A stretch of 64,000 nucleotides of DNA from Micractinium sp. NFX-FRZ (Eukaryota > Chlorophyta > Trebouxiophyceae > Chlorellales > Chlorellaceae). The notes below the pieces were generated by a model that did no database searches, was not told where the DNA came from, and was given only the letters and a program-made list of their open reading frames with translations. The stretch lies in contig JAPTJF010000118.1 in NCBI GenBank assembly GCA_029339195.1, forward strand, positions 62,001 to 126,000, written 5' to 3'. Every line of letters starts with the position of its first letter. The stretch's first letter is position 1. Below, piece by piece: positions 1-64,000 of this stretch. Made by a program: the position numbers and the translations under genes.

Positions 1-54
1 GAGCAGTACGCTGGTGGGGAGCAGCGGCGCTCGCAAACTGGCAGCTGATTTGTC

Positions 55-3000
55 ATGACCTTGAGGATGCGTTCCCTGATATGCCTGCTGCCGCTCCTGC
101 TGCCGCTTGCATCTTGCGTCTGCCCACTCCGATCGGTTGCCCAGGTGTTCACGCTGGGGGCTAGTGTCACTCGTGGCATCGGCACCACCGACCGGCGCTA
201 CAGCTATGCCTCCCGCTTCTTTGAGTACATCAACACCACCTTCCCACACAGGCAAGCCCAGGCAGCGCGCACGTGTGCTGTGTTCAGCATGGCGGGGACG
301 TGCGGAGTCGGTCCCAGTTGCAGGTGGCATACGGCGCTGGCTTCCTCTGGTACTTCCACTTTCCCTGTGGTACTGCACACAGTACTGCGGTACTGCATAC
401 TGTAGACCACCTCGCCAGCACCAACACCGGGCCAGCCTCCAACTCTGTGTGCTGTGTGTGTGCTGAGCACGGGCTGACGTGGCCTGCTGGCTTGGCCTGC
501 AGGGGCCACACCTTTGTCAACCGCGGCATCGGCGGCACCAGCTCCGCCATCTACTCTGTGTGTGCTGAGCACATGGTGCACGCGGTGAGCTCCCCCGCGC
601 CTGCTCAGCCTCTAGCGTGGGGTCTGTATGGTGAAATCATTGATTGGTGAAGTGACGTGAACCTATCTCACTAATCTCGGGTGGTCAGTAATGCCCTCCT
701 GCTGACACACCTGCCCCCGTGCCAGGCCCACAATAAAAGAACACCCCCTTTCAAAATGGAATCACCACTCCGCTCCGCTCCTTGACCCCCCGGCAGGACG
801 CCGACCTGGTGGTCCTGGAGTTTAGCGCCAACGACAAAAAGGACGCGCCGTACTCGGACCCCGAGCGCAAGGGATATGAGCAGCTCATCCGCAAGCTGCT
901 CAACATGAGGGGCAGGTGGGGCGGTGGGCGGGTGAGGCTTTGGGTGGGAAACAGGCGGGGCAAGACACGCTGGCATGGAGTGCAGGGTTGTGTGCGTGCT
1001 GCGCTCACCTGCAGCCTCCACAGCAGCTGACTGCACTCACCCAGCACCTGCCATCTGCTGTGGGGCCCCATGCAGGCCGGCACTGATCCAGCTGCACCAC
1101 TATGCTTGGTGGCATGCCGTGGGCGACGGCATCGTAGATGGGGGCCTGTTCTACCACCCCGCCGCCGAGGCACAGCTGGGTGTGTTTGCTCAGGTGGGTG
1201 GGTGGGGTGTTGCGCTGCCACCCAAGGGCGGGAGGCGACAGGCTTGTGTAAGGCTCCATATGTTGCCCCTGTTGTTCAGGGCAGGGTGGGGTTGGACTGG
1301 CTGAGAGATGCCTGCAAGGCCAGGGCTGGAGAAGCCTCGACTGAAGCAAAGGCGCTGAGATGCATGACGCAAAGACCAGGGGCCGTGTTTGCCTGACTGT
1401 ACTGCATGGCGTTGCCCCTGATGTACTGCCAATATACTGCAGTACTATGATTTTCCCTCCGTGTCCATGCGGGCCGCCATGTGGCAGCTCATGCGGGCAC
1501 GAGTGGACCAATTCAATGTGAGCGGCCGCCCGTGCAGGGAGAGGCATCAGGGGAAGGCAGCCCTGCCCTGCTTCATGCGCTGATGTGTGCTGCACCTGCA
1601 CCGCCTGCGTGCTCCCATGCACACGCCCTGCTTGCGATCCACCCACACAAGCAGCGACGACTCAATGTTTTTGGCACCAGAGGAACATGCGCGACACGCA
1701 CCCTGCCGCGCCGCCCCTCGCCTTTGCAGCCGGATGCGGCGCGGCTGGGCGCCACCGCCTCCCCCACAGAGTACCCCATCCCAGGGGCAGAGCCAGGCAC
1801 AGAGAAGCAGTATTGGTACCGCGACCGGTGAGCCATGCCTGCCGCCTTCCCCTGCATCGCTGGTGCTGCTGCCCCCGCTGGTCACCCCTTGGAAAACGAC
1901 TCCACCAAATTCGCAGTAGCTGCTGAGGCATGGCGGCGCCCCAACAGAATGCAGCGTGCGCCGCCGCCTGAATTCGTGCCTGCTGGCCTCCCTGTGCGGA
2001 GGTCCCATGCCAACAACTGTCCGGCGTCTGCTGCCGCAGGACGCACCCCGGCGATGAGGGGCACGGCATGCTGGCCGAACTCCTCTCCCACGTGCTGGCC
2101 CGGGCGGTGGTTGACACGCTGTCCCCCCGGCCCCGCCTGCATCTGGCGGGCCGGCAGGCTGACATGTCCAGCGCGCGTGATGAGCACGGCCTGCCGCTGC
2201 CCATGATCCCGGGGAACGCCGCCACGCCGACCACGCTGTGCGCAATCGAGGTGGGAGGCGGCACCCGGGGCAGCGGTGCGCAAGGTTGCAGAGACTGGCA
2301 TGAGGGGCAGACTTGCCCTGTTGCCAGCGCTAGCGCGCAACCACCCGCCACTGCACCAGAGGCCATGCAACTGCTAGCGCAACCGAGCATGCACCCTTCG
2401 GCCCGTGGTGCCGTGCATGTGTTTCCCTTCCGCCCCCATTCACCGTGCCCATCCAATGCCCCCTCACCTCCCCCGCCCTTGCACCTCTGCTCCCCTCCCC
2501 TACAACGCCACCACGACAACAGGAGGACTTTGAAGGTGTGGTGGTGGCCTCCTCCGGCTTCCAGTACAAGCCGGAGCGCCCCAGTGGGCGCACCTTTGTG
2601 GAGCAAAAGTGGGGCTGGAGCTCCAACACGCCAGGTGGGCGGGCAGGCGGTGCCGATAGGGTGGTGGAGGCAGGCAGGCAGCGGGCAAGCAGCGGTGCGG
2701 GTAGAGTGGGTGAGGGTAAGCTGGCAGGCAAGCAGCGGTGCCTGGAGGGTGGCGGCGTGCCGAAGGGCACCGTTCCGCCCTCTGCTGCTGTGCCTGCTGC
2801 GGCCCTGCGCTCTGGCTCGACTCGACAGGGCTGCCTGTCCCACTGTGCCCCCGCCTGCAGGCTCCTGGGCTGAAATGGAATTTGACAGCGAGTCGGGTTT
2901 TGTGGACCTGACGGGCAATGCAACAGATGACAGGGCGCAGGCGAGCGGGGGAGGCACAGAGGCTGTGGGAGGAGGGGAGAGGGGAGCACGGGGGAGGCTG

Positions 3001-3879
3001 CAGTGTAGGAGGGGAGCATGTGGGAGGCTGCAGTGGAGAAGGGTGTTGTTGCAGAGGAGTGAGGCAGGTGCTCCGTGGGGCGCTGCTTCCCTTGAGTCTC
3101 TCTCCCTCCCTCCCGGCTGTATCACGTGTGCTCGTGCGATAAGCTCAGCAGCCGTGCCACAGGCCCTGCAGAACACCTGGTCACTTCCAATCCTCCCCCC
3201 TCTTGCCTCTGCCCGCAGGTCAGCCTCAGTTACCTCAAGTCGTACAGCGGCATGGGCACCGCTGACGTGGCGTGCGTGTCGGGGTGCGCCTGCGAGGCGG
3301 AGCTGCTGGATGGCACCTGGGAGCCCATCGTCTCGCTGCAGCAAATCCTGCAGTTCTGGGTGAGTGGGGGTGCCACCCACTAACTGGTCTGGCTTGCTCA
3401 GTAAATGCATTGCTGTTGGGGAGCCGGGCAGGCATGTTGTTCCCAGCTCATTGTGTTGCTGTGCAACTGTGGGTGAGCGGGGGTGCCACCCACTGCGGTC
3501 TGGCTGGTGCAGCAACGCGTTGCTGCCGGCGGCTGTGCCTGTGCAGCAAGACAATTTGGGACCCAGAGCCCTCGCCCCTTGCTTTGACTCTGCGGTTGGG
3601 TTGTTACACCCAAGGAAGGAGTAGCGGCTGGGTGGCCAGCGTTGATCGCCTTCCCTGACCTCCCTCCCCGTCTCCGCCTGCTGCTGCCGCCTGCTGCTGC
3701 CGCCGCAGGTGACGCGGCACAAGCGGTGCCGTGTGCGCGTCACGGTGCGGGAGGAGGCGGGGGCGGTGCCTCAGAAAGGGCACAAGGTGCAGCTGCTGGC
3801 GGTGATGGTGTCCCACTTCTCTGTGAGACTAACGACTTATGCAGACCAAGTCAAGGTGCTGCACCAGGCCACGACGTGA
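55..3879 (+). CDS. SGNH-hydrolase-type esterase-like protein, paralogue 1 (11 exons)
   Basis: Predicted secreted or lumenal hydrolase of the SGNH/GDSL superfamily; the substrate is unknown. Exons: 55-251, 503-584, 797-915, 1076-1193, 1443-1517, 1730-1827, 2040-2250, 2523-2634, 2861-2940, 3219-3359, 3709-3879 (467 aa, exon sum divisible by 3). Visible blocks: LGASVTRG (nucleophile Ser), NRGIGGT (Gly block), FSAND (Asn block) and DRTHPGDEGH (Asp-x-x-His). The C-terminal third (exons 8-11) is a beta-rich region with paired Cys (SGCACE, RHKRCR) that aligns with the same region of the next gene. Introns 1 and 9 use GC donors (GCAAGC, GCGAGC). The ATG at 55 gives a hydrophobic signal-like leader. 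That leader is also a pyrimidine-rich tract ending in CCCAG just before VFTLGASV, so the gene may instead begin upstream of the window and the first visible exon at about 142. Confidence 0.75.
3350..3506 (+). repeat. Donor-edge echo in SGNH 1 intron 10
   Basis: The end of exon 10 plus its donor and downstream intron (about 3350-3393, GGTGAGTGGGGGTGCCACCC) recurs about 112 bp downstream at 3461-3506 as GGTGAGCGGGGGTGCCACCC, followed by the same CACT...GGTCTGGCT context. Confidence 0.8.
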
Positions 3880-4403
3880 GATCCGTGTGTCCTGCCTATG
3901 GGGCTCCCAGTCGGCCCACTTTTTACCTGCTTGGCTCTTGCCGCTCGCTGTCCCTTGTGCCCCTCCTCTGCGCTGCTGCCTCCTGCACGCTCCCAGCCGC
4001 TGCCGCTACTGGCATATCGTACTCGCATACCCGTCACCCTAATACCTGCTCACTTTCACGACTTGATAATAAACAGAGAGTCAATGGCCACAGTAGGTGC
4101 CGGGTGTGGCGAGGCTTGCCAGCTCTCGAGGTCTCGGTCAATTCAAATGCATTCCACGGCATGCATCATGCTAATGCACACTGACCGCTGTTGTGGCACC
4201 GGCAGCGCAGGCACGCAGCAAGGAGGAGCATACCATCTCAACCAGCTGCAGGGTCGCTGTGACATGAAGTTTGCCTGCAGTACAGCCGAAGTACAGGCCT
4301 GAGGAAAAGGACAGGCGCTTCATGCCCAGCCGGCAGTGGCTGCCGCACATCGCAACGTCTCAATTATCTCCAAGTGCAGCCCCGCTTGCAGCGTCGCCGC
4401 ACA
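3880..4403. other. Intergenic: 3' region of SGNH 1 and upstream region of SGNH 2
   Basis: No gene is supported. It should hold the 3' UTR of the first esterase gene and the promoter and 5' UTR of the second. AATAAA occurs at 4068-4073, but no TGTAA was seen. Confidence 0.5.
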
Positions 4404-7400
4404 ATGGGGGAGGCCAAGGCCCTCAAAGCGGGGGGCCTAGGCTGGACCTCAACGCTCTGCATACTGGCCCTAGTGGGAGGCGTGGCATATCTGGGGTCCT
4501 GCCGCAGCGGTAAGACCGAACGGCTTACGAGTTGCTGCAGGGTGGTTCAGCGACAGCAGCCTTCTGCGGCTCCCCTCCGGCGTTTCACTTTGCTCTTGAC
4601 CAAATGCCGGTGCTTGTGACAGCACGTAAAAGCACCATGTGGCCAACAAAAGATCTGGCAGCGTGTAGCTTGGCCCCTGGCAGCCCTACCCTGCTGCTCG
4701 CCCAAAGCCGCTTAGTGGGTCATCAATTCTTGCGCTCACGCCCCGTTCCCCGCCCCCCGCAGGTGGGCTCGGGCTGTGCCCCGCCTGGGCGGCGCCGCGC
4801 CAGCCGACCCCCGTCGCGCGCTGCAGCGCCCCACGCAGCCCGCCGCAGGTGCGCTGCGTGCAGCACAACTTGATTGCAGGTCGCATCATCCTCTGATCAC
4901 CGGCACAGCAATAGTTCTGCAGCGGCTGGCATGGGCCGCACCTGTGGTCCCCCCGCAGCGTGCCGCCAACGAAGCAGCGGCCCGTCTCCTTTAGCATCAT
5001 GCCTCCATGCGCTGCCAACTGATGTCGCACGCATCTGCCTGCATGGCCCCTGCCTCCCTCGCCACTGCAGATCATCAACGGCGGGCAGCCCTTTTTGCCG
5101 GGCGACGCGCTGCGGCGGGGGAATGCCAACTTTGGGTCTGGGCAGCGCATGGAGCGGCTGGGGCAGAAGCTGCTGGCGGGGCAGCCAGTGACCATCTCTT
5201 TTCTGGGGGGATCCATCACCTGGGGGCGGGTGAGTCACGGGGCACCCGGGGCGGAGGCATGTGGCTTGCATGATGGCAGCGGCGGCGGCAGCAGCAGCGG
5301 CTATGCAGGGGCGCATGCACGTCCTGGTTGTTTCTGGGCAGCTCTCGTCTGTGTGTGTGGGGATCCACCTCCATGCCCGCCTGCCTGCCTGCCTGCCTGC
5401 CTGCTGCTTTGCATCTTATAGCGCTGCTTACCCCACACTCTGCCCTCCTCTCGATAGATTCATGACATTTGATAACTGTTGTTCGATGGACGCCTGCCCC
5501 CCACCACGCCTCACTGCCCTGCCCTGCAGGGCGGCAACGAGGGCGGCTCCTTTGTGCACCGTTTCTCTGAGTGGCTCAACGCCACCTGGCCCCACCCCGG
5601 GCACCGCATCATCAACCAGGGGCTGCCAGCGGTCACCTCGGCGCTCTTTGCCGCCTGCTACGACAAAGTTCCCGAGGTGTGTGCCTGGTACTTGTTTAAA
5701 GCTCCGTTGCATGGATTGATTTTGTGCTTGCCTCCTTGCAGTTTGCTCTGCAATAGTCAAGCTGGCAAGGCAGGTTGCCATCGGTGACCGTATGCGCTGG
5801 GTGGAAGAGAGGAAGAGCAGCCTCGACCATTGCCTATCATTGGAATGATTTCCTCTCCGCCCTGCAGGACAGCGACCCGGTGGTGCCGCGCTTTGCTGTG
5901 AACAACAGCCAGCTGTCTGCAACCCAGCACTCAAGGGAAACCGAAACCGAAACCTGCCTGTCTCCCTGTGCAGGACAGCGACCTCGTTGTGCTCGACTTT
6001 GCGGTGAACGACGGCCACATCTCGCCCCCCGGCCGCGACAAGCTGGGCTACTCGTTTGACGGCGGGGCGCGGCGCGGCTTTGAGCAGCTGGTGAGTGCAC
6101 CCAGTGACACATGTGTGGATCAGCAGAGGTCGTAGGAGGTGGCTTCCTGCTCTTCAGCCCTTTCTGTCGTGTGGCATATGTCGTTTATCGAGCCGCTTCC
6201 TCACTTCCTCTTCCTCCCCTCTTCCTCCCCCTGCCCAGGTGCGCAAGAGCCTGAAGCTGGAGGCGCAGCCGGCGGTGGCGCTGCTGCAGTTTTTCTCCTG
6301 GAATGCAACACGGGACAAGATCGAGGTGGGCGCAGGGACGGCCTGCCTGAGCGTCTCAGAGCCACGTGGCATGCCTGCCTGGGGAGGCGGCTGGGGCTGG
6401 CCTGCCTGGCATGATCAGAAGACTCGCTCGCCTCCACCACTTGTGGCCTCCGACCAAAGTGCACATTCCACCGTGCTGGGCTGGACTGGGCTGAGCGCAA
6501 ACCGCATTCTCGCCTCCCCTCCTCCCCCCTCCCCGCAGGTCAAGGGCATCGGCGGCGTGCCCGTGGGCCAGAGCTTCTTCTGGCGCACGATTGAGGATGA
6601 GCTGAGCACGGTGGGGGCGTATTATGACACGCCCGTCATGTCGCTGCGCAACGCCGTGTTCCACCTGCTGCGGGAGCAGCGGTTTGGGTTCCAGGTGCGG
6701 GGCGCGCAGGCGCGGGCGGATGGGGTGGGTCTGTGTGCTGGCTGGCTGGCAGAATGCGGGGACAGACGACCGGGCAACGGGCTGAAGGGCGGCTTTTCGA
6801 CCATCTACGTGAGGCCAAGGCTGGCGCTGCGGGTGCGGTGGATGCGTGGGCTGACTGGCTGGCAGAATGTGGGGCACATGCCCAAGCGGTGGTCAGAGCG
6901 CTAGCTTCCGGCATCCTCATGTGCCTTCCACCGCCGCCCACCACCCTGCAATGCCTGTGCCTGTGCCCGCCCCGCTTCTCCCGCCCCATGTGCAGTACAA
7001 TGTGAGCCTGCACAGCTTGGTGAGCGCTGAGGATGTTCCGGAGGAGGAGCTGGAGCGGCAGAAGAACGCCCAGTTCTTCTGGGATGAAAACCACCCGTGG
7101 GACCGCACGGGGCACAGGTTGGTGGGTGGGGGAGGCCTGACGCCAGGGGGCAGCGCCAGAGCGGACGGCAGGGCAGGGCTGAGCTGCCTGTGCTGCACGC
7201 CCTGTTGCCGCTGCTGCTGCTGCCGCTACTGCACGACTGCTGCTGCTGCTGCTTCTACCCCCTGCTGCTGCCGGTGCTGAGCTCAGCTCATCACCCCACT
7301 CATGCATTTGCCCACTAATTGTGCGGCCTTCTCTGCAGGGCAATGGCGGAGCTGCTGATGGCTGCGGTCAGCCGCGGCGTACAGTCGGCGGCAGAAGCGC

Positions 7401-8842
7401 AGCTAGCCCACATGGCGCGGGTGGGCGGGGGGGCCACGGCGGCGGCGCCGCTGCCCCCGCTGCCGCCCCTGCCCCCGCCCATGGTCACGGACAATTACGA
7501 GGCCAATGCCACGTCATGCCACCTCCAGGTGCGTGGGGTGGGTGGGCGGGGGGCTGGCGGGCGGAGGGCAAATCACCGACCTCGTCCTTCCATGACTGCT
7601 TCCGGCGCACAAAGAAGTCCAGAGGATGCATGCCAGGATTACAACAGCTTGGTCTCAATCATGAGACAGTCCCAAGTCATCAGCACCCAACTGTCTGCTT
7701 CTGTCCGGGGCTGCTTGCAGGAGGAATTTGAGGATGTGATTGGGGAGTATGAGGGGTTCAAGTATGAGGCCCGCGCTCCACAAGAGTCGTCGTTTGTGGC
7801 ACAAAAGTGAGCAGCGGCGCCGAGCGGCGCACCGGGTGGAGGCGGGAGTGGGCAGCGGCGGTGGGCACAAGGGAGCAGTGGTAGATGGATGGCAGGCAGG
7901 CCAGGAGTGGGGCTGCAGCGCTGGGCATTCGGGAGCCGTGGGCGTTGGGCGGCGTGGAAGTGGAGAGCTGCGCTGGGCGGAGGGGAGCAGAGGGAGACGG
8001 GGGGCAGGCAGAAGGCAGTGAACAGCGCCATGCCTAGCCCCACCGCCTGCACCCCCCGCCTCCCCCACCATCCCCCTGCCCTGTCGCACTACAATCAAGC
8101 AGTGCACACAGGCAGTACAGCTCACCCCACTGCCGCCCGCCCGCCCGCACGCCCCTCTGCCCCCCCTGCCTCCCTTGCCCCCCCCTGCAGGTGGGGCCTC
8201 ACCGCCAGCAAGCCGGGGGCACGGGCCACCCTCCTCATAGACTCGGCGCTGGGTGGTGTGTCGGAAAAGGTGGAGGAGGTGCAGGTGCACCTGCTCTTCC
8301 TGCGCAGCTGGCGGGGGATGGGGCGGGCGCTGCTGGAGTGCAGCCAGGGGTGCAAGTGCGAGCCGACGGAGCTGGAGGGGCACTGGGACCGGCAGGCCAC
8401 GCTGACCGACCTGCACACGCTTCAGGTGGGGGAGGGGTGGGGTGGGGAGGTGTGACAGCGGGCGAGGGGCAGGGGAGGGGAAGCGGGGGCGTGCAGGGGG
8501 CGGGGGAGAGGTGCGGCAGCACGAGCGCTGGTGGTGTGCAGGCAGCTGCGCACCCGACCCCTTCCGTGTCACTTGTGCCCTGCCTGGCGGAAAGCAGAAG
8601 CTCGGCTCTCGCTGCCTACTATGGCCACCCAACCCAAGCCTTGCCTCCCGCCATCTCACCCCCCCTACTGCGCCCTGCAGGTCACGCCGCACCCAAAGTG
8701 CCGCCTGCGGCTGACTCTGCTCAAGGAGAGCTCCTCTGGGGAGCACATGTTTAGCGTGAGCGGCGTGGTGGTGTCCTCCGTGGATGCCCGCATGGAGCGA
8801 GGCAAGATTGGGCAGTGGGAGTACGACAAGGGCAAGGTGTGA
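4404..8842 (+). CDS. SGNH-hydrolase-type esterase-like protein, paralogue 2 (12 exons, signal-anchored)
   Basis: Tandem paralogue of the preceding gene. Exons: 4404-4509, 4763-4848, 5071-5229, 5530-5676, 5974-6090, 6239-6325, 6539-6694, 6996-7117, 7339-7528, 7721-7806, 8191-8425, 8681-8842 (550 aa, exon sum divisible by 3). The N-terminus carries one hydrophobic segment (WTSTLCILALVGGVAYLG), suggesting a signal anchor. Catalytic blocks are more canonical than in paralogue 1: FLGGSITWG (Ser), NQGLPAVTS (Gly), LDFAVNDGH (Asn) and WDENHPWDRTGH (Asp-x-x-His). A proline run (PLPPLPPLPPPM) links the catalytic part to the beta-rich C-terminal domain with Cys pairs (CSQGCKCE, PHPKCRLR). Several introns fall at positions equivalent to paralogue 1: before DSDL/DADL, before EEFED/EDFEG and before VTPHP/VTRHK. 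Exon 2 (low-complexity Pro/Ala) is the least certain. Confidence 0.82.
5862..6014 (+). repeat. Acceptor-edge echo in SGNH 2 intron 4
   Basis: The start of exon 5 at about 5969-6014 (CAG then GACAGCGACCT...) has a degenerate copy 106 bp upstream at about 5862-5907, including the preceding pyrimidine tract and CAG. The copy would read DSDPVVPRFAVNN against the real DSDLVVLDFAVND. Confidence 0.85.
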
Positions 8843-8905
8843 GGTCAGTAAGTGGCAGTACACTCACTTGATTCCAAACACAAACTCATCGTTCGACCTC
8901 TCCTC

Positions 8906-8910
8906 TTACA
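8906..8910 (-). terminator. TGTAA poly(A) signal for the C2CD3-like gene
   Basis: Minus-strand TGTAA lies about 594 bp past the stop at 9504. This is the usual green-algal poly(A) motif; assignment is by position only. Confidence 0.45.
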
Positions 8911-9350
8911 TACTCGACCTGTTTTGACAAGATCCAAACCCCGCTCGACTCCTCGTTAGGCAGATAGCTGTATGCGGCCTCAACCCCGCCTGCCTGCCTG
9001 CCTGCTTGACACGTGACCACGGGCCTCAGCCTGCCCCTCTTTCATTGATTTCTATTGCTCTGTTGCTGTTGCTGCCGCTCGTCTTCCCGCCACCCCATCG
9101 CCTTCGCCTCACTACTGTACTGTGCTGCTCCCTCTGCTGGCCATGCTGCCTGCCTGTGTGGCATGGCCGGCTTGTGGTCCTCCTGCTATGCTATGCCCTT
9201 CCTTCCTGCCGAAAGTCACTGCACCCGAACACACGAAACCCTTGACCCTCTGCACACTCGTGCCTGCACTGCCGCTGCCATGTTCCCGCAACCCCTTTTT
9301 ACCAACCAACCAACCAATCCTTTCGTTGTGCTGCAGCACCCACCACACAA

Positions 9351-9355
9351 TGTAA
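9351..9355 (+). terminator. TGTAA poly(A) signal for SGNH 2
   Basis: TGTAA lies about 509 bp past the stop at 8842. If it is used, the 3' UTR overlaps that of the convergent C2CD3-like gene. Confidence 0.5.
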
Positions 9356-9503
9356 CCGCAACCTTGAGCAAGGCACCTGGCAGCCCTAGCTTCAAAGTAC
9401 CGCTGCAGATCTTCTGGCAAGACTTTCGGACCACAGATCACATGCAATCAGTTGGCAATGCATACCACATCAGCACACAGTCCCAAAGCAGAGGGAAGAG
9501 TGG

Positions 9504-12500
9504 TCATGCTGCATACTCAGGAGGCTGCGTATCGGGGCTGTCGCCGCCACGCCTGCTGCCACTTGCCGCCGCTCTGCTGCCCATGAGCGAGCGCAGTACC
9601 TCGTCGATTGTGGCGGCAGCCCCGCCGGCACCAGCACGCACCCGCTGCGTGTGCTCCGCCAACTGCTGCCGCTGCATGGAGAGGTCTGCAGGCGTGGCAA
9701 CTGGCGTGGGCTGCTGCTGCTGCTGCTGCATGGGAGAGAACTGCCCTCCGGCTGCCGCCGGCTGCGTGGCCACCGTGGGCCGCTGCTGCTGCTGCATTGG
9801 GGCGAACTGTCCACCGGCATCCCAGGGTGTGGCTGCTGCTGGCCCTGCAGCTGATGGCGTCAAGGAGGCCGCCGCCACGCTTGCTCTCGTGATGTCAAAT
9901 TGCCACCCAGCCCGCAGTGTGACCTGAGGCTCAACCGGCGCTCGCAGCGTCAGCTGAGGCTGAGCCGGTGCTGCAGCCCACTGGTGCAGCTGCGGGGCAG
10001 CAGGCACGGCAGGCGTGGCCTCAGCAATCACACCGTGCTGCTGCTGCTGCTGCTGTTGAGCCTGCTGCTCGACTGCCGGGGCGCTGAGGTCCCCCAGAGC
10101 ACGGTCCAGCTGCTGCACAGCTGCCGTCGACACGCCCCATGGCTCGGGCACGCTGCTGCTGCTGCTGAGATGCGAGGTGGGCAGGACGTTTCTGAACACT
10201 ACCGACCTCCGCTGCTGCTGCTGCTGCTCCCCGCCGGCCGCAGGCCCTGCTCCAGCTGCTGCGTCGGCAGCCGCCTGCGCTTGCGCCTGCTCCTGCGCCT
10301 GCTCCGCTGCCGAGGGTTTGCTGATTGAGAACATCCAGTCTTGGGCCAGCAGCAGGTCCGGCTGGCGGGGGGCTCTGCATGCGGGGCAATAAGAGGAAGC
10401 ACGTGACAATCATGCCAGCAAGCAACCTCAGATGATCCGACGTCGCCCGAGCACCAGCCCGTACAAGCTGAGCAACAGAGGAAGGCCGGAACAACCACGC
10501 CAGCAGTGGAATTGACTGCGCCTGAGCATCGGCCCGCACAGCTGAGCAACATACATGATCCCAAAGGTGGGGCTGGGCGGCCTGGCACATGGCAGCGCCC
10601 GCCTGTCGGATTGCCTGCAGCACCTAGCACCCACCGTGACTGACGCTCCGCCTCCGCCTCCGCCTCAACGTCACTGAAACCGGGGCTGACTGCCCCATCA
10701 ATGGCGATGCCCAGCAGGGCCATGTCATCCATGTCGCTGTCGCTGCCGCTCCAGGCATACCCAGTCTGCAAGAACCGGAGCAGTGGAAGGGCGGAGTGGG
10801 AGGCCGCAGGCATGGACAGATAGCACAAGCACGAGCATGGGAGCTGCGGCGGGACCTGCAAGGCACGGCGTAAAGGCCTGCGCGGTGCTGCATGAAATGC
10901 AGCTTGAAAACAACAAGCCGCCGGGCTGCACGTGCCAGGTGCTGACCTGGCGGGTGTCGAAGGGCGCCACGTCAGCGTCGTCATCAGATGCCGGCATGTC
11001 CCGCAGGAATGCGGCATCCTGTGCTCCCTCTGGCATCTGGCCGGGGCTGCCTGGGGCTGCCGCAGCCGCCTGCTGCTCCTGCGGCGCCTGCACCGCGCCC
11101 GCTGAGGTGCCTGCCAGACGACGCGACAGCAGGTCCAGTTCTTGCAGCCGCGCCGCCAGCTGCTCTTGCAGGTCCCCTGTCCCACCCACCTCCTCAGGCG
11201 CTGCCGCTGCCGCAGGCTCAGGAGGCAGCAGCAGCAGCAGCTGGTGCAGCAGCGCAGCGTTGGGACGCACCGCCGCCTTCAGCTGCCCCCGCTGCTGCTG
11301 CTGTGAATTGATGAGTACATGCCAGCCATGCTGCTCCCCCTGAGAGGCCAGGAGGCTAAGGTCCAAGGTTGCGCACCCAATGAGACGGTCTGGCACTGCC
11401 GGTGCTGAGCTGCCTGGCCGGCTGCTGCCGCCAGCAGGGCCTGCGCTGGCACAGCGCTCTGCGCCAGCTGTTGCCGCGGTCCCCCACACATTGAGCACCA
11501 GCGTGGGGCTGCTGCTGCTGCCGCTGCGTGCCTGGGCCCAAGGTGCCGTTGAGACTGGGCCCACCTCTAGCTCCTGCTGCCACACCGCAGTGCCGCCCAG
11601 GTCAGCAGCCTCCACAGTGTGCACCGGCACCGCCTCTGTGCGCTGGCTCGTCTGCTGCCACACCGCCTGCACCGCGGCGCAGTAGCTTCCACCCCCGCCA
11701 GGGCTGCCTGCGCTGCTGCTGCCGCCGCTCCCGTCGCTCGCCAGCTGCTCGGGCAGGTGGAGAGCCGTCTCAATTTGCACCACCAGCCTGCCCTCCTCCT
11801 CCCCTGCCCTTGTCGAGTCCTCCTCTGGTTGCTGCACCGCCTCTGCAGGCTGCTGCCGCTGCTGCTGCTTCTGGCTGGCAGTGGCTTCCGCGCTGCCTAC
11901 AGGTGCAACTGCCTGCTGCTGGCTGGTGCTTGTAACGGCACGAGAAGTGCCGCTGCCTGCCGCTGCCTGCTGCTGCCCCTTTGATTCCCGGCACCTCGCC
12001 TCAGGCTCCTGCCCCTGCTGCTGTACCGCCTGCTGCGGCAGCTGCTCCTGCTGCTGCACTGCTCCGCTGTCCACCTCGGGGCTGCCGCTGCCGGCGGCGC
12101 TGCCAGCACTGCTGCTCACCCCGCTGCTGCTGGGGCTGCCCACACCTGGGCCCTCACGCCCCCGAGCTGCCGCGGCCTTGGCAGCCGTGAGCCGCCGGCA
12201 GCGCTGCAGCAGCTGCTCATCATCATCTGATGAAGACTCACTCAGCTGCAGAGCTGCAAGCTGGCGCACGGGTGACTGCGGCTGCTCCTGCTGCCGCCGC
12301 TCCTGCTGGGAAGCAGGCCGGTGCGGAGACACAGCCTGTGCACCATCTCCCTGGCAGGCAGACAGAGGAGACCTCTGCTGTAGCTGCTGCTGCTGCTGCT
12401 GAAGGGCGTCTCCCTCTAGCTGCCACACTGCAGTGGCAGCATCTGCACCAGCCGCTGCCGCGACGGCCGCTTGCTGCTGTGCCGGAGCTGCTGGCGCGAG

Positions 12501-15500
12501 CTGCAGCTGCACTGTGGCTGCCAGGCTGGCGCCGCCCTGTGAGGCTGCAGCGCCCTCCAGGAGCGGGAAGGCGCCGGCGATGCTTCGGGCCTGCTCCCCA
12601 TCTGTGCCGCCCCAGAGCAGGGCAGAAAGATCCAGCACGGCTGTGCCCACCAGCACTGCTGACCTGGCGGCGCCTGCTGGGCCTGCTGAGCCGCTGCCAC
12701 CCGCGCGTGCCGGCTGTTTGTAGACAGACACCCGCAGAGGTTCGTGCAGCAGCGCCTTGATGAGTGCTGGGCCTGCCGTGACCTGCACAGGCACGGTGGG
12801 GGACAAGGCCAGGTACTCCGTATGGGCCACTGTTGCTGTCCAGAGGACATGTGCTGCAGTGCCCTGAGCAATCGATGCACTGGCCTGCCCAGCAAGCTGG
12901 CCAGACAACATGCCATGTGAGCATCCAGCCACATGCCAGCTGCTGGACCACCTGCCCAGCAACATAGGCCAACAAACGAGCCGCCAGCAGCCCACCTGAA
13001 AGAAGCCCGAGTGGTTCAGCTTGGCGGCCCACTGCTGCCCAGCTGGCGCTGCCAGCCTGGCGCCGACGCTCCTGCTGCTGCCGGTGACGGTGCCGCTGCC
13101 GCTGCTGTTGGCAACGCCACGGCTCGCCACAGCGGTGAGCACACGGGCAGCGGTTGTGATGCGGTTGCTGGCGCTGCTGGCGCCTGGCAGGGTGTAACAA
13201 CAGAAGAAGCGATCTGCCTTGGGCCTGCCTCCATTGGCAGTGGAGCCGCTGCTGGGGGGCACAAGCAGCTCCAAGTGCAGGGCAGCCACAGCAGGCTGCC
13301 CCCTTAGCCCGTCTCCAGCTGGCAGCAGCAGCTGGCTCCGCAGGTACTGCGGCACCAGCGCGGCAGCTGGGGGGCAGCGCAGCAGCAGCGCCTCTTCGGA
13401 GCAGCTGCTGCTGTCGGAGCCGACAGCTGCCAGGCCGCCCAGCTCTGACAGGCGCGCAGCCACCTCCACTGCACCCACGTTGCTGCAGGCGCTGGTGCCC
13501 ACGGGAGCCAAGGCCACCCAGCAGCGCAGGCCCTGCAGGCAGGCAGTGGGCGTAGACACATGAGGCGCAGCAAACAGCAACGAATAGAAAATGAGTGTCA
13601 AGCGTCCCTGGCGTATGCGCACACAGGCAGCATCCCAGCGGAATGGACTTGCCTGTGACTTGCGAAGCACGTCGACCAGGGGCGCCGTCCCAGCGCCCAG
13701 CAGCACCTCGCGCTGGCCGCTGCCGCTGGGCCCCGCTGCCGCCCGAGGGCAGCGGTGCCACACCTCCACTCGCAGGCTCTGCAGGTGCAGCAGTGAAGAT
13801 GTCACAATGAAGAAATAACAAACACAAGTCCCATGTATTTGCCGGCCGCTGCTGCAGGCCGGCACGCCAGCTGGCATCGATGCTGCTGTTCTGGTTTGTG
13901 CACCAGCTCCTCACCTGAGTTGCCAGCTCTGCCAGCATGCCGCCGGTCAGCTGCAGCTGGTAGCTGTGGGCAGCACGCCAGGCGGGGCAGAAGGACTGCG
14001 GCACAAACGGCGTCTGCAGCGGCGGCACCTGAGCCTGCAGCGCGCTGCCTGCAGCAGTGGCATGGATGGAGCGGGCAGAAAGGTGGGAATTACGAAACTG
14101 ACATTAGATTGATGGGTTTGGAAAGTCAGCAGATTAGCACATCAGGTGAGTAACGCAGCACCTGACCGTGGCAGCAGCCAAGCGCAGCTGAAGCATAGCC
14201 AGCTTGTGCTTGGTAGCAGCAACACACGGCGGCAGGCAAGATGCAAGATGACTCAAGGGCAGGTCCAAATCTCACCCTCTGTGAACAGCGCCAGCCGTGC
14301 AAACGCATGGGGGCCCACCGCCGCCGCGCTGCCCAGGTTGTTGCCGCTGCCCGCGGCCGCCCCACCGCCAGCAGAGGCGGAGGCCGTGGCTTCACGCACC
14401 GCCGCCGCCAGGCCGCATGCCCGCACGATCTCTACTGAGAGAGTGGCAGGCACAGACGGCTCAGAGGGCTCAGGCGGATTCACCTCAGCAGCCGCAGTAG
14501 CTGTAGCTGCAGCTGCAGCAGGACTTGATGTAGCTGGGGGCGGCGCCGCCTGGCGGTCCTGCCAGCCAACATGCCGCTGCTGGCGGCGCGGCTGGCTGCC
14601 GCCGCCGCGTGGCTGGCTGCTGCCGCCGCTGTCGCTGCTGCGATTGGCCAGCCGCCGGCTGTTCTCCTCATCCGAGTCGCTGCCACTGCCAGCACCGCCG
14701 CCAGTGCAGCCAGCTGGTGCCTGCTGGTGCTGCTTGGCTGGCGACGCGTTTGGGCAGCCAGCCACGGCCCCTGCCACAGCTGCCGCCGCCTCTGCAGCAT
14801 CCATAGTGCACAGCTCAGCGCTGTAGCTGAGCTCCACCTTTAGGGATGGAGCCCTGGGTGCTGCTCCTGTGCCCGCCGGTGCGGCCTCAGCAGGCATATC
14901 GTACTCAGTGCACAGTGGCAGCAGCAGCACCTTGCTCGCCTCGCGCCCCACGCCGGCGCAATTGCTGGCCTGCTGTGCAGACTCGGCAGCCAGGCTTGCA
15001 AGCTCTGACAGCGGAAGCGCCGCCCAGCCGTGCTGCTGCCGCGCTTGCTGGTCGGCCCAGCAGTCGAAGAGCTCAAAGCGCAAGAGCCTGCAAAGGGCAT
15101 GATGTGGGGGGACTAGTATATTACGGGGAGGGATGCGTACTTGGCGGGCAGGGTGGGTTCACGGGGCCAAGCTCCAAGCGCAGTACTCTCGGCCCTCATT
15201 ACACCAATCAATAGTACATGCTGCCATGACACCTGCCCCCCCTCCCCCGCCCCCCGCGGTGTACGGTGTGTTAGGGACAGTAGCTAAGGCAAGGTCGCAA
15301 GAAGGTCAAGTGCAGCAGCAGAGTACGCAGCTGCAAGCAACCTCATGCAGCGCAAGTACCACGCTCACCCGTCTTGCAGCAGTGGCAGGATGCTCTGCGC
15401 TGCAGGCAGGACCATCTCGTGGGCAGCGCTGGCCTCAAAGCTGGGGTTGCCGCAGCAAGGCACCTCCCGTGTCTGCAGCGCATCTGGCTCGCCTGCAGGC

Positions 15501-18500
15501 AGCAAAGTAATGGCACTTGAGGCAAACAGAGGCGGGTGTGGGGGCTTACCCATACTGTTAGCCATGCACAGCCAATCGCTGCATACCAACACGTGAATTC
15601 CATGCGCAGGTCAGCGTTCCATGGCCCCCTGTTGTTCAGCCACGCAAATCACCTGGGAAGGTGTAGCGCAGCAGGCGGCCGTCGGGGGCACGCAGCCCAG
15701 ACGCCGCGTAGGCGGCGGCGCTGGGCAGACGGTGCGCACTGCGGATGTGCACAGAGAAGCAGTGGCGCATGGCAGCCACCACTGAAGCGGCACCATGCTC
15801 CTGCAGCAGCACCCGGAGAGCACACGGGAGTAAGTGACAGGGACGACTGGCACTGCGGTGGCACCAGGTGCAAGCTACGCTTGAGCATGACTAGCGGCAG
15901 CAGCAGCAACAACAACAAATGCAACATTGCTGGCATCACAAGCACGCGGAGGCAAGGCCGCAGCAGCAGCAGGGCAGCGGTTGCGGCGGCGCACACCTGC
16001 AGCACTGCAGCCACATACAAACTCCCTGCCTGACGGCCCTCCAGCTCCAGAATGTCGGTGATGGCCTGCCGCCCCTCTGCCACCACCACAGCCTCCCGAT
16101 GTCGCTGCGGCCCAGGGGTGGCAGCGCTGGCGGCAGCGGCCCACCAGCTGGGCTGCACCAGCGGCACCTTGGTTACGCCAAGCAGGCTGCCGCTGTGGCG
16201 CCAGAACTCCAGGAACAGGTAGGGCGGCATGGAGGCCGCCTGCTGTGCCCCTCCCTGTGGCAGTGGCACCTCCACGTGGGATGCTGCTGCTGGGGCGGCC
16301 CCCACAGGCAGCGTGAACTGCTGCGCCCGGCCGCCTTTGCCCAGCGGCTTGACCACGCAGCGCACGCTGCTGCAGTGCCTGCCTGACATCTCCAGGCCCT
16401 GCAGCTGCACCCGCAGCACCAGCGCCGGTGCCTGCTGGCTGCCCGGACTAGCTGCTGCCCGCCGCGCTGGCGAGCTCTGCGCCACCGGCCCGGAAGCACC
16501 TGCTGCTGCGGGCTCGGAGCCCTGCGGCTGCTGCTGCTCCACCCGGTTGAAGAAGAGTGACTCCAGCAGCGCATCCTCCGCATCTGACTCTGGATCCGAC
16601 ATGTCTGCTCCCAGCCCTGGGGCCCACACCGGCGGCACCGTGGGCAGTTGGACGGCTGGCACCGCTGCCGCAGCTGCCACTGCTGGCGCAGTGGCTGCTG
16701 GTAGCGCATTTGCAGCTGCCGGCACTGCCACTGGCAATGGGGCTGCGGGTGCTGCTAGCGGCATTGGCATCCGCTCACTTTCCTGCCGCAGCGTCTTGGC
16801 TGCGGCCAGAAGCGTTGCAGTGGCAGCGGACAAGCTGCCATCAGCTGCTGCTGCTGCTCCTGCCAGTGCAGGCCTGCCAGCAATGCTGCCCTCTGTTGAG
16901 GCGGGCTGTGGAGGTAGCAGCAGGTTGGGCAGGCGCGGGGCAGCGCTGGCAGTTAAGGCGACTGCAGACAGCAGAGTGCCGGAGCCGCTGCTGCTGTGGC
17001 CGCTTGCTTGCTCAAGAGCTGCCTTTAGCTGCTCTGCCTGCTGGATCAGCTGCAGCAGCAGGTCTTGCCGTGCGCTAGGCTGCTGCTGTGCAGCGGGCTG
17101 TGCTGCTGCCTGCTCACTTGGCCGCTGCAGCTGCTGGTCTGCTGCCATGGGTGGCTGGGCGGTGGCCTGTGCCCCAGCTGCTCCTGGCTTCGCTGCTGCT
17201 TCTGGCGCTACTGGTACTATCGCTGCTGCACTGGCAGCTGCTGCAGTGGGCGACAACAACGTACCGGTGGCCAGCTGCGGCTGGGAGCCTGCCAGCAGTG
17301 CTGGCGCAGGCGGAGGCAGCACTGGGATGCCCATAACCACTGTTGGCACAGGTGGTGGCTGGCCCTGAAGCTGCTGTCCCTGCTGCTGCTGCCGCTGCTT
17401 AGCTGCTGCATCAGTCTCCACAGGGCTGGTCTCATCAGCCGGTGCTTGCGGCTGCTGGCTGCGGCCCTCCCCGCCATTTGTGCTGCTCCGCCGGCGGTTC
17501 TGCAAGCTGCTGCTCTTGAGCCGGCTCACCACAGCCTGCTTCCTGTCGCTCTGATCCTGCCGCGGCTGCAGGGGCGCCGGCAGTGCTGCCGCGGCGACGG
17601 CCATGGCGCGCTGCTCAGCGATGGCAGCAGCTGCTGCAGCTGCCGCCTCCTTGGCCCGCCGCGCTGCCACCGCCGCCTGCTGCCGCTCCAGATCATCGGC
17701 AGTCTGCAGCAACGAGGGGCAGGGCTGTCGGCACTCGTTCATTGCAGGGACCAGGCAAAAAGCGCGTCTAGCCGCCGCAATTTGCAAAGGCTTAACAAAA
17801 CTGCACGGTAACACAGACTAAGCGCCAGCAGAACTCACCGGGAACTGCTGAGCCTCCTGCACTGCAGCCAGTGCCGCCTTGAGCTCTGGCATGGTGAGCA
17901 CTCCAGGGCTTGCCCCACTGCCGGCAGCGCTGGCTGACCCCGCCGCCAGCACTGCCAGCAGGCAGCGCGCCTGCTTAGTCGTGGTTGGCGGGTGCAGGCG
18001 CTGCAGCAGCGGGCTCTGCAGCATGAATGGGCAGCGGCGGTAGCGGTGTGTACTTGCTGGAGCAACCGATAGTGCTGATAGTGTGCATGAAAATGCACCA
18101 AGCTAACGGCCTGAATGTTTGCCAGCATTGCCACTTGTCCCTCCCACTTACCAGTTCAGAGTAGGGCAGCCGCTGCCCCTCTGCCGCGCTAAACGCCGCC
18201 GCCAGGTCGAGCGAGCGGCTGCCCAACGCCGCCGCCAGCTGGCGCAGGCAGCGTGTCGCCTCGCCCGCAGGCTGCTCCTGCAGGCGGCACTCCACGGCAG
18301 CACACTCTGCCGCCGCTGCCGCCAGCTCATCTATCGTAATGCTGGTGCTGCTGCCTCCGCTCCTCCAGGGCAATAGCATGGCTGATGCATAGTCCAGCTG
18401 CTGCCAGCTGGCGCCGGGCAGGAGGAGCGACAGCAGCTGGCACACGTCGTCTGCCTGCAGCAGCTGCAAATCTGGCACCTCCCCATCATCGCTCTCCTGT

Positions 18501-19447
18501 GCGGCAGACATGTGCTGCATGCTTGCTGCCGTGAGCGCCCTGCAAGGCAGAACAGACAGGAGGAGGATGGCTTGCCAACAAGGCAGTGGCAGACTGAACA
18601 GGGCATGTGGCAGCGTCATGCAGAGCACGGCAACCACCACCTTGCAGAACAAATAGGAAGGAGGGGGCTATAGCATAGAGCAGCAGGCAGCACACCTGTC
18701 GGCCAGCGCGGCGGCAAGGTCCACGCACACACGAGGCGCACACAGCACTGCTGCTGCTGCTGCACCAGCACTGTCCTCTGCCGTCCCTGCTGCTGACTCC
18801 TGATCAGCAGCGGCATCCGCCAAGTGCTCGTTCAGCTCAAAAGAGGAGACCAGAGCACCGCCCCTGCTGCTGTGGTAGTCCAGCTCCAGGCTGACAGGGA
18901 GGGTGCCAACGACGGCGCCGCCTTCTGCATGGCCCGCTGCTGCGTCTGCACCTGTAGCCGGCGCCAGCATAAGGCGGAAGCTGGTGTTGATGGGTGCTTG
19001 CACATCAAAGGTCATGAGGTCTACCGCTGCGGTGGCCAGTGCGGCAGCTGTCGCCGGCTGCCCGTCGCTGGGTGCGCCGCGTGCTGCGCTGCCAGTGCTG
19101 CTTGTGACAGCGGCCGCCTCTGCAGCTGACTCGATGCTGATGGTGAGGCAGCCCATGTCCCGCAGGTAGCGGGTGAGGTACTTCGGCCCGGTGTGCAGCG
19201 GGAAGGCGAGACCGGCAGTCGCTGCCTGTGCGGTGGCGGCAGTGGCAGCGCCGCCGCCGCTGGGCAGCGCAACCACCTCGCCGCCGCTTCTGTCGCCCCA
19301 CCACGTGATCCGTGCTTGCAGCGGTTCGAGCGAACGCAGCTGCCTGGGCGCCCCCTCGCCCCAGCTGACCGCGCCCAGAACGAGACGAAGGCTGCCGCGT
19401 GCCGGGCCCTCTACCAGCGGCGGCAGAGTGACTGCCGATTGCCGCAT
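9504..19447 (-). CDS. C2CD3: C2CD3-like multi-C2-domain centriolar protein (12 exons, about 2654 aa)
   Basis: C2CD3 is a centriole distal-end protein needed for appendage assembly and ciliogenesis in animals. Exons (5' to 3'): 19447-18696, 18539-18152, 18015-17839, 17703-15997, 15800-15653, 15492-15369, 15087-14276, 14048-13915, 13778-12996, 12884-10947, 10765-10635, 10374-9504; the sum is divisible by 3. The N-terminus (LPPLVEGPARGSLRL, ARITWWG, HTGPKYLTRYLRDMG) matches the C2CD3 N-terminal C2 signature as I know it. Further C2-like strands occur near residues 860-960 (ALVLRVQLQGLEMSG), 1415-1500 (SLRVEVWHRCP) and 2040-2150 (RLVVQIETALHLPEQ). They are separated by long Ala/Gln/Ser-rich linkers and acidic patches such as SESSSDDDE and SGSDSDMDDM. 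The last exon is Gln-rich with two near-repeats (GGQFAPMQQQQ and GGQFSPMQQQQQQ). The ATG at 19447 was chosen because the conserved LPPLVEG follows at once. Linker exons could shift in detail. Confidence 0.75.
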
Positions 19448-20193
19448 TGCTACTATCGCGCCTGCCCGGCGCGGGCCTTGGAACAGTGCCGGAAAAGTGG
19501 TGGGCAGTTCAAGGAACGCTGCTCGGGAATGCGCAAGATTCAAGGCTCAAAAAAAGAAGCGTGGGCAAGCGCAAAGAGGCCGTATGCAGCTGAAGGGGTA
19601 GTAGAGCCGGCGCAGCGTGCCGCCGCCGCCGCCACTTCGGTTGACCGCGCCACTCTTCCTCACTAGCGGCAGCAGTGATTATATACAGTATAGCATGGCT
19701 GCAAGTCCATGCATCCAGAACTGGTACCAGAACGAGCCTGCCGGAGCAGCTAGCTGCCAGGTTGTGGCATGGACGGCTCGACTGACGTCATTGCAAGCCC
19801 CTCTCTCTGGCCCCACTCTCTTCTTCTGCTGCCAGCACAGGGTTTTCATGGTTTGCCCCTTCATCGCCCGCGCTGCAGTCGTTATGGATCTTGATCACAG
19901 ATTCCCCACTGCGGCGTCTACAGATTGAGGTGCACCAGGCAGGTGGCAGAGACGCTGTGAGGTGCACCTCCTCTCGCGACTGTGCCCCGAGTCCCTCGGT
20001 GTTATGTTGAAGCCAGTCGGAAGCTGTACTCTATAGGGTTGCACATTCATTGGGCAAGTGTTGAGTCGACATTGCGATCAAAGATGAGCAGGAAACAGGA
20101 GGATGGATATTGTTCAATAACCAGAGCGGGCGTTGGCTGTGGCGCCAGGGAGAGCTTGAACTGAGGAGGTGCAAAAATGTCGGCACAGTCTCT
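19448..20193. other. Intergenic: C2CD3-like upstream region and methyltransferase 3' region
   Basis: No gene is supported. It should hold the promoter of the C2CD3-like gene and the 3' UTR of the methyltransferase, both on the minus strand. No clear TGTAA was found for the methyltransferase. Confidence 0.5.
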
Positions 20194-21198
20194 TCAGTCT
20201 TGTTGCTGCCCCCAATTCAACGAGCTGTACAAGCGCACATGCACCCTGTCCACCTTCATTGCCTGCACCGCCGCCCAGCCGTGCTGCTCCGTCACGTGTG
20301 GCTGCTTGTGTGGCGCCAGCACCGCCAGCCAGCGGCAGTGGCAGGCCAGCTGATAGAGTGTGATGAAGAGGCTGGAGGGGTCGCACAGGTGCAGCGCAAA
20401 GCTGCACACGCAGAGGTCAAAGGTGCGGCCTGCACGCACATGGGGGGCAGTGAGGGGGCAGCTTTGGGTGCGGCAGTACTTCAGAGCACAGGCACTGCAG
20501 GCATTGTGTGCACTGGAAGGGAAGAAGAGATGAGGGGTTTGAGGTGAGCTCGCCTCAGCAAAACCGGTGCAGCGCATGGCTGCAGGAGGGTCAGTGCTGC
20601 CCCCCCACCCCCCCACGTACACCACCCTCAACAACCTCTGAACACACACACGCACTCACGGTGAGCTGGCGCTCTCACCTGCAAGGCACCCCTCTGCAAT
20701 GTCTTGGTAAGACCAGGGGTGCGCACTGCCCCCTGTGCGCCGCTGATAGGCCTGCTGGGTGTAGGGGTCGCAGGCGGTGATGTCCAGCAGGGGAGATGGT
20801 GGGCAACCGCTGTTCCCGCAACGATGCTGCCGTCCCTGCCGCCGCCCTGGCCGCTGCGCTTGCTGCTGCCCTTGCTGCTGCGCTTGCCGTGCTCCTTGCT
20901 GCACCTCTTGCTGCTGCCCTTGCTGCTGCTCTTCCTGCGCTCCTTGCTGCTGCTGCCCAGCGGCCCAGGCCTGCAGCGCCAGTGTTGCTTCGCCGCTGCC
21001 GCAGGCGAGGTCTAGCACCCTCACCCTGCCGGGCTGTTCACCAAACTCCTGGGATGACATGAGCAGCAAAATGGCCTTCACAATCTGATCGTTGTGAGGG
21101 TTTGAGTATTCGTGCCCGTGGGCCTCGTAAAAGCCCTGCACGCCCAAGGTCTCGTAGGCGCCCCGGATGCCGGTTGCAGCGGTGGGGTTGGGCGGCAT
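20194..21198 (-). CDS. Class I SAM-dependent methyltransferase (2 exons, 251 aa)
   Basis: Exons 21198-20679 and 20429-20194 (sum divisible by 3). Motif I VLDLACGSGE at residues 61-70 is the glycine-rich SAM-binding loop of Rossmann-fold methyltransferases. The acidic strand-2 position is in ITACDPYT, and the motif IV-like strand is FDLCVCSFALHL. The N-terminus (GVQGFYEAHGHEYSNPHN) resembles small methyltransferases that act on low-molecular-weight or protein substrates; the substrate cannot be told from sequence. Between motif I and strand 2 there is an insert of roughly 45 residues, almost all Gln with Ala, Gly, Glu and Arg, presumably a disordered loop. The start ATG at 21198 has no better upstream alternative in frame. 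It lies downstream of the helicase gene in the same orientation. Confidence 0.75.
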
Positions 21199-22967
21199 AT
21201 GAACCCGGCGATGCCCCACTAAGGCAATGCTGCACTCACAGAGAGAGGAACGGAGACAGCAAAGTTGTTTCGTCACAGACAGTAGAGAGGCCAGTGGAGA
21301 GCCAGAGGAAGGCAAGTAGCATTTGACCTCGTGGGCAAACAGTGGGCAGGCGGTGGGGCAACGGCGGCGGCAGCGGCGGCAGGGCTCCAAGGGTTCACGG
21401 CCCGCACGCGCTATTCGTCAGTCACAGTCCTCTGTGCGCGGCTCACAGGTGGGTTCTATGGGGCGCTGGGCGTGCCAGGAGGTGCCCAGCTCCGTGCCGC
21501 AAACAAGGTCCGTGCTTCGGCTAGCTGGCCCGCTCGGAATTCTGCAAACAATCGTCTGATTGCGATGATACAGCGCAACGCAACGCAGCCCGCTGGAAGC
21601 CTTCATGACTTCACTGCCAGCTCAGCTGGCGGCACAAGTGGCGTGCCCACCCTCTCTGTCCAACATGGAAAGCATGATGTCCCTTCACCGCCCCTCCTGC
21701 CCACTCACCTGTATATCTCAGTTCTCCTGTGTTCAGCACAGCATCAGGCTCGCTGCAGCACCAGGGTGGCCGACGAGTTGAGTGTTGCGCTTGCACAGCA
21801 CGATCGCCAAGTCATGCCACGTCATGCCACAGCGGATGTGCCTGGCCTGGCCTGGGCTTGCTTAACTAGAGGTAGCCCAATTCCCGCAGCAGCTTGGTCA
21901 TGTGTGTGTCGGGTAATTTGGGCCCAGTGGGCGATCGACGGTCAGTGCGTCCATGGCGGCGGCTTTCACCGCCCTGCTGCTGGTACCTCTCAACTCGCAG
22001 CAAGCAATTGTGCAAGTTAACTGTACTTAGCTGTACGTTCTTCCCGTGGCAGGCAGACATCTGCTGTGCGCTTTGCTCCTCCCGTTTTGTTTCACTGTTT
22101 ATGAGCCGATCAATACCTCGCCCTGTGGAAGGCGCGCTGAGCTGGCACCGAGGCGAGCCGGTGACTGGCTGGCACTTGGCTGGCAGCCTGGTTGTAAAGC
22201 AGCTCACTTCTTGTGGGGTTAAAAGTTTCGGCGGGAGGGTGCCAATAGAGATTGGAAAGAGGTCAAAGCACAGACAGATGGGGCAGCCAGCAGAGGCGGG
22301 GGTCAAGCACAGCCAATGGAAGTGTAGGGTAAGGGGAGGTGAGAGGGGAACAGGCACACGGAGCAGTAAGCAATGGGGGGAAGGGGCGCTGCCGGCTGGC
22401 TGGCTCAAGATGTGCTGGGACAGGCAAGGTCCTTGCAGTGGGGCAGCAGGCAGCGTCATCAACACGGTGCCTGCCTGCTGCTGGCTGGATCTGTCGCCCG
22501 CCCCCCCGGTAAGGCCAGCTGTGTCCTGACCCAGGTTTCAGCTGCTTTGTCACCGTGTATGATCGGGCATTGCATGTAGGCTGCGGAGGTTACGTTGCAT
22601 GTAAGCTGCTCATGCAGCAAAATTGGACGTGGGGGCAAGGGCAGGACCGCCCGATGACGAGGGGTGAGCGAGCGTGCGAGCGGCGGCCGGACGGAAGGGG
22701 CGCACTGCACCTCGGCGGGAAGGAGCACTCGAGAAGAAGATGGGAGAGCCAGGGCATCATCACGGAGCAACACAAAAAGAACGGGATGGCAAGGGCGGAG
22801 GGGAGGTGGGTGCAGATGCGCAGCTGTGGGCCAGAGTATCAGCCTGTGATCTGTGCCCGCCAACGCCGGCCAGCTGCCCACCAGGCTGCGCGAGCCAGGG
22901 CGGCCTGGCGCAGGGCCAGGCCAGGTCGGCGCTGTCGGCACCCAGGCCAGGTGTGATTTGTAGGCTC
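21199..22967. other. 1.8 kb region with no confident gene
   Basis: Lies between the methyltransferase start and the helicase stop, both on the minus strand, so it should hold the helicase 3' UTR and the methyltransferase promoter. Open frames exist on both strands but show no recognisable domain or convincing splice structure. A minus-strand frame ending at 21866 (DTHMTKLLRELGYL then stop) looks protein-like but is unsupported. Confidence 0.4.
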
Positions 22968-29761
<6,794 letters not shown>

Positions 29762-30162
29762 TGTGACCTGTGACAAGGGGAAACAGAGTCAGGCGGCTGG
29801 CAGGCAAGTAGGGGCTGGCAGGGCGCCCAGAGGCGATCGAGGTGATGTGGGCGGCTCCCCCCTCCTTTCACACCCTTTAGCTTGCTCACGAGTTCTTGGG
29901 TGGGGTGGAGGACGATGCAGGGGGGCGACAGCGCCCGAAAGCCAATGTTTCGGCCCAATTCCACCTCCTTTCCAGCCCAAGTTTTCGGGCCGCCTCCCCT
30001 TCCCCCTTGGCTGCTCATCGACCTGGAGAGCCGTTCGCTTCCTGGACCGCCCATCAATCCGCGCTTCAAGCCGCTCAGAACTTCGACAGGGTCAGCAGCG
30101 GCGCTCGGCGATCACCTCCTCCCCATCGGCGACTGCCAGGCGCAGTCGCCGGCAGCGGCAGC
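29762..30162. promoter_or_regulatory. Shared divergent promoter region, eIF4A-III (-) and PP2A-C (+)
   Basis: 401 bp separate the two start codons, so both promoters and 5' UTRs must fit here. No TATA-like element is obvious. No protein-coding exon is supported. Confidence 0.55.
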
Positions 30163-33994
<3,832 letters not shown>

Positions 33995-34800
33995 GGGGCC
34001 TGCCAGCTCATCTAGCAGGCGGCTAGGAAGCGCACAGCACAGCACGTCTGTGCTCTGCCTCGATGGCAGCGGGCCTCGTTGGGACGGCAGCGGCGGCAAG
34101 GCGGTTGGAAGGCAGGCTGGCCACAGACGGCGCTTGCCTGGCGTCGCCACAGGCTGGGCAGTGGGCAGGCAGCAAGTAGTCAGTCTTCCCTTCGCAGTGT
34201 GGTAACCAGTGTGCCGCCCCTTCCCCCTGCCGCGTGCGCTCTCCCGCCGCTCCCTTTTCCTTGCATTTCTCTCCCGCCTCCCTCTCCCTGCTCTTTCTGC
34301 ACTGAACTTGTACCCAAGTCTCTGCTCCGCTTGCGCCCCCGGGTGCTTGTACCCGCAGCTGCACGCGTGCTCACTCGTGCACCCCCTAGCATCGAACGCC
34401 GCACCTCACCTCGCATCCCCCTGAGCCGCTGCCATCCTTGTTGCTCCGCTCTCGCTCTCACTGCACAGCCGCTTGCTCTGCCCGCTTTAGACGAGAACTT
34501 GCAACACCCCACCTCAAAGCTGACGCGCACTCCGTAATGTAGGTCACACTCACTATTAAAGGACTTCCGGAGGTGTTTGAATGTGGATGGGGGGGGGAAG
34601 GAATGAGATTTTGGAAGTGAATTGGGAGGGGGTATCTCAGCCTCCGCCGGGTGTGACTGTGCAGCGCCGCCAGCTGGCTGGAAACATTCTAAAGGGCGAA
34701 CCCTTGCGAGGAGCGCATTCTGGCCTTTCCCTCTCGCTTGCCCCGCACAACAACCTCCCTCTCGCTCCCCTACACCTTACTCTGCCGCCGCGCTTCGACG
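33995..34800. other. Intergenic: PP2A-C 3' region and RraA-like upstream region
   Basis: No gene is supported. It contains pyrimidine-rich stretches and the promoter of the downstream gene. No clear TGTAA was found. Confidence 0.5.
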
Positions 34801-37480
34801 ATGGCGGCTCTCCTGCTCCCCTCCTTGCGCTCCGCGCTTGCAAGCCCCTCATGCATGGGCATGCTGGGAGGCGCCGCCTGGCACCTCCTCTCGGGGCCCC
34901 TGGCAGCACCAGCTGGCGGCGTGCTGCAGGCGGCCGCCTTCAGGCAGCAAGCTTCGCTGAGCAGCAGCGCGCCAGCGAGCAGCAGCGCTCAAGCCCCACG
35001 AGTGGCAGACTTGATAGACCTCCACAGCGGGCCGTTTGGCAGCCCAGAGCAGCAGGCATCCCCGCTGCGCGTGCTTGAGCCAGGGCTGAGGTGAGCGCCT
35101 GCCGCCGGCGGGGCCCGGCTGGCAGCGCGGTCGGGGCGTCTCTGTTGTGGGGTTGAATGATGAAGAGGCAAGCAGCATGCTGCAGGCACTGGGATCGCCG
35201 TTCTACGCGTCTATTGCTCTGCTTCTTGTCCAACCTTGAACTTGGACCTGCGCTCCTGCCGCGCCTCGCAGGAATTTTGGAGGCGCGCCTGCTTTCTTCG
35301 GGCAGGTGTCCACAATCAAGTGCCATGAGAGCAACGTTCATGTGAGACCATGTGCTGTGTGTGGGAGGGTCTGGGCAGCCAGCCAGGTGGCCAGCAGCGC
35401 AACGTAGCTGCCTTGCAGCCTGCAGCAGGGGTTGGTGCACCCATTTTGCAAGTACGTGAATGCCTTCCCCCACGCTCTGGAGGGTTGTAGCACACAAAAC
35501 CCATCAGTCCACCACCTCCTGATGCTGTTCCCATCCCAGCCTGGCACAACAACCATGCTCCCACCTCAGCTCTCTCTCTTGCGCTTTCCCACAAGCCCGC
35601 CAACCGCCCCCGCACCACCCCGCCCTTCACAACACTCGCCCGCTGCTGCCGTGTGCTTGCGCAGGTGCATGCGGCCGTCAAGGAGGATGGGCAGGGGCGG
35701 GTGCTGGTGATTGACAATGGGGCCTCCATGAAGGCTGCTGTGCTGGGAGACATCCTCACACATCTGGCAGCCAAGCATGGTGGGTAGGTGGGGGGCTTTG
35801 TATAGAGTGATACACTTTCTGGGATGAAAGCTGCTGGAGGTTCAGTGAAGTAGTGCACAGTGGTGGGAGACAAACCTGGCAAGCATGTTGGGTGGGTGGT
35901 GGGTGGGAGGAGAGGGTGGGCACATGCGTTTGAGAGCGGGAGAGCGCAAGGTGCCAGAGGTTTGGCGCTTAGGTTGTTGCTGAGAGACATCCTGACAATA
36001 CCGGGCTGGGTGGGGGGCTTTTGGATCATTTAATGAGGGTGAAGCTGCTGGGGGTTCAGTCCATAATGTTGGGAGACAGCGGGACGCACGTTGGACGCAA
36101 GCGCCTGGGTAGGGGGCCTGTAATTTACACTGTGTGGGGTGGGGGGTTTGATACACACTGTCACAGAGTGTCATGTGGAGAGCTAAGCGCGAGTGGGCAG
36201 AGTGCGGGCACTCCCTCCCCGTCGTTTGCTTTGCTGCCACACAATGTGGCAGGGCCATGTAGGCAGCTGCATGCCTGCCTGCCTGGCGGCACCCACTGGC
36301 ATGCACCCCGCTGCGGCCCTGCAACCCCCGCTGCTGCCCTCTGCCCCGGCCTGTGCAGGCTGGGCGGGCATCGTGGTCAACGGCTGCATCCGTGACGCCG
36401 CAACTGTGCGCGAGTGAGTGCCCTGTGCAAGCAAACCGATTCACCCCCGCTGCCAGCTGTTGACGGCAGCCGTAGCCCCGGCTGTTTGCGCCAGCTATGG
36501 CGGATTGGCGCTGCGTTGCCTTCGCAGCACACATTCCTGGGGCTCAGGGGTCTGCTGGGCTCCACCACTGACCATAGGCCTCCAGCCACTGGCTTTTGAG
36601 TCCCCCAAATTGGGAATTTGGCGCTTGAGTTCCCCAAATTTGGTACTGCCTTGCGCACACAACCTTCGTGGCCCCTCTCCGCCCTGCCTTCCCTCTGCTT
36701 CCTCCTCCCCTCTACTGCCGTTGTTTGCTGCACCCCCACCGGCTTGCAGGCCTCTGGGGCGCAACCCTCGCAAACGCCTGGGAAGCGATGCTGCCCTGCC
36801 CTCACTCCCTCCTGCCCCCCACATCCCCTCTTCCCCCCGCTGCAGCATCCCCATTGGGTTGAAGGCCCTGGGCCTGAACCCCCTGAAGCCTGGGAAGGGG
36901 GAGCCCGGGCTGCGGGATGCTCCGGTGGTGGTGGCCGGCGTCTCCATCGCGCCCGGCGACTGGCTGTATGCTGACGAGGGTGAGCGGGGGCCGGCAGCGA
37001 GGGGTCGCCGGATGGGGCCCTGCCGCGGGAATTGACACATGGGCACTGCTTCCCTCAACGGATGAGGAAGCGACAGGGGGGCAGCAGTGGGGTGTAGATG
37101 GCAGCAGCAGCAGGCGGGGCTCTGCTCTCGGCTGGTGTGGCTGGAACGGCGGGCAGCAGCATGCTTCGTGAGAGCGGCAGGCTGCAAGCGGCCTGCAGCG
37201 CCACAGTTGCCCCAACCACCGCAGCGCATGCACGGCTCTGCCCCTGCCCCTTTTGTTTTTAAACAGACTGCGTCGTAATGCCATTCAAAGAAGCTCAAGC
37301 ATCCTGCTGTTGCACCAAGCAGTGCCGAGTGATGCCTCCCCCACAAATGCATCCCCCCCACCCCCCTCTGTCCCTACCGCTGCCGCCGCAGACGGCATCC
37401 TGGTCTCTCCTGAGCCCCTCGAGCTGCCCGATGCCGAGCAGCTGCAGCAGCTGCAGCAGGCGTACCGCAGCGGCAATTGA
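34801..37480 (+). CDS. RraA-like / HMG aldolase-family protein (6 exons, 250 aa)
   Basis: Exons 34801-35090, 35272-35341, 35665-35779, 36359-36413, 36846-36979, 37392-37480 (sum divisible by 3). The RraA/HMG-CHA aldolase fold is shown by FFGQVSTIKCHESN, GRVLVIDNGASMKAAVLGD, WAGIVVNGCIRD, RDIPIGLKALGLNP and GVSIAPGDWLYADEDGILVS. Members are either class II pyruvate aldolases, with a metal bound near the Gly-Cys-Ile-Arg-Asp loop, or, in bacteria, inhibitors of RNase E. Arg and Asp of CIRD, which in aldolases contact substrate and metal, are present. The first about 70 residues are Ala/Ser-rich with Arg, suggesting an organelle transit peptide (inference). Whether it is an enzyme or an RNase regulator cannot be decided from sequence. 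Confidence 0.88.
35740..36120 (+). repeat. Exon 3 end of the RraA-like gene echoed about three times in intron 3
   Basis: The real edge (GCTGGGAGACATCCTCACAC at about 35740, then donor GTGGGTAGG) has related segments near 35862, 35975 (GAGAGACATCCTGACAATAC) and 36066 (GTTGGGAGACAGCGGGACGC). Each is followed by a GGGTAGG/GGGTGGGG tract. AAGCTGCTGG(A/G)GGTTCAGT recurs at about 35828 and 36042. Confidence 0.7.
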
Positions 37481-39286
37481 GCCGTGCCGCGCCACGTCAG
37501 CATGGCATGCCAGCTGGCCACCTCTCCGTGGCAGCATACCAGTGAGAGGGCAGCTGCAGCAGTGGCCCACCGCAGCAGCAAGTGAGTTCCCAGCATGGCA
37601 GCATACCAGTGATTCACAACACAAACCAGCGCCCCACCCCACCACATTCCTTCCCTGTCAAGTCTCCACCATACCGAGATCACCACCCAATGGCACTGTG
37701 CACTTTTGTTCGCCTCTCTCCTATTGACTTCATGCCGCTCCCATTCACATCTTGGGCTTCACAGCCCCACTCTCTATTGCCCACCCTAGCAGCCCATCGC
37801 TTTGCGCACTGCCAACTTCCTTTCCTGCTCTCCCTTCTCAGGCGCAGTGCCCCTTTGTCACATGCCGACTGCCGTCGCGGTACAGTGCTGCTTGTGGATG
37901 CCCGCGCCACACTGCCAATTGCCTAAGCTTGCAGCAACAAGGGCCGGTGTGCCGGCGAATCCTGCGCCTGCAGCAGCGGCATTCTGTACCAGGGGTAGAG
38001 TACGCTGGGGCTGGGCACTGTCACAGTACTCTGCCTGTGCAACGACCCATTGGCACGGCAAGGCAAGCCAGCTGCTTGCAGCACAGGCCTTGGTGGATGG
38101 CTGCCCCAGGGCACCGCTTGCCCTTGATGCTGTGCCCCTCAGAAAGGCGTCCTGCACGCGGCCCTTGCCCCGATTGCTGATGGATGCAAGCCGGCCGCAG
38201 GCGCCGCCGCTCTGGCACGCGCTTCGCGCTAGCGCTCAATTACACGTCAGCAGGGCAAAGAATGGTGATGGTGGCGAGGTCGATAAAACAAGTGGGTTGT
38301 TGGTTGGCGCGTAATGAGCGGAGGAAAGAAAGCAGATGCAGCAGCATCACATCAGTGTGGGTAGGGGGGCGGGAATGAAGGAAAAAAAGGGAAAACGGGG
38401 TGGGGAGAAAAGAACACGCGGCCTCGCGTGGCGCTGCCCGCAAGGGGGTGCGGTAAGACGAAGCGGGCGCACAGTCTATCATTGTTCAGTCGGGGGCATA
38501 CGGGGGGTTCGTGCTGGAGGAGCGGCAGCAGCGCCGCTGCAAAGCGAATGGCAGGGGGGAGAGAGGAGAGCAGACATACACGCATGACAGTGAGAGGGTA
38601 GCGAGAGGGGGTAAAGCGGGGGTTAGGAAGGAAGGGCGCGGTCAGATCTGAATGAGAGGGCGCGAGCCGCAGCGGGCGGCCAGCCCTCGCAGAAATCAGC
38701 GCTTTTGGTGCGCGGATGTGTGCAACTTGCGGGTTGCGGAAAGGCGGGGGTGCGGCCGGGGGCAAGAGGGGGCCGCCAGGCACAGATGGCACAGCAGGAC
38801 GGATAGGAAGGGGGGCACATTCAAGGGGGGTGCTGGTGTGGGCGGGGGGGTGGGGGGGAGGGGGGCATGGCAATGGCTTGTGATGGGGACCCAACAGTGG
38901 TTGTAGACGGGAAGGGAGCGGCGTTGGTGTGGTATGCAGTGGGGGGGCAAGCGGAGGACAGAGCGGGGTACCCGTGCCCCATGCCGCCGCCGCAGCAAGG
39001 AAGCGTAGTGAGTGCGAGAGTGAAAGCAAGGGGGGGAGGAGAAGCGGGGTGCAGCAGCCAGCGCGGGCGGTGGTGGACAGCAGCGTGCTCACGCAGCCAC
39101 TGCCGCGCCTCTACAGTCGTCTGCCGAGCATCAGTCCATTAAGCTGCAGCTGTGCCAGCACGCGCCGGCAGTGCACGCAGTGTGCCGGCCCTGACGTGGA
39201 CGCATCGACTGGCACAGGCCTTGGCGGCAGCGAGCCGAACAGGGCAGCGCCTGTTCAGCGCACTCGGCCCTCAGAAGATCAGAAGA
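37481..39286. other. 1.8 kb convergent intergenic region
   Basis: Tail-to-tail spacer between the RraA-like gene (+) and the PPR-like gene (-). No convincing coding exon was found. Long open frames on the minus strand here are Pro/Leu/Ser-rich and look like translation of GC-rich non-coding DNA. Confidence 0.55.
38240..38244 (-). terminator. Possible TGTAA poly(A) signal of the PPR-like gene
   Basis: The nearest minus-strand TGTAA seen, but about 1 kb past the stop, so the assignment is weak. Confidence 0.2.
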
Positions 39287-41555
39287 TCAGAAGCCGCGAG
39301 CTGCTGCTGCTGCGGCACCACCCATCATCGCCTGCTGGTGCGCGGCTGCGGCGGCGGGGTGCGCGGCGGCTGCTGCGGCGGCAGAGGGGCTGGTGGGCGC
39401 CTGCATCGTCAGCCCCTTGTGCCGGTTCTGGTCGAGGTACAGCTTGGTGCCGTCACGCACCCGCACGCCGTTCTGCTCAAACTCGCTGATGGTGAGCTGC
39501 ATGGGGCACGGGGTGTGGGGGACGGGTGGCCGGGGGGCAGGTGAGCGCACCAGCCCAGCGTAGTGCAACACGGCTGCCGCAGCAAAGCCTGGCACGCCCC
39601 AGGCTGGCATGCAAGCCGAGGCGGCCGTGGTTCACAGACCTCTACTCCAAGATGTGGCACCCCTTCCTCTCCTGGCAACTGATCTCATGCCACACCCTCG
39701 CTTCTTGGCCCCCTCCGCACTAGCAGAACACTAGCAGAGCACCAGCGAGCACGGGCAGCTTGGAAGCACGAGCACGCCCTGGCAAGCACTACCACCACCC
39801 CAAGAGGGGCGCACCTCTGCCAGGTCGGGGCGCCCGTGGTCGACGCACCCCTTGACCAGGATGTAGCAGGTCTCGGGGCCGGGGCGCCGCCCGTGGCCGC
39901 GCATGAACTCAAACACCTCAAACATCTGCTGCAGCGCGCCCTGCGGGGTGGGACGGAAGGGGTGGGGGGAACACACGGAAATTGTATATGAGGGAAGGCA
40001 CCTCAAAAATTTGCTGCAGCGCGCCCTGCGGGCTGGGAAATGACTGCGAGGTGAACACATACACAGGTTACGTTGCATCACATGGGAACGGCGTGCATGT
40101 GGGCCGCTAAGCTCCAACCACCTCCACCTGTGAGCAACTCGAACACAGTTGCTCCCCCCCGACATGGCCCAGCATTGGTGCCAGCTGTGAGCACCCACCT
40201 GCTTGGAGTAGTAGATCATGAGCGGGTGGAACTCCTTGTACGAGTCGTGGCTCAGCCCAAACTCGGAGGCGTGGCGCAGGGCCTTCTGGGCCACCTCGGG
40301 GGCGCCCACGTTCAGCGCTTGCTGCAGGGGGCAGCAGAGGGAAGCAGCGGGGGAGGGGTGGGCAGTGGTGGGTGCCGGTGCGCTGTGCTGCGCCGACAGG
40401 GCGGGGTGTGGCACAGCTGCGGCTGGCGCTGGCTGCCTGCAGGAACCCTGTTGTGATTGATCATTATTTTGATTGATGATGAATTGATCATGCTTGCCTG
40501 CCTGCTTGCATGCTGGACTCATGCGGATCAGGAGCTGCCCCCTGCTTGTGTGCTGCTTCTCTGCACTGTGACCATCCACAGCCTCACACAAGCTATCATG
40601 CGCGCAGCACACTGTTCACGCTCGCTCACGTGGATCAGGATCTGCGAGGTCTTGTGGCTGAAGGGCTTGTGCTGCTGCAGCTCGCCGCGCGCCAGGTAGT
40701 TCAGGCGGGTCAGCTTGAGGGCCTTGTCCAGGTCATCGGGGGTCTGGCAGCGGCGGTACAGCAGCTGCAGGTGCCGCTGCTCTGCACGGGGGGGGCAGGC
40801 GGGAGAGGGGAGGGCCAGCTGTGGGGGCGGGACTTCCGGGTGCGCAATTGTGGGCCGCGGCACGCGTGGCTGGTGAGTGGTGCAAAGTTTTGAACTTTTG
40901 AGTTCAGCTTCTTGTCTGAGACAGAGCCAGTGTCAATACAAGGTGCACTGACCCTGACAGGGGGCGAGCGCACTGCACTGCCCGACAAAGCTGCACGCAA
41001 ACAACAACCGCCCCGTGGGATACCGCTGGGCGGCTGCTGCTGCTTGCTGGGTGCTCACTGATGGGGCCGGACTGCTGGATCTGGTGCACCAGGATCTTGA
41101 CCGCATCCTGAGCGCTGACAGAAGGGTTGTCGTACCACTCGGCCGAAGGCGGGGCAGCCGCCTCTGCAAGTGTTGAGGAAATGCAAGGTGGGCGGCGAGC
41201 GGTGAGGGCAGCGGCGGCGGCGCAGCTTGCACGCACGCAAGTGCTCGGGGACTGAGGCCTGGCAAAGGCCCGGCCGCCTGGAGCGAGCCTGGAGGCTGCC
41301 AGGGTCCCTGAGCATGCGAGGGAGAGGGCAGGCTGGGCCCTCATAACAGCAAAGCCGGGCGGCGGCTGGCGGGCGCCCGCGCCTAGCAGCGGCCACTTCT
41401 AGCGCGCCGCGAACCCAACCCAACGCACCGCGTGTGACCTCGGCCGCCGCCGCAGCAGAGTAGTGCTGCACCGACAGCACATTATGGCTCATGCGCCATA
41501 TGTTCTGAGCCTCCAGGCGGCGCAGGAGCGCCAGCAGCGGCGTCTGCTGCAGCAT
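39287..41555 (-). CDS. PPR/TPR-like helical protein, probably organellar (6 exons, 280 aa)
   Basis: Exons: 41555-41429, 41163-41059, 40781-40630, 40321-40199, 39940-39815, 39496-39287 (sum divisible by 3). The N-terminus is Arg/Leu-rich (MLQQTPLLALLRRLEAQN), compatible with a mitochondrial presequence. It is followed by a conserved block (AQDAVKILVHQIQQSGPIS), a helical hairpin region (RHLQLLYRRCQTPDDLDKAL) and PPR-like pairs of helices (GAPEVAQKALRHASEFGLS, GALQQMFEVFEFMRGHGRRP, ETCYILVKGCVDHGRPDLAE). The Ala/His-rich tail is low complexity. It resembles plant mitochondrial proteins with short PPR/TPR arrays, some of which are mitoribosome-associated, but no specific orthologue can be named with confidence. 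Confidence 0.7.
39996..40037 (-). repeat. Acceptor-edge echo in PPR-like intron 4
   Basis: The minus-strand start of exon 5 (GGCGCGCTGCAGCAGATGTT, real at 39940) has a copy about 85 bp upstream (GGCGCGCTGCAGCAAATTTT) preceded by CCGCAG. Confidence 0.88.
40517..40545 (-). repeat. Donor-edge echo in PPR-like intron 3
   Basis: The minus-strand exon 3 end CAGATCCTGATCCAC then GTGAGC has a copy about 105 bp into the intron, CAGCTCCTGATCCGC then ATGAGT. The donor GT is lost in the copy. Confidence 0.65.
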
Positions 41556-42144
41556 AGTGGCGACCGGCTAGCGATCAGGTGGTGGGTGGGGCGGGAGGAC
41601 GCCGGAAGGGCGGGCTGGCAAGCGCCGCGAGGGGTAGAGCGGAAAATAGAGTAAGCGGGAGTGAGTGGGGCGGCGAGGCGCGCGGGAAGGCGAGCGACGG
41701 CGCTTGAGCTGCGTGAGCGAGCTTGAATTCTTGGATGCTGGGCCCCCGGCAAGGGGGGCTGGGCCAGCGAGAGGACAGCACGTCATACGCAGCAGGGAAA
41801 CCCGGGGACCCGTCCGCCTCCTTCCGCCCGTCCCTCGCCCAACCCGGTCCTTTTGTCAGCTGGAGGAGAGGCGCCAGGGAGATCAGCCAAGGTGTGGAAG
41901 GCCATGCGCGCATGAACATGGTCGTGGGGAGGCGCTGGGGGCTCTGTTGGGCTCCACGGCCCGCCCGGATTGCGCAGCATCGCCGTGGGACGCCATGGCA
42001 GCCAAGCCCCAGGCTGATTGGCGCGCCAGCCGCCCCAGCGGAAGGAGTGCAGCTGCTTTAGGGGTGGGTTCTTAGCCGCCCAGCGCGCACTTGCGCGCAT
42101 TGGGGCCTGAATTGAGGTTGGTGACGCCCCTCGCTGTTTCGTAG
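41556..42144. promoter_or_regulatory. Shared divergent promoter region, PPR-like (-) and NAC beta (+)
   Basis: 589 bp between start codons. TTTCGTAG sits directly before the NAC beta ATG, so a 5' UTR intron ending there is possible. No coding exon is supported. Confidence 0.5.
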
Positions 42145-44318
42145 ATGAACGTGGAGCGCCTCCAGAAGATGGCGGGCGTGGTCCGCACCGGCGGCAAGGG
42201 CACTGTGCGCAGGTGGGCGGCTGTCTTTAGCGGCACGTACCCAGCCGGGGGCTGCAGCCGGGGACACCCCTGACGCTGGCCGGAGGAGTAGAGGCGCAGG
42301 AGCAGCGATGGCAACAGCAGGGCAGAGCCTGCCGGACTGCAGCGGGCGCGGCAGCTGTCGCCTTGGCCGCCGCTGCCAGCCGCCGATGGCAGCGCCGCCA
42401 GCGGTGCAATCCTCGCAGGCACCAACCTTGGTCTCAATTGCCATGCCGAACCCCGCAGAAAGAAGAAGGCCGTGCACAAGACCACCTCCACCGACGACAA
42501 GCGGCTGCAGGTGGGAGCCGGCCGCCAGCAAGCGGCAGCAAGCGGCACGGGAGCCGCCGCAGCAGCGTGGGAGCTGGCAGCGGGTCCTGGGCCCAGGCCG
42601 GGCTCTAGTTTCGTGCCCGCACCGCTCTGGAGAATGGCCTGGCCAAGAGCAGCACGCCTGGTTCCCATATGTGTCAGCAAAGCTCAGCTGTTGGCCAGCT
42701 GCCGCCGCCGCCGCCGCCGCGTGCAATGTGCACTCGCTCACACCACCGCTCCCCGTCCCCTGCTGCCCCCCCCGCCCTCTGTGTATTCCGCCCATCCCGG
42801 CAGGGCACGCTGAAGCGCCTGGGCGTGAACACCATCCCCGGCATTGAGGAGGTGCTGCTGATCAACAGCGACGGCTCCGCGCTGCAGGTGGGTGCTGCTC
42901 AGCTGCTCAATATCAAGTGGGAGGCAATGGGTGGTGTGTTGCATAGGTGCAGCCAAAGGGAAGGCATGTGCTGCCGATTCAATACCGACGGATCGCCGCT
43001 GCAGGAGCGGGTGCTGGGTTGGGTTGGGCAGGGAGGTGCAGCAGGGGCTCCGGGCCGGCAGGGGCAGCGGGTGTGCCCGCGATGCCAACCCTTTGCTTTT
43101 CCTGTGGCATGCATGAAGACTCATGTACACCCCGCCTGCCCGCCCCCCCCCCCCCCCCCCCCCGCAGTTCACCAACCCCAAGGTGCAGGCCTCCATCGCT
43201 GCCAACACCTACGTGGTGTCCGGTGCCAGCCAGCACAAGCGTGAGTGCTGCTGCATAGATTTGGGATTGTCTGTGGCTGAGTGTTTGGCTTTGGTCGGCA
43301 GCGCTGGCCGGCGCCAGCCAGCACGGGCATGAGTGCTCCACATGGGGTGCATGGTGGCAGGCAGTTTTAGGAAGGGGAGTGAGACATGGTGGACGGGCGG
43401 TGGCGGACAGATAGATGCACTAGGGCTGGGCAAGCAGCTGTGAAACTGGCCGTGGATGCAGTTTCAGGCAGGTACAGAGCCAGCAGTGGGGGCCTGCAAC
43501 AGAGAGACGAGGACAGCCAGGCTGCCTGCTGCAACAGCCACAGGCAGCGCTGGCCCGGAGCAGCCTGCAATGCTTACTAGGAGTGTGGTGGAGCCTCGGG
43601 GAAGCTTGCTTGCAGCCCTCTGAATGGGGGCGTCAACGTGAGGCAGGCAGCGTGCTGGTGGCAGGTATTGATGGCAGCAGCAGGCAGAGCAATCGTGCTA
43701 GCGGCGGCAAGATGCGCCGCGGTGTGGCAGCAGCGGCGGCGGCCTGGCCCACCCGCGCTCCACTCCCGCCCTTGATGCATCGTGCCATTCGTTGTTGTTC
43801 AATGTTGAGGCCAAAGACTGTGAGTCTCACTTCCACCATCTGCCTCTCTTTCCTTATTACTCTGCAGGCGCCCAGGACGTGATGGCCTCCATGCTGGCGG
43901 GCATGGGCGGCATGGCGGGCCTGCAGCAGATGATGGGCGGCATGGGCGGCGGCATGCCCTCCTTCAACCCCGAGGGAGCCATGGCTGATGAGCCCGAGGA
44001 CGAGGACGATGACGGTGGGTGGGGTGGGGTGGGGTGGGGTGGGGAGCGGCGGCAGGGCCGTCAAATTCACCTTCTTTCCCAATGTTTAGGGTTGCGGTGG
44101 TGCTGATGAGCCCCGAGGGTTTATGACGGCATTGTTGGGAGTGCAGGGCCGTGCACTTACACAAGGAGAGGCGTGAGCAAGAGTTGTCATTCAGCCAGCA
44201 TGTGTCGGAGCAATTGCAATCCTGAAGTAATGCCACTTGTCTGCCTGTTGCTGGTCCTTCACTCCCCCCCCCTGCAGTCCCCGAGCTCGTGGAGAACTTT
44301 GAGCAGGCGGCGCAGTAA
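42145..44318 (+). CDS. BTF3: Nascent polypeptide-associated complex beta subunit / BTF3 (6 exons, 154 aa)
   Basis: Binds nascent chains at the ribosome exit as a heterodimer with NAC alpha. Exons 42145-42212, 42459-42510, 42804-42887, 43168-43240, 43868-44014, 44278-44318 (sum divisible by 3). The N-terminal ribosome-binding motif RRKKKAVHK and the NAC domain (TLKRLGVNTIPGIEEVLLIN, FTNPKVQASIAANTYVVSG) are highly conserved. After SGASQHK the sequence departs from the family. Instead of the usual leucine-rich helix around LPxIxxQLG, exon 5 encodes a Met/Gly-rich stretch (MASMLAGMGGMAGLQQMMGG). An acidic tail (EPEDEDDD) and VENFEQAAQ follow. No missing exon for the usual segment was seen between 43241 and 43867. 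Confidence 0.95.
42858..43018 (+). repeat. Donor-edge echo of NAC beta exon 3
   Basis: The exon 3 end (INSDGSALQ then GTGGGTGCTG) has a copy about 120 bp downstream reading FNTDGSPLQ, followed by GAGCGGGTGCTGG. Confidence 0.75.
43143..43163 (+). repeat. C21 homopolymer at a 3' splice site
   Basis: 21 consecutive C residues form the polypyrimidine tract directly before GCAG of NAC beta exon 4. Length could be unstable or mis-sequenced. Confidence 0.9.
43218..43340 (+). repeat. Donor-edge echo of NAC beta exon 4
   Basis: GGTGCCAGCCAGCACAAGC then GTGAGTGCTG at the exon 4 end recurs at about 43305-43340 as GGCGCCAGCCAGCACGGGC then ATGAGTGCTC. Confidence 0.85.
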
Positions 44319-45313
44319 GCCGGCGGCCTCACCTACCTACATGAGCCCCGGCCCTGCGGCAGGCCCGCGCCCGCACCACGCCGGCGTGCGTGCGGCGCGT
44401 GCGGCGCGCGCCACCAGCAGCGCAGCAGCAGCCAGCAGCTGGCCGGCACATGGGACGGGCGGGTGGAGCGGGGTGTCCACCCCCGCCACCCGCGCCCGCC
44501 CCCCGGCCTAGAGCACAGAGCCGTGCCGGGCGGATGCCCGGCTACGGCCACAGCAGCAGCAGTCCACACCACTTGCAGCAACCCGCGCCCTCCGCCTCCC
44601 AGGCGGGGCGCGGCCCCCTTTCCATTGTCTGGCCCACGGCTCGCCTGCCACCGACGCCCCACCGGCGGCGGCCGCCGGCCAGCAGCACCAACCCCCCTTG
44701 GCTCGCCTCTGTCTGTTCGTGGACATGCAGCCTGCACGCATGCAGCCAGGAGTTTCTGGCATGTAACGGACACAAAAGCTTCGAGTGAAGTGGATCAAGG
44801 GGCTGTCATATGGGGACGCAGCAAAAGAGGCGCTGCTCTGCACGGCGCGTGCCGCCGCCGCTCTGATGGCAGCAGTGCATGCTTGTACACGCGTCTGAAA
44901 TCTGCCGCGTTCCGCCCATCAAGCGCATTGTTAGTGATAGACACAAGTTTAAAGCAGGGCAAAGGCCAGCAGCTTTGAGCGGCCCGTGCCCACCGACAGT
45001 CCGTGCACCCTCTTTGGCATCGCCGTGGCTATCGAGGGGAACCGTGCTTACGTCTGGCATCAACTGAGGGCCTGCTGCGCGCCTCCGCATCGTGCTTCAT
45101 CGATCAAGCAGCTCAAGCAGGTGACTGCTTGCTGCGCCAATCGCCTTTTCCCTGACAACAGCATTCTGCAAGCTGCTTGACGTGTCAGGCAGCGTTTTGC
45201 GCGCGTGCCTGCCCCATTGGCACCTTGGCCGCCCACCCGCCGCCGCTGCCCCGTGCCCCCTGCCTGTTCCGCTCGCTGCAGCCCGAGTGTGGTACAGCTC
45301 CGGTGCCGCAGCC
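44319..45313. other. Intergenic: NAC beta 3' region and NDC1 upstream region
   Basis: Contains the NAC beta 3' UTR with TGTAA and then the NDC1 promoter. No further gene is supported. Confidence 0.55.
44762..44766 (+). terminator. TGTAA poly(A) signal of NAC beta
   Basis: TGTAA lies 444 bp after the stop at 44318. Confidence 0.6.
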
Positions 45314-48300
45314 ATGGTGCTCATCACAAACGGCCTGCTCATCAATGAGGTGCTGCGCTGGAAGGCCATCGGCGCGGCCGCCTGGGTGGCGGCGGTGGCG
45401 GCAGGCGCCTGTGCCTTATGGAGCCTGAGCCTCGCGCCGGCGGCGCTGCTCTCCCCGCTGCGCCTGCTGTCCACCCTCTTCAGCCCATCCGCCTGGCTGG
45501 CAGCCATCGCTCTGGTGCTGGCACAGGGCCCCGCTTTTGCAGCGCAGGTGGCGGCGCTGACCACCCAAGAGCCGGCGCCGGTGCTGGCGCACCGCCTGCT
45601 GCAGTGGCCCGTCGCAGCTCCGGCGGCGGCGCTGCTTGCCAAGCTGGCGGCGCGGGCGGGCAGCGTGCTGGGCGCGGCACGCGTGGCGGCATTCCTGGGC
45701 CTGCATGCCCTCTCCGCCGTCATGTGCCTCTCTGTCTTCCCCTCGGGCCGCGGCGCCCCCTCTCTAGGTGAGGTAGTTATGAGGAGCAGCGGGGGCAGAG
45801 TGCGCCGCCGGCAGGGCTGCAGCACAGGGTACAGAGGGCCTACGCCTTGCTTCCTCTTCCTCTCCTTTCTCGACAGCCCTTCTTTTTCTCTCAAGTCCCA
45901 TGCACCACCTGAACATGCATGGCACCTGCCCCGCTGGTACTGCAGGTGCCAGCTGGACGCTGCAGTACGCCCTCTGGCTGGCCACCCTCTTCATGCTGCA
46001 CTGGGTGTACTGGTGAGCCACGCTGCGCTGTGCTGCCTGCGCTGTGCCATGCTGGGCTGCTCCCGCTCCTGCCATTCTTCTCAGCGCTTCAATGGGCGCC
46101 TGTGCTATTGCTGGGTGGGCGAGGCTGCAGGGCTTGTGTGCGTGCTCACCGCACCAACTGCTTGTTGATATCACCATCCCCCCACTGCAAGCATGGGCCG
46201 TGAGCACCAGCTGCCACCTCCACCCCGCTGCCACAAGGCATCAACCCCCCACACACTGCTGCCCTACACCTCACCGCCTGGGTCCACCTACGCCTCCACC
46301 CCCCGCCCTGCCCACCCTGTTGTCCCCCCTACAGGAGCCAGGACGTCCTGCTGTTCCCCTCGGTGCAGCGCCACCGCTACTTCCGCATCAAGCAGCGCGT
46401 GGCAGGCGCCGCCGCCCAAGCCGCCAAGCTCACCGCCGTCGCCTGCGCGGCCGCTGCCGCCACCGCCCTGCTGCGCGCGCACGCTGTGGGCGCCGCCACG
46501 TCAGCGCCGCTGACACTGGGCGGCCTCGGCGCTGCCCTGATGGGTGGAAGCCTCTGCTGCTTCTGCTGGCTCATGTCAGCGGCTGTGCTGGAGGTTGTGT
46601 TCACGGAGCGCCTGAGGGCGGATGATTACTCGGAGCGTGATGTGCTGGCAGCGATGGGCGCCAGCCTGGCGGGGAAGAAGGGCGACCTCATGCAGGGTCT
46701 GGCGCTGCACGACACCAGGTGGGTTATCTCTCTGCATTAAGAGCAAGCTGCATCAGACCAGATGGGCGAGCAGTGCAGGCGGGTGGCTGGAGCAGATATT
46801 GTGTAAGATGCCCGCCCCGTCTGTGTTTGTGGGTGCCAGTCTTGCCGCCCAACGGCTGCTGCCTTGCCTCCCGCCTGGGCAGCCACTTGCCTGCACCATG
46901 TGTCATCTTTCCCCACCCCTCTCACGCCAACCAAAGTATCCACCCCCCGCCCTGACCCTGCCCTGCCCTGTGTCACCCCCCACACTGCCTGCCCTCAGCC
47001 TGCTGGCCAGCGATGTGGGCAGGGCGGCCCTGCGCAGGGGCGACGTGTTTGCCGATGAAACCGGGGACAGGTGGAGGCCTGTGGCAGGTGAGGGGGCGGT
47101 GCAAGGCAGGGCAGCTGCGGCTTGGCATGGACAGAGGCTGGGCGGGAGCAGGGCGGGAGCAGGGGTTGGTGGGAGCAGGGTGGGAGCAGGGGTTGGTAGG
47201 TGGTGTGGGAGGTGTTCCAGGTGGCACGCATGGGGGCTTGCAGGCAATGTGCTCCCAGCGCCCTGCGCCAATCACATGCCCTTTGAAAGACTGGCGGGTG
47301 GGCAGCCCTCCCCGTGTGCCCCTGTTGCCACCCCTGCCTGCCCGCCACAGCTTGCCTGCCTGTCGGGCCTGCCCCTCTGCTGCCGCCACGTGCATTGCCG
47401 AGCCGACTGCGTCGTCAGGCGCTTTGTGCTGTAGCCGTAAATCCAGCATGTTCTTCTACTCCCCACCACCCCTGCAGCCGCTTGTATCGCCGAGCTCGAT
47501 GCGCTATCAGGCGCTGTGGCAGCGGCCGCGGCCCAGCAGAAGGCCGCCGCCGGGCCGGGGCCGGCAGCGGGGGGCGCCCCCTCTGCCGGCCCATCTCAGC
47601 AGAGCCACAAATGGAACGTGCTGCCCTCGGCCCTGTCCTCAAAGGTGCCAGCAGTGCGCTGCCTGCCTGCACGCCTGCACGCCTGCGTCTGCGCATGCAT
47701 GCCTGAGTCCGCCTGCCTGCCAGCCTGCCGCCTGCCTGCACACGTGCCTGCCTAGCTGTCCGTGCCAACGGGTCGGCCTTCCCAACCAGCATTCCAAAGC
47801 ATGGCAGTCCTTGCTCCCCTCATCCTGGCATTCCCCTACCCCTCACTCTCCCCGCCCCCGGTGCCGTTCCCCCGCGCTCGCAGGGCGGCCTGGGCAGCAG
47901 CAAGGCGCAGCTCAGCGCGCTGCTGGCCCTGCGCTGCGGCTACCCTAGGGCGGTGCTGGCTGCCGACGCTCTGGCCGGCTTTGCCTGCGCCTCGCTGAAG
48001 GAAGACCGGTTTGGGGTGCTGCAGCTGACGCAGGTACGTGGGACGGCGGGCATGGCGGCAGAGTGGGGTCACGCTGTGCCTGCGCCAGCCGGAGCTGCTG
48101 TGCTGTGCTGTGCCGTGCTGTGCTCTTTGTTCTGATGTGGCAGCACTCCCCTGCCGTGCTGTGTTGTGTGCTCTTATGGGAAAACACATGCTCTCGGTGC
48201 GCTGTGCTGTGCTGTGGCATGTTGTGCAGCCAATGCTGCAGGCTGTCTCAGTGTCAACACCGCCGCGCACGTCACCTCGCCACCCTGTGCCCCTCGCCGC

Positions 48301-49414
48301 CATACCACAGTCCCACCTGGCCCACTCAACAACCAATCCCGCCCTCGCCCCACGGTCCCACCATGCAGCCCGGCCTGGGGGACGTGCTGCTGTGCCTGCT
48401 GAGCGTGCTGGGAGCCACGCAGCAGGTGATGCGGGCCAGCGCCAGCCTGGCGCCTCGCCACCTCACTCTGGGGCCCTGGCGCGGCAATGGCGACGCCGCG
48501 CCCTCGGCAGGTAGGGGGAGCGCATCATCGGCATGCTGCCCATGTGTGGGCGTGGCTTACAGGCCATCAGCTCGCCGGCATGCTCAGCGTGACAGCGGCA
48601 CTCTGAACGTCTTGCTGCATGGGCAGAGCTCCCGGCCGCCCATGCTGCACCATGCTCTGCTGCAACATGCGTGCAGCCCTAGCTCACCCCGTAGCATGTC
48701 AAGCATCCACCCTGGCTTGCTGCTCCCTTGATCCCCTTTTCCCATGCTTGTCTCCCCACTTTCATGCCCTGTTCATTCTGCAGGCCGCCAGTCGCTGGGA
48801 GCTGGTACCCCTCCACAAGCCCCCTTTCCACTGTTAGCTTGTCTCTTCCCACCCGCCCCTCCCTGCAGGCTCCTATAGCTCTCAGTCCGTGGACGCTGCC
48901 GCCCTGGCGCTGTCGGACGCCATCACCGTGTGCCTCTACCGCGTCACCGCCACCTTTGGGGGCGGGCTGGCCAAGGTGCGAACGTTTATTGTGCGACTCA
49001 CTGGGCAACACCTGTTGTCTTGATTCGGAGGGACTGTACCAGAAGGTGCAGGGGACGGGTGCGCGGGGACCGGGCGCGCAACGCTTCACACCGTGTGCGC
49101 GCCCTGTCCCTCCCGCCTTCCCCTGCACGCCCTGCGGCCGTGCCAGCCCGCCCTCCCCGCCTACCTCCCTCGCCCGCTGCCCGTCGCCCTCTGCTGCCCC
49201 CTCTCGCATCAGGTCCTGGCTAAGTGCCCGAGCCCTACGGCGGCCCCATGCTCACGCCTCCCCTCACTTGCCCTGTAAACCTTCAAATGCACACCTCCCT
49301 GCCCCTCCGACCCCCTCTGAGCAGGTGCTGGCAGAGGCGCAGAGCGCCCCAGCCTTCGGCAGCCCCGGGGAGGCCGCTGCCCTGCTGCAGCTCTTCCTGG
49401 CAGGGCAGGCGTGA
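45314..49414 (+). CDS. NDC1: Nuclear pore transmembrane protein NDC1 (9 exons, 549 aa)
   Basis: Membrane nucleoporin that anchors the pore complex in the nuclear envelope. Exons: 45314-45767, 45946-46012, 46335-46718, 46999-47087, 47478-47644, 47884-48033, 48369-48510, 48869-48975, 49325-49414 (sum divisible by 3). The N-terminal half has about six hydrophobic segments (e.g. AIGAAAWVAAVAAGACALW, WTLQYALWLATLFMLHWVYW) with the loop FPSVQRHRYF. The soluble C-terminal half matches NDC1 in order: GLALHDTRLLASDVGRAAL, DRWRPVAAACIAELDAL, SLKEDRFGVLQLTQ and the terminal DAITVCLYRVTATFGGGL. The start at 45314 has a good context (GCCATGG) and leads into EVLRWKAIG, the expected first segment. A Pro/Gly/Ala linker replaces the longer Phe-Gly-poor linker of animals. 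Confidence 0.88.
47374..47520 (+). repeat. Acceptor-edge echo of NDC1 exon 5
   Basis: The start of exon 5 (about 47478, coding ACIAELDALSGAV) is echoed at about 47374-47430: TGCATTGCCGAGC...CGTCAGGCGCT against the real TGTATCGCCGAGC...TATCAGGCGCT. Confidence 0.75.
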
Positions 49415-49777
49415 TGTGATGCAATGTGATGTGGATGGGGGCAGGCCAGCCCGTGGAGTGTGACGGGACAAAAGAAGCCGCCCCTTTTCCACCCAGGGCC
49501 GACACGCTGTCTGAGGCTGGGGGCTCAGTATACGAGCCAGGGGGGAAACAGCACAGCCAAGGGGCACCGCTAGGCGACCACAACAGTGAGGGCGCCGGGT
49601 CTGAGCAACCTGCTGCTGCTGGTGCAGCCAGGACATGTGATGGCCCCCTAGCGCTGCGTGCGGCAGCTGCACAGAGTGCCATGTCGTTTTCCACACGAAA
49701 CAGTGTACAGACCTTGGAAACTTGGAAACTTTTCTGCTGCTTGCTGTGCATGCTGTGCATGCTGTGCGCCTGCCGAC

Positions 49778-49782
49778 TGTAA
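49778..49782 (+). terminator. TGTAA poly(A) signal of NDC1
   Basis: 364 bp after the NDC1 stop. Confidence 0.55.
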
Positions 49783-49891
49783 GCAGGGCACATTGAGGCG
49801 CAGCAGGTCGGTGGGTGTAGGGGTGCGACGGCTGCTGCTGCCGTCAGCTGCAGCCGTTCGCTCAGCCTGTGCCACGCCGCCAGGAAGCCTT

Positions 49892-49896
49892 TTACA
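49892..49896 (-). terminator. TGTAA poly(A) signal of the Kir-like gene
   Basis: Minus-strand TGTAA about 115 bp after the stop at 50010. Confidence 0.6.
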
Positions 49897-50009
49897 TTAA
49901 GATCCACAGTGGGATTACAGTACACGCACCGCTGATATGCATGCACCAAGGATGGGGAGAGGAACTGCCTACCGATGGGACGACCGCTGCCACCTCAGCC
50001 AGCTGCCTG

Positions 50010-53000
50010 TCAGCTGCCGGCCCCCGGGCTGTTGCTGTCCCGCTTTGCCATGCTGCTGCTTCTGCTCGTGCTGGGCTGCGCGCCGCCAGCGGGGCTGCTG
50101 CTGTTGTCACGGAACATCATGCTGCCGCTCCTGCTCACGGCAGCGGGAGGCGGGCCGCCTTCCGCCTCTGCGCCGCTGCCTGCTGTCGGGCTGTCGGCGC
50201 CCGCAAACAGGTTCTTCAGCGCACGCTCCCGCTGCCAGCTCTCCTGCTTGCTGCAGGCAGGGATGTGCGCGCAAGAGAGCAGGGAAAATGGGCGGGGGCG
50301 CAGGGGCGCTAGAGCGAGCGTGGAAGCAGGAGCGGCTGCCGGCGCCCCGGTTGCCACCAGTGTGTTCCGTTTCTGTTTCCGAGGCGCTGGAGCCGCTGAC
50401 ACACAAACACCGCGCACCGCACACACATGGCATTTACTCCTGCCTCCCCAATGCGATAACTCCAACCCAGTCCATAGCGCCACTGCAGCCCATCCATGTA
50501 CCGGCATGCACCTCAGTACCCCCCAAGCCCGCCTCTGCCCACACCTCAGCGGCCCGGCCCCAGCACCCACCTAAAGTGAATGGGGCCCGCCCCCTCCTGC
50601 TCCTCCTCGCTCTCAGCAGGCTGCTCCACCATGGCCCAGCTGCTGGTGGCGCGGCTGAGGCGCTGCCGCAGCTGCGCCAGCTCCTCAGGCCCCAGCTGCT
50701 GCCCCTCCAGCTCCTCCTGGCCACCCTGTGCCGCCTCTGACGAGGGAGGCTGGGGGGAGCGCTGCCCAGCTGGTGGTGACTCAGCAGGCGGTGACTCTGC
50801 AGATTCATCGCTCCCAATGCTGCTGCTGGCGTCCGACGTGCTGTCCTCCTCCTCCCCATCCTCCCCCTCTTGTTGCTGCTGCCCCGCCTGCTGCTGGTCC
50901 TCCGGTTGCTGCTGCGAGGCCGCCGCCGCCGCCCCCAGCGCCGCTGCCGCGGCCGCCGCTCCGGCGCTCCCGCCCGTGCCGCCCAGCCTGGGAGTGGCGG
51001 CGGGGCTGCCCTGAATGGTTGGCAGCAGCTGGCCCATGGGCGGGGAGCCTCCCAGGGCGGAGGAGGGGGTGGCGTACCCGCTCGTCTCCCCCAAAGAAGA
51101 CTCCCCCCTGCCCACCGACCCCCGCTGCGCCGCCGGCTGCACGCCCAGCTGCTGCTGCGCACCCTGCTGCCGCACCGACTGCTGCCGCTGCAGCGCTGCC
51201 AGCAGTTCAGAGGCCTCCCCGAGCGTGACGGGGCCGCCGCGGGGGCCAAATGTGTCGCTGCGCCCCACTTGAGCCATGTAGCTGCAGGGGGTAGTTGGAG
51301 AGACAGGGCGTGCAGGTGGGGTGGGTGGGCGAGCCAATGAGCGGGGCAGTGAGTGAGGGGTGTCGACAGAGCACGGCAGGCGGCAGTTAGAGAGCAGGGG
51401 GGCGCATGAGTCAGATGCACCGAAGGAGCAGCCTAGGGTGTGGGGGCCGCACCGTTCCCAGCAGGCACACGTCCCGCCGCCTGCTAAATTCTGCGTAGGG
51501 CCGCACCAGGTCACAGCACACCGCCCGCCTGCTGAACCCTGCGCCCCTGCTCCCACCCCCCACCCCACCGGCTCAGGTCCATCGGCAGCACTGTGTAGTC
51601 GTTGCGCTCATTTATTTCCTCCAGCCTGCAGGGCAGTAGATGAGGTAAGATGAGGTAGCGGCGATAACCATACATAGGGCAAACAGCGAGCGGCCTCTCC
51701 GGGTGGTGTGTTCATGGCTATGCCAATGGTTGCACCACGAAGTGTGGAGCCCGCACAAGCACGCACGAGCACCTGTGGCTATGCCCACGGCTGAAGCAGG
51801 AGTGTGGAGCCCGCACAAGCACGCACACGCACGCACCTGAAGCGGTCTGGCCCGGGCAGCGTGGGGTGCAGGGCTTGCGGGTGGGGCAGGGAGTCGTCGG
51901 CATCCGTCGTGCTCATGGCGTAGCTGCACGAGGGGGAAGGGAAAAGGAAGTGGGGCAGGAAAGCTTGGAGGGCAATGGCAGCCAAGCGGCGGGTCCCGAT
52001 GGGATTCACGCTCACATTGTGGCTGCAAGCATCGGCTGACGCTGCTCATGGGATGAAATCATGACGTTGTGGCTGCAAGTGTGCCGCTGCTCATGGGATG
52101 CGTGCTGACGTCAGTCCAGACGTCTGAAACTGAGGGGCACTCACTTGGCGACTTCTGGGAACAGCAGGAAGGGCTCGGCCCGCCCCTCCTCCACGTCCTC
52201 CTGGTGCCGCCGCGCCGCCGCAATTTGTTGCGCAAAGTCGGTGGGCAGCGGCGAGCGGCGGCCGGCGGCCAGGGCGGCTCCCAGAGGGATCGAGTCGCCC
52301 TCGTTGCCCGCTGTGGCGGCATACCTGCACACACCCACAGGCGGGCAGCACACAGAACGGAGTCATACACACTGCGTATGGGTCGGCACCCACGGGGGCA
52401 GCATGGCAGTACCAAACCAACGCAGCCAGCGGGGGGGCCAACACAGCCAGCAGGTCGGCCGCAGGCTGGGGGGCCAGGCGAGGTCAGGCTGGGAGGTGAG
52501 GCAGGCAAGCAGGCAAGCAAAGCGGGCGGGGTGCGAGAGTGAGCACTTGGAACGGCGAGGCACGCGCTCAAAAGTGCTTTGGGAGCACTTGGGCTTGCCA
52601 TGCTGCCAGCCAGCAGCCCCCTCACCGGCTGAGGTCAATGGGCAGGACGGTGTAGTCGTTGCGCTGCTCCTCTGCCGAAGGGACGTATGCCGGGCCAGTC
52701 GCCACCGGCGGCAGTGCCGCCGCCGCTGCAGGCGCGGCAGCCGCTGCCGCCGCGCCGGTGGTAGCCGCCACGGCTGCCGCGGCGGGGCCTGCTCCCAGCT
52801 GCGCCGACACGGGGCGGGACAGCGGGGGCTGTGCGGTGCTGTTGCGCCGCCACCCCGGCTCCTGGGCAGCACCCATGCCGGCAGCCTCGAGCTGCGGGGA
52901 GGGTGCGGGGGTAGGCGGGGAGGGTGAGACAGGCAGGCCAGCTGGCTTCTGGGTTGTGCTGTTTTGGTCAGCGCGTGGCCTGGTGAGGACAACAGGTGGC

Positions 53001-56000
53001 GGCGGGAGGCGGGGATGGGCGGCACGAGGGAGGGCTGGGCAGCTGTGCCGCGAGGGTGCTGCCCTGCCGCTATATCCAGCAGCTGCCTCCACAGCATGCA
53101 GCATCACTCTTAAAACCATAACCACAAAACCCAACAGCACACCCGAATCCCACAGTCAAACGCACAAATCACACCCAAGTGTGCCCAACACCCCACCTGC
53201 CCCCCCACCTCTGCCACCACGTTGCTGCTCTGGTTCCACAGCCGCCGTGTCTCCTGGGAGCGCAGCGCCCCATGGGACTCGGGAGCCAACGAGGGCAGCT
53301 CTGCGGCGCAAGGCGTGGTTGGGTTGAGTGATAAGGGCACACACTGGATTGGTGGAGCGGCGAGGGGCAGCAGCACAGGCAAGCTTGTGGCGGTGGCAGC
53401 ATGCTGTGGGGCTCGGTTGCTATGCGGGGCAGCGCTGCAGGGAAGAGCAAGGGCACAGACACCACGCCACACACATGCACACACATACGCACACACCAGC
53501 ACAGGCGGGCTCACTGTTGAGGATGGCGGCCGGCAGGTTGGGGTGGCTGGGCGTCGGCTGCAGGCCCACGTCGTTGCGTGCCGGCAGCTCCCCAAGCTCG
53601 TCTTCGGCCAGAGGCGCAATATCGTGGAAGTGGGCCCAACGCACCCGCGGCTTGCGGTCCCTACAGGCGGGCAGGCAGGCGGGCAGAGGCGGGGGCAGAG
53701 AGGGGGTTGAGGCGCAACGGCGTGGGAGTGGTGGGCCCAACGCACCCGCGACTTGCGGTCCCTGCGGGCGGGCGGGCGCAGGGGCGGGGGCGGGGGCGGG
53801 GCGGTGGGGGAGGGGTGTTTTTCGGGGGTTGTGTTGGCTTGCACATGCTGCAGACATGACCACACACAAGGGGGTACCTGCGGAACCCACCTGGACTCTG
53901 CGGAGTGCTTGGCAATGCTTCAACAGAGACCACGACCCCCAAAACATGGCAATGCAGCTACACCTGAGCACAAAGACGGGTCTGCCCACCTTGACTCTGC
54001 TGGATGTTTGACAATGTTCTGGAAGCGGTAGCCGTAGCGCACGTGGTTGTGCACGGTGTAGGTTCGCTGGCGCAGCCGGTTCTGGCCGTTCATGTGCAGG
54101 TACCCGTTGATCTGTGGTCATGAGATGGGGGAGAAGGAAGGGGTGAAGGGAGGGCATGTGGACGAACAGAGGTGCAGCTGAGGAGCAGCAGCACCAGTTG
54201 GTGACAGGCAGCCGCTGCTCTGGATGAGGATGAGAGGGGGAGGAAGGGTTGTGGTAGGCATGGAGGAAGACCCCCCCTGCTGTATGCAGCAGGTGCTTCC
54301 AGCAAGCACGGCGTGCACAGCGCGGCCAGCTCAGCGCTGCCAGCTCACCACCACCACAATCTCGGAGTCGGCGTCCTCCATGAGACCGCCCGGCTTCAGC
54401 CAGCGTGCAATGGGCGACTCTGCAGCGCAGCAGGCGGCGGGCGGAGCAGGGGTCAGGCAGCGGCGGCAGGCAGGCAGCAGCTGGGGCGTGTGGGTGCGCC
54501 TGTGCCAGAGTGGCAGCATTCGGGCAGCCGGCGGTTGGCTGTGCATACAGGCGCTGCACTTTGCACAGCTAGTCAGCAGGACACCTGTCCAGCTGCCTGT
54601 CCTTGATGACGTGGCACACCGCCACAAGCAGACAGCGGGTGGGGCAACAGCGGTGGCCGTTGGGTGTTCTTGCTCACGTGGCGAGAACCAAAAAGACAGG
54701 CAGCAGCCAGTCACGCTTGCGATTACTACGTAAAAGCACTTCCACAGGCAGTTATTGCTGAGGCAGCAGCATTTGCCAGCTGGGCAAGGTGTGAATACAC
54801 GCCAAGAGTAACATCGTGTGAAAGCGGGTGACAACAAAGGAACAGGGCAACTCACTCTCGTCAATAACGTGGGTCACCTCCACAGGCAGGCGCAGGTACA
54901 GGCGGTCTGTGCCGTGCCGGTAGCCGCACTGCACCCCGGGAGGAGGGGATGAGGAAAAGAGACAGCTGGGTGCGGGTACCCCGTCCCCCCAGGGTGGGGC
55001 AGTAGATGGCGGGACAGACGCATACTGGGTGCACGGCAGGCGGGCAGTTCAGGCAGGCAGGCAGGGCGAGCAGCCACAGCAGGCAGCAGCAGGCACAAGG
55101 GCAGGCACGACAGCCGGCGCAGCAGCAGGCACAACAGAAGGCGCACCGCCAGGCTGTGCTGTGTGAAGGTCGGGCCGTCCCCGGTGCGGTGCCAGCGGTA
55201 GAGGTACATGCGTACAGTGATCTCCAGCATCTGGTTGGGGTACGTGTCGGCGGCCCTGCACACGCAATATAAGCGCGCCGCGGCACACGCAAGTGAGCTG
55301 GTTGGCAGCTTGGGTTGGATGGGGGTTGCGGGATGCACACAGCTGCTCTCCAGTAACTGCTCGGTCAGCCAACCCTCTCTCCCGCCTGCCGGCGGCTGCC
55401 GCCCCCTCCCCCAGCAGCTTGCTTGCCTGCAGATGAGGCAGGGGTGGCCCGCCTGGTTGGGCGCCACACACAGCACGTCGGAGAGCACCAGAGTGTTCTC
55501 CCCAAGCAGCGGGTAGGGCACTGCAGGGGGGAGGGGAGGACACAGGTGGCGGGTGTGGGTGAGGCGCCCTTTCACCAAGCAGCGGGCACGGCACTGCAAG
55601 GGGCAAGGTCGTGACCAGAAACAAGGGGCAGCTTGGGGTGCCAGTCCACCCCGCCAGCTCATCTTCGGTCTCACACGCCAGCTCAGCGCGCCAGCTCATC
55701 CTCAGGCCAACGCCAGCTCAGCTCACCCGTGCGCTTGGCCCGGTTGACCACCAGCTGGGACAGCTGGCTGGGGGCCAGCAGGGGCAGCCCATCTTGGGGC
55801 AGGACATCATGGAACCTGTGGGGGAAGGTGGGGGCGATAAGGAGGGGGTGGGCGGCCCCTCACTCACTCACTTGTTGAGGTGTATGGTGTACCTCGGGTC
55901 GGCGCCCTCCCCACAGCCTCCGCGGCCTGCCTACCCCTCAACTTGGTGTCACCTCTACTGGACGCCTCCGCCCCTCAAGTCCATCACTGGCGCAACCCCC

Positions 56001-59000
56001 ACTCACTGGGTTCAAGCAACCATGTACCCCCTATCACTCACTTGTGCAAGTTGATGATGTACCGTGGGTCCTTCCCCTCCCCCAGGCCCCAGCGCGCGCC
56101 TACCCCTCGACTTGGTGTCACCTCTACTGGACGCCTCCGCCCCTCACAGGCTCGCTTGTCGAGGTCAATGATCTGCCTCATTCTAATGAGGTCCAACTCG
56201 ATTAAATCCTGACGGCTGTGCCCCCCACTCACTTGTTCAAGTCGATGATGTAGCGCGGGTCGTCCCCCTCCCCCATGGGCTTGAGCACAATTTGTGAGAA
56301 CTGGTGGCCCCAGTGGATCTCCGTGGGCAGGTAGGAGCGGCGCGCCATGAAGGGGTTGCCAAACTGCGGGGGAGGGGGGCGGCGGGGAAATGATTGATGC
56401 GTGTTGCAGTCATGGCTGCTGCTTGCGTGTGTTCAAAGGAAGTAAGGAACAGGAGTGCCGCTGGGTGCGGCTGGCACTCGCTCCCCTCCAGCGCTGCTTC
56501 CTCACACACACACACACCACCACCACCCACCCACGCCCCACCTCGGTGGTCCCCTCAAACGTGGCCACCCACCCCAGTGCTGCCTCCCTCAACCAATCCA
56601 CTGCCCCCTCACCTCGGTGGTCCCCTCAAACGTGACCACCACCTCGGCGTTGAGGGCCATGAGGGAGTCGTGGGTGTGACCACACAGCGGCGACCGCTCG
56701 TCTGCACGCACACGCACACACAATGGGGGCGCGGCGGGCAGGGGGGAGGCGCTGTGTCGGCATGGATGGCGGGTCGCCAAGGCGGCAGAGAATTGGCGCA
56801 GTGCCTGCCTGGCGCAGGGCAGCAGCAGGCCCTGCCGCATGCTGGACACGTGCGTCGGCAGCAGCAAGAACAGCAGCACGCCGGCAATCTCCTGCCACCC
56901 CCACCGGCCACGAGCTGCGCTGCTGCGCTCCTGCTCCCCATACAACCAACCGCTGCCTCACTTGCTCACCAATCGTGTGCTCAATGATGAGCGGCAGCAG
57001 CAGCATGCCGTCGATGTAGCCGATGTCCAGCGCCTCGCACCGCACAGGGATGCGCTCCCCCTCCGCAGTCACCCGCCCCTCGCCTGCGCCACGGTTCCCC
57101 ACAATGCAGACAGGTTGCGGTGTCAGTGCAGGTGGTGGCGGTGGCAGCGGTGGGAAGGGGTGGGGCGGGCGGGGAGGGGTGTGCAAGCGGCAGGCGCGGC
57201 TGCTGCTGCTCAACGGCAGTGATGACGCGTTCTTTCGCCCCCCAGCTCCCCAACTGTGTTGTTTCTTCCCCCAGCTGCTACCGCCTGCCCCAGCTGCCCC
57301 CTCACCCCACGTGTACATGAATGCCTTGATCTTGGGGTCCACCACCTGGCAGGGCAAGGCAAGGCAGGGGAAGGGAGGGGGGTGAGGGTGGCAAGGCAGT
57401 TGGGTGTGGAGGGATGTGCTTTGACTGTGCCAACCGCCTGCCACACCACACCCCAAACACGGTGTGAAAGCAAACAGGCCCATGTGCTTCCCCAGTGATA
57501 GAAAGCCCACCCGCATGTGCCCCACCCCACCCAAACGACGTGGCTGCCCAGGGCCAGGTGCACCCCCCATCTATGGATGGCTGCCCCACCTGCGTGCGCC
57601 GGATGTCTGCCACGCGGAACATCATTTTGAGGATGCCGTCCCGCCGGGCGATGACGGCGGAGTCGGAGATGAAGATGGAGCGGGAGCGCTGCTTGGGGTG
57701 GGAGATGCGGCTGCGGAGGGGTGGGGTGGGGTGGACAGGAGAGCAGGTGAAGAGAGGCAGAGGAAGAGGGGAGGCGTGTGAAGAGAGGCGGGGGAAAGAG
57801 AGAGGAGAGGGGGAGGTGGGGAGGCCATGCCAACAGCCATCAAGGTCACACAAGCAGCCCACCGAATGCGCTCCCACCCCACTCATGCAAACGCGATGCC
57901 AATGGCAACCAGTCAAAACACAACCCGCCCCATGCATGCGCTCCCACTACTCACGCAAACACGATGCCAATGACAATCGACTCCAGCAGCAGCGCCGTGA
58001 TGATCTGAATCGCAATCAGCCAGGCCGCGGCCCAGCAGTTTTGGGGGCCCGTGTTGCCGTAGCCTGCACCGCAGGCAGAACGGGTTGGGCAGGGGTTTCT
58101 GGAGCGGGCGAGTGGCTGCCGGGCGGGCGGGCGGGCTTGGCGGGCAGGTGGGGCGCATGCATACGAGGCCAGCGCTGGCACGCGAGGTGGCGCGGTGCAC
58201 GCCCTCCCTGCGGGCACTGCATGCTCACCAATAGTCATTTGCGTGACGATGGCAAAAGTGAAGGCCTCTACATAAGTGCTGGCGCCGTACACGCAGCCTG
58301 GGTAGTACCTGGCTCAAGGGAGGGGAGGGGAGGGGAGGGGTTGGGCGCGGGTGGGCGGGATCGCCGAGGGTGCAAGCAACGTGACAGGACGCGTGCGCAG
58401 AAAAGCCCCACTGGGTGCTGTTCGCAGCAAAGCTCCACTGCTGTGTTGTTTGCCGTGTGCAGCCAGCTTTGTATCGTTTGCTGCGGGCGGGCCCGCTGGC
58501 TGCCTGCCCGCTGCTGTGCCCGCCCCACTCCCCACCAGTACCTGATGATGAGCCACCACCAGAGGGAGAAGAAGAAGAAGATGAGGAGGTACACAGCCGC
58601 CACAATGAGCAGGATGTCGGTGGTCTTGAAGTTGATCATGGTGATGAAAAAGTCTGCAGGGTATGAGAAAGCATGTGGCAACAACATGGTTTGGAAACAA
58701 TGGTATGGGCTTCCTGTTATTGTGTTACAATGTAGTGTGCCAGTGTGCAGGGGGGCACCAAGAGCGAAATATGGTACACAGCCAGGTCGTTAAGCAGGGT
58801 GGCAATGGTCTTGTCACCTTGCTTGATGGCAAGGTCCCGCAGGGACAGTTTCAGGCAGGCGCAAACAGCTGCACCATGCCATATAGTGTGCAGGGTTGCA
58901 GCCGTGGTGCAGGCAGCACCCCCGGCGGGCACCCACCATTGGGGGGAGGCTGGCACATCATGGTTTGCTACACCAGCCGCCCGCCCTCGCTACGCCTAGC

Positions 59001-59906
59001 CTGCTCACTGACCGCCGCAGCTCATGATGATCGAGCGGCACTTGATGCTGAGCCCCGCATCCTGTGCCCATGCATTGGCCCAGGAGCCAACTCGCTGCCG
59101 CCCACCCTAGGCAAGCAGGCGAGGCATTGCCGCCCACCCTTGGCAAGAACAGGGTCATCATCCCCAGCACCCTCCCAGCACAAAGGTAACCCGCCCCACT
59201 CTGGAAACCAACGAGCCGAGGACCATCTACAGCATCATGGCTACTGCTCACCCTTTGTGATCAAGTGATACTTGATGTTGCGCCCGGTGTACTCCACACG
59301 CGACCGCCCCGCATGCCGCCCCGCCTGCACCAAACTCGCCAGATGCTGGCGCTGCCGCTCCGCCTGGTAGAAGGACTTGCCCCGGTCGGGTGCAGCACCC
59401 AGGTCTTTGAAGAAGCGAGCCATGTCTCCCACGCCCACGCCGCGGTGGTGCCGGCTGCAGTGTTGGGGGCAGCAGGCGGCGGTGAGCGTGCGGCGAAATG
59501 CGGCGGGGTTGGAACAAGGCGGGCAAAGCGAGGAGCTGAGTGCTATGGTGTGATAGCTACCAGGAGGAGTGGCATGCATGAGACACAAAGGCAGGCTGTA
59601 GAGAGCAGCAGGGAGCGGCGGCAGGGGAGCGGCGCACAGACGTGCCGAGGGCGGCAGGCAGCTGGAACGGCCCGGGCCCGCAACCGCTGGCCCGGCTGCG
59701 ATCCCAGCTACATGCCAATGCTCTTCCGAGAGAGTGAAGAGCTGCCGAGGCGGGCAGCGAGCAGCAAGGGGCAGGGCGGCAGAAGGGGCACCGCTGGCGC
59801 CGCACCCTTCGGGCAGGCCATCCTCCATCGCCACGCTAGCGCTGCCCGCTGTGCCAGAGGGGCGCTGTCGCAGCCCAAAGAAGCCGGTTCGTTCCGTGCT
59901 GCTCAT
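50010..59906 (-). CDS. Inward-rectifier-type K+ channel with two Kir cytoplasmic domains and a long tail (25 exons, about 1162 aa)
   Basis: Exons 5' to 3': 59906-59806 (first donor uncertain), 59454-59252, 58868-58818, 58653-58542, 58308-58229, 58063-57955, 57710-57590, 57345-57306, 57083-56970, 56701-56613, 56363-56233, 55815-55727, 55520-55427, 55255-55147, 54928-54856, 54419-54349, 54111-53990, 53660-53515, 53300-53209, 52891-52626, 52324-52145, 51923-51837, 51625-51569, 51281-50571, 50250-50010; sum divisible by 3. Domains: slide helix KLSLRDLAIKQDFF; TM1 DILLIVAAVYLLIFFFFSLW; pore TQMTIGYGNTG with the GYG filter (residues about 181-186); TM2 AAWLIAIQIITALLLESIV. The first Kir cytoplasmic domain runs from FISDSAVIARRDG to FHDVLP (about 210-395). 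A second, divergent one runs from LVLSDVLCVAP to WAHFHDIAP (about 418-575). The tail is Gln/Ser/Gly-rich and acidic. Intron 13 has a GC donor (GCAAGC). The tail contains the motif NDYTVLPxDLSR twice. Confidence 0.85.
51715..51838 (-). repeat. 62-66 bp tandem duplication at a Kir exon 22 donor edge
   Basis: Two copies share AGTGTGGAGCCCGCACAAGC and the preceding GGCTATGCC. The one at 51776-51838 touches the exon end. Confidence 0.85.
52015..52108 (-). repeat. About 45-50 bp tandem duplication in Kir intron 21
   Basis: TTGTGGCTGCAAG...CGCTGCTCATGGGATG occurs at 52015-52064 and again at 52065-52108. Confidence 0.85.
53729..53768 (-). repeat. Acceptor-edge echo of Kir exon 18
   Basis: The minus-strand start of exon 18 (GGACCGCAAGCCGCGGGTGC, coding DRKPRVRWAH, real at 53660) has a near-identical copy about 95 bp upstream (GGACCGCAAGTCGCGGGTGC), preceded by GCAG. 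Confidence 0.92.
53885..54030 (-). repeat. Donor-edge echo of Kir exon 17
   Basis: The exon 17 end (NIVKHPAESR then GTGGGC, about 53983-54030) has a copy about 100 bp into the intron (minus strand GCATTGCCAAGCACTCCGCA, then GAGTCCAG and GTGGGT). Confidence 0.85.
55502..55602 (-). repeat. Acceptor-edge echo of Kir exon 13
   Basis: Minus strand: the real CTGCAGTGCCCTACCCGCTG, then CTTGGGGAGAA, has a copy at about 55562-55602, CTTGCAGTGCCGTGCCCGCT, then GCTTGGTGAAAGG. Confidence 0.88.
55859..56275 (-). repeat. Kir exon 11 end present in three tandem copies (about 175-190 bp unit)
   Basis: The real exon end (DDPRYIIDLNK, donor at 56232) is followed within the intron by copies at about 56034-56085 (KDPRYIINLHK) and 55859-55905 (ADPRYTIHLNK). 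Each copy ends at the same donor sequence AAGTGAGTG. The intervening intron tract (TTGGTGTCACCTCTACTGGA) is also duplicated at about 55943 and 56112. Confidence 0.93.
56535..56643 (-). repeat. Donor-edge echo of Kir exon 10
   Basis: The minus-strand exon end encoding VTFEGTTE plus donor GTGAGG recurs about 72 bp into the intron, nearly identical (CACGTTTGAGGGGACCACCG, then AG), with donor GTGGGG. Confidence 0.93.
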
Positions 59907-60315
59907 GGTTGCTGCGTCATGTGAACTGGCGCGAGCCCTTGTTGTCCCAAGCTGGGTTTAAGGCACTGATCGCGTTGCTCAATATCATATAGGCTCTGGG
60001 AGTGGGATCCCTTGGTGCGATCCCTTAAGGCCAGCTCAGCAGGCGTTCTTTCCGATGTTGCGCTCTGCACTCGCCGGCACGCATTGCTCAACACCACTGA
60101 TCAGGGGACATGTCTCACAGCCATACAGACGAGTCTGGTGCGTGAAGAAGGGCTTTTGCTCTGCAACCGGAAGTTGTTCAGGCGGGCGTCGCTCCTTTCT
60201 GCTGTGCAGCACCTCCACCTGCTTTCTTGAGGTCACCTGGCAGGTCTGCGCCGCGCCCTGTGCGCGCCCTGCACACCCACCGACCTGCCGCCACCGCCCC
60301 GTCCCGCCCCTGCAG
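59907..60315. promoter_or_regulatory. Divergent promoter region, Kir-like (-) and BORCS8-like (+)
   Basis: About 400 bp between the channel start and the first recognised BORCS8-like exon. It must also contain the unplaced 5' exon of the latter. Confidence 0.45.
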
Positions 60316-60985
60316 CCGCCGCGGTGGTGGCTGCTTTGGAGCGGGCATCCGCCGAGGCTGCCAACACAGGCACCGTGGGTTTGTACTACGTACGGGCAAG
60401 TGGGGCCAAGGGGCGCTGCACTGGCACATAGTTGTGCAGCCTGGGTGGCGGAGGGCACGCAGGGCGGGGATCCGCTCGTCGCCTGACTGATGGTTCCTCC
60501 CCCGGCTGCTAGCCAGAGCCCTTGCTCGCAGCAAGGCCCGCCGTACAGACCCCCACCCCACCGCTGTCGCCCTACGCCTGCAGGAACACGTGAGGCAGTC
60601 GCTGCCGGCGGTGCTGCAGGCGCGCAGCGCCCTGCAAACCACGTCCTCGGCGGCAGAGGATGCCACCTATGCAGCCACGCACAGCCACGAATTCGCCAGC
60701 ACCCTGCGCACGCAGCTGCCCGCCTCGCTACACCGCATGGAGGCGGCACTACGGGACGCCTCCTGGCTAGCAGGCGACGTGGTGCGGCGGCACCAGCAGC
60801 AGCAGCAGGGTGACAGCGGTGGCGGCATGGCCAGCGCACTAGGCAGCCTGCTAGTGCCGGCGCGGCTGCGGGGCCTGTGGCCCAGCGGCAGCGGCAGCAG
60901 CCCTGGTGGCGGCGTCGGCGTTGGCAGCGGTGCAGCAAGCGGCAACGATGGTAGTAGCCCCAGGGATGGCATGTATGGATTGTGA
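60316..60985 (+). CDS. BORCS8-like BORC complex subunit, 5' exon not placed
   Basis: Exons 60316-60395 and 60584-60985. BORC recruits Arl8 to lysosomes and governs lysosome/vacuole positioning in animals. TVGLYYVREHVRQSLPAVL closely follows the BORCS8 core (LYxLQEHVRxSLP), and the next helices (DATYAATHSHEF, LPASLHRMEAAL) match its helical pattern. The Ser/Gly-rich tail is low complexity. The intron between these exons is GC-AG (donor GCAAGT at 60396). Removing it gives YYVREHVRQS in phase 0, which supports the GC donor. The first visible exon starts in phase 1 after CCCCTGCAG, so a short upstream exon with the ATG must exist between about 59950 and 60300. I could not fix it. Confidence 0.68.
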
Positions 60986-61585
60986 GTGAACCGTTGTTAT
61001 GCCTTACCTGCACAAGTGAATTTAAAGAGGGCCCCAGCTGCGGCCAGGAGAGTGGGGGCAGGCAATGGGAAGGGCGAACACTGCAGTCAGTCTGCAAGAC
61101 ACCCCCGACTGGCCCCTTTTCAGTTGCCCGGTGCCCGATGCCACAGCAGTGCGATCTACCTCCCCAATGCTCCCATTGCAATATGACTGGATGCCCCGAC
61201 CCCTGCCACACCCTTTCTCCACCCGACCAGCACTGACGATAGAACGACAGCGCTGCATCACTGTAATGTGTGCAGCAGCAGGCTGGCACATTGAGCGAGT
61301 TTGCATGCCAGTTGGTTGATCTCTGGGCATTGGACGGAAAAACGAGAGCGAAGCAAGCATAGCGCAGGGGGTGCAGTTCTGGAGGGAAGAAGCAGTGTTT
61401 ACGAAGCAGGAGGTAGCAGACTGACAGACGGCAGCAGTGGGACAGGGGGCAGTCACGTAAGGGTGAGCGGCCGTGGGGAGGCTGAAGGTAGCCACAGGTG
61501 CGGCTCCCCTGCCGCTGAAAATCACCGCGGCCCACGTGTCCCAGTGTCCAAGCGAGAAGTGAAGCTCCCACCGAACGACGTGTGC
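60986..61585. other. Convergent 3' region, BORCS8-like (+) and last gene (-)
   Basis: No coding exon is supported. It contains TGTAA for the BORCS8-like gene. Confidence 0.5.
61262..61266 (+). terminator. TGTAA poly(A) signal of the BORCS8-like gene
   Basis: 277 bp after the stop at 60985. Confidence 0.55.
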
Positions 61586-64000
61586 TCAGTCGTCTTCAAG
61601 TAGCTTCATGTATGGGAACCCTGCAACGTGGAGGAAAAGGATTTGTGGCAACATTGAGAAGGGAAGAATGTGGCAGGATGGGACTTGGGGTGGCTGTGCA
61701 AACAAGAAGTTGTATGCATGCCGGTAGAAGAAAAAGTTGCGAACAGTCCGAGGGTGTGAGTTGAGGACAAAAACAGAGAAGCTGCAAGGGGAAGCTGCCA
61801 GCTACCCCTGCATGTGTGCGTGCATGGCGCGAGGCGGGGAGGCGAGGTGGTGGGCTGAGGCAGGGCCAGCTACACAACTAAAGAGCCTCATGCGCAGCGC
61901 AACACCCAGGTGGCAAGCCTCTAAAACACAGCAGGGCTGGGCAGCCAGGGCGGTGGATACACGGCAGCACAGCGCAGCACAGCGCAGCACAGGTGCAAAA
62001 CAGGGCAGGGCGGGCCTGTCCTGGCCCTGTCCTGGCTCGGCCCATACAGGGCGCCGCCTCACCTCCATCCTCTCCCTCCTTCACTTTCTTGCAGCAGTGG
62101 AAGCCCATCATGCGGCTCAGCCGCATCTGCGGGGGGAGGCAGGGGGCGGGGGTGGTGGGAGAGATGGGCGCCTCAAGCCTCCCACATGCCTGACACAGCC
62201 CGCCACTGTCATGCGACCCCCCAGCACGCTGTCAGAAGAATGAGAAGAGCACAACCGAGGACCCACCATGAGCAGATCCTTGTCTTTCGGGTCCTCAAAC
62301 TTCCCAAACGCCCCTGCCAGGCTGCCAAAGTGCAGCAGCTGCGTGGAGGCGTACGGCTCCAGCGCCTCCCGCAGCTGCTTGTCCGTGAGGTTGGCAGGGA
62401 TGGTGAGCACCTGCAGGGGGAAACACATGTAAGGCGAGATGGGGACAGTTGGACAAGCAAAAGGCGTGCGGTCCAGGGCTCTCCATGGGTGGTGCGCTGG
62501 GTAAGCAAGCAGCCCACCAACCTGAGCCCCACGAGGCAGCAGGCAGTGCCATGTCTCACGCCATCCACCCACCCGCACCCACCTTCTGCGCCCCCTCCTT
62601 GCTGAGCTCCGCTTTCTTCACAGAAGGGGAGGCCTTCACCACCAGACGCCCCTCCTGCGGGAAGGGCAGCACAGGAGGCGGGGGCGGCTCTTGGTTACGT
62701 ATAGACTGGGCATTGGCAGGTCGGAACCAACCATCAAAGGGGACGCGGGGAGGTACACCAGCCACCACGAGGCTTTTGAGGGTGCGCTGGCTATGGAGCA
62801 AGGGGTGCTCACGGCATCACACGCCTGCGCTCTCAACATCACCCATGCAAGACCCCGAGCTGGCCTCACCACAAGGCTCTTGGGGGTGCGCTCGTTCTGG
62901 AGGAAGGAGTACTCGCGGTACCGGATGACGTGGCCGTTCTCGGGGCCATCCTTCTCACGCCCCCCAAAGTTGGCGGGCTCTGCATGGCAGCGGATGGGAC
63001 AGGGGGCGAGGAGGCAGGTGGGGGGCATGATATGGAGTGCAGGCAGAGACGAGGAGGCAGGCAGAGACTGGGAGGCGGGGGCGGGCACGCGCTGCGCAGC
63101 TTTTTGGCTGCCACGGCACATGCAGCGTGTGAGCTGGCAACCCTCTCCCTGCACCGTGCTGTGCTGTGCTGTGCCATGTCATGCAGAGCTGTGCCTTGCT
63201 GCACGATGCTGTGCTGTGCTGTGCTGCGCCATGCTGTGGTCTCACCCATCAGGTGGTCCATGGGCGCCACGAAGGGCAGGCGCGTCCTGAAGGCGCCCGG
63301 TACCTGTGGCAGTGAAAAGACAGTAGGGGGCGGTGTGAACCAAACAGTACAAAGCAGAACGGGGAAGCCACATCTGAAAGCCGCCCGTTATCTCAGCGGC
63401 AGCAGAGGAGGAGGACGAGACGCACAGGGGGCATGCGTTGAGGGAGCCAGCGGGGATGAAGCTGCGCCAAGCGGCATCAGACAGCAAGCGTGCCTGGCGA
63501 GCAGGCAAGCAGTTGCGCTGCCATGCAGGCCAGGCGGCACCAATGTGCGCACCCAGGCAACCTCCCAGTTTCCCACCACTTTTGGCAGCATTTCTGTTGC
63601 TTACACCCATACCTGGCAGTACTCCAGGGGTCCCCAGTAGCGGTCGCACCACGACAGCAGCTGCACAAGAGGGGTGGGAGGCAGAGTGGAGCTCCAGGTA
63701 ATGCGCGGTGATGGGCGGCAGGCCCAGGCGGCAGGCCGGGCGAGGCAGGGGCATATGAGAATGATGGCATACTGAGCAGCACAGCACTGCCACCGCTACT
63801 ACTCGGTCACCAGACCCGCCCCACATTGGGCAACTCAATAATGCGCTTGCAAGCGCTGCCAGCTGGAAGGAGTCACAGGCCCTGTGCGACAGTCCAACGC
63901 CCGAACCCTCCCAGCACAAGGGCGGCAGAACATTGATCCCACCACGTTGGGGTTGGCAATGGTGCACCGCCACACCACGTTGGGGTTGGCAATGGTGCAC
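61586..64000 (-). CDS. Conserved protein, 3' part only, possible glycosyltransferase (at least 8 exons)
   Basis: The 5' end lies beyond the window. Exons: at least one near 63970-64000, then 63660-63613, 63303-63246, 62979-62870, 62654-62583, 62410-62267, 62126-62063, 61620-61586. From 63660 onward they encode 176 residues with consistent phases and a single stop. Features in order: LLSWCDRYWGPLEYCQ; PGAFRTRLPFVAPMDHLM; EPANFGGREKDG; YREYSFLQNERTPKSL; KVLTIPANLTDKQLREALEP; LLHFGSLAGAFGKFEDP; and the Cys/Lys-rich end MGFHCCKKVKEGEDGG. The arrangement of a conserved Trp-Cys-Asp segment, a strand-like LPFVAPMDH and a charged YREYSFL reminds me of plant O-fucosyltransferase-like (GT-B) proteins. 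No diagnostic motif is decisive, so the family is unconfirmed. Confidence 0.6.
62760..62905 (-). repeat. Donor-edge echo in the last gene
   Basis: The exon end encoding ERTPKSLV (donor at 62869) has a copy about 105 bp into the intron, at 62760-62798, reading QRTLKSLV, with the donor region altered. Confidence 0.85.
63940..64000 (-). repeat. 33-bp in-frame tandem duplication at the window edge
   Basis: Two identical 28-bp cores at 63940-63967 and 63973-64000, with 33-bp spacing. On the minus strand both read CTIANPNVV in frame. They lie at an exon end of the last gene. Confidence 0.92.

Follow-up and report, generated by a model that had tools for sequence, protein, structure and literature searches.

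Inward rectifier potassium (Kir) channels are among the best-studied ion channels, and their plan of one pore and one cytoplasmic domain (CTD) per subunit is treated as fixed. A locus in the green alga Micractinium sp. NFX-FRZ raises the question of whether this plan holds throughout the family. A sequence-only reading of a 64,000-nucleotide stretch of contig JAPTJF010000118.1 (here called the window) had proposed a single gene encoding one pore followed by two consecutive Kir cytoplasmic domains (CTD1 and CTD2). This domain order is supported by one Pfam IRK match and two IRK_C stretches within an open frame. We describe the gene, the distribution of its architecture among green algae, and the role that the second domain may play.

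Gene model and domain order

The window lies in an assembly of 66 Mb in 838 contigs. The gene model (Table 1) was built by joining exons at GT-AG borders, with one GC-AG border (intron 12, after position 55427), and tblastn of relatives P0001, P0002, P0004, and P0005 guided the placement of its ends, including the N- and C-terminal exons. A check of the splice borders gave a single stop, at the end of the 1,145-aa frame, and a frame open across both CTDs; on the minus strand, exon 11 joins exon 12 with no stop, no gap, and matching phases. The peptides quoted in the earlier reading are all present on the minus strand in the order given there, apart from small splice differences (e.g., DADSEIVVVV is read as DADSEIVVVING in the gene model). 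Its 25 in-frame exons are corrected to 24, with the frame indeed open through both domains, and its interval of 53515 to 58653 does run from the exon of TM1 to that of FHDIAP, both of which are inner exons of a longer gene.

The transmembrane region was matched by Pfam IRK (PF01007; aa 39 to 163 of a 677-aa first model; E = 1.4e-14), and its filter, TIGYG, is encoded in exons 4 and 5. The same first model contains two IRK_C (PF17655) stretches. A profile search of the second region had been suggested as a check on the domain assignment, and the match was significant: a 239-aa piece containing CTD2 scored 68.2 bits against Pfam IRK_C (E = 8.8e-19; profile positions 8 to 156 of 174). Judged by this score, the resemblance of CTD2 to a Kir CTD is not due to chance. 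The best match in the Protein Data Bank (PDB) was 3sya_A (E = 1.5e-44; query positions 37 to 350), and the phmmer alignment to this structure extends through the linker between the two CTDs as far as first-model residue 350. In an AlphaFold2 model of relative P0001, a helix (residues 380 to 393) is found at the linker. The tail that follows CTD2 contains a repeated NDYTVLP[IM]DLSRY and, near its C end, an SWQRERAL motif that also occurs in relatives.

Table 1. Features of the Kir gene in the window (positions are those of the 64,000-nucleotide stretch)
Feature	Positions	Strand	Details
Whole gene model	50010..59906	minus	24 exons, 1,145 aa; start codon at 59906, stop ends at 50010
TM1, pore helix, filter TIGYG, TM2	57955..58653 (exons 3-5: 58653-58542, 58308-58229, 58063-57955)	minus	Pfam IRK PF01007; Kir3.2/Kir2.2 PDB matches
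CTD1 (aa 202-371)	55803..57710	minus	Best Pfam IRK_C stretch, profile 3-157
CTD1 exons 6-10 and start of exon 11	57710-57590, 57345-57306, 57083-56970, 56701-56613, 56363-56233, 55815-55803	minus	
Intron 10	55816..56232	minus	Imperfect copies of the exon 10 end, like GEGKDPRYIINLHK and GEGADPRYTIHLNK, by three-frame reading
Linker (aa about 372-396)	55521..55802	minus	End of exon 11 (to 55727) and intron 11; aligns with Kir3.2 C-terminal segment
CTD2 (aa 397-568)	53615..55520	minus	Pfam IRK_C
CTD2 exons 12-16 and start of exon 17	55520-55427, 55255-55147, 54928-54856, 54419-54349, 54111-53990, 53660-53615	minus	
Low-complexity tail	50010..53614	minus	Rest of exon 17 and exons 18-24

Distribution and age of the two-domain architecture

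The same genome has a paralog, on contig C217, that encodes both domains in the same order; 15 of its exons join in one frame without a stop, and intron 7 of the window gene is absent from it. Protein searches, each scoring the nearly 8,000 candidates that shared the most words, yielded 218 proteins among the matches listed (the best 120 of 126 in one listing). These comprise 88 proteins with a complete TM-CTD1 region followed by at least 150 residues, 49 that end less than 150 residues after CTD1, and 81 lacking a complete TM-CTD1 region. A second CTD, called when at least 100 model positions were covered by profiles built from the green-algal proteins themselves, is present in 82 of the 88 long proteins and is thus specific neither to this gene nor to the Trebouxiophyceae, the group in which the earlier reading had recommended searching. 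The remaining six comprise four animal Kirs, P0062 (a Gln-rich insert splits its second CTD), and P0101 (56 positions covered before the frame is lost). With Pfam's own IRK_C model, two stretches were obtained in 9 of 10 algal or algal-like proteins (only one in P0097), and one stretch was obtained in each of 10 single-CTD controls that are non-green or unnamed. The canonical plan has exactly one CTD per subunit; the window protein has two. Its closest named relatives among the matches listed are from Micractinium tetrahymenae (87% identity), M. conductrix (84%), and Chlorella variabilis (80%). TM, CTD1, and CTD2 also occur in one open reading frame (ORF) in P0062 and P0070 (the latter bearing an MMETSP name, from Tetraselmis astigmatica), both named in the form used for transcript assemblies; we take names of these two types to denote transcript collections.

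Eight of the 49 short proteins with a complete TM-CTD1 region are algal-like by CTD1 score. P0045, P0073, P0076, P0078, and P0122 end inside CTD2, and no CTD2 was detected by profile in P0081, P0105, or P0131, the last residues of P0105 (SVPYPLLNENTLCLS) resembling a CTD2 start. P0081, whose name marks it as a complete transcript-assembly ORF, terminates at NLSR, at the border of window exons 10 and 11 and short of the last CTD1 strand; P0106 stops there as well. Intron 10 has an in-frame stop, and its retention would truncate the protein at the CTD1 end. This stop and the ends of P0081 and P0106 make an intron-retention product possible, and a shorter form with a single shortened CTD may thus exist.

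Named carriers among the matches listed include Trebouxiophyceae (Chlorella, Micractinium, Coccomyxa, Trebouxia, and others), Chlorophyceae (Volvox, Chlamydomonas, and Haematococcus), Tetraselmis (Chlorodendrophyceae), Ostreobium (Ulvophyceae), and Chloropicon (Chloropicophyceae). The two-CTD order spans these five chlorophyte classes, as assigned by looking up one or two species each, with the class assignments of the remaining carrier species presumed by us. No streptophyte or single-CTD green relative is named among the matches listed (nearly 8,000 candidates scored per search; the best 120 of 126 in one). A maximum-likelihood tree was built from 25 CTD1s and 25 CTD2s (24 of 89 two-CTD proteins plus the window protein) together with 11 single-CTD Kirs. 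The CTD1s form one clade (support, 98/99) and the CTD2s another (100/100), a separation that is explained by one event before these lineages split. The tree suggests that the doubled CTD likely arose in one ancient green-algal event preceding the split of the five classes; if it is right, these classes have departed from the canonical plan since before they diverged.

The tree places CTD1 and CTD2 together on one side of a branch with support of 61/84, and the alternatives grouping CTD1 (p-AU, 0.44) or CTD2 (p-AU, 0.505) with the eight eukaryotic-type single-CTD Kirs were not rejected. By these topologies, CTD2 could be either a copy of CTD1 or the product of a fusion with another Kir domain. 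Shared intron positions were considered as proof of an internal duplication and dropped, as one or two of the five CTD2 introns lie near a same-phase CTD1 intron (p, 0.09 to 0.32). On first inspection, the intron phases seem similar (2, 0, 1, 0, 2, 1), a likeness that is lost once they are mapped on the CTD1/CTD2 alignment.

Pore residues and the possible role of CTD2

By homology, the window protein is a member of the Kir superfamily, having a two-TM pore, a TxGYG filter, an IRK match, and a Kir CTD after TM2. In its relatives, the filter Thr is found in 60 of 60 and the Tyr in 58 of 60, and both residues of the Cys pair flanking the filter, which the window protein also has, occur in all 60. 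In the accessible text of one study, roles in polyamine block are ascribed to D172, E224, E299, D255, and D259 (PMC4145359). At the position of the TM2 rectification controller (D172), the window protein has Glu (acidic in 45 of 60 relatives). CTD1 has Asp at the E224 position (acidic in 33 of 60) and Glu at the E299 position (acidic in 55 of 60, with E299 itself kept in 54). The window protein thus has acids at the D172 and E224/E299 positions, a feature of strong, Kir2-like inward rectifiers. In CTD1, the hairpin bearing the D255/D259 positions is shortened: 58 of 59 sequences have a gap at D259, and CTD1 has an acid of its own in that region in 56 of 60.

PIP2-gated eukaryotic Kir channels have a basic linker after TM2 and a basic/Trp site on the slide helix. 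A P-K-x-R-x-R linker joins TM2 directly to CTD1 in the window protein; in the relatives, the two Arg positions are kept in 60 and 57 of 60 and the Lys in 42 of 60, and the slide-helix positions are variable. Because the filter, both flanking Cys residues, the linker Arg, and, in 45 of 60 relatives, the TM2 acid are kept, the protein is most directly predicted to be a K+-selective inward rectifier.

The immunoglobulin-like fold that the earlier reading expected of the second region is borne out by AlphaFold2 monomers of close relatives, in which a Kir CTD fold is predicted for CTD2. The best whole-model structural matches have a root mean square deviation of about 11 Å, which probably reflects a differing angle between the TM region and the CTD. 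On balance, we favor a Kir subunit with one pore and two tandem CTDs, likely derived from one ancient event, that would act as an inward rectifier with a gate-coupled CTD1 and with CTD2 as a regulatory tier. Four subunits would make up a channel, which would thus carry eight CTDs at two per subunit. CTD1 would be the canonical gating ring, joined as it is to TM2 by the P-K-x-R-x-R linker and with its E299 position kept. CTD2 would hang from the segment matching the canonical C-terminal helix and would lie on the far, cytosolic side, where it would add a second tier to modulate gating or block.

A less probable reading, although a serious contender, is that CTD2 serves at the periphery as a sensor or docking domain: it would have the Kir fold, lie beside or off the axis of the pore, and bind a partner or ligand, with no second ring being formed. 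The E299 position of CTD2 is poorly kept (E in 22 and N in 13 of 59 letters; acidic in 24), so that CTD2 need not line a pore, and CTD2 evolves faster than CTD1 (tree stems, 0.72 versus 0.42); both points agree with a peripheral position. A peripheral sensor is harder to reconcile with a CTD2 that is acidic at the equivalents of E224 (44 of 59) and D259 (40 of 59) and that keeps the longer D259 hairpin where CTD1 has a gap. These acids can, however, be mere ancestry. By acidity, the four ring positions of CTD2 rank 6, 8, 16, and 17 of 166 columns (simulated p of about 0.0002; P0062, with its split CTD2, was left out), but a comparison restricted to the 19 columns with acids in single-CTD Kirs gives them unremarkable ranks of 3, 5, 10, and 11. 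Conserved acids were rejected as proof of a second pore ring on the basis of this ancestry control.

The same control led us to set a more specific version apart from the distal regulatory tier to which we commit. In this version, which we hold to be rather unlikely, the cytoplasmic pore would consist of two stacked tetrameric rings, with the upper charge ring of CTD1 (E299) by the gate and a lower ring formed by the CTD2 hairpin at the cytosolic mouth. The CTD1 hairpin is shortened just where Kir2.1 has its lower ring (D255/D259). If true, this version would entail a double vestibule and two-step control by polyamines or ligands. We know of no solved Kir with a stacked double-ring plan.

It is very improbable that CTD2 is a decaying duplicate without function: its divergence exceeds that of CTD1 (median identity to P0001, 0.45 versus 0.64), but it is kept in 82 of the 88 long relatives, and nine of its residues are invariant among the letters of 60 rows (P396, R426, D429, L474, P477, H482, S488, P489, and F562 in P0001 numbering), while the identity of the tail is 0.17. 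Least credible is a false joining of a Kir channel and a CTD-only protein encoded by two adjacent genes or transcripts, a reading that would suit a window known as genomic DNA and the end of P0081 with CTD1 but is contradicted by the uninterrupted, phase-matched junction of exons 11 and 12 and by the recurrence of the same join in the C217 paralog, in those 82 long relatives, and in P0062 and P0070 with their transcript-type names.

Relation to known channels

The eukaryotic channels Kir2.2 and Kir3.2 (GIRK2) share with the window protein a TM1-pore-TM2 unit with TIGYG, the Cys pair, an IRK_C domain adjoining TM2, and a C-terminal segment, but they have one CTD per subunit, whereas in the window protein a second CTD and then a tail exceeding 500 aa follow. 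KirBac channels (KirBac1.1 and KirBac3.1) differ in having one CTD and are less similar to it in sequence. Doubling within a potassium channel subunit is familiar from K2P/TPK channels; there, it is the pore that is doubled, in contrast to the single pore and doubled CTD of the algal Kir. The algal proteins offer a natural experiment on the Kir cytoplasmic ring with respect to gate coupling, charge rings, and the sensing of lipids or ligands.

The earlier reading knew of no described channel with this architecture, and, in agreement, no description of a doubled Kir cytoplasmic domain was found in the titles and abstract openings of the literature matches listed, a search covering few subscription journals. 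Seven K+ channels of C. variabilis have been reported, with analysis, in the accessible text, of the pore modules only (PMC3369850). Chlorella and Micractinium are also described as hosts of chloroviruses, which carry the miniature K+ channel Kcv (PMC7650704 and PMC3369850, as far as their accessible text goes), and our results point to the likely Kir channels of these hosts.

The architecture is a conserved variation within the Kir family that is apparently undescribed; sequences that have it are deposited. Chlorophyte proteins in the databases have the same architecture by profile (58 to 84% identity) and are entered as CHLNCDRAFT_133057 (C. variabilis), "E set domain-containing" (M. conductrix), "IRK1B" (Auxenochlorella), "G protein-activated inward rectifier potassium channel 4" (Chlorella vulgaris), or "hypothetical protein."

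Intron 10 and exon-like copies

Two algal relatives, P0106 and P0081 (the latter named as the complete ORF of a transcript assembly), have their C-terminal end exactly at the residue of the exon 10/11 border, and intron 10 of the Micractinium gene contains an in-frame stop. A shorter isoform without the second Kir cytoplasmic domain (CTD2) may exist. The imperfect copies of neighbouring exon ends in introns 10 and 16 look like the outcome of local duplication of exon-intron borders, though they may also be alternative exons.

Features of the two-CTD gene in the window
Feature	Position	Strand	Detail
Exon 10/11 border	56233/55815	minus	C-terminal end of P0081 and P0106
Imperfect exon-end copies, intron 10	56290-55860	minus	GEGDDPRYIIDLNK-like, two more times
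Imperfect copy of exon 17, intron 16	about 53920-53700	minus	RDRKSRVRWAHHSHAVAP-like
Repeated tail motif	52669-52625 and 51618-51565	minus	NDYTVLP[IM]DLSR
Short tail motif, exon 24	50250-50200	minus	[SD]W-x(3-5)-R[SA]L

Motifs of the low-complexity tail

Besides a repeated motif, the tail carries a short one close to its C-terminal end, which recurs in 20 of the 89 two-CTD proteins, including some from Chlorella, the Chlamydomonas group, and Tetraselmis. This sequence pattern may serve in docking or sorting.

Paralogs and a relative with an additional domain

A diverged paralog retaining both CTD1 and CTD2 was identified on another contig of the same genome (locus L022; G000:C217:39888-44722). 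M. tetrahymenae likewise has two two-CTD paralogs (P0002 and P0009). One protein search match, P0041, is listed with a TPR domain (PF00515) in addition to its Kir domains.
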